64,000 bases of DNA, from assembly GCA_946699065.1 (NCBI GenBank), contig CAMPDV010000005.1, positions 248,001 to 312,000 on the forward strand, in the 5' to 3' direction. Position 1 is the first letter of the stretch, and each line of letters starts with the position of its first letter. Below the pieces are notes generated by a model. The model had not been told where the DNA came from, did no database searches, and saw only the letters and a program-made list of their open reading frames with translations. The DNA comes from Loxodes magnus (taxonomy: Eukaryota > Ciliophora > Karyorelictea > Loxodida > Loxodidae). Made by a program: the position numbers and the translations under genes. This document shows, in pieces, positions 1 to 64,000 of this stretch.

Positions 1-514
1 ATTCAAACTTCTATTTATAAAAAACTAAGATAAGCACTATCTAGTAATTAATATCTTATGCAACTATTCTAACTAGTATAGTAATAAACACATTAGGGTT
101 AATTATCAAGATAAATCTTATATATTTCAGTCTTGCTTTTGATGAAATTTATTAACTGAATCATATTAAATTTACTTCCTATGTTTCATCATCTCAAGCT
201 ATTTAAAGTCCTTTTATCTCCAGTTAGCTTATTAATACTAGTTTTGATCTAAAGCTTGTTTAACTCTTCAAAGAGATAATTTATCTTTTTATCATCTTTC
301 AGAGAATTAACTCTTAGGTTTCTTCAAACCTTGATAACAATATTAAGCGCCATTTTATCAGCTAGCATAGATAGTCTAAAAAGTGTTTTATCCTACAAAT
401 CAAATTGATACTAAAAGTGATACCTTCCTTCTATTAATAAATAAGATCCATAAATAAGGTATCTTGTATAAGTAGCCTCTAGCATAATAGGAAATAAGTG
501 TAACAATTAAACAT
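1..514. other. AT-rich noncoding stretch
   Basis: No motif or supported gene seen on either strand. The frame of the following gene has a TGA near position 332, so that gene does not extend back to the window edge. Confidence 0.5.
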
Positions 515-1519
515 ATGAACTAACTAAAGTATGGTAACTTTTCCTTAATGGTTATGACTAAGTTTAATGAACTAAATAACTCTGCTAAACTAAAGCCTTT
601 AGAAACATAAGCTTAATAAAGCCATCATTTTAGAAGGATAAACTAGTTTGTGTATAATCATCTTGATAAAGAGAAGTAAAACTCTAGACTAATACTGTAA
701 AAGTATAAGAAGGCTAATTAACCTTATAGGCTTAATCTCCTAAAATAGAAAACTGCTCGTTCTAAGTCTGCTATGTCTCATCGATCCTTAAAATCTTAGA
801 TTAATACGGAAAGAATTTAAACTGATACTTCTTAATCTCTTCTTGATGTAACTAAAGCAGAGAAAAATAGTGATAGCAAAAAAAGCCTTTTGAACTAAAC
901 TCAGCCTTGTATATAGTCAAATAGATAAAGCTTCAAGTAAAGTAGAAAAACTAGTTTCTTAATGACAGAAGAACAGCAAAAAGTGATTATAAATAACTCT
1001 AAAGGATTATCGTATCGAGACAAAGTTAGGCAAGAGATTGAAGATCTTTAGAGATTGTAAAAGTGAAAGCCAATTGACTACAATTTTAAGACTAATATTA
1101 AATAAGTATAATATGAAAGATCTAGGAATAGAAACTAAAGAGTACTTTTCTAGAAAGCTAACAAGTATAAATGTGTGAAAAAGATGAAAGTTGATTTAAC
1201 GAAGAAAGAAGAAGAATCTAACTAATATAATTTTATGATAAGAACTAAAGGAGTGTATATTATGCCTGAAAGTAGATTAGGAAAATATCTGGAAAAAATT
1301 TAGAAAGCTTAACAAGGCATTGAGGATGAAATGATTTCAACCCATTCAGATGAAGATCCAAATTTTATGATTTATAATGAGAAATCAGTTCTAGATATCA
1401 CTAACGATTTGCTATCAAAAGAAAATATTCAAAAATGGATAGAGAGCAAGAAGTAAAATTTTGAAAATGAATGTAAAGCGAGGCAAAGAACAAAAAGAGA
1501 AATACGTCCTGTCTCGTGA
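515..1519 (+). CDS. Hypothetical basic, Q/K/S-rich protein (334 aa)
   Basis: Read with TAA/TAG as Gln and TGA as Trp, one frame runs from ATG 515 to TGA 1517-1519 with one internal TGA (Trp, motif LQKWKPIDY). The product is rich in Lys, Gln, Ser and Arg and has no membrane segment. The C-terminal third, from about residue 200, is better structured: a conserved-looking stretch KGVYIMPESRLGKYLEKIQ is followed by an acidic patch and a helical tail. I do not recognise the family. The ATGs at 548 and 554 are equally possible starts. It lies 132 bp upstream of Rpn13 on the same strand. The C-terminal half is convincing; the N-terminal half is low complexity. Confidence 0.55.
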
Positions 1520-1651
1520 AATAACTTATTTTTAGAATAGACTTGTAAATCTTAAAATTTATTTATATGTTATGGGTTTTTCTAATGAATTTGGCTATAA
1601 TTTACATGTAGATTTATAAAATTTAAACTAGATAAACTTTTAATAGATAAA

Positions 1652-2647
1652 ATGTATCAAACATAAAGAATCATAGTTGAGTGCAATGCAGGAAGAATGA
1701 TCTAGGAAGGACATTCTGTTAGAGCTGAAAAAAAGCGAGGTAAAATAAAAATTATCGAAGACTTCTAGGACGGATTAAAGCACTTCTAATGGCTTGACCT
1801 AAAAGTTCCTGAAAATCCAGTAGAAAACTTCATTATATTCTAAAACGAAGCTACTTTCTAAAAAGTGGTGTGCGCAGAGGGAAGAGTGTTTATGCTAGAC
1901 TATTCTGGACAGAAAACTTTCTATTGGTTCTAGGATAAAGAAGAATCTTCTGACCAAGAAACTTGTCTCAAAATAAATGAAGCAATTGGATCAAGTTAAA
2001 CCGGTTGGCCTAAAACATGGCCTTAGGGAGCAAAAGGCAAACCAGCAGTCGAGCAAAAGGTAGGAAATCCATAGGTTTAATAGCTTCAATCATTAACATA
2101 GCAAAATCCATTTTAGCAAGGTGTTCACAGCTAGCCGTAAGGAATTCTACAAAATCCATTCACTCAGTAGAGTGCTCCATAATAGCAACCATAGTAATAG
2201 TAGCAGGGATTTATAGACTACCAGGCTTTTGCTTAATTACTTGAACAAGTATAGAATGACATGCCATCATAACTATCATTAGAGGAAGTATTTACACCTG
2301 AATTCTTAGACAGTATTTCTTAGGACCCTTTAATTAAGTAGGAACTAATTCCTTTCCTACCTGAAGATCAGTAAGGAGAAGAGCATTTGCGTGCTAATTT
2401 ACTCAGTCCATAATTGTAGTAAGCAATGAAAGCTTTATCTGCTGCAATTAATAGCGAACAATTTGTCACTGTTATGGCAAGTCTAGGAGTAGCAAATTAT
2501 TTACCCTAAAACGTGAACGATGGAGTAGAAGCTCTACTAATCGCATTGATGAACAGAGCTAGAAGTGAAGGGTAAATTGCTTAAAATCAATAGCAAGAAA
2601 TACCAAAGACAGAAGAGAAAAAAGAAGAAGAAAATGAGAAAAAATGA
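1652..2647 (+). CDS. RPN13: Proteasomal ubiquitin receptor Rpn13/ADRM1
   Basis: The 331-aa product is a subunit of the 26S proteasome lid/base region that binds ubiquitin chains through its PRU domain and recruits and activates the deubiquitinase UCH37 through its DEUBAD domain. The PRU domain lies at about residues 5-113; recognisable blocks are VECNAGRM, HFQWLDL, NFIIFQNEATF, GRVFMLDY and KTFYWFQDK. A Gln-rich linker (about 114-205) is written mostly with TAA and TAG codons. The C-terminal domain (about 215-305) has FTPEFLDSIS, LRANLLSPQLQQAM and LIALMNRA, matching DEUBAD helices. The start is fixed by the PRU beginning only about 10 residues after ATG 1652. The stop is TGA 2645-2647 after a Lys/Glu tail. 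Length is close to other Rpn13 proteins (about 400 aa in animals). No intron is needed. Confidence 0.93.
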
Positions 2648-4725
2648 GAAATCATACCTTTAAAAAATATTATATAAGCTTAAAACTGTAAAGCTATTTT
2701 AATATTCTTATAAAATCCAATTTTAAACTCAATCTTTCTATTTTAATTTCTTTATTCAAGCAATATAAAACGTATATTTTCCACATTTTTTATAAACTTT
2801 CATTTCAATCATGTCGATCTTTTTTCTATTTTAGACTCAATCATATTTTACTTATCAAATTGATTTCAATATTTATTTTCTTATCTTAGTAATCCTTATA
2901 CTGTTATAAACTCTAAGCTATATTAATGAAGCAAAAGAAAAGCTAGCATTAAAAATATTTAATCAAGTTGTTTTATATGATTCTAGAAGCCACTTACATA
3001 TATTTTTCTTAATAGATGTCATTTTCTGTCTGAATTTATTGCTAATCTTTTCTGGAATAATTGAACTAAGATAGTTTATTACATCTCTTCATTATTTTAA
3101 ATCTTAAATGATAATGTCTATCAACATCTGAATGAGATTTAACCTCCCACTAACTCAAATTTATTTTAGATAACAATTTAAGTCTAAAAGCTTTTGGATT
3201 AAGCTGAGAAAATGAATAAGTATTATAGATTTTTATGTAATCTCTAAAAGAAAAAACTGACAATAAACAGAGAAATAGAATTGAGATTTATATAGGCTTA
3301 ATATTTAAATCTTAGTACTGCCAGATTCTTTAGATGGTATAATAGCAAAGACAATACAATAAGAATATCTTAGTTAAAAGTTATATCATAAAGCTATTAT
3401 ATACCTATTTAACTGTCTCTAATTCTACACTTTTGGTTTGATCCATTTTAATATATAGCATGATGAACAATATCTTAGTAGCTTCCTTTAAATTTTAACC
3501 TTATAATTAAAAGAAAATTACCTAATTATATAGATTTTCTCAATTTATAGTATGTAATTGAATGATAAAATGAGATAACTAAATTAACTATCCTTAATTT
3601 TACTAGACATATAAAGATTATAGAACAAAGAACTTCAAACTTTAAGATTTCTATACTTTCGTTGAAGTATCTTTTGATATTAAAAGAGGAATAAAATATT
3701 TTCTTTAATTACTCTTTTTTAATATAGAGTCATATCATCAGCAGTTTGATTATAAATAATACCCTCACTAGAAGATTAATTACATCTATATCAACTCTCT
3801 TGTTCTATTATATTGACTAAGGTTATTTGGTTTGCTTGATTTAAGAAAGCTTATTAATTATTATGCTTTAGCATTCAGAATCTAATTTCGCACTAAATTA
3901 TTTGAAATATTTTCTTGGTACTTTTATGATATAGATCAGGTACTAATATATTTACATTCTAGATTATAAGAGCAAGCATATGAGAAGTGTAAAAGAAAGC
4001 TTCATATAGTTTTGGTATAAAAGGCATTCCAAATAATGTTATATAAAGAAACTAAAAATTAAGTCTTTCTAGAACGTTGAAAAAAGAACTTTCTCCAATT
4101 ACTGGACCAAGTTTTTACCCAGATTTATTAAATTTAGCTATGGAATTAAGATACTCTTTCTAAGTAAGAGATAGTGCATCATAGAAGAGATATAGTTGTG
4201 ATTGACTATTCTAATCTTTCTATAATTTCAAACTTAGTAATATAAGGCAAAAAATGAGTAACCTTTCTTGTATTATTCATTATTATAATAATTTTACTAA
4301 ATTAAGATAAAATGATTGAAGGAAATCCTTAATAACTGTTAGAAAATAATAATCGTTATATCTAGCAACTGAGGTATAATCATTACATTATTGAAAATAA
4401 ATTTCAGACTGGAGAGAAAAGTTAAATATGCTTATTTTAATAAATAGAGGATAGTTAAATAAATGATATAGTGAAGTTATAGAAGCAGCAATTATTATTA
4501 ACTTGTTGATAGACTTAAGGGAAATCCTAATGTTATTTAGTACTAGAAAACTAAATATCTAATGCTAAGATATATTTGATTTACTATGAAGATTCTTTTT
4601 AAAGCTTAAAGACTAAATACTCTTTAATAAGTTAAGAAATGAGTTTAAAAGTCAAGCTGCTAATCCTTTAATAATAAATACTCTAGTTTTTCAAAATTTG
4701 GTTTATAATTTAGATAATTAAATAA
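2648..4725. other. Long AT-rich intergenic stretch
   Basis: Two kilobases without a recognisable motif. From about 4309 to 4725 the plus-strand frame of Tim23 stays open with no TGA (see findings), but base composition is as AT-rich as the flanks and I do not call it a gene. Confidence 0.45.
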
Positions 4726-5253
4726 ATGGAAAGTAATACCTTCACAGTAGGAGGAAGGAGAGGAGGTAAGAAATAAGAAAAGAAAGACCTTTATTTAGAA
4801 GGTTACGGTAAAGCTTGGGGTGAAAAATTAACTTTTACAGTTGGAGTTTCTTACTTTGGTGCTGGAACTCTTGGTGTCCTCTAAGGTATTTACTAATCCA
4901 AGTTTATTGCTAAGGAAACAATGACTTAAAAGCATTTATATAGATACAATATGTGGAATACTTTAGGAAGAACTACTACGAAATATGGAAATGCATGTGC
5001 TTCAGCAGGATTGATGTTTTGCTTACTCGGTAAAATGGTAGATCTTGTCTTCGAAGAAGAAATTAAAGACTATGGAGTTCTAGCTAGAAATATAGCTGTA
5101 GGAGGACTAACAGGAGCAATCTACAAAAGCCCGTTGGGAACCAGGCCTGCTATGTTAGGAGCTGGATTAGGATGTGCTATTGTTTTCGTTTTGAATAAAT
5201 CAATTAACTTTTTACATACTCAAGGAGTAATCGGATTTACAATGGAAATTTGA
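4726..5253 (+). CDS. TIM23: Mitochondrial import channel Tim23
   Basis: The 175-aa product belongs to the Tim17/22/23 (PRAT) family, the core of the inner-membrane presequence translocase. A basic, Gly-rich N-terminus (GGRRGGKK) is followed by a hydrophilic lead-in and four membrane segments. The family signature is seen at about residues 128-152: GGLTGAIYKSPLGTRPAML, then the glycine-zipper GAGLGCAI. The internal segment NTLGRTTTKYGNACASAG matches the second helix of Tim23 rather than Tim17 or Tim22. TAA/TAG codons are read as Gln at several places before residue 76. The stop TGA 5251-5253 falls at the natural end of the domain. Single exon. It could be a Tim17/22 relative, but Tim23 fits best. 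Confidence 0.9.
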
Positions 5254-6606
5254 AACTAGTGTACCTTTAATTTAATTTAAATGTTTGATTTATAAATAAA
5301 AAGATAGGTACTTTATACTTTTAATCTAAGTAATCACATCTACTTAAGCTAATAAACTTAACACTCTCTTTTTTAAATCACTTATTGATATTAAAGATTT
5401 AAACTTTTTAACGCAATTAAAAGACACAATGAACTTGATAATTAAATAAGAGAAATATTGATATCCTTGCTTAAGTTTATTAATATTCATTATCTTAATC
5501 TTATACTAATCCCCTTTCTATTTAGCTAGGCTCTTATCTCTAATATAAAGACTAAGTATATTTTTCCAAAATATTCATCACAATATTTAAGATTTTAGTC
5601 ATTACTTAAATACATCCCAATCCTCCCTTAAGTTAACTGCTCTAAAGATGAGCTTTGGTATGAGCATAAATAAAAAACTGAGAGATATCTAAAATGTGAT
5701 CTATAAGAAAACTAAAGCAATTAGCTTTTAAAACCATATAGTTGAAGCTTATAATTTTCTACCTTCAGTTTAAGTAACATCATACTATCTCAGAACATTT
5801 CTCAATTTATTGCTTAAATCTATTATTAAATCTGTACACTAGATTGCTTTCTTCCTATTTATGTCATGTAGATTTTATCGCCTATTAAAATAATAATACT
5901 TTAAGTATTAGTCTATAAGTAAGCTATAATAATACTCTATATTAAGTTTTATATAATTATCAAATAAGCGCTTCAATCACTATAATGTCGTAATCATTTA
6001 ACCTTCCAATTCACAAAAAATCATCATTAAACATCCATAAAAGGCTATATTTTTTCTATCTGCAGCATATTATTTGAGTATATATATAATCTTAGCTTCT
6101 AGTAATTTCCAATCCTAATAAAGCCTCTAAGAGCTAACTTTAGTTATAACCTATTTATTTAAATAGCTTTTAATTAAGTTTATAATTCTAGTTTTTACTA
6201 CTTCAATGGCTTTAATAGTTCACTATACTCATTTATTCCTTACATTACTCTATTTCTTCTAGTTGCTATGGTTCTAATCACATCTCTATTACCCTTTAAT
6301 ATATAAATGTCTTTAGTAGTCAAATTAGTTATTAAGGTACAAGACAATAAGTGTTTATCTAATTTCTAAGTACTTTAAGTTTCTCACTGTAAGGCAATTT
6401 TATGTAATAGCCAGTTACTAAACGAATATATTTTAGACTTTAGAAATTCTGACTTTCGTATTGATTATAAGATCTAATTAAATTAGCATAATTATTACCG
6501 ATTATTATTCACCTGCAAACCGTAAAATACTGGAATTTTAGCTGTCTTGAAAAGTGAGTTTAATTAGTAGTAACTAGCTTTTTATTCTTAGAATATAAAA
6601 CAATTA
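5254..6606. other. AT-rich intergenic stretch with long uninformative open frames
   Basis: Both strands carry long frames free of TGA (for example plus strand about 5649-6549), but neither shows a family motif. With only one stop codon and T/C-rich sequence this is expected by chance. I see no supported gene. Confidence 0.4.
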
Positions 6607-7347
6607 ATGAAAAATTTGATACAGCATAGTCAGATTGTTAGGTCTAAATCTAAACTTAGTAAATGTGTTCATGCAACTGAGAGAAATACTATTCTGTGAA
6701 AACCGCTTGAGTAGCCTATCAAAAATACTTGACTGTAAATTATTGAATAGGTTACCTAACTCATTCATGACGATAATATACCAGAGAAGGAAAGGAGATT
6801 TATTCGCTAAAGTATCAATAAGCTGTCTAATAAGAAAATTACTCTTCGAATTAAGGTTAGAGGAAAAAGGTTGGCTAAAGACTAGTGATAACCTTCCCAA
6901 GGTTCGTTAAGAAGTCTTAACAGGAGAAGAAGATTTTCTAAAAGTGAGGAAGACATAAAAATAAGTAGTCAGATAATAAGAACAGTCAAATCTCTTAATA
7001 ATGCCTGCTTGAATCCTGTCCTACAGAAGAAAGTGTAATTTAACTTGAATTAGTCTAAATTGCACTAAAAGAGAAACCGTAAACTTATACAGAATGAAAG
7101 ATAAAAATTATCTACAGACTCTAAAGACAATTAACTGTAAATAAAAAACTTTTATACCTTATTATTAAGCATAATACCAACATCTTAATAGACCAAAACA
7201 CTGCTTTAACATCAATTTTCTATATCCTTTGCTTCTAGATATTTTAAAAGTTTGAAGTAACCACTAAAGTCACAGTTTGACAAAGTGAATTATGTATTAA
7301 AGAATAAAAAGCCTTTTTATTTAACCACCTTTTCTCATAAGAAGTGA
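6607..7347 (+). CDS. Possible hypothetical basic protein (246 aa)
   Basis: A frame from ATG 6607 to TGA 7345-7347 has three internal TGA codons that would be Trp (ILWKPLEQP, KNTWLQIIEQ, AKDQWQPSQ). The first 180 codons are somewhat less AT-rich than the flanks and encode a Lys/Arg/Gln-rich protein with the stretch DDNIPEKERRFIRQSINKL. No family is recognised. If the third TGA is the real stop the protein ends after about 92 residues. Overlapping standard-code ORFs on both strands are probably shadows. This call rests only on composition and may be wrong. Confidence 0.3.
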
Positions 7348-8838
7348 AACAATATTGCTTATACTTTTCACATTACACAACAATTTACAAGAAAGGATCA
7401 GTTCTAACTCAATTTGCTCATCTTTAATATTATATAATAAAACTTAACTTTGAAGTCATCTTTTCTTATTCAAACTGTTAAAGTTGGAATAAGAATGAAT
7501 TATTATTTTCTCTTTTATGTTATTCCATTATTTGATTCCTAATTTTAATACCTTAATAACTCTAAATACCTTTTTCCTTATAAAGGCTTATTTTTAAAAA
7601 ATTTAGATACTTGTATAAATAAGGCAAACTCGTTTGTCTTGATTTACAAGCTGTGTTATTGTAAGACTTTCTTCGAATTAGTTTCAAGCTTCTACTATGA
7701 ATTGATTTATAAGGATTTTTTTGCTTCTTATTTTGAATGTAGAATATAGATTGATATTGCAGAAATTTAATTTGATGTTCTCATAGTAGAGTATATATTT
7801 AGACTAATTGGCTTGATTTAGTTCATAAGATGGTAAAAAATATCTCATTACCCTATGATAATAAGCCTATTATGTCTGCAATTAGATTCTAGTTAATCTT
7901 AGGAAGAGTTTCCAATATTAATCACTACCTATATTGTCTTACCTTCTTAATTTAGAGTAAACCTTTCAGTCCTTACTTAAAGATATGATTTTAGCTATTC
8001 TAGATTAGATAATTTAAACAATATCAGCTCGTCTTTTAAAGGCAACAGACTGAGATACAAATATAACTTTCTAGATTTATAAGAGTTTCCTTGATTAGTG
8101 GCTATTCTTAATTTACTGGAGGATAGCAAAAGATTGAGATAAATGAGAGGTATAATAGTATCTTTTTGGAGATAAATACAATTAATTAGCTCTAAAGGTA
8201 TTTTAAGCTTGGAGTATTAAAGAAGATTTACTAATGTATACATTTGTTGTTTACAGGGAATTCTTATAAGTTAAGTTTATTTACTTTCAAAGAAAAATAA
8301 TTATACACTCAATGGGTTTAAAAGCTTATACTTTATTTTGTTCTAGCTTAGAGTTAAAAATAGGAAAGGAAAGATTATTGCATTTTATTATCGGAAGCTA
8401 AGCATTAAATGAAATAATACGCAAAATGCATATAGTGATATTATCTCATTTAATTCTAGATTTATATTCAGTTTGGTAACATAATGCTAAGCGAAATCAT
8501 TTTGAGCAAATATTACTTTTAAGATAAAAATATTCAAATTTAAACTAGAAAAAGCTAGGATTCTATTTATCTATTAGCCTAAACTTCCTGCCCCAAAACA
8601 AAATAGCATCAAGCATCTAGTTGTAAGAAGATAATGTTCTTATCATAGTCAATTAAATCAACATGATATAGATTATAACGTCAGAATATACTCTTAACAA
8701 AATCTGTTCGTTTGATAAATTAGAAAAAGATAGAAATACAGGTTAATTTTAACTTAAGGATTCAGATTATAGATGTAGCTACTATAATAATGAATATATA
8801 TATAATAATTTTATAAAAACATTAATTATGCTTCATTA
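7348..8838. other. AT-rich intergenic stretch
   Basis: No motif or supported gene seen on either strand. It ends at the stop of the AMP deaminase gene. Confidence 0.45.
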
Positions 8839-11800
8839 TCATTCCTCAGGTAATTTTTTGCTGTTATTCTAAAGAAAATCATGAGCTTCATTGAATAAAG
8901 TAATTCGATAATTCCACCTTATGTTACTATACTTATTTTTGGAGATGTCGTTACTCTCTAGCGTTCCTTACCAATAAGTTTCACCTAATCATTTTTACTT
9001 TTCTTCAAAACTAAAACCTGATTGAATGACTGAATTCTAAGCAATTTCACACAAATCAACCATGCTTAGTCTAAAGCCACTTTTGGCAATACAATATTCC
9101 TCTAGCAATGGATCTTTTGTCATATGGAAATTTAAAGGATCATTCGTTGATAGTGAAACATTCATACCTCTTTTGAAGAACTTAGAAAAAGGATTTTCTT
9201 CATATATTATATGAAGTTCAGTATTTGACTGAGGAGCAACAGCTATTCCTATCTAATTCAAGTAATAGAGATACTATAATACTTAGTTTTCATGAAGAAC
9301 AAGTCCATGGTTTATAGAATGCGCAGTCATATAAGCAGCTATTAGATGATCTGGAGATCCACTCTCTCCACAATGAGGTCGGAAGCTAAAAATGTTCATA
9401 TTTTTATTGACTCTTAATCAATTTATTGCTTAAATATTAGCATACAGGTAGTAAATATAATAAGCATAAGGTGGATTTTCAGCTTCTGTTCATTCATCTG
9501 GCTTAACATCATAAATGTTGGGATATGAAAAAACTTCCTCACTGATATTTTCATCGTTAATCGTATCAAATCCTGCTATTTGAGCAAGTAATTCATTTAA
9601 TTCTTAATTTTGTTCAGGATATATGGTAGCCTCTATAACTGGAATAAAAATATTATTTAGCATTTCCTAGAAATTATTCAGAAAGTTCTTTTCCCTATAA
9701 ATTTTAAATATTCTAGGAATCTGAACGATTCATTACACTTTCTTATTACTCATTTAGTAAGTTTTAAACCACTACGCTAAGTTTTGCCAATTGTCTGCTT
9801 TATACCCAAAAATGTTAACTCGTAGTTCAACATGTGAATACTTTGTTTTTTCCAGTCCTTCGAAGACTTCTTTAGTTATCTCAGCTAGATATCTACCTTA
9901 AAAGAAATTATCATAACTAAGAAAAATTTGTCTTAATATTGCTTAATTTAAGGGATTGTATTTATTTCCAAACAAATCGAATCTATTATTTTGATCAACA
10001 TCAGTATAAGCATCGAGAATGCTCACGTTTATCGTTTTTTCATTGAAGCCTAAACAGTTTGCAATTTCCCTAAGTGATTTAATATTTCCACTCTCTTCAC
10101 ACACAATAGTATCATTTTCTTATAATAGCTTTTACTTAATAAAATTACAAAGATGCTTCAAATTCATGCACGATGATAGTTGTACAAAGTTATCCACTTT
10201 TCTTATATTATAAAAATCTCTTTCAGGTACCAACTTCAATTCTTAGCATTCTAAGTCATTGTTATACATTTTGTGTAGCTTAAACCTAAGGCATTATTCT
10301 TAGTTTTTTTAGTGGCAAAAAGTAGAAAAGAAAGGATTATTTATTATTTTTTTTAGAGTTCTATAGTCACTTCAAAATTTATCGATGCTTGGTATATCTA
10401 GCTCCATATCTTTACCATTAGAATCGGAGAAAACAACAACTCCGTTTTCAAATCTATAATAACTACAATTTTCCATCTCTTCTAGTTTTTAGAAATATTT
10501 TATATCATGGCAGAATCTTCCAAAGAAAAGAGGATGAGGCATAAAGTTGGCATGTCAATAGATATAGCTATTTCTTAGCTTAATAAGAATATTTAGTGTT
10601 GTACACATATTTGATAACTCTTATTAGTCTTAATCATAAATTTCATTTATTTCAATCTTTGTTATGTAATCCATAAGCTTTTTCGACTTAATCTCCCATA
10701 TCTACTCTTGAGTTAATTCCAATTACTAAAATAATGAAACTTACTTTTCTTTTGAATTGGCTTTTCTTTAATTTTGTATTCAAATTCAAATTGTGTTTAG
10801 CGAATTAGCAGACTTGTTACCCTATTTCTTAGATTTTTTTTAGGTTTTTTAGCATTTCTTTTTTAACATTTTTGATCTTCGCTTAAGCTTTTTCTTTGGC
10901 AAGTTTAGGCGTTAACATTTAATATTGTTCCGGCTCAGTTTTCTCTTCCTCTTTTTTGACTTACTCTACTTGCTAGATATAAATAATAGGAGGTTATTCT
11001 TATTTTACTTTTTTTTATTGTTCTTATTTTATTTCTTGAGCTTGCTTTACTTCAGATTATTAAGAAGGAATTCGGGGAAATTGCTGGTTTATTTTATTAG
11101 GAAATAGCTTTTCATAGAGAAATTGCTGAATAGGATTATTCTTTAGCAGAAGTTCAATTACTTTTCTGAAATTACAACTTACCTTTTATCACTTTCTGTA
11201 AACTGGTCGAGTTTTACTTGATTAGCCTAGTTTAAATCAACAGAATTTTGTCTACTATTTTTTGTCTTTTTTGTAGGTTGAAGTTGTGGATTATCTATCA
11301 TCAGTGTATGTTTCCTTTCCACAATTTCTTACTAAACTTATTTAATAGAATTCTAAAATATCTGCTCAAAATCACTGTTTTGAGTGAAAAAATTAGTTCT
11401 CTATTGTTTTAAATTTTTTTATATCTTTTTTTCGTTTTCTATTTACTTCTTTAAGTTTGACATTATATTCTCATAACGCTTTTATTGAATCATCTCATCC
11501 TAAAAATTTTAAGATCTGCAGGATTTATTTTCAAATGAAATTTCTGAATGTTCTCCAGCCATATCAGATCGTATGGATTACCACATTGTTTCTGTTTATG
11601 ACTTTTACTGGTTTATGATTGACTACTATTTCAGCATTTCCTCCTATAAATTTGCATTTTATTTCTGAGCACTTTAGATTTGCTATTCTAAGAAACTACA
11701 CTCTTCCTATAAGTTTTCTTTTTTTAATTTCAGCTTATCATATGAAACTTAAGCTTCTTTACAAAGCTGATCTAGTTTAAGTGCATTGTTTCTAGTTTCG

Positions 11801-12141
11801 ATCTTCACTTAAGTGATTTGTTTAACACGCTAATCTCTCCTATTTTTGGATTCTTGATCATCAGCTTTATCTTTGAGATGTTTCATTTCCTTTTAGATTT
11901 TATACATTTAATCCTTATAGTCATTCACATATTTATCTTCCTTTCTTCTCAATATCTCCTATACGCTTTAATCAAGTCCTTGGATTGTTTAACCTATTTT
12001 TGAATAGTTCTCACTTATTTAATCATAGAAAGGAACTTGAGGAGATATTTTAATACTCTTTTGCTAGGTCACAAAAACTAACTCTTTAGGTTATGTAGCT
12101 TACGGAGACTTCCCCTTCGACTTACGATTTGAATTTTCCAT
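8839..12141 (-). CDS. AMPD: AMP deaminase with coiled-coil N-terminal extension
   Basis: The enzyme converts AMP to IMP and ammonia in the purine nucleotide cycle. The C-terminal two-thirds is the metal-dependent amidohydrolase domain. Catalytic blocks seen are FRPHCGESG followed by [16 protein letters not shown], and [20 protein letters not shown] followed by LLEEY. Downstream comes the lid region ending [18 protein letters not shown]-coded Trp in KQKWLGETYW matches the W of plant AMPD. The start, ATG at 12141-12139, opens an extra coiled coil of about 400 residues rich in Gln and Lys that is not standard for the family. Two frame changes resolve as GT-AG introns of 17 nt (11166-11182) and 19 nt (10726-10744). 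Removing them leaves 1088 codons plus stop at 8841-8839. Typical AMPD length is 700-850 aa, so this one is long. Confidence 0.93.
10726..10744 (-). other. 19-nt intron in AMP deaminase
   Basis: The transcript-strand sequence is GTAAGTTTCATTATTTTAG. Removal joins the coiled coil (QFKRK) to QLELTQEQIWEI and restores the deaminase frame. Confidence 0.85.
11166..11182 (-). other. 17-nt intron in AMP deaminase
   Basis: The transcript-strand sequence is GTAAGTTGTAATTTCAG. Removal joins FTESDKR to [10 protein letters not shown]. Both AMPD introns together are 36 nt, so the gene appears to be in one frame end to end although its middle is not. Confidence 0.85.
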
Positions 12142-12628
12142 TATTAAAGAATAAAGAAAGGAAGAGTTTAGTTCAATGATTTAAATAGCTAAGTACTCTA
12201 TTAATAAATAACTAAGCGTTTCACTTTTAGTAATGACCCTTACTCTTTGACTTTATTCTCTTGCTACTTATTTAATATTACTGACTTAATTAAGTAGTCT
12301 ATGGGATATTTAAGCGTTATTCATTCTCCTTTGATTAATTTTCTACTATTGATAAGCTAAAGATTAATTAAATGCTCAATATTTCCATTAGGTTTTATAT
12401 CAGTTAGAGTTACTAGAGATTTATGAAAGCTAGCAACTAAGCTTTAAGGAATTTGAAGTCAGTGCTTAGTGCTTAGTATTGCAAATAAAAGTGTAAAGGG
12501 ACAAATAATAGAATAATTATACCCTTGCTCGTTATAGAATACACTGATATTCTTAGTATCTGCTTAATTAGTTTCATATAGATGATTTACTATAAAGTTA
12601 CTGAAAAGATAATATTTTGATAATATGC
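12142..12628. other. Intergenic stretch upstream of AMP deaminase
   Basis: AT-rich, with no motif seen. It should hold the AMPD promoter and the end of the cupin transcript; nothing specific can be pointed to. Confidence 0.5.
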
Positions 12629-13096
12629 TCAATAATATAGAAATTGGTTTATTTCTTTATTTAGAAGCTTAGATATTATTAATTATTTCAAGTAACTACT
12701 TAGTGTCACTAAAACTTATTTAAGCTTATATTGTTAATAAAAAACGCATAACCATACTGATAGTTCGTTTTCTTCTGTCCATTTTACTCGATGCTTCAGA
12801 TTTTTTGGTATATTAATGTAGTCTCCTTTAGTCATTTTAACCTCCTTGTCTTGAAATTAAAGTATTGCATTTCCTGATAAAAGCATTACAAACTCATTCT
12901 CATTTTGGTCATACCAAAAATCAGGATCTGAAGTATGTCCTTTAGATACTATCCTTTCAATTCTGATTTTAGAAGTATTTGCTTCTAATATTGATTAAAC
13001 AAGCTCTTAAGGAAGAGTAGTTGGAATATCCTAAAAGATATTAGCAGTTTAAGCTTAATTTAGTTCCATTTTATTACCTATAAACATCTCTTCCAT
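12629..13096 (-). CDS. Small cupin protein of bacterial type
   Basis: A single-domain cupin of about 120-155 aa. The order of motifs is that of the small bacterial cupins: RIERIVSKGHTSDPDFWYDQ, ENEFVMLLSGNAILQFQD, MTKGDYINIPKNLKHRV and WTEENELSVWLC. The His and Glu ligands of the metal-binding barrel (G-H-x-S, E-x-E, H in the second motif) are present. Substrate unknown. The start is the first of three in-frame ATGs (13096; also 13087 and 13069). Family members end about at the motif VWLCVFY. Here TAA 12736-12734 follows directly and the first in-frame TGA is only at 12631-12629, giving 35 extra residues (see findings). It may be an old acquisition from bacteria. Function beyond cupin is not inferable. 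Confidence 0.85.
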
Positions 13097-13193
13097 CCTA
13101 TCACTATATGAATGCTCTATCCTTAGTCTCTAATATTTAAACTACTTTAAGCTTTCTATCTTTATAGTTTTTTTATAGAGTAAGGACTAAGCA
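13097..13193. other. Short intergenic stretch
   Basis: Nothing recognised. Confidence 0.4.
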
Positions 13194-13571
13194 TCAAACT
13201 TAATAATTAGATAGCATTAAAGTTAAATAGGGTAATAAACTACTATTATAAGATAAAGCCTACAGAGAATAATGATAGTGATAGCAGAATAATAGATAAG
13301 TAATAGATCTAAATTAGTCAAATAGCTATATTTCTACCTGATTTTTGAATTTCTAGCTATCTAAATGAAACTACATTATCATAAGTATTTAGAAGTATTC
13401 AAACTAACTAAATTTAAAAATTAAAATGAACTTTCTAACTTAATTTTGGAATTCCTTTTCTATATGTTCAAGGGACTATTTCATGAGCTGGTTTATTTTA
13501 TGATATTGATATATTTTAAGTTTCTTCAATATAAAGAAATCAGTCAAAGCTTGTTATTCATCTTTACTCAT
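13194..13571 (-). CDS. Possible small hypothetical ORF (125 aa)
   Basis: From ATG 13571 the frame reads MSKDEQQALTDFFILKKL and continues helical for about 50 residues, then becomes hydrophobic and AT-rich before TGA 13196-13194. An upstream exon ending FIIHR could be joined through a 23-nt GT-AG segment. No family recognised. The first half may be a real exon; the second half may be untranslated or follow a missed intron. Confidence 0.25.
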
Positions 13572-13787
13572 ATTTAGCTTATCAAGAACTCCTTTCTATT
13601 TATCCGTCTTTTATGTACCCTATGAATAATAAATCTCTCATTCAATTTTAGATTCTAATCAGCTGTAACTAATCCAAATTGAGTAACATAAAGAGAATCC
13701 TTTATCTTAGAAGGTAATAAAAATAGCAGCTAAATGTAATTAAACTAGAGTATAGATTTTTAAAGAAATTGAAAGGAGAAGGAAAAA
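13572..13787. other. Short intergenic stretch upstream of the SUZ12-like gene
   Basis: AT-rich. It may include a first exon of the small minus-strand ORF; otherwise nothing is recognised. Confidence 0.4.
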
Positions 13788-14732
13788 ATGATTTATCAAT
13801 AAGGTAAATCTTAACTATCAAAGATAGAGTTCTATGATAAGTTTGTTGATGATTGATTGCAAATATCTAAATTAGATTCAGAAATAGAGAACTTCATCAG
13901 CTTCTAGAAGTATTTTCTACTCTGAACTGAAGATAAAAAAGAAATCAAAACTAGAATTATGTCTAACAGATTTTGTCCCTATTGTTATAGCTAAATGTCT
14001 AAGTAGAAGCGAGTCTTTAAGAATAGCACTAGACTGATTATGCATTATTATTACATTCACTCATTGGATTATAGCGTTTATTTCGATATCAGATTCGAAC
14101 ATCTTGTTATCATCCTAGTTAGATAGCCTGAAACTTCTATTGTAAAAAGCTAATTTTGAAAAGTGAATAACATAGAGTAGACTGTACATGATGAAATATC
14201 AAAGCTATGCTACACTTAGAAAAAGTGAAATACAAGTGCTTTATAAAAGCTGTAGCAGCTGTTTGAGGAACAGATAAAAACTTTCTTCATTTCTATTTCT
14301 TAGACGAAATAGCAAGAGGAAGTATATGAAAATTTGATTACTAACCATCCCTTTATCAACCAGAATAATTAAATGACAGAGCCTTAGTTTTACTAGTGAA
14401 AGCCTTATAGATAGATGTCAGTTATTAAAGATTTCATTGATATTAGTAAAAAGGAGAAAGATTTTTATCAGTATTGAAATGAATATAAGAACTAATGGGA
14501 GAATTAAGCCTAAGGATATATCAAAAAGAAATGAGCTTTGATGTGTTAAGGGTTCTTAAAAGCATATGAGAACTAGATAAAAATTTACCTATAAGAACCT
14601 TTTAGGAACCACATTCTGTATTTTTTCAGTGAACGGTTTATCAATTAGAAACAATATTAAAGCTTACTTAGAGATTTGAACAAAGTAGTCAACTCAAAAG
14701 ATATGCCTTCTACTGTGGAAATAACTGAATGA
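13788..14732 (+). CDS. SUZ12: SUZ12-like VEFS-box Polycomb (PRC2) subunit
   Basis: The 314-aa product has the core architecture of the PRC2 subunit that holds the H3K27 methyltransferase. A C2H2 zinc finger lies at residues 63-91 (C63, C66, H86, H91; motif FCPYCYS then MHYYYIH). The VEFS box spans about 195-300, starting PQFYQWKPYRQM and DFIDISKKEKDFYQYWNEY. These align with the plant EMF2/SUZ12 order QFYHS-QPM, DFVDV-EK and the WN motif, followed by the ACEAF/LH-like helix. It is much shorter than animal SUZ12 (about 740 aa), lacking the N-terminal region. Seven of eight Trp codons are TGA (W23, W46, W124, W147, W204, W230, W249); only W237 is TGG. The stop is taken as TGA 14730-14732; the frame stays open for long beyond it. 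Single exon. Confidence 0.82.
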
Positions 14733-15617
14733 CTGTAATCTATTTAACTTTTAAACTTAATTAGTAACATTGCTAAGATAAAAAATAGCAGAATTTTAAG
14801 CAAATATAAGAAATATCAAAAGGTAAAAACTTAAATCATATCATGCTTGATCATAAAGATATAAGCAAATTTGAAAGCTATCTAACTTTATTTTCACAGC
14901 TTATTTGTAACATCTCCTTACCAAATGCAATAGCTAAGTTCATAATAACTACTAATTTATCCTGGGGATAATTTACTTAATTTGTTTGATGGCTTATACT
15001 AGACTTATATAAGCTATTTTATTATTTATTTGCTCCTATTAATAAAGTCTTCATTCTTTATAAATAATATGGCTATATTTAAATATACCTTTGGAGTCAC
15101 CTAATTAAGCTTAATTTTAATGACTATCTAATATATATGGTTAATCATAAAATGCTAATTGATATCATCAGTGATTTGCAATCGTTAAAGCTTATTTTCA
15201 TATTATATAAATTAGCGCCATTTAATCTATTAGGAATAGAGTAGTAAATCAATTACCATATAAATTAGGAAAAGGCTAATTATAAGCAGATTAAACTGAG
15301 CATTCTAAAAACTTTCGTTCAGAAGATAAAAAAATACTTAAAATAAAGAAAATAAATGAAGGCTATTATAAAACTTAATATTGTAGATAAGAAAATAAAA
15401 GTAGTAAAAAACTGGTTTTGGTCAATATTATTGATTCATATTCAGTGAATTTTATAATTTATATTGTGATTTATTTGACTTTTTCTGATGATTTATACTT
15501 AAATAATTTCAAAGTAAGCATAGAAAAGATATCTTTATACCTTCCTATTAAACTATGATCCTTATAGAATTTATTTTAATAATAGTAGAAAAATCCAATT
15601 GTTGATATCTTAGATTC
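14733..15617. other. Convergent intergenic stretch
   Basis: It lies between the 3' ends of the SUZ12-like and GDI genes. The SUZ12 frame lacks another TGA until about 15300, but no motif is seen and the composition is that of intergenic DNA. Confidence 0.45.
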
Positions 15618-16986
15618 TCATTCTTGTACCTATTCGAAATCGAAAGGCTTTTCCATAATCTTCTAATATATATTTAGAGCATCCTCACAAATTGCTTCAG
15701 AGTTTCCAGATGTATCATATGATTAACTAACATATAAATTATCACTTTATTACTCATCTGAAGATGCATAGATATCTGATATCTGAAAATTATAAAATTA
15801 CTGTAATGAACTTATCAAGTATTTGCCCAACTACCGCATAAGCAGGTTTAAGTTCCTCTTCAGGATTTTCAGTTTCAACCTGAGTGGAAATCGTAGCTAT
15901 ATAATACTACTATGTGCATACTTAATTTTTCTTTCCTAGCTAAGTTATGATAATATTGTTTTATCTTCCTATTTATTTGCCTGGAATTATAATCTGGCAA
16001 CACTAAGCATTATTAGTATTAGAAATAGGATGGTCTATTATACAAATAGCTCTTATATTCTAACCTACTTTAACAACCTTATGAGGAGCATAGCATGGTT
16101 CGCAGATTACAATATTTGCCCTATAAACTTCTTACCCACTTCTTATCCCCATTACTTTTTCATTAGTATCATAAAGAATCTCATCAATTGGTTTATTTAG
16201 AATAAATGTCCCTCCATATATAGCACATAAACGCGAAAAGCACTCTGGAATGGACCCATTTCCGTATAATGGGTAAATAAATGGAGATTACCCAAAGCGT
16301 AAATCAGATTCTACCCAAAGCTTTATTCTATTTAAAGTTTGATAAGCTGACTCTTATAAGTATTAGTCATTTGTGTGTAAGGCAATAACATTACCGATAA
16401 ACTCAACAGTGGTTTACTCCAGTTGAAATTACTAGCAAAGTCCAGAGAATGTTAAATTATATAAATCCATTGATTAGTGAGTAGCTGGATTTTAAGGATC
16501 GTAGTCTTATACAAACTGCAAGAATTTTGAATAGTAAGATTTTTCGGAATAATTCAATAAGTTTGAACTTTATGTCTCTTCCTAGCTAAGAGGTATTTAG
16601 TGAATTTATATTTTACTTTCTTCATTGAATACCTTTTCATCTTATATAGTTTAGGCAAAAAAGTAACCTTCTATTGCACTAAATTCTAAGTATTTGCTTA
16701 CTTTTGAAGCGAGAATTGTTTTTTAGAATTTTCCTTCGCTAAGAATGAAATTTGGAATTAGATCTATATTTCAATGCCTTTTATTTCCGTATTTTTCATT
16801 AAGTTCTTAATTAGGTCTAAATCTTCTTCAGAACGTGTCTAAATCTAATGAGGCAGCTTCGCTGCCATAGTATGGATTTTTGTCAATACAAAGAACCTTC
16901 TTACCACCTATTGACAGCAATCCAGATAAAATGCATTCAGTAAATCCAGTTCCACATATAATTACATCAAACAATTCCTCTACCAT
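15618..16986 (-). CDS. GDI: Rab GDP-dissociation inhibitor (GDI)
   Basis: GDI extracts prenylated GDP-Rab proteins from membranes and recycles them through the cytosol. The N-terminus [17 protein letters not shown] is followed by [20 protein letters not shown] and [10 protein letters not shown], the first sequence-conserved region and Rossmann fold of the GDI/REP family. The C-terminus [31 protein letters not shown] and FDFE matches the GDI ending. One 19-nt intron (15783-15801) is needed near the end and restores the motif DKFITISDIY. Spliced length is 449 aa, exactly the family size, with stop TGA 15620-15618. The size and the lack of REP insertions favour GDI over Rab escort protein. Confidence 0.95.
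15783..15801 (-). other. 19-nt intron in GDI
   Basis: The transcript-strand sequence is GTAATTTTATAATTTTCAG. The spliced protein reads KFI-T-ISDIY, matching GDI; unspliced it shifts frame. Confidence 0.92.
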
Positions 16987-18430
16987 TTTAGATAAAATTA
17001 GATATGAGCCAGAATAAAGTAGTAATCATTATGACTATTCCAATCTTATAAAGTTTAACTAAGTATATTATAAGCTTTTTTGAACTTAGTTGCTATATAG
17101 CTTTGATTTAGTAGAGTTAGTCGTATAATTAGAAATCTTAAATCAACCTAAGACAAATTCATACCGTCTATTACTTAATCTAAATCCATCACTATTTAAT
17201 CAAAATAATTGTTAATTATAGTCTTTACTAATATATTTACTATTATTGCAGCTTATATGATATCCAAGATTTCAATTTATAACTTTAGTTAAAACATTTT
17301 CTTTTCCTAAGCCTTTAAAACCTAAGTTCCTTGGAGTATTTTTGAAAGCTTAAATTATATATTTATTTTAATTAATTCCTCTTTAAGTCCACTGAGAATA
17401 CTCCTATAGGGTTTAAGTATTTATAGCTTAAACCGAATATCTCCATTGGATTATTTAATGCTTATCTATTTCTTCTCTTTCTGATACTTCTTACAACTGT
17501 ATTTATTAGCTATATATTAATGCTTGCTAAATGCTTTTTTTAAAGCTTAATGTTATTAGTAATCCTTCAATTATATCGGTTAATATTTAAGTAATTATGA
17601 AGGTAATAATTCTATATTAGCTTTTAGCTGGATAGTATAAGAAGTGTTTAGATCTTAATGGATGTGTAAAGTTTTATGGGGATAGTTATTTAGCATTAGA
17701 CTAAGACTAATTATACTATCTCAAACTTCTTAGCTTGGAAGTCTTTATTGTCCAGCTAATTTCAAAAGTCTTGCTAGTTTTTTATAGATACATCTCGTTT
17801 AATACATATCCCAATTTTTGCTTTATTTCACTGCTTTTCAGCTTTTTGCTCTTCATATTAAAAAGAATAAAATATAGAATAATAAAAGCACTGATACCTA
17901 AAGACTGAAGTTATAAGCAACTAAAATAAAAAGCAGCTTCATACAATATCTTTTTAATAAATACTAAGAAAGCTAAGCTTAAATACAAAGATAAAGCCTT
18001 TAAAATTAATATGCAGCACTTAGCTAAACCAACAAATACAAAGCATCTACTAAGAACTATAGAAGTATATGGTCAATATTATTTTATATACTATTAATTT
18101 TCTTAAATATATAAGCATTCGGTTATTTTATTCACTATGCTTCTCTATAAGTTAAACTAAGTTTAAACCAAGAAAAATGCTATTATCAAGTATTTGAGAA
18201 GAAAAGGAATTAGGCTCTTAGAGATAGATTTGTTCGTGCTTTTTAAGGACTTGGATATTAATATAATAATCCTTGTGTTTGACTTATTCAAGTTATATAT
18301 TAATGATGGTTTCATTAATCACTTAAGCAAAGTAAGTTTTAAAATGAGTTCTTACTCTAATGATAGTTATAAATGAGATATTAGAATGAAGCTTAAACTA
18401 AATAAAGGAACACTTAAACTGTTTATACTA
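16987..18430. other. AT-rich intergenic stretch
   Basis: No gene supported. A weak inverted similarity (TAGCTGGA at 17625-17632 and its complement near 17753-17760) was noted but is too short and imperfect to call an element. Confidence 0.4.
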
Positions 18431-19759
18431 TCAAATGTTTTCTATGTTTTGAACGTCTAGCGTCTAATTGGCAATATTATAGCTTTCATTAGTCTAATTC
18501 AAAGCAAAAGGTAAAGTTACATCACTTTGAAGTATCGTACTGCTTTAATGCTAATCCTGCTCATTATCTTAAGAAGCTTGTACTTGAAAATCAGTTTAAT
18601 TTAAATAATTTCTTTTACAAATACAGCAGCATGTGTTATTCTGAAATCAGATATCAATGCAGTTCTTATGATAAATGTGTCTACAAGGCAATTTTCTAAT
18701 TTGATCGTTTTATATAAACATATCTAAGCATATGACACACTATGACTAGACTAATTTCTTTTAGCTCTGCTCTTTATAGATCAATATTGGGAAATTCTAA
18801 GAAATCTAAAGTTGCTAGATTTAATTATTTGCTTAATTATCTTCCTACTAAGTAGTATGAACCCTAGTTATTATGTGCTTTCTAATATAGTAAAATATGC
18901 AAATTAGTAGTACGAAGATACTTATTGAAATGACTAAAAGTATTATGAAGAAGTATTAAACTGTCTTTCCTTCTTTTTTATTTAGCTTAAACTTTATTTT
19001 TAGTCCTGTATCATACTAGTTCTTGTTTTAAATTACGAAATATCAGGTATCAGGTGAGAGAAGTTGCAAATCAATTATTTGTTCAAGTGAAAGAGTAAAG
19101 TAAAATTAATAGTCTAACTCAGAAGGTAAAGCTGATTTCCCATATTTATTAGATTTCACTATTAAGGATAGAAAACTTCCAAAGTTAATTGAATATTCAA
19201 TGCTAAGCTTCATGTTTGCTTCGGCTTCTAAATAGAACCATTATTTCTGGAAAGATGAAATTACTATCTCATATGATTGCTTGCTTTTTATTTTTAATGC
19301 TTGTTTCGTACAATCTTCGTCAATCCATCCTTCATTACATCTACACTTCCCAACACATTAACCTTGCTAATTACAATCTCTAGGACACTTAGAATCCTAG
19401 TTATATGTGAAAGTTATATTATAATTCAAAGGATAGTCACTAAAGTTGATTATAGTGACATATCAATCCTGCTAAAAAGCTAATATTTGCAGAAATAGAT
19501 AATCCTTATGCTGATAATAGCCATTTCAATCTACATTACTATACTACTACAGTTAATAGTTTTGAATCATGTTTTTATTTGCTGCCAAAGCACATGAAAA
19601 ATTTTAATCTAAGACAATCATTTCTACGAAGCAATTCTAGTGATCAAATTGCTAAGATATAAAGAAGTGCTTAAAGGTTGTGTTTTGTTAGATTTTTTAT
19701 GGAACAGCTTAAGAATAAAATTACCTCTATACAAAAGCTAACAAAATTACTCTTCACAT
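18431..19759 (-). CDS. EGF-TM-RING-H2 membrane ubiquitin ligase
   Basis: A 442-aa protein in one exon. Signal peptide: MWRVILLAFV at 1-10, with Trp2 coded by TGA. An extracellular region has an EGF-like module at 125-150 (C125, C129, C135, C139, C141, C150; core GQCVGKCRCNEGW). It is flanked by beta-rich segments such as DWYVTIINFSDYPLNYN and WYFVILN. A transmembrane helix spans about 267-291 (FFIILLVISISIFVLLICIF). A cytosolic RING-H2 finger follows at 341-381: CVICLD, LPCRH, YHKNCIDIWF and CCICK, with ligands C341, C344, C359, H361, H364, C367, C378 and C381. Trp371, the conserved E2-contact position, is TGA. Start and stop (TGA 18433-18431) are fixed by the signal peptide and frame. Inferred to be an E3 ligase that couples a surface or endosomal receptor domain to ubiquitination, like PA-TM-RING proteins but with EGF in place of PA. 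Confidence 0.88.
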
Positions 19760-22700
19760 TTTTAATGTAATTATTTATCTTTTAGAGGCTTTAGCTATCT
19801 ATAATAACTACAATATACAAACGTGGAAGCATTATTAACTACTCCATAATCATTTAAATATGTAACTTACGACTCACTACATACTTAGAAGCTTTTACCT
19901 TATCGACTAAATTAAATATTTTTATGAATCACTTAAAATAAAAGAATTAGTTAGGATAAACCTCTAGATAATATATTAACAAAGCTTTAGAAATTTTAAG
20001 CAGAGAAATGAATAATGTATTTGTTAAGTCTAGTTGAATAGCAGATATTTAATATATTAAAGGATAATAATATCTTATTTGTTATATAATCTAATCTCTT
20101 TTGCTTCTCTATAAGATTATATTATTTATATAGGTCTCTTTATATATTATATATCTACTAATCCATTTTATGTACTAGCTAATTAGTTATTAACACTTAG
20201 ATTAATCTTTTATTCAAATGCTTGACTTAGTATAGTATTGATCGATTTCTTAAGGTAATTTAATTAAAACTTGCTTGATGCTTTTTTGTATTTTTGTGAG
20301 AGTTTTTGGATTTACTATAAACCATAAATGTGATTGCTTATTAACCTAATCTCTGATTCTAGTTCTAATTGTATTGCTATCTAAACTTAATTATTTCCTT
20401 TTACCATATTGTAGCCTCGGCTTTTACTATATTTGCTTGTTATCTTATCTCACCAAAAATCCCCCAATAACATTTATAACCACCAGTTAAGTATCAATAC
20501 TATAAAACTCAGTCGCTAGGGGTATTTTAATTGAAGCTAAACTAAATTATTTTACCAGTTAGTTCCAAATTTAATTTTAAAACTGGATAAGAAAACGGAA
20601 AAGCCATTAAGGAAAGAGCAACTCCACAAATAATCCTATTAGAGTAGCCTTAAGTGAAAAACCCAGAAATGATGATGGTTCTAGTTATCTTATTTGTAAT
20701 TGTGTAGATAGTATTATAATGTCATTAGATATCCATAGTGCTCTTTAGTAAGAAATAGAAATTTAAAGATAAAAATAGTTCCTTAGTATCTTAGTTAGTC
20801 AATAGTCATATATCAAAATGTCTTCTTATAGTTTAAGATAAAAAAGGATATAACGAAAAAAGAAGAAACGCTTATAAGTTATAATCGCTCAAAAGATAAG
20901 AAAAAATGAAGTAATACTAGCAAACTTCAATCTACTGGATGGTTAAAACTTATATTTTAATCTAATTTGCTAGAAATACTCCTTAGATATCTTCTTAGTC
21001 TAGTTTAATCTAAAAAAGTATGTTTAACCTATTAAACAAAATTAAAGAGAAAGCTTTATAAGCGATGACGAAAAGAAAGAAGATGTTAAGACTTGAGGAG
21101 AAGAAAGGCTTGAAATTAGTAATTAAACTAATAAGAAATGAAGTATCTGAATTAAATAAGAAGCTTCATATAGTAAATCTTTTATTAAAGTGAACTATTA
21201 TAGGCTATTAAATAAAATTGTACTTAAAATCCTTTTTATATACATTACTAGCAAATGGTTTAATCTTATTATTGCAATAATTAAGTACTAAAGACATGCT
21301 TTGATATCTATAATAATTAGAATATGGGATATGGAATAGCATTGTTTAATTAAATAAATAGTAATCAAAATATTAATTAAAGGAAACAATAAAAATAGGC
21401 TTTGATTTTGTAAAGAAGTAGATTATTAAAGAAGTAAAAAGCAAATTATGAATTAAAATATTATTTTGTCCTTAGAAATAGGAAAAAGCGTCTAAATATG
21501 TAATGGCTATAAAAGTTAGCGATGGAGAATTAGCACTATTTTATATGAATTAAAAAGAGATTTTTTTCAGATAAAAGAAAAGAAGCAATCTAAAGAAATC
21601 TGTTAAATCCTTATAGAAAAGGTGGTGAGCTAAGAAAGAGATGTTCAAGCTTAATGGTGTAATCTGATTAAAAAATTGGAACCAACTGAAATAAGTTAAA
21701 GAGATGACTTAATCTTAGTAATTAAAATTAATAGAATATTAGCAAAAAGTAATTTATATTGTAGGAATATTATATGAAACTACAATTAGGATGGATTTTG
21801 AAAAGCTTAAAAACAATAAAATTAATCTATGAAATAGAAGGAATAAATAGAAAAGAAACTGGTTTTTAAATACTAAAAACTTAATGAAGGAATGATATCA
21901 ATGCAATTCAACCAATCATTAATCAAGAATAATAAAGCTGTTAAAAAAGATAAAAAGAACAGAAATATAAAGAAGAAAATCAAATTTTTTATTAGAATAA
22001 TTGATACTCATATAGTAGGTGTTTGCCTTTCAATATGGTTTCTAAAAATAGCTGAATGGAAAATCAGTAAAACATAGCTTGAGGCTGACAGATAAAAAAT
22101 GGAAAGTCTGAAGGTTTTCAAATTCTTCTGTTTGAAGAATAGGATTTACTTCTTATTTGCTGTTTAATCTCAAAAATTTAATCTAATCCAATCTCTTACA
22201 AAAGTTATGTATAAATGTCTTTAGATCTATTAAGAATGGGTAGGAACTTTAGGTTAATTTCTTGTTCTAGTTAATTAACTTGCTACTCTATCAATAAAGC
22301 TTTTTATAATAATAATAAACTATAATAGTTTCAATATTAGGCAATGATCTGGCATAATTAAATAAAGGCATGAAGTAATTATACAAATTAGCTAAAAGTA
22401 AAAGTTGATATTCATCAAATCTCCTAGTCTCAATCCTCTTGCTTTATATCCCAATCACAGATTTCTTTCTCACTTCCCTCTTCATATAAGAACATATTTA
22501 GCTTTCTTATTAAATTAAGAAAGTTCTAAACGTTTCTAAAGTGATTCCTTTGAAGGATTTAATAAGTTTGTCAATTTTAGTAATTTATTCCTGTAAATAT
22601 CTTATAACTCATAAGTTCCCTATATTATAAGCAAGTTAATATATATTTATTTTCATTAAAATCTTAACTAAATCTACAGAATATACTGAATAGGTCGGAT

Positions 22701-23219
22701 TATGCTGGTCTAAGTTCATTTTAGATATTATATGAGTATGTTCTCAACTTATAAATTGAAACTGTCTTTTAAATAAGGTATTTGATTAATTTCTTTAAGA
22801 TACCTAAGTGAACGCACTTTAAACATTTTCTACTTAGTCGATGTATATATTTGCTGTAGGGATGAGTTAATTTCTTTAAGCCTCATAGAAGAATTTTTGA
22901 GAGACTTGTTATTTTATATAATTGATTAATTCTTTTAAATTTCGTTCTCCTTAAACCTCTATCTAGTATATAGACATTTACCCGAATACCTCAGATATGG
23001 TTAAATGTATTAAAAAATTTTGACAGTAAAATGCAATATCAGATTTAGGATTCTTTTAACTGATTTAAGTTTAAATTATAGTAAAAGCAAATGAACTTCA
23101 TTTCTTTAAAGAGGACAAAAGAAAGTAAATTTAAATCAATAAAGCAAGATTCATTAAAAGTAGATTAAGAAGATCTAAACCCTTTCTTGGTATTAGTCTT
23201 TAATATTAAGTTATTTTAT
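19760..23219. other. AT-rich region, purine-rich around 20.6-22.1 kb
   Basis: No domain is recognised. The plus strand between about 20600 and 22110 is purine-rich, and several overlapping frames read as Lys/Asn/Gln-rich helical protein. Because more than one frame looks equally plausible, none is called. It lies next to the LINE remnant and could be decayed element sequence. Confidence 0.35.
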
Positions 23220-24260
23220 TTATCATTCTTCTAAGAAATGCTTAAGCAGTCCAAAATGTAATATCCCCAGCATAATCTGCTTTAGGTAAAATCAAAGTTC
23301 TGCGAAGTGTTTTGAAAATATGAGGAGATATAACTCCATACTTAGATAATAATGTAATAGCTTTAAAGATTGCTAATCTAAAGATAGAGACCCTTGCTAT
23401 ACATTGGAGTTTAAAATATTCTCTATGCTTACTTATACTCTAAGTAAGCAATTACTTCTTTTTAGATAATTGGCTATCCATTAATCCTTAAATTTATTTA
23501 ATTTCTGCTTAACTTATTTTAGAAAAGTAAGTACTCCACTCTTTTACACGTTATGCTAAGCTTCACTTAGAGAAACCTTAAACTGCGACTGATAGTAATT
23601 TTGAGCATTCGTTTATGAACTTGAAAATACAATTAAATTATCTGCAATCCACATACTACAAAAGTTTTGAGTAGATAGAAAATCTTAAATCCTTTTAGTT
23701 TCCTTCCAGATTTTATAACTATATCATAATATAAAGTTGTGGGAACGGCGCCATGGCTACTTCCTTATAGAATTCCGATATTAGTTTTAATTGATTTTGG
23801 AGGATACCACCAATAATAAACTTAGAGCCAATATTGTCATAAAATGATTCTAAAGCAATAATTTATTTTAAGGGTAATCTTAGTCTTTTAAATGAGCAAA
23901 AAGTAATTTTTTGTATAGCATTAAATATTTTCTCGAAGTCAATTAGGGTAGCTATTAGTTACTTTTTACGTGATCATCTAATATGAATATCAATAAGCTA
24001 TTAAATGGTTTTTAAGTTGTTGAGTGTTTACGAATAAGGGTAATTTAGCTGGATGTAAATATTTCGATTAGGAATGTATTTATTAGATCATTAAATGATT
24101 ACTTAGTCATATTTTTAATAAACAATTTAATAAAGCACCAGGACTTCGTTATGTCAGATACTTTTACTCCTCTATTTAAAAGCAAGAAGAGTGCTTCTTC
24201 CTTCATTGCATCAGGTATAACATTATTAAAGCTTTAACTATATTTTATTTGTGCTAACTG
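23220..24260 (-). mobile_element. Degraded LINE (non-LTR) reverse transcriptase
   Basis: On the minus strand the conserved RT blocks occur in order but in different frames. Near 24115-24225 is the block before motif A: ALFLLLNRGVKVSD then ITKSW, equivalent to the IPLFKKG-nnyRPI region. Near 23885-23960 is motif A, LIATLIDFEKIFNAI. Near 23735-23800 is motif B, GILQGSSHGAVPTTLYYDI. Near 23640-23665 is YVDC in place of the catalytic YADD. Near 23270-23345 is the C-terminal block KYGVISPHIF then LILPKADYAG. At least three frame changes and the altered YxDD show it is dead. No endonuclease domain, poly-A tail or target-site duplication was identified, so the true ends are unknown and the element may extend towards 26 kb. 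Confidence 0.65.
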
Positions 24261-26835
24261 TAGCTTCTAAATATTAAGAATAAGCTTAAATTTGAATTCC
24301 TTGGTCTTATTACAAAGAAACAGATTAAGTTAGCTTAAGATCAATTAGAAAGATTTCACGAAACGATTAAGTAAATACAGCTTAAATAGTTACTTATCGT
24401 TCCTTGATCTGTTGTTCAAAGAAGTTCGCTATTTTTGTGATCTACCTTTATTTCAAACTTAATGCGCTTTAATACTAAAGCTTTTTAATTTATAACCTCT
24501 CTTACAATTCATTAAATTAATCAGATTTCTAATAAAATATTTCCTTTCCTTCCTAGTTCTGAATTACAAATTAGCTTTATAATATTTCTTAACTGCTTAA
24601 TCAATAAGCTTCTTCAATAAATTTGTTTAGTTACCAATTTCTTCAGTGTTGACATAGTTAATTTATACAGTCTGTTCTATATTAGTAACATGGTTTATAA
24701 GCTATTTTGATTATGGATATAGATTATTCTAGTATCCTATCTTTAGGAGTTACTCCTTATGTTTCTTAAAAGCTTTATATTGAAAAGCATGGCTCCTTTC
24801 TATATCTTCCTATAATTAAATTAGATAATCAAGCGTCTTTTTTGTTAGTTTCTAATCTTAATAAATTTTGTTATAGAAAATCATTTTCAGTTGCAAGATT
24901 TTTAGTTTAGGAGGTAATTTTTTCAATATAGTTAGAAGCATAAATTGCTAATGATAAAAGCTTTTATATCTTAAGTACTATTTCATCTTCTAATTTTGCT
25001 AATGCTTTTTATAGTTACTCAATTTTCACTTAAAGATCTTCCTAGTATTTACTAATAGTTACTAAAGTTTCCTTTTATAATAAGGTATAAAGAACTGCTA
25101 GCTTTAGTTTAAAGTTACTCTTTAGTTTTTACCTGAGAAGTATTTTTAATATCTTGAGTATGTTAAGTGTGCTAAGTATCAAACTCTTTTAAGATACTTT
25201 GGATACTGCTTAAGAGTCCTTGGCGGCAATCTAGTTCTTTTATCTATTTATATAATTAAAAGCTTTTATAAGTTATAGAGTATTTATTTAACGAAGTAGG
25301 AAGAATCTTACTAATTGATAATTAGCTTCTATATGAGTTTATCATCTTTTTAACTAATTTAAGTTGTAAACTGTTCAAATCTATGCTAAAAAAGGTTGTG
25401 CAGCACCTGATTTCTCTCAGTCTATTTATAGAAGCCTAGGTTTATCCAGTGATAAAGAAGAGTGGCTTAGAGTATACTCTTATGCTATTATATATTCATC
25501 CATTTCTTAAAGCCTTTGATTGAGTTTCTTACTATTTGATTATATAACTTATATTTATATCTTTAAACTTTAAGCTTCTATAAAATTCTAAGCTTACTAG
25601 ATATAAAAAGCTTATATTTATGATACTTCTTCGCAAAGATAAAAATTAAGGATTTTTATACTTAAACAGAGTGATTAAGGTTGAAATATAAATGCAGAAA
25701 AATGAAGTGATAGTGTATATAAAGATATTTAGGAAGCCACTAAAAAGAAAGCTTTTTAAGAGTATTCATAACCTATAGTAGCCCTGAAGAAAAGAATAAA
25801 GCTTTTCTCTGATTAAAATATCAACTCATAGCAAGAATTATATCATCACAAGAAGTTATTATTAATTTGGCCTTGTTTAGGTTTATTACAATGAACACCC
25901 AGATATAAAGCTAGTTTGATATAGAATTATTATCTTCTATTGATAAGCCTAGTTTTATTTACGCTTGCATTGAGTAATCTCTTTTATTTTGATTTCTTTA
26001 TAACCTTATAGTATCATTTATAAGCTTTAATTCAAATTTGTTTTAAATCATTTAAAATAGGTTTGCTATTCTAATTCATTCTATTTTCTTTAAGACTAAA
26101 AACCAAAATACTTTCTCAATTTATATTAGTTGAGCTTTAAAATTATGCTTAATTCCTTAATGCAGTCTTAATTTTTTTACTCTGCTGCTTAGTTTTAATG
26201 GTTAATAGACATGTAAACAGTTCTAGACTTCCAGGTTTACAGATTAGTATTTATTCAAGTGAAGTATATTAAAGATCAAAATGTACCTTTAGTTTGTTCC
26301 TATTTAAACTTCGATTCTCCTTATCATAAAGAGTGTTTACTTATCTATCAGTAAAATAGCAAAAATCGCTTTTATGCTAGCTTATTATCCTTCTTCTTGT
26401 ATTATATATTTATAGATCAAATTTAATATAGACAATATCTAGTTAGCTAAGACTATATTACTTAGTTTTTACTATAAAGACTAAGATTACATGGTTCAAG
26501 AAAATCTAACAGAAAATGTAAGTTTATAGTAATCAACTGGCTATCCTTTTTACTCTTTTAGCAATTGATAGTAAATTAACTATCAGAAGCATATGAAGCA
26601 TATGATAGTAATATTTGAGCCAAGTTTGGACTTAGAATATAAAGCCAAAATATACTTCTTCTTGGTATGTAAATCTTCGTTTAATTTAACAATTAAAAAT
26701 ACAGAAGAAAGTATATAATTAAAGGTAATCAAGTATAGTAGAGACTCATATCTGCTAGTAGAAGTAAAGATATAGAGGAAATTAAGTTGACATAGCAAGG
26801 GAAATTTAATGTAAAGGAAATTTTTAAAGATGAAA
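24261..26835. other. AT-rich region, possibly the 5' part of the LINE
   Basis: It lies upstream of the RT remnant in element orientation. I found no apurinic-endonuclease motif or other recognisable domain. It could be decayed LINE sequence or plain intergenic DNA. Confidence 0.35.
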
Positions 26836-28288
26836 TCAAGATAGAAGCTTGTATGTCTCTGCAAAGATACATATAATTGTGAATAATATTCCAAACACTA
26901 GAACTATGTAAGGTAGTAAATCGGAACTATATTTAAGAGCTTACAGACTGTTGATTTTCATCTTTTCCAGCTTTATTTTAAAAAGAGTTGGCTAAATAAA
27001 CACTAAAAGGTTTATCCCAAACGTACAGGCAAATACTAGGACCTATATAAAGGAATACTATAGAAACATCTTCGAAAACGAGAGAAACAAATACTAGAGA
27101 GATGTATAAGATCCAAGTAGCCAGATAGAAAAGAAGCTTCTATCCTTTGTTCTAGTTGTCTGATAAAATCAACTCAATTCGTTTTTTACTGTCATCAATA
27201 TAATCCTTATATTCTAGTAAAGCTTGAGTTTGATCTCTGAGATTACTCTCATTATCCTTAGGCCAACACGTGTCATAAATTAAGAGGATAAAGTTATTTC
27301 TACACTCGAAAAACAGAATAGGGATAGAAATGTACACTTCTATCATAATAGAGACAACAATTACTATAATTACATGATGGTTTTCTCTCGAAATGCAATC
27401 TAAGCTATTCACTTCAGTTCCATCCAGATAGATTAAGTATGTTATATTCGCAAATATTAGATAGATAACTAGAGCAAGAATCATACCATAAAGACATGCC
27501 GTTCGAATCCTCTTAGTGCTTGGATTTTTTAACTCTCTATAAGCTGGGAATATATTAATATGGTAGCCAAATGATAAAAACACACCTGGTAAGCATAAAA
27601 TTAAATCCATTTATTTTACTTCATAGACTTGACCTATCATATGAGGACCTTTTTCGATATATAACCATGTTACACCATAAATATAAGTTAAGGTACACAC
27701 AAGACATATCACGCTTAAGTTTGCCACCACCAAAATTTTTTTTCTAAATATAACTAGCAAGAAAAAAAGGGAAATCAGAAGAGTGATTAACTCTTTTTGA
27801 ACTTGAGCTTCAAAAAGGTATAAAATTGCATTCTTCAAAGAGGAAGAAACTATCATAAAATAGAGCGTCATTGACCCATAAAGTGACACTATTGTACTGA
27901 TTTAAATTAGCATAGGCCACCCTCTACCAAGTAGCTTGAAAGCTATAACAGACATATTAATGAATCCCGTTCGATTGCATGCCTCAATATACAAATCGCT
28001 AACATAAAGACTAATGAAAAACGTAATAAAAAGTAAAAAATTTCCTCAAAACAATCCTCACATTCTAATAGCAAAAGGTAGAGAAACAATACCAATTCCA
28101 ACAATTGTAGTGAAAATCATGAAAACAATGGAAAAAAAGCTTGTAGTTTGAATCTACTATTACTCCAAATGTATCGATATCATTTCCTTATGCTCATTCT
28201 CATCATTATCTCCTACCTTCTAAATATAGCTGCCATCTTCTCCTTTATACTGATCTTACTTAGATTAAAATTCAGTACTCATACTCAT
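26836..28288 (-). CDS. Amino-acid transporter, AAAP (SLC36/38-like) family
   Basis: A multi-pass permease of about 473 aa. A hydrophilic acidic N-terminus of about 55 residues leads into TM1 with the family hallmark FTTIVGIGIVSLPFAIRMWG. TGA codes Trp twice here (RMWGLFWG). Further helices follow; the loop before the central TM carries FGYHINIFPAYRELKNPS, as in AAAP proteins. The last TM reads PYIVLVFGILFTIICIF and ends at TGA 26838-26836. The N-terminal exon (28288 to about 27037) is one unbroken frame. A frame change of one nucleotide between about 26971 and 27036 requires an intron. Three GT-AG choices fit (26971-27001, 26992-27022, 27003-27036) and I cannot choose, though the second gives the best P-x-LFKIKL helix. 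Substrate unknown. Confidence 0.85.
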
Positions 28289-29150
28289 TAATTTTATTAA
28301 AATGCTTATTAAATCCTTAAAACGTAAAAAAAATGCTTTATAAGCTACGCTAAACAGAAAATAAAGTAAACCTTCAAAAAATGAAATCTACTGCTGGTGT
28401 TATAAGCTTAGTTTGAATACCTTACTGTATAGTAATCCAAATGCTAGCTATACTTAAATGAAAGATACAAAGCTAAGGATTTTAAAATAAGTTAGAAGTA
28501 AAGGGTAAATAAAGCATATCTAACACTAGCAGAAATTTGGTTAGATGAGAATGCTTTTATATCTTGTTTGCTTGATTAAATATCATAGGAAGGTAAAATA
28601 TAGCTTGATTTATAAAATTGTACTTTTTATAAATATGTAAGAGTAACTTATAGAGTATTCAGTCAAGAATAGTGCTATTAAAGGTACTAAATTGATATAC
28701 TTATCTACTTATATTTAGATAAGGTGTAGGATTGCTAGTTTGAAGTAATTAAGTAGAGTCTTATTACATAATGAGATGATAAAATAAACGTTTTTACTTG
28801 CGTTATAGACATATTAAGTAGTCTTAAAGCAGTAGTACTAGGCCAGCTATTTGTTTGGAGAAGTGGATCTACTCTTTTGTGCCTATTTATACTAAAAATT
28901 ATGAGTAAATAGAGAGTATAAATATATATCACTTTGAGAGAAGCCATTCTAAAAATCCAAGGTATAAAGTAGAAATTGATAAAGGATTTATAATTAGAAA
29001 TAAAAGCTTCGAAGGTAGTTTGATAATGAAGCAGTAATATAAATGTATTAAAATTTAATCTTTGTCAGTTGCTATTATATCCATATAGTCATTTGATTAG
29101 CTACCTATTTATTATTTCCCAAATATTATTTAATAAAATTCATTTCTATA
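28289..29150. other. AT-rich intergenic stretch
   Basis: No supported gene. A standard-code ORF at 28735-28947 (minus) has no recognisable domain. Confidence 0.4.
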
Positions 29151-29648
29151 TCACTCAGTTAGCACAACTGTTCTAAATAAAATTATCCTCTATAAGATAA
29201 TTTTAACGTTAAGCTTACTTGATTTATCTTATTTTATTTTATTTTATTAGTCCATATCTCTAATAATCCCTTATTGTATCTAACAATGAATTATATGAAA
29301 GTTCTTATAAGTTAGATAATTAGCAAAGGAAGCAATTTATCTACCAAAACATCAATATAGTACTCTATCTACTTTTTATACACAGCAAAGGTTTTTAATT
29401 TGTATATTTCCCCAAGTTAAATTTTATTAAATAATGCTGCTTATTTTAAAATCTAATTCCTCAGCTAATCAGATAGCATCCATATAAATATCCTTCACTC
29501 CATTTGTAGTATCTTTACGCTTTATAATTTAGATCCCTCTTAATATATTCAATTTAACTTCCTCTAAGCTTTGTTTAAGCACTTCAATAATAGCCTTATA
29601 GAAAAGTCTTTTATCCTTTTAACTAGGCAAGTAAATAGCAAATCTCAT
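29151..29648 (-). CDS. Possible small hypothetical protein (165 aa)
   Basis: From ATG 29648 the frame reads MRFAIYLPSQKDKRLFYKAI and later KDIYMDAIWLAEELDFKIS, with balanced acidic, basic and hydrophobic residues over about 80 codons, unusual for the surrounding DNA. Internal TGA codons would be Trp. It ends at TGA 29153-29151. The second half is less convincing. No family is recognised. The frame is also open upstream of the ATG, so this may be part of a larger or decayed gene. Confidence 0.3.
29229..29249. repeat. (TTTTA)n simple repeat
   Basis: About four copies of TTTTA. Confidence 0.7.
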
Positions 29649-30274
29649 GAAGATAGATGAAATTATAAGTATTTTTTCTTTATATCCACATATAGAAAAT
29701 ATGTAAGAAAGTTAGGTACAAACAGTGGATTAATTAGGTAGATATTAATATCGATTTTATAACTACTACTAGCTTATATTTTGGCTTAGCTAGTAGTTAT
29801 TTTGTAAGATTTTTGCTTTTATTATTATATCCATGCTTGTATTTTAAAGAAAGCGAAATGAAATTTATTTCATTACATCTATTGCTCATTTACTTTAGAT
29901 ATGACTAGAGGATAAGTTAATTATAATGAGCTTACAACTCTTCTATTTAAACTCAGTTTAGTCTTCTCATTTTATATTCAAAGAGGTTACTCATCATTCT
30001 TCATCTTACTCCAGTACTTTTCTTGCTTCTTTGAAACTTATAAATTGACTATTTCTAACTCTGTCAGTTTTTAATATATTTGATGTCATAGTTAATTCAT
30101 TTAGCGGTAAGTGCTTAAACATATTATTTAACCAATTACCTGATTTAAGTAAGGCTTTATCACAACCTTTGCTAATTCATTATTGAAGTATATTCCATAA
30201 GCTAACTATCAAATCAGAAAGGATAGCTATTCTTACATCTTAACTATTAACTCTTAATCTAAAGCAAGATATAA
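29649..30274. other. AT-rich intergenic stretch
   Basis: Nothing supported on either strand, apart from a possible upstream extension of the minus-strand ORF that starts at 29648. Confidence 0.35.
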
Positions 30275-30481
30275 ATGACGGAAAGGTAAACACTAAAGAG
30301 CTTGGAATTTAATAAATAGGAACAACAAGATCTATAAAAGCGATAAGCAGCTATTAGTAGCATCTCTATCCTTAAACTTAGAAAGCAAATACATTTAGAT
30401 GCTAAATATTGGCGCTAAAAGAAGATTAACTATAAATTATCAAAAGCAAATGAAAATAATATAACTTTGCCTTAAAAATGA
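30275..30481 (+). CDS. Possible very small basic protein (68 aa)
   Basis: ATG 30275 to TGA 30479-30481. It reads MTERQTLKSLEFNKQEQQD and later LRKQIHLDAKYWRQKKINY, one helical, basic peptide with a genuine TGG Trp. No family recognised. The size and helical character would suit a small mitochondrial or complex-assembly protein, but this is a guess from composition alone. Confidence 0.28.
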
Positions 30482-30984
30482 AAGATGTAACTTACAACAA
30501 TTTATCTTTGAGTATTCTGACAAGATCAAACCATCACTTAGTAAACTAAGTTAAGTAAATTAAATTGTTTCTTATAACTGCAAAAATGATTGACAAGATT
30601 AGGGATAATAATTAAAAAGTGCTAACAGTGTAAGGAAGCTTTCGTTGAATCTTAAATTAAAAGTAAAAGAAATAAGAGTGAATCTCTTTTAACGTATATG
30701 CTAAATAATCTATATAAGATATCTTTAAAATTTCATACTAAAAGTGCTTTACATCATTAGTTCCTTAGTTTTTTGTACCAAGTTTAAGTGATTCTAAGAG
30801 GAGATAATGTGCTAGAATTTTTAGAAGTATGTTAATAGAAGATCATTCGTTTGATAATCTATATTTATACTCCTTTGGATATAATTCAGTTCTAATTGAA
30901 GTTAAAAATAGATTAGTAAAGGTTTGATTAATTTATGCCAAAATAAAGATAGCAAGTATAAACAAAAAGATTCTTCATTGTATT
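30482..30984. other. AT-rich intergenic stretch
   Basis: Nothing recognised; it ends at the kinase stop. Confidence 0.45.
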
Positions 30985-32808
30985 TCACTTAGTAAAAACT
31001 GCAACTTTAGATGGTAATTTTGATTCAGATTTGATCTCTGCAGATTCTGATGTCTCAACTGAAGTAGGAGAGAATACTTCGCTCTGTTTGTGAATTTTAA
31101 CTTTCATATCTTATTTTTTGTCACTTATTCTTGATTTTACTTGCTTTGATAAGCTTGATTTTATTGTAGGCGAAGGTGCCTTGTTCATTTGACCTACAAC
31201 GTTTAATCTTGAATTTTGTTAAGATGATTTAGTTACTACTTAAAGTCCTTATGGTTCTTAGGAGTTTCTTCTTAAGTATTCCATTTTTTATTCTTCGTTT
31301 TCTTCAGTCGAAACTAAATATCAAAGCTTACTAATCTAAACTGGAGTTTGACTACCAGATTTTGACCCTTCTCTAAAACTTGAATTTTTCTCTTTATCTG
31401 GAACAGGGGAGTTGACAGCATCCTATCATAGCATTTTGCTATCAGATTCGCTTTTTCCTAAAGTTAGGTTTATATTAACTTTTTCTCTTGGAATATTTTT
31501 AGAAGACTATGTCAAGCCAGGAGAAAGTGGCTCAATTTTTTTTTTCACTGGAGTTGCAATTTCATTAGCAGGAGCTAAAACAGTGGAATTAGGGCAAACA
31601 GTTTTAAACCATTTATGATTTAAAGCTTCTCTTGCTGAGGGTCGATTATTAATATCAGGATCAGTCAGCATAATAACAAAGTGTAAGCCAGCCTTAGAGA
31701 TTTCTTACCAATACTTAGCTTAAAAATTAATTTTGCATTCTTTATTTTAGAGAAGAACTTCTTGAGGATTTTTTCCATAGAAAGGCTACCTCCCAACTAG
31801 TAAAATATAAATAACAATACCGAGGGAAAATACATCGCATTTAGGACCATATACTTCATTTTTCAGTATTTCAGGGGCAACATATCCAGGACTTCCACAT
31901 CTTAAACTTATTTACTTTTTCATAGGATCGAATTTTTAAGCCAAACCAAAATCTGCAAGTTTAAAATCGTAATCATTGTTATTCGAAAGCATCATTACAT
32001 TTTCAGGCTTTATATCTCGATGAACTACATTTGCAACTTCATGCAAATAAACCAATGCATTCAACATATTCTAAGCAAATCTAGCAGCATTATATTCAGT
32101 AAATTTCTGTCTTTTGATAATTCTTTTAAACAGCTCGCCACCTGCACAATACTCCATTATTAAATGTACATAATTTTCATCTTCGAATAATCCAAAAAGT
32201 CCACATAGATTTGGATGTCTGAGACTTCGCATAGAGTTTATCTCACTGATCATTGCTTAAATATTTCTATTGCTTTCCCTAAGTAAAGGCTTTCAGACAG
32301 ACTTAATTGCTACAATTTCATCCGTACTGGTTTCTTTTCCTAGGAAAACCTTAGCGTAATTTCCTTCACCCACTTATACTTCCTTCTAATATATATTTTC
32401 AATATTTAGCTGTATACAATACTCTATAAAAAGCGCATGTCACTCTTTAAAAGATTTTTCAGTCGTAAAAAAGATTTCGCATTTAAAGCCTCCTCCATAA
32501 ATAGCTAGCCCAGATAAGTTCTTTTCATATATTTTTTCAATTCTTCTAAATTTTAAATCCATTCACTTAACTATAGTTTTGTCATGCTGGCTTCTAACCA
32601 CGTAAAATACTTCGTTTGTTATCATTGCACAGACTTTCTACAGCTCGTTATACTGTAATTTTTCAAAGATCCAAGATTCGTGCTAATGCTTCTATAATAG
32701 CGAAGGGACAGTTAAGAGAGAAGATAGAACATCTGCATTTTAATTCGGCAACTTCCATCCTCCATTTACTGGACAGAGTTCCGGTTTTTCTTCAAAAATG
32801 CTTTCCAT
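30985..32808 (-). CDS. PH-domain Ser/Thr protein kinase (CAMK-like)
   Basis: A 607-aa protein in one exon. Residues about 48-135 form a PH-like domain ([42 protein letters not shown]). The kinase domain spans about 143-401: glycine loop [10 protein letters not shown] at 145-154, ATP-binding Lys169 in VAIKS, and hinge [10 protein letters not shown]. The catalytic loop HRDIKPENV has Asp265; DFG is at 286-288; [10 protein letters not shown] forms the activation segment end, with DVFSLG after it. All catalytic residues are present, so it should be active. The C-terminal 200 residues are Ser/Lys/Pro-rich and probably disordered. Three TGA codons are read as Trp (including VKWMDLKF and FKEWHALF). 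The stop is TGA 30987-30985. The PH plus CAMK-type kinase layout suggests lipid-regulated signalling. Confidence 0.9.
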
Positions 32809-33426
32809 TTTTAATTGGCAGATTAAAGAAATTAAAGCATTAATCAATGCTAAATTAGGAGTAAATAAATAAAGGCTTAAATATATCGCCTTAGATACTA
32901 AATCTGCCTAATTATCTCTGATAATTAATACTATAGCTCTATTTCAATATTCAGTTTGATCTAAATGTTATTTACCCTCTTCATTCTACCTGGTTATTAT
33001 ACTCTCAACTTTTAACAGAGCATAGTGCATAGAACGTTAAACGTTAAGGTCTTGAGTTATATCAATTCAGCTAGCTAAACTATCTTGCTTATTATACTGA
33101 CTTGGAGCTTTTTAATTACTATAAGGTCACCTTATAGAGTTATGTAAATAAAGTTTGTATTAGCTGTGGAGTTAATTGCATATAATCTGAAGTAAAGATT
33201 ATTGTAACTCTAAGAATAAATATTACCAATTGGTTACAATTATGGCTTTCTACTTTAAACCTTCTCAATGTTACATTTATTTTTCTAACAATTGCCTTTA
33301 ACCTAAATGAGTCTCATATTTAGATTAAGCCAAATTGCTTTTAAAAGTATATTTAAAGAGCCATTTTATTACTCTTTGTTAACCCCTTTTATATAAGAAA
33401 ATAAATGAATATAGCGTACTATACAT
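32809..33426. other. Intergenic stretch between two minus-strand genes
   Basis: AT-rich, with no motif seen. Confidence 0.5.
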
Positions 33427-35098
33427 TCACTCTATATGCTAAAAATTCTCTAACTCTTGCTTAACTTTATTAAGTGTTTGATTTGCCCAGTTTCCTTGGT
33501 TAATATGATATAAGAAACCTCCTAAAATATTCTGAAGTAAATGCATCTATTTGTATTCCTCTTCTTTCACCTGCTAGTTTTTCTTATTAAAGAGCTGCAG
33601 CACTCCAATTACTTAATTTTTAGGTCCTATTAAGCTTACTACTGCTAAGTTGAAAAGGAATCCACCTTCCACATTGTCGAAGATTGGATCATAAGTTAAG
33701 CAACTTTTTGGCTCCGATTCAAACTCAACACTTAGGTTTTTAATAGCTTTTCTGCTGATTCCTCCATTGATAACAAACTAATATACTTCATCCTTTTACC
33801 TCCTTATTGAGCTTGTTCCCATCCCAACATCTATCTTATGAATAGTAAAATATGAATCTTAGAGTTCACCTCCTTTAATTAGCAAAGTTGATCTTTCAAA
33901 ACCCAGATAAGAAGGAATTTCTGAATTGCAGTTTTCGATAAATCTAACAGTTGTTTTGACGTTGACTATGTTCTCGATGAGTTAGAATCATTAAGCCTGC
34001 TTAGACTATATAGACATAAGCTACTAGTTCTCAATCTATTTTTCCAGTGTCGTGAATAGTATCTCTTGCACTATTTTAGCGCAAAAGTCTTAGTGTATCT
34101 GAGTTAATACTTACCGAGAAGCTTCCTTTATGACTTTGTAATTAAATGCATAGACTAACTTATCCAAAAATGGTCATAGGGATCATTAAATAGTTTCTAA
34201 ACCTTTTGGGAAGAGATAGTTCGCTTTTTTCTCTGAAGATTGGCTGTTATTAGTCACCAGGCAAGCTATAGTATTTGTTCTAATTAATCTCAATTACAGC
34301 CATTTGCTTTAAGACTTGAGGAAAGTATTTTACTACAAATGATAGGTCAAGAACAAAAATAGTCACTAAATTAGCATCAAAAAGTAACTTTAATTCTAAG
34401 GGCATTTTGTTGATTACTTCTTACAATGTATTAAACTTCTGGATTTTGACTAGGAAGAGAGAAAGCTTTTATAGGATCTTTTTCTAAGAGCAATCTTATT
34501 TATCCTTTTTTTTGCTTAATGCGATAGGCTTTAGCTTATTCCTAAAGATGGAATTATATTCTGCTATACCAATGGGATCTTACTAAAGGACCTATATATG
34601 CTAATCTAAACTTTTGTACTTCTTCAGATGAGAATTAGAAGCTTTAAGGTCTTTCTCCACTGTTTTTAATTACATCTCATATTCTATAGCTTTCATCCTC
34701 CATCCTTTGGTTTAATCCTTTTATTCTTCCAGTTTAGAGGAAAATTAGTCAGATTCTTTGCAGCTTAAGGACTATATGAAGTTTTTATTCTCCCTCGCAG
34801 GCGAGAACAACTATTCATTTAGCATTCTATTTTCCTCCTAAAGCTAAATTAAACTGCTTTTTAGATCATTTATCTGACTCTTCATTCTCTCTTAATACAA
34901 ACTAACCAGACTTTCTTTAATCGAGCTTTAAGTACTTTTTTCTGGGAAAGTGGAGGCTCTTTCAGTATAGCAAACAAAGGTTTTAGGGGAGAGTTATTTT
35001 TAACTGATAGGGGACATAATATCAATGGTAGGGAATTTTAACTTTAAGCTCTTATTGCTTAGTTCCTTATTCTAGCCTAAAACATTTACCTTTTCCAT
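33427..35098 (-). CDS. Coiled-coil protein with GAF domains
   Basis: 550 aa after removal of one 19-nt intron (34006-34024). The N-terminal 60 residues are Ser/Pro-rich. Residues about 60-190 form a coiled coil (QINDLKSSLIQLQEENRMLN and following). Then two GAF-type modules separated by the intron region: the first around LLFDANLVTIFVLDL, RFRNYLMIPMTIFGQVSLC; the second around NEVYQFVINGGISRKAIKN-like, KSCLTYDPIFDNVEGGFL and the hallmark VIGVLQLFNKK. The tail is helical. The stop is TGA 33429-33427. GAF domains bind cyclic nucleotides or serve as dimer platforms; this one has no attached catalytic domain. Similar coiled-coil/GAF proteins occur in cilia, so a ciliary role is possible but unproven. 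Confidence 0.8.
34006..34024 (-). other. 19-nt intron in the GAF gene
   Basis: The transcript-strand sequence is GTAGCTTATGTCTATATAG. Splicing joins KIDWEL to SKQAQWFQLIENIV and restores the second GAF frame. Confidence 0.88.
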
Positions 35099-37617
35099 TT
35101 CTTTAATAATATACTATTATTGAAGCTTTAGGTAACTGTACGCTATATCATATATAACCCACTTTTTATTAACCTATATTATACAGGCTTTTATACTAAG
35201 TCTAAGAATCATACACTTCTAGTTTTCTGTATAGAAGAGCTAAAAATTCAGAATTATGATAGATTTTTAGCTCTAAGGATAAAGTATGTACTAAGTAGGG
35301 AAAAAGAAAGATGGAGATGGGGATTGTTTAAAGACACTAGTATAAACTAAGTTATAAAACAGATATCTAACTTCTAAACTAAGGGTAACCAAAAAAGAGA
35401 TCGAGGCTCTTTAAAATATGAAGGAAGGATGTAAATATTAATACCTGAATATCAAGAGATGTTTAAAATGAGAGATTGTATATGAAGAAACCTACCAAAT
35501 TATTTATAACTAAAGATACTTCAACTTTTAAATCTACTGAGGAGTAAAAAGTAAAACTAGCATTTTAATGGCTTTTACTTTAGTGAGTAGATAACTAAAA
35601 GAGCAATTCTTGTTTCAAGCTTAAAAATAATAGGAAAACGAGTGTTATATAACTGACACAGACGATGCGATATTAATTAACATTTTAGTTTCTATTTAGT
35701 GTTTTATTAAGTTAACTAAGAAGACTATTGAAATAGCAAGCGTTAAATATTCTTAGTATCTGCTTTATTATCTTAGTCTTCTCCTATAATAAATAGCAAA
35801 ACATCAAACTCTAAATGTTATTATAAATCCTAATGTCATTATTGGTTAACTTTATTTGCTTATTTCATACCTCTATCAAGAATGAAAATACTATCGTACA
35901 ACTTATTTACTTGATATATAAAAGGATTTTTAATCATTTATATAAGTACTATTTACCATTTATGTGAAGACTTATTATTACAACTAAGCACTGTAATAAG
36001 AGATTATGTAGTCTGCATGTTATAATGAGCAAAGAGTAATAAAATCCTTTAATCTTGAAGTTTAAAGTAAAGAGTCATTAACTAAGTTCTTATGCTATCT
36101 AGTAAACTTTGATTTAATATTCCTTACTAAGTTAATTTAACTATCTTAAGAAGGTCTTTACTGATAGAAAAGAACTTCAGATGCTTAGTTATTTTTATTT
36201 TCAGGTGTGTTTTTATATAAATCAATGAATCTACCTATTTAGCATTATTCTTTATCATTAATATGAAAGATATCTTAATGAATACACTAAGTATTAACCT
36301 TCTATTTGATTCTTAAATACTTATGAACATGTTCAGATTATAAAAGTACCTACTTCATTAATCTCTGTTCCTACCTCTAATGAATCCTAGAAATTTAGCT
36401 TTGCTCCTCTCTGATACTTTAAGTTATTACACTACCATTGCTTTATTACTTCTAATCTTAATCAGATAAATCTCTCTTATTTTCCATGCTTTTTCTTACT
36501 ATTTTTAAAAAGTAACTAAAGCGATAATTTTGGATAACTATAAAGCTTCAAATTCTTCTTATTATATTTTTATAATTAAAAAGATATTGAAATAATCTTA
36601 CTAGTAGAGAGTGCTTTAACTACTCTAAAATTTCATATTTTTAACTTCTTTTTCTTTATGATAACTAATATATTTCTTATATAAGCAAGTAAGTGTATTG
36701 ATATGTTTTATACCTATGAAAAGTGTTTAGCAAACGATTCGTATTTCTTAGATTAGTTTCCATAAATCATTTGTAGAATGTTCTGTTTTGTGTTTAGATA
36801 AAGAGTTTCTGGATCAATGCTTTATGCGTAGATGTGAAGAAGGATCTTGTAAATGATTTTATATAGATACTTCTGATTTTGTTTTGAGTACCCAATAGTA
36901 TTAGCATATATGAGTTATTGCTTTCAATTATATTAAATGGTTTCTAAAATCTTGTTTGATGAGTTTTGAATAGTGACTTAATACGGTGGGCTAAACTTCT
37001 TAGAATACTTGTTTGCTAATATTTTTATTCTTTTCATGGCTTAAAAATTTCAATCTCAATGCTATGATTAACGAACTGATTTAATAGTCTATCGGCTCAA
37101 TCTGTAAATTCATCTCCTTTGAGGTATCTTTAAAGTGAGACTAGTCCTTAATTTTAGCTTTTAAAAGTATCAATGCGAGTGTTTATTTTATGGTTCTTCT
37201 TCTAAAACTGACTAATCTACTACTTTAAGAGCATTTCATCAAAGCTCAAATAATTTTGAAATCAAGTTGTTTTAATATGAGCAAGGTATTAATTAATCAG
37301 TACCTGGTATTAACCACTTTAGTTGGTGTTCTCAAACTAGATAAGTCTATAAAGTTATTCTGCTTACAAAGCAATAAGAGTTCAAATATCATTTCTATAT
37401 ACCAATATTAAACACTCAGTCTGACTAACAGATAAAGCACACTCTATTTAACCTTACAAGCTGCTTCTAATTCAAGATTCTTATTGATTTCCTTAAAAGC
37501 TATTTCTCTAGGTAAGATTAAAGAAGTATAGATGAAGTTAGTTTTATAGATGCATGAGTATTTAAAAGAAGGTTAGAATAGTTAGTTGGTAGGTAAATAA
37601 TTAAGTTATTAAGATAA
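35099..37617. other. Long AT-rich intergenic stretch
   Basis: No recognised domain. From ATG 36937 the frame that becomes TMEM223 is open all the way (with three TGA), but no motif supports an N-terminal extension. A short frame at about 35260-35470 (plus) reads as a Lys-rich peptide and is not called. Confidence 0.4.
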
Positions 37618-38217
37618 ATGTTTTGGAAACCTAAAAACTGAATTCTTTTGTATAAAGCTGAACGACCTTGAGCTATTCGATGCTCAAGAATTTTCAGCTT
37701 GGCTTTTCTAGCTGAACCTGCCATGCTTGGATGGTATGGGCTTTCTGAAGGTTATGGGATTTTGCTAGGAGGAGCTACTCCTGTTATAGGTGTAGTTTCA
37801 TTCTCATTTTGGTATATGATAAGAGCGATAACAGGCCATTTAGTATACTAAATGTACTACGATGAGAAAACAAAGAAAATTATAGTCTATAGAATTAACA
37901 CTTTCGGAATAAAGCGCTCATTGAAGCTAGATGGAAGTCAAATTGAATACTGGCAGTCTAAAATAAACCCTCTCATTTCTCTAAAAGTAAACAACTTTTG
38001 GAAAACAAAGCTCAGTACAAAATACATAGGAAACTGGTACAATAGAGATCTATTTAATAAAGAAGTGAAACAAGTCAAGAAAGAAATTAAAGTGAGCTAA
38101 TAGTGCTCATATAAGTAATTTAATAAACTTGATTTTATCCCCAAATTAATAAATAACTATCTTCTTATCTTCTCTAAATGTCACTTTATGTGCACTTTAA
38201 AATTTGTCTTCTATTGA
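37618..38217 (+). CDS. TMEM223: TMEM223-like mitochondrial inner-membrane protein
   Basis: The predicted 199-aa product follows the TMEM223 order. First comes ILLYKAERPWAIRCSRIFSL (the family's L-x-E-R-x-x-F motif leading into TM1), then GWYGLSEGYGILLGGATPVI and TM2, then a matrix-type beta region with VYRINTFGIKRS and LISLKVNNFWKTKLST. The end is NRDLFNKEVKQV, matching the TMEM223 C-terminal TKLFDNTV. In animals TMEM223 binds newly made COX1 in complex IV assembly. TGA codes Trp twice near the start (KNWILLY, ERPWAI). The start ATG 37618 (MFWKPKN) is the nearest upstream Met. The natural end is at TAA 38098-38100; the first in-frame TGA is 38215-38217. A standard-code ORF on the minus strand across 37518-37724 is a shadow. 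Confidence 0.75.
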
Positions 38218-38468
38218 AGGAAAGTAAAGGATTATGAACTCAGTATTGTATAGCTTAAGCAATTCAATTTAGAAATCAATCTTTCAAAAAATTGTTTAGC
38301 TCTTAACAGTGTCTGTCAAGATTTAAATTAGAAGTAGTTTAAGTAAATATCTCTTGAAAAAGCGTTAAAAATCCTAAAATAGTGAAGATGCTTGATGTAA
38401 AGGGTATTGTTTTCTAGGTTCATTAATAAGCTTAAAAATAAAGGTAGTATTTAAATATTTACACTCTA
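38218..38468. other. Short convergent intergenic stretch
   Basis: Nothing recognised. Confidence 0.5.
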
Positions 38469-39257
38469 TCATAGCATGGTAAATCTGAATTTCTTCTACA
38501 ACTTAGCTTTACTTGACTTAATCATATTAGGAAGCTTGCTCAAATTTTTATTTTGGCTTTGAGTTGATTTAAAGTCTTATAATACGTTTTAATAGTACTT
38601 GCTTAAGTTCTTTTTCTTACCTACTTAGAAAGTATTTTGTTCTATTCTTGATGAATTTACTGAGTTTTTTAAAGATTCTCTAGTAGTAAGAGGTGCTTAT
38701 TTCTCGTCAAGCTACTTATCATATTTTTCTATTAAAATGAATCCATTTTCTGATTTCATCGAATTTATGCTCGAATACGTCTTAAAAGGAGTAACTCTAT
38801 TTTACTATTAACTTCTTACTCCTAAAAATTCCTTTTATTTCTGCTTTATTTGAGTGATTAAATTCATAGAATTCCTGCAGCTTTAAGTATCTTAAAAGGC
38901 AAAGCCTCTTGAACTTCTCCGCGAATGCAAATGCCAGTACTCTGATTTCTTATTTATTTCTACTGAAAGTTACTTCTCAGAGGTAAAAATATCTCTCTTT
39001 ACCTAAGGAACGGTAGTTTGAGATCTGATATTTTTCTCTAGCTTCTACACTTTCTCCATCTATATAAAGACCTTACTATCTAGTCATTAGTAGGCAATTT
39101 TTACTCAGCAATATTGATAATGTGTAGATTATCCTACCTTTCTAGACTTTACTGAGTCTACTATGTCTCCATGTATTCTTAGGGGTCTTAAAAGATTTGC
39201 TGCTTACTGTAAAAGTTGTATCAGTAATAGTTCTGATTAAGTTTAAACTTCAACCAT
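38469..39257 (-). CDS. Hypothetical basic, Ser/Gln/Lys-rich protein (262 aa)
   Basis: The frame from ATG 39257 to TGA 38471-38469 is continuous, with two TGA codons read as Trp (QYCWVKIA, AYQWLDSK). It starts helical (MVEVQTQSELLLIQLLQQAA) and is then basic and low-complexity throughout, ending KLQKKFRFTML. No family is recognised. It begins only 33 bp after the stop of the large CEP164-like gene on the same strand, so the pair is tightly packed head-to-tail. Codon balance and the well-placed ATG make it better supported than other unknown ORFs in the window. Confidence 0.55.
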
Positions 39258-39290
39258 GATTTTTTATATTAGTACTGCGTAAGTTATTAG

Positions 39291-42200
39291 TCAGTCATAT
39301 CTTAGACCTTTTTCTCTCTTTTCTATCTTTAAATCTTTAGAAGAATTGAAAAAAAGTCGTGACCAGGATGAGATGCTGTTTCTAGAAAATTCGCAGGCTT
39401 CTTTGCCTGCACCATATAATAAGCAATTCAGGATAAATCCGCTTCTCTAGACTTTTCCTTTTCGTATGATACTTTAATCCCTAACTTTTTACAGTTAAGT
39501 AGGACAAAGTAAGGTGTAATATTTTTACTTGGTTATATCTCTGATTTTTAAAACTTAGTAGGTTGCCCAAATAATTATGCATAATGAATAAAATTCGATC
39601 TTCTAATTTGAATAGCATGCTTTACTTATACAATCTAGTTTTCTAACTCGTCTTGCTACTGTTGCTTCTCTTGTTATTTTATATCCTCTCTTTCATATAA
39701 AAACTAGTCAAAAAAGAGAGATTTCTGAATTGACTATGGTCTCGACAGATCTCTTCTAAATATTTTAATTGTTTTTCCAATTTTTTTAGCTTTTAATTCC
39801 TCTTAGTTTTATCATACTGGATCTAGATTTTTCTTCTAAGTTTTCTAAGATTAATTCAAAAGCATTTCGTAGAGTTAAGTATCATTCCCACATATCTTAA
39901 GCAGCTTTTAGTTAGTTTGACTTTGCTATTTCTTCTCTTAAATGACTAATTTTATTTAACTAGATAATATATCTAAGTTAACTTTACCTTTTCCTTCGTT
40001 TTTAATTTAGCTATTTTCACTTTTTTTATCAATAGCTATATTTGTTTTCTTCTCCTTCTAAACTTCTTGCTCTGATTAAGCGTTTATAAATTTTAAATTC
40101 ACTGTGGATGAAAATAAACTCTTTGCTGTAATGCTTTATTATTCATTTTCCTTCCCAACTTATTCATTAGATTAGAAGAACTGGCTTACTTAAGGTTTGC
40201 TTTATTGATTTTTGTCTTGGACATTGTTATTTATAGTCAGTAAGTTTATTTCATTTCTTTCTCTTATAGGTTCTACCTGAATCTTATTCTATTCAGTCTG
40301 CTTTTAATCTTATTTATCTGCCTTTTCGTATGTAAATGGGTCGTCATCTTCGGATCAATTTTCTTAAATAGTTTCATAGAGCTTATTCTTTAATTTTATT
40401 GGACTTTAGTTAGGAGTTTATATCTCCATATGGTCAGATAGATAGGAATTTACCTGAGCGTTTGATTTTGCATTTTCTTCAGATTATTCTTTTGGTTCGC
40501 TAGAGTCGTTTAGAAAACCCTAATTATTTACTTGACTCATAACTAAATCAAGAAGCTAAGTTTACATTTCACTTTGATCTTTGTAATCTCCTGTTTATGT
40601 TCTAAGTAGGTTAATCTACTTAGCGATGTTCAAAGAGTCGTTTATCAAGCTTTAGTTATGCTAGCTTTAAACACTTGGAACATATAGATTAAACGATTGC
40701 TTTGTATATTTAAGTTTTTTCCACCATTCTTTGTTAGGCGAGCTATTAATCGATTCTTTATGTTTTAGCAGCGAAGATTTTATCTCTAATATGCTTTCAC
40801 TAAAGATTTGTTATAGAGGCTGTTCTTTTATCGAAGTATAATTTTGGTTATTAAAGGAGAAATCTTCTTCCTCTTGGATCTCATCCTTTTGTGATTGGCT
40901 ATCTTCTTCCTCTTGTAATTGGCTATCTTCTTCCTCTTGGATCTCATCCTCTTGTGATTGATTATCTTCGTCCTGTTACTCTAGTTACTCTTAGTTACTT
41001 TAGAATTTTTCCTTTATTTTATGCTCTTTTGTTATCTTTTTAGTTTCACTCTATTTATATATTCTTTCTCTTAAAGAGTTTATTGACATATCAGAAGAGT
41101 CCTCTTCATTTTATGATTCTTTCCCTTAAGAAATATCTCCATTTTATTATATTTCATTAGTCTCTTTTTTTTACACAGCTTCTGGAGACGTTTTTTTGTT
41201 TTTTACTTTAAGTCTCTTTCTCTTTTTCTAGAGATTTGAATATGCTGATTAAGTTCCTAAACTGGAATTTTATGAAAGAAGAGAGGAAACGTCTGATTGG
41301 TTTGCAGCTTGACTCTATATATTATTAGTTTTGTTGGTTAAAGCTTAGATAACTGATTTCCTTGCATTTATTAAAGAGGCTCTATTGATATTAAGATTAT
41401 GGCTAATTCTTATTTTATTTTAGGGTGCATGATCTTTAATACTTACCTTTCTTTAAATAACTTAACTTGAAACGTTTTCGTTGCTTTCCTCTTCACTTAT
41501 ATAAGAGGAACATGTTTAAAGATCTCCTGTTACTGGACTTAAACTTTCATTCGATCAGTTATTAATTTAGCGAAACGGAGACGGACCTTACAACTGAACA
41601 ATATCAAAAGTCTTTAAGGCTAATTTTTCTCTAAAGGCTAAATCTCGAATACTTTCAAAGTTCTAAAGTACTGCTGATTTTATCTCTAATTTCTCTTACT
41701 AGACTTCTTTCACTTTCTACGGACTTTCCACTCTTTATACTTTTGATTTGTTTACTTCTGGCTATTTTTCGATGTCGCCCAGATCCAAAAAAATTTAAAT
41801 ACTTTACTGGCTTTAAATCTGAACGTCTGTATCTTTTTGCTTTTTTTTATATTCCTCTAAAAGTTTTTCCAGCAACTTTGAATTAGCTAACTACATACCA
41901 ATATTTACGCGCTTCCCTTCTCTTGACTTAAAAGTTTTTTTTTTGACATCTGTGTAAGGATGATTTGGCTTTTCTTCAATCACTTTCCCAAAATAGGTAT
42001 CTCCATCTAATTAAGATTAAGTCTTGCTTATCTTTATATCTTTAATATCTTTTTTAAATCTTAATTTATGCTTTTCTTCTTCCCCTTAATTTAGACTTGT
42101 TATCTTGTCTTATCATACCAGCTTTTATAATGTTTTGTTTCTCTACTTCTTCGTTTCATCTCGGATAACTTTCGTCAAAGTAAAGAATTCTTCATTCTAA

Positions 42201-44086
42201 TTGGTTTCTGATTTTTCAAGTTCCTTGTTTTACTTCTTACTTCAATTGAAATGCTCCTAGCTTTTCTTACTCAATTATTATATTATTTCCTAAGCATTTT
42301 CGTTTTCACTTACCTGTTAATCCAGTTGATCACTTTCTTATGTGATGCTTATATCATTCGTATCAACTTCTTCTAAATATGGCTCAACGTTAAAGCTTAA
42401 AGAAAATAGTAGTTTAAACAGTCTTTCACTCTAATTAATTTCGCATATCTTGCTTAGTTTGGATAAATCCCATTCTTCATTTTTATTTTCAAGGCTATTT
42501 TTATACCACTAGTAGCTATACTTTATTGACTCCTATTTAATCTTATTCAGTATCTTTCCTCCCTTCCCTTGTTTTGAAAGAATTGGATCTATTTCATTCA
42601 ATGGCTTAGGCTTTATTTAAGCTTTGCTTATAGCTAATTTTGTTTTTTTTATTTCCTTTTTTAGCTAATCCAAGTAAGGAAATTAGCTACTGCTTTGCTT
42701 ATTTTTTATGTTAATCCAGTAAGAATTTCCATCTTCAGTCACTCTATATTGATAATCTCCAAAGCAGTTTGCATTTCTAATACTCGCTAGAAAGTTGAAG
42801 ATTGCCTAAATCAAATGGATTTCATTGTCTAGATCTATGTTTAGACTTATTGCGATCTCGAATAGCATTATATCAAAAATGTGTTGAGAATGCTTCTGCT
42901 TTAACTCCTCAAGATCATTGATTTTCTTCAAATGCTCATCCTTCTGTATCATTTGCTATATAATTAGCTGCTAGTTTTCTATCTCTTCCTTGGTTTAGTT
43001 TCCTCGGTACAATTTAATATTCACTTTATTCTTTTGGGCAAACTAGCTCATATCAAGTTTATAGGGTCTATTCAGCTCGTCCATGAATTCCATTTCATCT
43101 TAATTGCTGCCTTTACTTTTAAATAGATCACTGTTAAGTATCTTGAAGAACCTTAGTTTATCTATCAGTTGTAGTAAAAACCCAATGCAAGGATGATTTT
43201 ATATCTTAATACTGTATTGATGTGAGAATCATTCATTGCTCTCCTATAGATACGTTCAATGAGGCGGCTCTTTTAACGACATCCCCATTCGTGCTATTCA
43301 CAGTAAATATTGCTCATTTTCCAAGTCGATATTCAAGCTTTAAGCGAAGTTTATTAAATCCTATGGATTGCAGTTTTTAAATGAATGTGAACTTTCTACT
43401 TATTCAGGAGGTTTTAGATTTTACAAGCAGTATAGACCAAATTAGTCGCTATAGTAAACGAGAAGAAGCTCTAATACTCTTTGGATGGTCATTTCATCAT
43501 TCTCCCTTTCTTTTTGTTGTATAGCTCTTGCTCTCAGCTCTTAAAATAACTAATTCTACTGCTGTTCATCTAGCACTTCCTACTCTTCATCTGGTAGTAT
43601 TTAGGACTTTATTTTGATGATGTAAGGCTCTCCAAACTAAGTTTGCTGCTACTTTGCTTTCATCATTTAATCAGAAGCTAATTTAGTGGCTAAGACCGAA
43701 GAGAGAGTTCTTTTTCCAGGCGATTTTCCTAAAAAAGAGCTTTAACTTCTAAAGATTTAGAGTCTTTACTTAAGAGTAGGTTCACAATTATCAATCAGAT
43801 CTCTTTCAATCATAGCTAAGTAATGAGCTCTTAGCTTCCAAAGCATAGGATGCTCTCTAGTAGTAACGATTGACTAATTATTATGGTAATAAATTCTATT
43901 TCTAGGATCTACTTCTTACTTCCATCCAGGAGGAAGCAGACCTATCAAGCACTGAGTTTAAAACCAGGCATACTTCTAGTCAAACTCTTCAAAAACTCCT
44001 ATCTATTACTTCATTAGTTCAGCTTCATTGTAAGGATACTTGATTTAGGTTTCTCCAAGTTATATCTTAATAAACTTTCCGTCCAT
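39291..44086 (-). CDS. Large CEP164-like WW-domain/coiled-coil protein
   Basis: About 1582 aa. The N-terminus resembles CEP164, the centriole distal-appendage protein needed for ciliogenesis. A short helix EAELMKQQIGVFEEFDQ is followed by a WW domain (LLPPGWKQEVDPRNRIYYHN). A second WW-like unit follows at about residue 260 (LLWIARMGMSLKEPPHW, then NEWFSHQYS and NHPCIGFLL). A third lies near residue 430 (DYQYRVTEDGNSYWINIKNK). The rest is long, charged, low-complexity and coiled coil. It includes an acidic repeat (40862-40965, DEIQEEEDSQ units) and NWSEDDDPFTYEKA. Introns of 23 nt (39960-39982) and 25 nt (39481-39505) are inferred. Between them a one-base shift at a T5 run (39828-39832) has no intron solution and looks like an assembly indel. 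The stop is TGA 39293-39291. Several TGA codons are read as Trp. Confidence 0.75.
39481..39505 (-). other. 25-nt intron in the CEP164-like gene
   Basis: GT-AG segment whose removal joins KILHLTL to DQSIIRKGKVQRSGF and leads to the C-terminal stop. Less certain than the 17/19-nt introns because alternatives exist nearby. Confidence 0.55.
39960..39982 (-). other. 23-nt intron in the CEP164-like gene
   Basis: GT-AG segment whose removal joins NEGKGK to LNKISHLREEIAKS in a continuous coiled-coil frame. Confidence 0.65.
40862..40965 (-). repeat. In-frame tandem acidic repeat
   Basis: Imperfect copies of a unit coding DEIQEEEDSQ/SQLQEEED inside the CEP164-like gene. The near-identical nucleotide copies suggest recent slippage expansion. 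Confidence 0.8.
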
Positions 44087-44289
44087 TTTTTAGATTCTAA
44101 ATCCCTTTAATAAGATTAAGTAACTAGATAAGATTCCTCTCTCAAAGGCGTTACTTAATCCTCTATTTTCTATACTATAAACTACCTTTAATACAAGGGT
44201 GTTAAATAGTCTAGTGATAGTGTATTTACTATACTGTAAAAGTGTCAGTTAATTATATAAATATCAAGCTTCTTTAATTATCTGGTATC
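44087..44289. promoter_or_regulatory. Shared divergent promoter region
   Basis: 203 bp separate the start codons of the CEP164-like gene (minus) and DusA (plus). By position it must hold both promoters. No motif can be named. Confidence 0.4.
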
Positions 44290-45498
44290 ATGAATCAGAA
44301 CTGCCAAATATATGTAGCTCCTATGGTTGATATCACTAACATCTTCTTTAGGAATTTCTTCAGACTCTTGACTAGAGAGACTGTGCTGTATACTGAAATG
44401 AAGACTGAAGCTTAGTTTAGGGAACTTATTGAGGGTTAAAAGAGATGCAGATTTAGTGAAGAAATAGCTAATTTTTCTTAGGTTGAACATCCAGTTTGTA
44501 TATAGCTTGGTGGGAATAATCCGGAGATACTCGCTAAATGTGCTTAGATAAGTGAATAGTCAGGCTATGATGAAGTCAATTTAAACTGTGGATGTCCTTG
44601 CTAAAAGGTAAAGGGTTTTGGAGCCTATTTGATGCTAAATCCTAAATTGGTAGCAGAAATAGTCTAAGCGATTACATGTAGTACGAAAGTAGCTCTGAGT
44701 GTCAAATGTAGGTTAGGAGTTGATGATAATGACTCTTATGAAGAGCTTTGCTAATTTATCTCTACAGTATAGGAAGCAGGATGCAATAATTTCATAATTC
44801 ATGCTAGGAAAGCTATACTGAATAGTATCAATCCTAAGCAAAACAGAAAAATCCCTCCTCTCAAACCTGAGTGGGTTTTTAAATTATAGCAAGACTTCCC
44901 CACTTTACGCTTCACAATAAATGGAGAAATTCGGACGTTTGAGTAGATAGAGAATTACCTTAAGCAAAATCTGTCCGTAATGATAGGAAGAGCTGCTTTT
45001 AATAACCCATGAATGTTTACAAATATAGACAGATATTTTTACAATAAGCCTAACCCTGGTTTTTCAAGAAGAGAAGTAATGCTCTAATACGCTGAGTTCT
45101 GCTAGGTTTGATAAGATAAATACAATATAAACAATTGTTTTCTAGCGAAACCGATAACTAACATATTTAACGGGGAGCGATGTAATAATAAGTTTAGATA
45201 GTCGCTGAATACCTACAGTTTAGACAGAAATCTAAACATTACACAAGTAGTCTAGAATCTAATAAGCGACATGGAAAGTGTCAATATAGAAGCTTTAGAC
45301 AGAAAACCTCCAGCTTAACTGATAATCTTTTTATTAATTTCTTCAGATTATAATAAACTAGAAAGCTTCATCCCTATCTTTTATATCTTTAGGCTTGAGT
45401 ATTGTCTATGCTTTTTAAAGCTAGAAAGCTATTTATGGCTATACTAGCATCTTATTAAGTTAACATTTAAGATTCTAGATGAAACTACATTTTATTGA
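44290..45498 (+). CDS. tRNA-dihydrouridine(20/20a) synthase, DusA type
   Basis: This flavoprotein reduces U20/U20a in the tRNA D-loop. The TIM-barrel starts at YVAPMVDITNIFFRNFFRL; LYTEM follows, then HPVCIQLGGNNPEILAK. The catalytic motif is VNLNCGCPCQKVKGFGAYLM with the active-site Cys in the CGCP block. Then come VKCRLGVDDNDSYEEL and FIIHARKAILNSINPKQNR, the HARK motif and the Asn-Arg segment typical of the DusA subfamily rather than eukaryotic Dus1-4. Next are FTINGEIRTF and MIGRAAFNNPWMF, where Trp is TGA 45010-45012. The start is ATG 44290. Family members end near the motif ALDRKPPA. Here TAA 45316-45318 follows directly, while the first in-frame TGA is 45496-45498. The true end is therefore uncertain by 60 codons. 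Single exon. Confidence 0.9.
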
Positions 45499-46820
45499 AA
45501 ATCAAAACAAAGAGTTTAGACATTGAGCAACACCCTAAAGGAGGATTTAAGAGTTTCACTAAGTGGAGGATGTTAATAGGCTGTATTTCTAAAATTCTCC
45601 ATAAAGAGTATCTTTGAGAACTAGAAGTAAGAAAGAGAGCATAGGTATAATAGCAGTAATGCATCTCACTTACAAACTTAAAGCAAATGTTCCTTAGAGA
45701 AGTTACATTTAAAGATTCCTTTTACCTAAGACTAATTCCTCAGAGATACTAAATTACACAGTCTTATTAGCTAATAATATAGGAAGCATTTGATTCATAT
45801 ATATACAGTATTTATGACTTATTGTAAATAAAGCAAAGCAATATACTCTTATTTAAGTTTAGCATTCGTTTGAGAAACTGATACATAAGTATAAAATTAG
45901 TATGTATAAGGGATTATCTAGGAAGGTAAGGAGAAACTTATATCTGCCCTAATTTTTTAAAGACTCTGGCTGAAGTTTAAAGGATTTAAACTATACTAGA
46001 GCTTGCTGGTTAAAGACTGATAAAATGGAAATCATTAATGTTAGTAAGCTGAATAGGATTTAGTCCTATAAGAGTACCTAAGAACTCCTTGTAATTAAAA
46101 AAACTTGATAAGCTAACCATAAAGAGGTCGAATATTGTATAAAGTTTGAAATTTGATAATTATGAATCAAGAGGAAATTAGTACCACTAAAAAAAGGCTA
46201 TAGTCTACTAAAAAACTTGCTGAAGTTATATTTATCCTTAGAAAGATTTATATCTCAACTAGCAACTTTATACAGATTAGCTAAAGACGTAACTTCAAAT
46301 AAAAAGTACTAGCATCAATAGATTTAAGGGTATATGAATCCTATTTAACTTCTTATAAACGAAATCCTATTATCGGTTTGAAAACTAAACATCCTACAAA
46401 ACTTCATTTCTAGCTATCATGAAAATATCCCTTTCAGTAACTTTCAGAAGCTTATAAATAAATAATCTCTCTAACTTAAATCCTTATAAATAGGAAATGA
46501 TAAAGCATCTTCTGTAGGCAGATATTTTATATTATACTAATCTCATTAAAGCTAAATTCCTAGTAGCTCAACCTAAAATATATCATATAAGGCATTAATT
46601 CTAGTAAAAACTTGCCTTTTTGCAAGTTTACATTATCATAGTCTAACTTTTTATACAAAGTGAGACAATAAAGTTGCTCATAACGATAATTAATTGCTAT
46701 ACATAACTTAAGGGAAATGTATATACCATTGGAAAGTGATAGTTCGCTTTTACCCCTATGAATTTTCAAGTTAGTTAGATTATATATTTTGGTATTAATC
46801 AGTTCTGTTCTTTTGAAAAT
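45499..46820. other. Intergenic stretch between DusA and PP2C
   Basis: The DusA frame stays mostly open to about 45880, with one Lys/Gln/Ser-rich stretch after 45499, but no motif is seen. The 46560-46769 minus ORF begins at a TTG and is not called. Confidence 0.4.
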
Positions 46821-48111
46821 ATGGAGAGAAGATTTCAGACCAAAATGTTTTCACCATCCTCTAAGAAATCCTTTGTTACACCTCTTAGTGATTAGAAGAA
46901 GATACTATCAAGACATCAGTCTGGGGATTTTACTTAAGACTATAATCCTACCAATAATATCTAGATTTAGAGACCCTCAGCCTTTAGAATCAAAACTACT
47001 ACTAACACCTTAGAGGGGAATAAGCTTTATAATGGTTTTAAATAGGCTAAAGAGGAGAAAAAAATTAATATATCAAGACGTCTTGCTGTGCATGCTGATC
47101 CTCGTCTTATGGTAAAATATAACAGTCCTCGTTCAAACTCGCCTTTTCCTTTAAACACCAATTTAAATAGTTCCTACTATTAGAAAGGAAACTAGCTCAG
47201 TAATGATAACGTTGTGAAAGGAATTGCCTTCAAGTCCATATGTGGAAAAACTCCAGGAATAACAAAAACGAACTAAGATGTCTTTATTATGGCTAATTAG
47301 ATAAATAAGATTCCATACTTGCACTTTTATGCAGTCTGTGATGGACATGGAGACTGAGGAGGGGAAATTGGAATATTTATAAAGAACTAACTTCCAAGTA
47401 AGCTTTAATATTAGACTTACTGTCATAAAATGCTAATTTAGAAAGTGATGCTCCGAAGACTCTGCGTACAAGCATAAATAAGGTCGCTTAAGACCTGACA
47501 CTAGAGAACTTTGATGTCTCACTTTCTGGTTGTACTTTATCTTCTGTACTTATTAATAAAAAAAAACTCTGATGTGCAAATGTAGGCGATTCTAGAGCGA
47601 TATTAATCAGAAACGATTAAATTGTTGCTCTAAGTCGAGATCACAAACCAGAATTAAAGGAAGAAGCTGACAGAATTATTAGCAAAAGGGGTAGAATCAT
47701 GGCTTATAAAGGTAATTTTTCTAGTAAGATGAAAATGGATTAAAAATTGGCCCTTTAAGGGTTTGATTATAGTAAACTGATCTACCTGGCCTTGCTATGA
47801 CTCGATCTATTGGGGACACAATAGCAAAGGAGATAGGAGTAATTAGTGACCCTGAAATCTAAGAATTCTCTTTGACACGAGAGGATAAATACATAGTGAT
47901 AGCAAGTGATGGAGTGTGGGAATATCTTTCGAATGAAGAAGTAGTATAGATAACGAAACCTTTTGTAAGTGCTGGAAATTTGCAAAGTGCTTGTAATACT
48001 TTAGTTAAAGAAAGCATAAGAAAATGGATAGAAGAGAGCATGAAATAGTATCAGTAGAAGGAATCAATTGATGATATTACATGTGTAATAATCTAGCTGA
48101 ACGTAAAATGA
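46821..48111 (+). CDS. PP2C-type (PPM) protein phosphatase
   Basis: A metal-dependent Ser/Thr phosphatase, 418 aa after two 17-nt introns are removed. A Ser/Pro/Asn-rich N-terminus of about 100 residues precedes the catalytic domain. Motifs in order: GKTPGITKTNQD; FYAVCDGHGDWGGEIG (Trp is TGA), with the metal-binding Asp and Gly; FDVSLSGCTLSSVLI; WCANVGDSRAILI; LSRDHKPELKEEADRI; DLPGLAMTRSIGDTIAKEI; VIASDGVWEYLSNEEVV; and DDITCVIIQL. All metal ligands appear present, so it is likely active. The stop TGA 48109-48111 falls at the natural domain end (QLNVK). The start could also be ATG 46845. The layout is like other ciliate PP2Cs with short N-terminal extensions. Confidence 0.95.
47398..47414 (+). 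other. 17-nt intron 1 of PP2C
   Basis: GTAAGCTTTAATATTAG. Splicing joins FIKNQLP to NLLSQNANLE. Confidence 0.92.
47712..47728 (+). other. 17-nt intron 2 of PP2C
   Basis: GTAATTTTTCTAGTAAG. Splicing joins RIMAYK to DENGLKIGPLRV, exactly the PP2C consensus. An internal TAG shows the first AG is not used. Confidence 0.92.
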
Positions 48112-48986
48112 TTACTATTGTTAAGTTTAATTAATTGATTTTGGTTAAGCTTAATAAATATAAACTCATTGAATCACGTTAAAGATTACATTACTGCTCC
48201 TTAATATCCCTTTTTAATTCCGAAACATGCTGATTACAAAGAAATTAATTAATCCTAAAAAAGCACTAAAATTATAGTAGCAGATACTCCATTAGCAACG
48301 AATTAAAAAATAGAGTAAGTCGGTTATATTATGGCTAATCAAATTCTCCATATACAATAGAATTTCAAGCATGCTTTTTTTTCAAGCACAAAAAATCCAT
48401 ATATAGTTAATATAATCAAAGGAATACAATTTCCTAACTTTAAATAACGCTTAAATGTAGTTAAAATTTAAATATCCATTATACTAACGTAAATAACTTT
48501 CCTCAAACCACCCTTTATAATCCATCAACATCTTACTACAAAGTAGCATACTCTTAATTATTGACCATACTCACATAATTACTATTCTAAATTTATTTGT
48601 CTACTCTATCTTAGTTAACATCTAGCAGTCATTCTAGAGATAAACTTTCGTAAGGGTTGCTAATTCTTATTATTTCCATTTTTCCTTATACAGTTTGATG
48701 TAAAAGGATTAATGTGCTTATATACTTCTATTTTCAAGTCTTGGTATAGATATTAGATATTATGTTGTGCTTTACGTTTTATGGTATTTGAAGCTCCATT
48801 TAAAATTAATCAGATAATATAGTTTTGCTATCTATGGTAGACTGTAATAGAAATAATGAAACCTAGAATACTAAAAACGTGCATTATATCTAATAAAGGG
48901 AGAATATGTTGATATCTATTAGTTGGTTGAAACTGATTTGAATAGGCATGATTGTAAATAAATAATGTCATTATGATAGAATCACA
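48112..48986. other. Convergent intergenic stretch
   Basis: AT-rich, with no motif seen. Confidence 0.5.
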
Positions 48987-50159
48987 TCATTTATATGAAA
49001 TGTCGCTAGAATGGAGCATATCCGTTTAGTTTGTGCCGTCAGATGGAAGATAAATCATTTCATTGTCTTCAGTTTCAGAAGAGCTTTATTCCAACTTCTC
49101 AAAGTTTAAAGGCGGTACACATGCTGGCCGAACTTGTGGCTTACTCTTTATCTTTTTAGGAAATTTCGGACTCTGGTCTGGAATTTCTTTGACTCTTTAA
49201 GAACTTTTGATTGAGGAAGTCGAGCTTTTTTCCTTTACTTCTTGCTCATAAATTTGTTCAACTGGTACACCTTTGCTTTTCAGCACCTTGAACAGTTTTG
49301 ACACTTCAGCTTCTCTTTTCTTAGAATTTTTCAGCTCATGCTAAAGTCTTTTAGCATATTCAGCTAGCTACTAGTTTTCTTGAATTAAATGATCTCAGTT
49401 CTCTTCATTTTTCATAATTTGATAAGTCATTTCTTATTTATTCAATCTCTTAATCGTCTTACTTAACTTTTCTAGTTAATGCTCTCTTTCTTCCAAAGCT
49501 TTCGATAGGTTCAAATTTTCTCTAGACAAGTGTTCAATCTTTTTATCTACTTGTTTTCTTTCCTCTTTTTCGATCATAAGAGTTTGCTTTATTTTCTTTA
49601 GCTCTATTTAAAGTGACTATGTCTAACTTTCATTAACATCCTTTTCATTAAAGTTTAAAAGGGCTTACTCAAAGGCCATCTTAATTTTCAGTAGGATTCC
49701 TCCAAAATCTTTATCTCTGTCTATAATCTACTAGAAAACGTTCTAGAACACCTGAATTTTCTTTTTAGACATTATGTCGTTGGCTTCTGTTTCATTAACT
49801 TGCTTCAACATTTCAGTTAATTGAACTTCAAGCTCTAATGAGTTTTGAGCAAAATGAAAAGACTTAATCTGTGAAGAACTCTTCAAAGGGAATTTCAATC
49901 CATTTCCAATTTTGGTCACTTTCTCAGTACTTTTTGCCATCATACTGTTGTTCATTCTTCTATTGGAACCACTAGAATTAAGCTTACTATTTTAAGGAGT
50001 AGGGGAATTAAGCAACCTTATCTTCTAATCATGAGTCACATTAAGATTAACCCTTTTCTTACTACTAGACTGAGCTTACTATTTTTTTACTCTCTAATTA
50101 GGCGATTATGATCGCATAGGAGCTGATTATGGCCTTTTATTAGAACTCTGCTTTTTCAT
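48987..50159 (-). CDS. Coiled-coil protein, TSNAXIP1-like
   Basis: 390 aa in one exon. The first 80 residues are basic and Ser/Gln-rich (MKKQSSNKRPQSAPMRSQSP). A helical domain around residues 130-185 reads VFQNVFQQIIDRDKDFGGIL then LKIKMAFEQALL. This resembles the N-terminal domain of TSNAXIP1 (translin-associated factor X-interacting protein 1), a ciliary/testis protein. A long coiled coil follows to about residue 315, then a polar tail ending DMLHSSDISYK before TGA 48989-48987. The ATG at 50159 opens the frame directly after an AT-rich gap. The TSNAXIP1 likeness is by eye and moderate; any coiled-coil cilium protein is an alternative. Confidence 0.72.
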
Positions 50160-51339
50160 GAATTAATTTTAAATCTAAAATATTACAAATACTAACACTC
50201 TCCTACTCAATAAATTACTATCTCTACTTTATTTATTTTTATATAACTGTAAATATCAAACTCTAGTAGCCATATTCTAAAAAGCTTTGGCTTAAGTGAG
50301 CTTGAATTATTGTTAAGAGGATGTTTAGTTCTGAGATTTAATTTATTGATGGTAAAAAATAGGGAGAATCTGATTGAGGGTGTAATAATCACCCTATGAT
50401 ATACTGGAAAATCTGTGATAAAGCACTTAGATAATATTTATATTTAGTGATGTCACGAAAGATAAGTAAGCTAGATTTCTAGTAATTACTGCTTTGCAGC
50501 GTTAGTTAACTATCTTAGTTTGATTTATTCTGATGAAAATTCCCTTAACTAGGTTAAAATTTCCTTAGGTTTAAACGTTTATTGTTTATTATTCTTTAAC
50601 TGGAATAAAAAGAAGTAACTTCCTTCTCTAGAAAATGAATTTTACTTCTTATTTATTAAAAACTCTATATACCCATTTAACGCTCACTTTCCTTAATATA
50701 AAAGCATTTATTATACTAAATACAGTGAAAAAGCTTATCCTTCTTAGTTTTAAAACCTACTCTATTTCCTTTATCTATCTTCTAGATTCTACTATTTGTA
50801 AGTTAGTCTTTAGTTTGCAATTTATCTTCTAATCTTCATAGTAACTTAGTTAGCCTTCAACTCCCTTTTATAATAGTTAAATTCCTTTACCTCAAGCTCT
50901 TTCAGCATAAAGTAGATAAGAATAACTAAAAGCCATCTTGCACTATTCTAACAGTTTCTTAGACCTACTTCGATTAACCTTGATTAGCATTGTTACATAG
51001 CTAATGCCTTTATTTGCAGATTACTAATTAAAGGAAGTATTAATTTATATCCTTACTTTACTTAATTTGACTTGCATCATAAATACTAGTCTAGATATGA
51101 GTTAGAACTTGTATTATGGCTCTAAAAAATAAAATGAGATATCGTATGTTATTTAGTATGGATATTTTATATGTAATATACCATAAAATAACTCTAGACA
51201 TCGACTTGGTGTAAAGTGATATTGATATGAGAGATTATAATTACCTTGATGCTTAGTGAGTTATATGGTTAAGGTTATCAGCAGAGATTAATGAGAGAGT
51301 TAAAGTATAATGAAATTAGAATTGATTAATAGATGATTA
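50160..51339. other. AT-rich intergenic stretch
   Basis: Standard-code ORFs at 50207-50392 (minus) and 50635-50832 (plus) are low-complexity and not called. No motif seen. Confidence 0.45.
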
Positions 51340-52163
51340 TCACTCTATGACGCTTTTTAGCATGAACTGCAGTTCTTTGTTGTTTCCTACAATCTCTTTT
51401 GTTCGTCTCATGAACTCTGAACTTGTTTAAGCTAGTAGATCAAAACGGTTTTTAGCTTCAGTTAGCTCTCTGGTTAGTTCTTAATTTTGGAATGTCAAAT
51501 AATTGATTTGCTCTTCTAAATCTTTGCTTGACTTTCTTAATTCGCAAATGCCTTTATCTGATTCCTCTGCTTTTATCTAAACTTTAGTAAGTTAGTCCTT
51601 TTGCTTGCTAGTGGATATAATTTAAGCTACTATCTTTTCATTTTCGCATTGATATTTATATATCTATTCTTTCGTTCTTTACAGCTTCGCTTCATATTCC
51701 TTAGTCTTAGCTCTCATCTCCACTTATTACTTTTTCATCTAACTCTCCAGTTGGTTTTTTTCTCTCTATCTGTCTTCTAGTGCTTACTATAGTTTTCTTG
51801 CCTTTTTACTTGCTATAGTAAGTCTAGCTTATAAGTTAAGCACCTACTTTCTATCTTTCTCAGGAACAGTTTATCTTATTACCTATCTTTCAAAAGAATC
51901 ATCCATTTCTTACCTTAAAGAGTTAGTAGAGTAATCTCTGTAGCTAGTGATTTACCTTAGAGATCTAAAAGTACTTTTGCTATTGCTAAGACTTCTATAG
52001 GTAGCTCCTTTTCTAAGTTAAAGCCTTACAGTTCTGTTTTATATTATTTCCCTTTCTTTGAAAAAGAGTCACTAGAAGCGCTATTTAGCTGATATCTATT
52101 TTAGAACCTTTAGGGTTATTTGTATTCTGATGGCTTAGGCTATCTTAAATAAGTTTAACTCAT
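51340..52163 (-). CDS. Hypothetical coiled-coil protein (268 aa)
   Basis: After one 17-nt intron (52013-52029) the frame is continuous from ATG 52163 to TGA 51342-51340. The first 95 residues are Ser/Gln/Tyr/Arg-rich (SDSFSKKGKQYKTE, then TYRSLSNSKSTFRSLRQ). From about residue 105 to the end it is one coiled coil (KKARKLQQALEDRQREKNQL, EESDKGICELRKSSKDLEEQ). It ends at EIVGNNKELQFMLKSVIE. No family name can be given. Such proteins are common among ciliate basal-body and axoneme components. Confidence 0.7.
52013..52029 (-). other. 17-nt intron in the coiled-coil gene
   Basis: The transcript-strand sequence is GTAAGGCTTTAACTTAG. Splicing joins KQYKTEL to KGATYRSLSNSKS. Confidence 0.88.
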
Positions 52164-53013
52164 TATATTTTGGCTTTCTTATTTACAATGCTATTGTTAG
52201 AAAATTTGAATTTATCTTTATAGGAAGAAGCTAAGTTAATAGAAGGGAGGTATAGTAAAGCTGAGAAAGTAAGTACTGATTAAGTAGAGAGGAATAGTTA
52301 GATAGATAAGCTAGTAGACTATAGCCTTAGCTGTCTTATTAGCTAGGATTAACCTAAGAATTGATATAAGCAAAAGAATTTCTAATTAGAGCTTTTGAAT
52401 AAAGGGAGAACTTGATAAGGAGAGTCAGTCTCTATTGTCTCTTTATAACTAAATAGCTTAAATAAAATTAATATAACTAGGCATTATAAGAACCTTTTTC
52501 ATTACCCTTAGTAAATATCATACTAGTTAGAATAAGCTTAGAGGATAAAAGGGTTTGTAAGGCTATAATTGAAAATACTAGAATAAATCAAACTTCCTAG
52601 CTTGATGCTAGGATACGAGCTCTTACATAAATAAAGAGCTATGCTTAAATAAGCCATAAATAGGCTTTCTATGGTTATCTTCTAAGCTTACAAGGTGAAT
52701 AGATAATAGTATTGACATATAATATTACAACCTCTAAATAAATAAGCGAAGTATAAATAACTTCATTATATTTGCTAGGAAGCTAAGTTTACGGATTATA
52801 TAGAATAAAGTTCTTAGTAGTATACAGAAAGGCTAAGTTATAGTAAGATTATAAAATACAATAGGCTTGACATAAAAGAAGGTAAAGTAGTATGTAAAAG
52901 GATAATCCAAGATAGTAATGGTAAGAAAGATTTCTGCTTATATGTTATGATTGATTATAACATTTTGACTGAAATTTTCTGGTTTTTTAGATAAATTTTA
53001 GATAGTAATAAAT
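52164..53013. other. Divergent intergenic stretch
   Basis: It lies between the coiled-coil gene and Dbp5. AT-rich, with no motif seen. Confidence 0.5.
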
Positions 53014-55197
53014 ATGTCTTGGACTGGCGGAACAGAGTAAAACTTATAACAGGAAAATTAGCAGAACTAGAGTGAAAGTAATAACCCTTGGCAACCTGAA
53101 AGTGGATCTTCTTAAAATGTGCAACTTTAGTAAGAAAGCTGAGAAACTGCTCAGTAGGAATAATAGGATTAGCAAGGAGATTAGTAAGAATAATCTTGGG
53201 GGTGGCAATCTTAATAGTAGAATTAGCCAATTGAGTAGAACAAACAATAGAGTTAAGGCTTTAGATCCTAGAATTAAGGGAGATATGACTAAAGAGGACA
53301 ATGAAAATAAGGTGGAGAAGGAAATGAATATAGAGGAGGAGGCTCTCAAAGTAGAAGAAGACAGGGAGGAAGAAAGATTTTCAAGAACGATAAACCTAGA
53401 AATTTCGGATGAAGTAAAGAATAAGACTAAAGTAATGAATCTCAAACTTTTAAATATACCTCTGAATAACCTAATTTTTCTTAGAATGAGTAAAATGCTA
53501 GTTAAAAGGATTTAGGATGAACTAAGCAAGAATAACAAGAATGGACTAATTAGGGAGAAAGTTAAGAATAGTAAGGAGGAAGGTCCAACGAAGCTAATTT
53601 TGAGCAGCAACGAGGAGGTGAAGGTTAAAGGCAGAGAAGACCTAGAATCTAAGGATAGCAATCACAACATTAAAATCAGAACTAACAGGGTTAAAGTGAT
53701 TTTGGATGGAAAAGGGAAAATTCTAATCAAGGTGGTAGCAATTGGAGAGGAAGAATTATTTCTAGAGGAAGATCTCGTGGAAATAGAGGTGGTGGACATC
53801 TTATCCACAATCCAGAAAAATCACTTAAAACCTATAATCCTATAGAGCAAACTTGGGTTGATTCGAAATTTGAAATTTTGGAAGATGATGTTCTAATAGA
53901 AACGAATGATCCTTAAAAGAGTTTTTTTACCTCCATGAAAGAATGGAATGATTTAGGATTAGAGGATACTTTGCTTGAAAATATTATAAACTACCATGAC
54001 CAAACTTTGAATAAGAAAGTATTAATGAATAAACCTAGCAAAATATAATCTTATGCTATCCCTCTCATAATCAGTGACCCTCCTGAAAATCTAATAGCCC
54101 AAGCTCATACAGGCACAGGAAAAACAATAGCTTTCTGTTTAGGTAGTTTATGTAGAATAGATGCAGAAGAAGACAGTTTATAGGTTATTTGCCTAGCTAA
54201 TACAAGAGAATTGGTCTAGCAAATCCATGGAGTCTTTCTAAGCCTTTCCAAGAATACGGAAGTGAAAATAAGCATCATGCTAAGTTAAAAAGAGTGCTCT
54301 AAAGAAGTAGGTCATGTGCTAGTTGCTACTCCAGGTACTTTATTAGCCTAAATAAAGAGAGGATAAGTTGATTTGTCTCATCTAAAGGTCTTTGTTATTG
54401 ATGAAGCTGATATTATGTTTGAAACAGTTACGTCAAACCTTGGAAATACTACAATAGAGATACTAAAATCCATTCCACCTACCTGTTAAATGATATGCTT
54501 CAGCGCTACTTATCCAGAATAAGTTCTTTAGACACTCGAAGAAAAAGTTAAAGAAGCTAATAAGATCCAAATAGCAAAGGAGTAGCTGACTTTAGATGGC
54601 ATAAAGCAGATATTTATAAAATGCCCACAGGAAAATAAAGTTTAAACTCTGGCAAATGTCTTTAAAGAATGCGAAGTAGGTTAGGTTTTAGTCTTTGTGA
54701 ATAGTAAGTAATATGCAGAAAGAATAGTTGAACAACTGAGAAGTTTAGGCCATAATGTTACTATTTTAATAGGTGATATGTCACCCTAAGAGAGAGATTC
54801 AACTATAATGAACTTCAGGGAGTTCAAATCGAGAGTTTTAGTGTCTACGAACCTCATTTCAAGAGGATTGGATATTACCTCAATATCTCTAGTTGTTAAC
54901 TTCGATATTCCCACCTATACTGATCCTGAAAACCCAGGAGTGAAAAAAGTGGATTGCACAACTTACCTCCACAGAATAGGAAGAACTGGAAGATTTTCGA
55001 GAAAAGGAATTGCACTAAATATCGTGACAGACGAAGAGCGAATGAATCAGCTTAACGAAATTTAGGAATTCTACTAGGTATAAATCACTGAGATTTAGTC
55101 TCTTAGCGAAATTGGAACAATCCTAGATAAAATGAAAGTAAAATAGACAGAAGGTGCTCCATTAGAAGAGGAGAAAAAGTAGGAGGAAAATTATTGA
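53014..55197 (+). CDS. DBP5: DEAD-box RNA helicase Dbp5/DDX19 with Q/N/G/W-rich N-terminus
   Basis: Dbp5 remodels mRNPs on the cytoplasmic side of the nuclear pore during mRNA export. 727 aa, single exon. The helicase core starts near residue 310. Motifs: PSKIQSYAIPLI (Q motif), AHTGTGKT (I), ANTRELVQQ (Ia), [10 protein letters not shown] (Ib), VIDEADIMF (II), CFSATYPEQ (III), VLVFVNSKQ (IV), [11 protein letters not shown] (V) and HRIGRTGRF (VI). The insert [20 protein letters not shown] and the tail after [10 protein letters not shown] match DDX19/Dbp5. Residues 1-290 are an unusual low-complexity domain rich in Gln, Asn, Gly and Arg. It has repeated Trp motifs (FGWSKEQ, LGWTKQEQ, FGWKREN) and an RGG-like end. 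Many Gln are TAA/TAG and many of these Trp are TGA. Standard-code ORFs at 53044-53845 on both strands are shadows. Confidence 0.92.
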
Positions 55198-55476
55198 CAT
55201 TGAATTTTAATCTAGCAATATACTTAAAACTTAAGCTACTATTATTTAAAATCTCTTTCCATAATCACTAATAAAATGACTAACTATCTCTAATACATCT
55301 AAGTCAGTTAATCTAAAGCAGAGGGAATATAAGGAAAACATGCAGTAAGTAGAATGTATATGGTTAGAAGATGGATATAAATATGTGACTTGCTAGTGAA
55401 GCAGTAGGAATATTAAAGAGGAAGTTTAGCTTCTAGAGAGTTGATTTAAATAACATTAATTTAATTAAATTAATAT
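55198..55476. other. Short intergenic stretch
   Basis: Nothing recognised. Confidence 0.5.
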
Positions 55477-56782
55477 ATGGAAATATTGAGTTTGGCCTGA
55501 ATTCCAAGAGGAGCGTCTTAGCCTATTCCTATAAAATCCAGTGAGCCTCCTGAAGATTGGGAGGATGTTTCTTCATCACAAGAGGAGGATGAATAAGAGC
55601 AGAAGATAGAAAATTAAATGGAAGAAATGAAAATAGAAAATCAAGAGTTTAGTGAGAGTGAGTCTGATAAAGAAGACTTAAAAATACTGGAGACTGATGC
55701 TCCGATAATAACTGGATATAAGGTAAGAAATTAATTTTAGGAAGATGAGTCCAGTGGATTAAATTTATTCTTATTTGAGCAAGAAAAGTCAAACCTTTAT
55801 ATTCACCACGAGATTATTACTCCCTCATTTCCACTTAGCATAGAGTGGCTTCCTTTCTAGTCATAAACTCAGGGAAGCTTTGTAGCAATAGGAAGCTTCC
55901 TGCCTGAGATAGAAATATGAAACTTAAACGTGATGGAGGAAGTAAAGCCTGTATAGGTTTTGGGAGGTTATGATTATGAAATGATATCCTAAGAAGAGTA
56001 GAAGTCAAAGAAGAGTAAAAAGCATAAGAAGAAAAAGAAGAAGAAGGAGTAATAATTAAAGCCTAATAGTCACAAGGAAGCTGTTCTAGATCTTAATATC
56101 CATCCAACTGCCAAGTATATTTTAACATTATAGGCATATATTAGCAAGCTCTTCTGCTGATTCTACCTGCAAACTCTGAGATTTGACAAGCTGCTAATGT
56201 GCGGAAACTTTTTAAATAGCAAGAGGCGAACTTCAAAGCTGTAAATGAAATTAAAATTAAGAAAAGATAATTGCATGTGGAAGTTCTGAAGGCTATGTTA
56301 CAGTTTAAGATGTTAGAGGTAATATCTAGTCTTCTTAAGGATGGGAGATTAAATAGTAAGTCGAACATGTTTCTTGGCACTTTTAATAGGAAAATATCTT
56401 AGCTTGTTGTACTTAGGAAGGAAGCTTATGTATAATGGACACTCGTAAGAATCAGTAACTACTATGCAAAGCATAAATCCAATCCGCTTTTAACTACGTA
56501 GAGTTCAATCCTTTTATTTTTAATTTAATAGCTACAGCCTCTGATGATGGATTTATAAGATTATGAAATCTAGCAAGTGACTAAGTCCAGCCCATAATGG
56601 AAAAGGATCTATCAAACAACGGAAATCCTTACCAATGCAAATGATATTAGAGCTAGTAGAGTGAATGATGTTTAGGTATTGCTGGAAGAGAACTAGTAGT
56701 ATGAGATGTGAGTGAGAACGATAATGTTTTCAACTTTTATAAAAATTAGCAAGGAGGCAAACTATTTGAAAATCCAAGTTGA
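55477..56782 (+). CDS. PWP1: PWP1 (periodic tryptophan protein 1), WD-repeat ribosome-biogenesis factor
   Basis: 428 aa after one 19-nt intron (56115-56133). The N-terminus ILSLAWIPRGAS is the PWP1 signature (Trp8 is TGA), followed by an acidic segment and GYKVRNQF. Then come SNLYIHHEIITPSFPLSIEW, GSFVAIGSFLPEIEIWNLNV and a Lys-rich loop, as in human PWP1. The WD propeller continues with HKEAVLDLNIHP, LASSSADSTCKLWDL, NYVEFNPFIFNLIATASDDG then FIRLWNL, and ELVVWDV. It ends GGKLFENPS at TGA 56780-56782. The Trp at the end of most WD repeats is coded by TGA, which would fragment the gene under other codes. PWP1 acts in rRNA transcription and early pre-60S assembly. Shorter than human PWP1 (501 aa). 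Confidence 0.93.
56115..56133 (+). other. 19-nt intron in PWP1
   Basis: GTATATTTTAACATTATAG. Splicing restores IHPTAKHILASSSADST, the first WD repeat. Confidence 0.92.
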
Positions 56783-57367
56783 GTGTTTCTGAGTGAGGAC
56801 TTTAATTAAAAACTTTTAATTTATTAACTTTAATTAGCCAAGCTATTTACCATTAAAGCTCCTATCTACTTATTAAATCTTAATTATTTCTCTATCTTAG
56901 CCCAAAATTTCACCCTTGCTTATTATCAATGAAATAGGAGGTAAAAAGAGAATAGCTCCTTTGCTTAAATATCATCAAACCATTCATAACCTTTAGTTTT
57001 CCTACCTCCTACTATCTTCATACTAATACCCTTAGAATTTATAACGCACGTTTTTTAAGGAAAGCAAGAATACCCAATCTTAAGATTTGGTAATATTGCT
57101 TTAGTTTAAATAGCAAAGCATCATAAGCAGATTATCTTCTTTACTTCGGACTTACTAATAACTAATAATCAAAGCTTGATATTTTTAGTTTGAAGACAAA
57201 TAGAAATATAGTTTGATATCTTTACTCTTAGCAAGATATAAGTTATGCCTTAGTAGGTAAAATTAAAGCTTGAAGGTAGTAATTAAAGGGGGAATTGAAG
57301 TAACTAATACTAAGAGCTTATAGTTATTAATGTTAGATTTAAGAAAGTTTTTAAGTTAGTCCATTTC
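56783..57367. other. Convergent intergenic stretch between PWP1 and eL19
   Basis: Two different minus-strand frames here both read as plausible peptides (one ends at a TGA near 56930), which shows how weak open frames are as evidence in this code. No motif; no gene called. Confidence 0.35.
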
Positions 57368-57913
57368 TCATTTCTTAGAAGAGACAGCCTTGATCTTCTT
57401 CTCTCTTATCTTTAGTTCCTTGGCTTACCTGGCTTCCTATTGCTCGTTAACTTACTTCTGCATAGTTCTCTCATTTTTGTCCTTGTGAATAGCTTCCATA
57501 AGAACTCTCTTGTTCCTAAATTGGTTACCCTTGCATTTTAAGTAAAATTCATGGTAGGTCTTTTTGTCTATCTTTTTGCTTTCTCTATACTTACGTAAGA
57601 ATCTTCTGAGGACACGTTGGCGTCTCATCCACAAAACTTTAACCGGCATTCTGGCCTCCGCGGTACCACGTCTTCTACCTTTTCCGCAGTGTCGTCCTTT
57701 CTTCTTCGATTCCAAATGTAGACGAGCGCGAGCTCTAGAATGAATAGAAACAGGTTTGCGCATAACAAAACCGTCTTTGATGAGTTTGCGAAGATTTTGA
57801 CGAGAATTCGCAAGAGAAAGTTCATTTACTTCGTTAGGATCTAGCCAGACTCTTCGTTTGCCACATTTGAGGACTGACGCTGCAAGACGCTTCTACAAGC
57901 GTAAGCACACCAT
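57368..57913 (-). CDS. RPL19: 60S ribosomal protein eL19
   Basis: 181 aa, single exon: [19 protein letters not shown] is the conserved eL19 start. It is followed by [79 protein letters not shown] and a basic helical tail with Gln residues at TAA/TAG. The stop is TGA 57370-57368. The gene is far richer in GC and in CGT/CGC arginine codons than its neighbours. That fits strong codon selection in a highly expressed gene rather than transfer. Standard-code ORFs 57625-57825 and 57858-58061 are shadows or noncoding. Confidence 0.97.
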
Positions 57914-58693
57914 TTATAAATTTAATAGCCAAAATGGTTTAATAAATACCTCTTTATTTAATTCAATTCAACTCTCAAAATTTACCTTCACACAACTTTA
58001 TTATCACAGAGAACTGCTAGGAGTTTCACTATCTAACAAACTGTTTCAAGTAAGTAATTAATAACCAATGAGGCATAGTTCTGAAAGATGCTTAGCTTAT
58101 CGTCTTAAATAGGTTCAAAGAGTTAGCAGTAAGAAGTTAAAAGGAATTAAAATGGTAATGAAGATTAAGAATATTGAACGCTATTTAAAGGACGATAAGT
58201 AAGCTACAATAACCAAAGCTTGCGATTATAGAAATATATATTAAGTGAAGTTTCGCAATCTTTGGTATATAAGTCCCCTCGTAGCTTTACTAAGGTTAAA
58301 AACTCTAGGATGTAAATTAATTAGATATTAGCAAAAGGAAATGACGATAGCCTAGGTAATAAAGCTAGGATTTTAAAAATAAGCTAGATTATATTAGTAT
58401 GCTGTATATAGATCAAAGCATAAGCAAGTATAAAAGTATAACTCTTAGTACCTTATATTAAGTACATTAGGTACCCTTCAAAGAATTCTGATCTACAAAA
58501 TTTCTAAATCACAAAGCTCGTAAAACTTAATTACTCTACACTAAATCAGCTTGGCTCACTAATCTCTTAATCTACAACCCTTTCTTCTTTACTAGTATGT
58601 ATTAATAGTCTAGGACCGTTTGCAAGTAGTCTAACTGACATTTTATATAAATATCAAGGAATAAAGAGAATAAATATAAGAAAGGCAATAAAA
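57914..58693. other. Divergent intergenic stretch between eL19 and UTP4
   Basis: AT-rich. It should contain both promoters; no motif seen. Confidence 0.5.
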
Positions 58694-60988
58694 ATGAATA
58701 TAAGAGTGTGCAGGTTTATTAATGTTACCCCATCTGCAATCTAAGACTTGAAGAATTATTACACAAGCACCTCCCATAAGATAATAGTACTAAGAGAAAA
58801 CTCCAATATTGAAATTTGGAGACTCCCTTCTTTCACTTAAGAATTCTGCTTTTAGAACGATGAGAGCTTAAGACTCAAGAAACTAATAATAATTTCTAAT
58901 CTCATTTTTAGTATTGGGAAAGCAGGAATTTTCTGTATATTTGATATCAATAAAGGAGTCTGTATTGTAAGCCTTTTTACTTCAGAAATAAATCTAATTG
59001 AACCATAATGTTCTTGGATTCTGTGAGGTTATACCTAAGCTGCAAAAGGGATAAGTCATTGAGAAGTTCGAATTCGCTTTATCGTGTGAAGATGGTTTGA
59101 TCTATAAGTACTAGTTTGACAGCAATGAAATCACCTTGCTAAGGAAATTTTAGAAATAGAAAGTCCCTCAAGTATCTCTTACTTGCGACTTTAACAACTA
59201 AACCTTGTATACTGGAGGAGAGAATGAGATTCTTCAGTGGAACTGGTAAACAGGTTAGTTGATATAGTAGTTGTATGAAAAAGGAACAATCAGAGTACTA
59301 AAAATAATACAATCAAAGGATTAGCTAATAAGTGGTTCTAGCACTGGAATACTTTCTATATGGAGTCTAAAGAACTTCACCATAGTTCAGCAATTCAAAC
59401 CTTTGAAGCAAGATATCCTTACAATTTCTCTCTTTAGTTAGAATTAATTTTACGTAACAGGAACAGATAGTTTGATTGTATTTTACCAATTCTTCGAATC
59501 ACCATAACTATCATAGTGGCAGCAAGTTAATTAATGCAGAGGACAGAGTCATGAGATTAGAAAACTACTGAAAATAAACAAAACAACGCTGATTTCAGGA
59601 GGGGTTAATACTGATATTTGCTTATATCCTTTAGGATAAGCACCTGGATAGCTTGGAATACTACCTTAAGGGTTTTTAGATTAAGATAACAGAAACTAAT
59701 TTCGAAAGGTTAAATTAAGGCATATCTTAAGCTACGAGTTTTGACCTATCATCAATGTTACTCAAACAGCTGACTCCTTCCTAATTCTACATAAGACCTC
59801 TAATATCCTTAACATCTGAAAACTTGCTAATTCTAAAGGCACAGTCTAGCAAATAGGAGACTAATTCGAGAAAATTGTTTCACTAAAAGCTAGTTCTAAG
59901 ATATTAGGGTGTGATATAGCCTAAGAAGGATCCCTCTTCGCTTACTCGAACAAAAAGGCAGGATTTGTTTTTATGTTAGGAGAGACTGCTCAGAAGATAG
60001 TAGAGGAAAAGAAATTAAGCAACTCTTAAATCGTCAAATTCCAGTCTTCTAACATAGTTTACTTCATTTAGCAGAACAAAGTTTCCTAAATAACTCTGAA
60101 CCCTTTTCAAATAGAGGGAACCATAGTATTACCAATAGGTTTCATAACAAGGTTTGAATGCAACATGGAGCAGAACCTTCAGCTATATTTGGACAATTAA
60201 AACAACGCTTTCATTTACCATAACGAAGACTGCATATACAAGTTTCCTTAATTCAGCGCTTAAGTTTTAATAACTAACATTAAGTTTGATATATACGGAG
60301 AGCATGCAGGAGTGATAACAGACGAGAACAAATTCTATATAGTGAACATTTCAAGCTAGGAAATCATAAAATACTGCCAGAAGTTTAATCACAAGGTAAT
60401 ATTTAACTTTAGATCCCTCTACTCTTTTTAAACCAGTACAACAAGATCTTGGATTTCTATATTCTCCCTAAAAACCAGATCCTCGTATACTCTACACATA
60501 CTGTGTCTAAAATTAATCTGAACCTGAAACCTCCTAAGAGAGTCGAAGAATATAGAAAGAACGAATTTCCAGATGACACTTCTTGGTACTCGATAATAAA
60601 GAAAAACTCTAGTCACACACTAAAGGGTGAAGACCTTTAGGTTGAGTAAGAGTAAGAGTAAGAGTAAGACTAGTTAAAAGAGGAGAGAAAAGTATGCTTA
60701 GAGAATTTCAACATACTGAAGAGATACGGACCAATTCTAAAAATCCATATGATAAATGACAAAGAAATCTTGCTAATGGAAAGTCCATGGAGCTTAATAA
60801 CCAAAGAATTTATCTAATAACACTAATAAGCTAAACACTTAATTAATTAATTAACTTTAAATTCCACACCTAAAAGAATCAACCTAGTAACTTAAGGAGA
60901 TAAGACATTGCAAGCTAAATAATTATAATGCGGAAAGAAATTTCAATATTGCTTAGTTATATAATTAATTACTTGCATATGCTAATGA
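58694..60988 (+). CDS. UTP4: UTP4/cirhin, WD-repeat subunit of the SSU processome (t-UTP)
   Basis: After introns of 19 nt (58967-58985) and 17 nt (60396-60412) the frame codes up to 752 aa. The start MNIRVCRFINVTPSAIQDLK then NSNIEIWRLPSF matches the UTP4 opening. Propeller blades follow: FALSCEDGLIYKYQF, LYTGGENEILQWNWQTGQLI, LISGSSTGILSIWSL, SHEIRKLLKINKTTLISGGV and NILNIWKL. The C-terminal motif RYGPILKIHMINDKEILLME then SPW is the UTP4 tail (YRPLLF-VVVE-P). UTP4 nucleates early 18S pre-rRNA processing and links it to Pol I transcription. A GAGTAA repeat codes EQEQEQEQ at 60644-60667. Family members end close to TAA 60815-60817; the first TGA in frame is 60986-60988, so the last 58 codons are uncertain. 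Confidence 0.88.
58967..58985 (+). other. 19-nt intron 1 of UTP4
   Basis: GTAAGCCTTTTTACTTCAG. Splicing joins NKGVCI to KQIQLNHNVLGF and on to IEKFEFALSCEDG. Confidence 0.9.
60396..60412 (+). other. 17-nt intron 2 of UTP4
   Basis: GTAATATTTAACTTTAG. Splicing joins KFNHK to IPLLFLNQYNKILDFYI. Confidence 0.92.
60644..60667 (+). repeat. (GAGTAA)4 microsatellite inside UTP4
   Basis: Four perfect GAGTAA units coding Glu-Gln, possible only because TAA is read as Gln. Confidence 0.9.
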
Positions 60989-61992
60989 TGAAGTAGAAGT
61001 CTAAAAGTTAAATTAAATTAATTAAGTAATAATCTATATTAAGGGATATGGAAAATGTAAAGAGCTTCAATAAAACTATTTAAAATATAAAATTATAGAC
61101 TAGAAAGGAGGAGATAGCATTCCATTATTAAACTATCTAGTTAGAATATCAAAATTAAGTAATTTAAAATTGGTATTTAACATTCCAGATCTTAGCATAA
61201 TTATTAATCTCACTAAGTTATTTTTAAAGATAGTGGAGTAATTATTTTATATCTTAATCAAAGTTTAAGACAAGTATTACTCATCCCTACTTTCTTTAAG
61301 AAGAGATTCTTATTTTTATTAGACATTAATTGGAATAATCTTAGTGTTATTTCTTAATATTTATCTCTTCGATTTTTAAGATCTTTAATTAATCTTTTAA
61401 TCTGATTCCATTATGTTATACTCTAAGAATATTAGTCTATCCATCCTTTATGGTTATCTCTTTTACTTATAGTTTTTTGAAACTTTATCTTATCCTTCAA
61501 GTACATTTTCACAACAAAAAAGTTTAATTTCCATCTCTTTCTCATTGTAAATATACTGTCTCAACTTCAGAATTCAAAATTCTCGTTTTCTCTTAAGTTT
61601 TGAATCTTCAATGGAGTTAACATACTGATTCTAGGTTTTTCTTTGTTTAACTACCTTTTCTCAATAATATAAAATAGAGTATATGATTAGTAATCAGCTA
61701 TTAGAAGCTTTCTGTTTAGTATATAATGTAGCTTCTCAATCTAATCGTTTTAAATATCTTTGCTTCCTCACTCTCTAATCATATTGATTTAACCTCTCAT
61801 TTCTATTCTAAATGAACCTTGGATTCAAACCTAATTTAGACTTTAGAATTTTTCAATGGTCAGCTATATACTTATTTTTATAAGGCTTATTATTTTAAAT
61901 CTGCCATTCTGTTAAATAAGGAATTAACATTTAATGCATTTGATGCTAAGAAGAAGGATAAAAGCTTTAATGAGTTTGTAAATTTAAAAATA
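60989..61992. other. Convergent AT-rich intergenic stretch
   Basis: Nothing recognised. A tRNA T-loop-like string near 61806-61816 was checked and rejected. Confidence 0.5.
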
Positions 61993-63864
61993 TCAGTTGC
62001 TTTAGTCGCCTTCGTCAAATAACAACTATTTAGTAGCTGGTATCTCAGCCTAGCTTTCAATATCTTCATTCAACCTATTTTTGCTCTTCTTATTGCTTAA
62101 TGCTAAATGCTTTGACTTTTGGACTATTTGGTCATACTCTGATATCATATATGGATCTAAAAATTAGAGCATTTCCTCATTGGTTTGCACAACTAAATTC
62201 AAATCTTTTTTGGTTTTGAAGGGTAGATTATTAGCAATACAGTATAGCTTTTTCAGTGCTTCTTACTACTTTTAATCTAGATTCTAAAGATCAGTGATCC
62301 TCAAGAGAATTTTTAATATATCCACACTTATTTCTGTAAGATATTAGTAATCCTCAACTCTTGGTTTATATCCTCCAATATACATAATGAATCTTCAAGT
62401 CCTATAAACTTTGTTTTTAGATACAGCTGATTCAGATATATCCAGTATTTGATCTACTTACCTTTCTTTTATTTTAATTAGGTTATAAAACCTATCGTAT
62501 ATCCAAAATCTAATCGCATGCCAATCAAAGTCTCTTATTTTTTGAAGGTCTAACAGACCTGGAAGGTTTCTATTTGCTACATCATAAGGAACGATAAGGT
62601 AATATTCTATTATATCCTAGAACTCTTCCTTTATGTACTTAGGCTCTACTTCTACACAATCTTCTCGAAAGGCAAATTCTATTGAATCCATCATGTAATC
62701 AATCTTCTCAAGGTACGAGTCGTATTCTTCTTAGCTCATACTTGGTATCGCTACTTTGTCCTATCTAAGTATAACTTTAATCTTGCCATCAGTGAAATTT
62801 CTATTTAACGGTGGTTCAACTTCAATCCTTAAGTTTGCTGTTTAGTTGCTTAGCTTCCAGATTTTATTCTTAAATAGGAATTTCCTGTCAATGAAATTGC
62901 CTATTTTCTCCTTACATCCATTTAAGTGCATTACTTGCTCTTCAAATTGAAAGACATCCTCAAATATACCTTTAATCATGATAGCTGATGTCTCCTGGTA
63001 GTTTTCGATTTAGTGGTTAAGCACTGAAACATTTCTAAAGATATACTCCAATATTCATAGAATAAGGAGAAGAATTAGGATGTCAAACAGGTTTTAGAGG
63101 ATTACTTCTTTAAAGTAATCAGTTGCTCCTAGTGTGATCTCAAAAAATATTATAGTACTCTAGATTATTTCTCCTAAAGCTACTATCTTTATTACGTATT
63201 TCGTCTCTTCTGGATCTGCTTAGTTGAAGCATCTTCCACCAAACTCCGTTAAAACATATGACTAATCAGGGTCGAATTATATTAAATACCCATCCAGGTA
63301 TGCAAAGCAAGGTAATATGCTCGAAAGATCTTTATCTATTATCTCTTAGTTACTTGGAAGCTTATCTTCATCACCTTGAGGTACCATGAAAACCCTAAAA
63401 TTAACATTTTCAAATCCTTCAGAAGTTTAAAAATGCTCTGACAAGTCTATCTAATCAGGGAATTTACTTTACATCGTAAACTTAGTCTTAGGGTTCTTTT
63501 TGTAGAGGATTCTAGTGGTATGTCGCTTTACATCCTTAGCAGTAGCCATAGGTATGACTTACATCAGTTTCAGTAAGAAAGTGTCAATAACTTGAAAATT
63601 GTACCAGAAAAAGCGTAAAACTGTCTAATGAAGACTCAAATTAGTATGGGTCAATAAGCTTATTTTCTCAATACTCTAAAGCTACTTAAATAACTTAAAG
63701 TCAGATCTAATTAACTGGTTATCCTACTAACTATCCTCTACAGTCTCTGCTAATATTTTAAAGCCTTACATGCTTATATCACTCCTTCTCTACTCACAAT
63801 GCATCATTTCAGCTATAATCAATAAAGCAACTACTGAAGCAAAAATAATCCTAGTCTTTCCCAT
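61993..63864 (-). CDS. Hypothetical two-TM membrane protein (623 aa)
   Basis: One unbroken frame from ATG 63864 to TGA 61995-61993. Residues 5-21 (RIIFASVVALLIIAEMM) form a signal peptide or anchor. A second hydrophobic helix lies at about 268-290 (ILILLLILWILEYIF, with a TGA-coded Trp). Between them is a soluble, probably lumenal domain with FTMQSKFPDQIDLSEHF, FRVFMVPQGDEDK and VLTEFGGRCFNQADPEE. The C-terminal half is soluble and charged, with RDFDWHAIRFWIYDRFYN and a stretch on a probable interaction surface, YIGGYKPRVEDYQYL. I do not recognise the family. The consistent frame, mixed composition and many acidic residues make it a confident protein-coding gene of unknown role. Confidence 0.8.
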
Positions 63865-64000
63865 ATTTTATAATAAATCTAGCAATCTGCTTAAAGGATA
63901 AAAAGTATGCTAAATAGCAGTTAGTAAGAAATATCAGGCTTTAAGGGTAAAATAAGACTAAAATTATATGAAATCTAATTATTTTGAAATCTAAAGATGA
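63865..64000. other. Window end, no feature
   Basis: It should include the promoter of the minus-strand membrane-protein gene; nothing specific seen. Confidence 0.5.

Follow-up and report, generated by a model that had tools for sequence, protein, structure and literature searches.

All three standard stop codons are amino acids within genes of Loxodes magnus

The nuclear code of L. magnus has been described as NCBI translation table 27 with a context-dependent UGA, which its authors term the only stop codon (Seah et al. 2024; PMC11441545). In the portions of that paper available to us, most genes have UGA as the final codon according to their transcript 3′ ends, and sense UGA is depleted over roughly 20 codons ahead of the stop. 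Swart et al. (2016; PMC4967479) reported the same kind of code together with a poly(A)-proximity model. As excerpted, their account has it that the codes of Parduczia sp. and Condylostoma magnum have in common the translation of all 64 codons and context-dependent termination. C. magnum differs in using all three stops, while in Parduczia UGA stood at the expected stop in all transcripts inspected by the authors. A Trp tRNA with a 4-bp anticodon stem in Loxodes is credited to Swart et al. (2023/2024) by two later papers, in the passages available of them.

The window analyzed here, a stretch of 64,000 nucleotides of L. magnus DNA, resembles the published account of this species, as far as the accessible text goes, in reading UAA and UAG as Gln and UGA as Trp or stop, and in its low-GC 3′ regions. 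Unlike in that account, where UGA is the only stop, a few genes here apparently end at TAA (PMC11441545). That all three standard stop codons are amino acids within genes of L. magnus is correct and already known, and we are close to certain that its nuclear code is table 27, the karyorelict code, with the tRNA and eRF1 mechanism described below. A sequence-only reading of the window had proposed table 27 with TGA as Trp and TAA/TAG as Gln, and both the family scores and the published code bear this out; its placement of the DNA near Loxodes agrees with table 27 being the published code of L. magnus.

Sense reading of TGA, TAA and TAG

The gene at 13788-14732 (plus strand) starts with ATG at 13788 and comprises 314 codons up to a terminal TGA at 14730-14732, where the GC content (90 bases) drops from 0.289 before to 0.200 after and the next in-frame TGA lies 188 codons downstream. 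It had been presented as a SUZ12-like gene in which TGA makes up seven of eight Trp codons, and the counts hold: sense TGA occurs at 13854, 13923, 14157, 14226, 14397, 14475, and 14532, the sole TGG at 14496, and 25 in-frame TAA/TAG (12 TAA, 13 TAG) stand beside 4 CAA and 4 CAG. That the gene is SUZ12-like is likely without being certain: it scores 22.0 bits against Pfam VEFS-Box when TGA is taken as Trp, just short of the cut-off of 23, and this match hinges on Trp. None is listed at E up to 1 when TGA is instead replaced by X, C, R, Y, F, Q, S, G, or L, although above E 0.1 most Pfam matches are suppressed by the HMMER filters. The same profile counts against Gln, scoring 23.8 with TAA/TAG as Glu and 22.0 as Gln, and a PDB search with the gene returned no match at E up to 1. 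Since its TGA share of 7/8 lies above that of the other 11 gene segments counted (20/51; P = 0.0075, for one picked gene), this gene is a favorable example.

Under table 11, the entire window contains one closed ORF of at least 150 aa. Codons were counted in 12 gene segments of our own choice (4,639 codons, RING gene excluded), which hold 27 TGA, 32 TGG, 147 TAA, 129 TAG, 77 CAA, and 49 CAG; one of the two TGAs counted in TSNAXIP1 may be its stop. Per 1000 codons, TGA occurs 5.8 times in frame and 22.7 times in the other five frames, while TAA (31.7 in frame, 34.5 off frame) and TAG (27.8 and 21.6) show no such depletion. An unsupervised codon-usage segmentation lost the gene at 13788-14732 and was used only for choosing segments for Pfam. 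The Pfam cut-off was passed by 11 window genes (Rpn13, AMP deaminase (AMPD), cupin, kinase, WW, Dus, PP2C, DEAD helicase, GDI, amino-acid transporter, and RING); besides VEFS, the WD40 gene and TSNAXIP1 fell below it. The sequence-only reading had extended the code to at least 20 recognizable genes. Recognition at the Pfam cut-off extends to these 11; PWP1 had no Pfam match, and the counted segments of Dbp5 and PP2C, like those of Rpn13, cupin, and GDI, contain no in-frame TGA.

When family profiles were scored with alternative residues, TGA scored best as Trp in VEFS, AMP deaminase, Dus, and RING. The AMP deaminase reading frame (8752-10353, minus strand, four sense TGA) gave 585.2 bits with TGA as W, compared with 573.5 for Y, 573.3 for F, 569.2 for C, 568.5 for X, and 568.0 for R. 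For TAA/TAG the order was Q 585.2, K 580.4, E 575.4, X 564.6, L 551.9, and Y 548.2. Dus scored 209.3 bits with W, 205.7 with X, 205.4 with C, and 204.7 with R, and RING_2 reached 44.0 with W and 40.4 with the best of nine alternatives. Other genes were less clear: W was best against Histone for two NF-YC-like genes but tied with Y against CBFD_NFYB_HMF, W and X were nearly equal for PP2C and WW, and in the WD40 gene W scored higher in some families and X in others. WD40 arrays were dropped as an internal TGA/TGG control: where their sequence was read out, TGG encodes almost every WD Trp, with TGA mostly at other columns. On contig C1503, long and nearly identical tandem WD40 repeats extend across several kilobases (L001-L008).

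When TGA was masked as X, blind alignments to the best PDB homologue covered nine TGA columns in five genes. Five of the nine are Trp columns (AMPD 3/4, RING 1/1, the NF-YC-like gene L109 1/1, Dus 0/2, kinase 0/1), and at the remaining four the homologue has Lys (one each in AMPD and the kinase), Phe, or Glu (both in Dus). If Trp is taken to make up 1.3% of residues, the chance of five Trp columns in nine is 4.5e-8. The three AMPD columns are Trp in both full-length PDB homologues. Dbp5, Rpn13, and eRF1 carry no TGA inside their aligned stretches and the cupin gene none at all, so these genes are no test of what TGA means.

Two motifs had been singled out as TGA at invariant Trp positions. In the RING-H2 gene (frame read 18527-18859, minus strand), the motif starts at 18739 and the TGA of CIDIW at 18647-18649 is real and lies at the Trp column. 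Likewise, 45010-45012 (plus strand) is TGA in the Dus frame, within FNNPW; the paralogues L086 and L087, both 49% identical to the window gene, have TGG and TGA at this place. Of the three Dus columns with TGA, this one pairs TGA with TGG and the other two face Ile or Phe. Both NF-YC-like copies keep TGA at the Trp column. On homology, TGA is read as Trp and TAA/TAG as Gln, the Trp reading from family scores, paralogue pairing, and five of nine blind columns, and the Gln reading from the AMPD scores and the Gln-type tRNA cores described below, with VEFS alone placing Glu above Gln.

Termination at TGA and, probably, at TAA

TGA stands at the end of most conserved genes examined. We read the stretches past 31 histone-fold matches, which are all those listed and include two pairs of near-duplicates, and in 30 of the 31 TGA follows in frame with no more than 53 codons intervening, which is weak by itself given how often TGA occurs off frame. 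What carries weight in the histone evidence is the position of TGA at the C-termini of H3 and H2B-type proteins: it follows directly after GERT in five of five canonical H3 genes and stands exactly at the protein end in six H2B-type genes. In AMPD, which ends LPEE-TGA, as well as in eRF1 and Rpn13, TGA lies at most 14 codons from the homologous end, and in PP2C and Dbp5 ∼30 codons past the aligned part. UGA thus also acts as terminator, as the ends of the histone, AMPD, and eRF1 genes indicate. The earlier statement that conserved genes end at TGA describes the rule in the genes read, but it is apparently not universal.

If UGA were the sole terminator, the apparent ends at TAA of the cupin gene, the Dus gene, and the H3 variant L097 would be unexpected. 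We consider it probable, with less confidence than for table 27 itself, that a minority of genes truly terminate at a 3′ UAA, which would make UAA dual as well. The 2022 paper on the karyorelict code reportedly says something similar. The alignment of the cupin gene (12734-13129, minus strand) to its homologue 2opk (112 aa) reaches residue 108 with four residues remaining, and the window gene has one further codon and then TAA (12734-12736). There, GC content falls from 0.322 to 0.211, while at the next in-frame TGA (12629-12631) it goes from 0.189 to 0.222. The Dus gene behaves similarly, with 0.344 to 0.256 at its probable TAA terminator (45316-45318, plus strand) and 0.256 to 0.344 at the next in-frame TGA (45496). 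L097 carries TAA TAA TAA where its paralogue L095 has TGA, and TGA is absent from the remaining 73 codons fetched. In addition, UAA depletion before stops is described for L. magnus in the portions of PMC11441545 at hand. Against termination at UAA, a TGA may be hidden by short introns or assembly errors, the H3 variant L094 has a TGA five codons beyond its TAA, and the Dus paralogues are longer than the window gene. Among the three H3-variant paralogues L094, L095, and L097, the codon at one and the same C-terminal site varies between TAA and TGA.

The cupin gene is the only match to itself in its own genome and is most like bacterial proteins (44-49% identity; best 8 of 48 plasmid records), which makes horizontal transfer possible.

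A code in which TGA is Trp only and another codon terminates, like that of Blepharisma with its UAA/UAG stops, would be in line with the Trp scores of TGA in four families and with the TAA ends of the cupin, Dus, and H3-variant genes. It is very improbable, given that in-frame TAA and TAG are abundant and score as Gln in AMPD, and that TGA follows most of the conserved C-termini examined. Even less credit is due to TGA as stop only (table 6), with the in-frame TGAs as pseudogenes or errors, which would fit the scarcity of TGA in frame and its absence from 5 of the 12 segments but not the family scores in favor of Trp, the TGAs at conserved Trp columns, the one kept in both NF-YC-like copies, or a VEFS frame that is recognizable only with its seven TGAs as Trp.

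Transfer RNAs and eRF1

Under table 27, UAA and UAG would be decoded as Gln by dedicated tRNAs, while at UGA Trp would be inserted by its tRNA(CCA), in which the top pair 27:43 of the anticodon stem is missing. Papers on relatives suggest that such a 4-bp-stem tRNA may read UGA as a near-cognate codon. At a UGA close to the 3′ end of the message, eRF1 would stop translation, aided by the adjacent poly(A) tail; that the 3′-end context is the trigger is likewise suggested by work on relatives.

A 32-base tRNA core with UUA or CUA anticodon, which we take to be of Gln type, has 248 matches in the genome and none in the reversed control. These are known from cores and not as full tRNAs, and 100 of the 248 places were listed; among them, arrays occur also on contigs C214 and C130. 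For the Trp tRNA(CCA), a core with C43 has 124 matches. Position 27 was read in 79 of these, the array copies taken in full (48 on C67, 31 on C148), and is A or U, and since this stands opposite C43 the top anticodon-stem pair is broken, leaving a 4-bp stem. In agreement with this, cmscan flagged the top pair of a C67 copy as non-standard; the D arm is irregular in one C67 copy. The tandem arrays lie at C67:481500-491400 and C148:154500-164400, with spacings of ∼187 and 241 bases. The CCA anticodon and the broken top pair are as in the published 4-bp-stem Trp tRNA, to judge from the available text. One array has the U·C mismatch that is named for C. magnum and Amoebophrya, the other differs from these in having A·C. 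Tandem arrays of dozens of copies were not found described in the accessible parts of the literature on this tRNA.

On C110 are three Trp tRNAs with a 5-bp stem topped by a U-A pair; two have an inserted T-arm base and one has a non-standard T-arm pair. They may well be functional, since their Rfam tRNA scores (60.4, 59.6, and 51.2 bits) are about equal to that of the C67 array form (58.2 bits). A looser Trp pattern gave 327 matches and 76 in the control, and since 100 of the 327 were listed, there may be further Trp tRNAs beyond those read. An initial Trp tRNA pattern was spaced incorrectly; of four of its loci scanned, three were Ser and Arg tRNAs and one contained no tRNA.

The sequence-only reading had called for a search for UUA, CUA, and UCA suppressor tRNAs. 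UUA and CUA cores are present, but no Trp tRNA(UCA) was recognized, with the 4-bp-stem Trp tRNA(CCA) found instead: the UCA pattern gave seven matches to one repeat (one in the control), of which four were checked with ARAGORN and Rfam. This repeat, at L120-L123 and three more places, resembles a tRNA in its 3′ half, carries a TTCA loop, and was not recognized as a tRNA. C. magnum, too, has Gln tRNAs for UAA/UAG and is without a nuclear Trp tRNA(UCA), according to the excerpted text (PMC4967479).

Both eRF1 genes (L010 and L011), ∼35 kb apart on contig C196, keep the GTS and NIKS motifs and have identical unusual stop-recognition residues, namely Ala 55, Arg 58, Gln 60, Ala 70, and Phe 125 in human numbering (second copy read by eye). 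A third PF03463 match (L009) is pelota-like by eye. Tentatively, and with the odds somewhat against it, L. magnus might be without any fully canonical Trp tRNA: the amplified 4-bp-stem tRNA(CCA) would then decode both UGG and UGA, paired with an eRF1 changed at 55, 58, 60, 70, and 125, with UAA as a second context-dependent stop.

In codes without a dedicated stop codon, the position in the message can set termination, and the window is a clean example of this. Beyond the known code, the analysis adds candidate TAA-terminated genes together with a tRNA and eRF1 inventory for tests of how sense is distinguished from stop.
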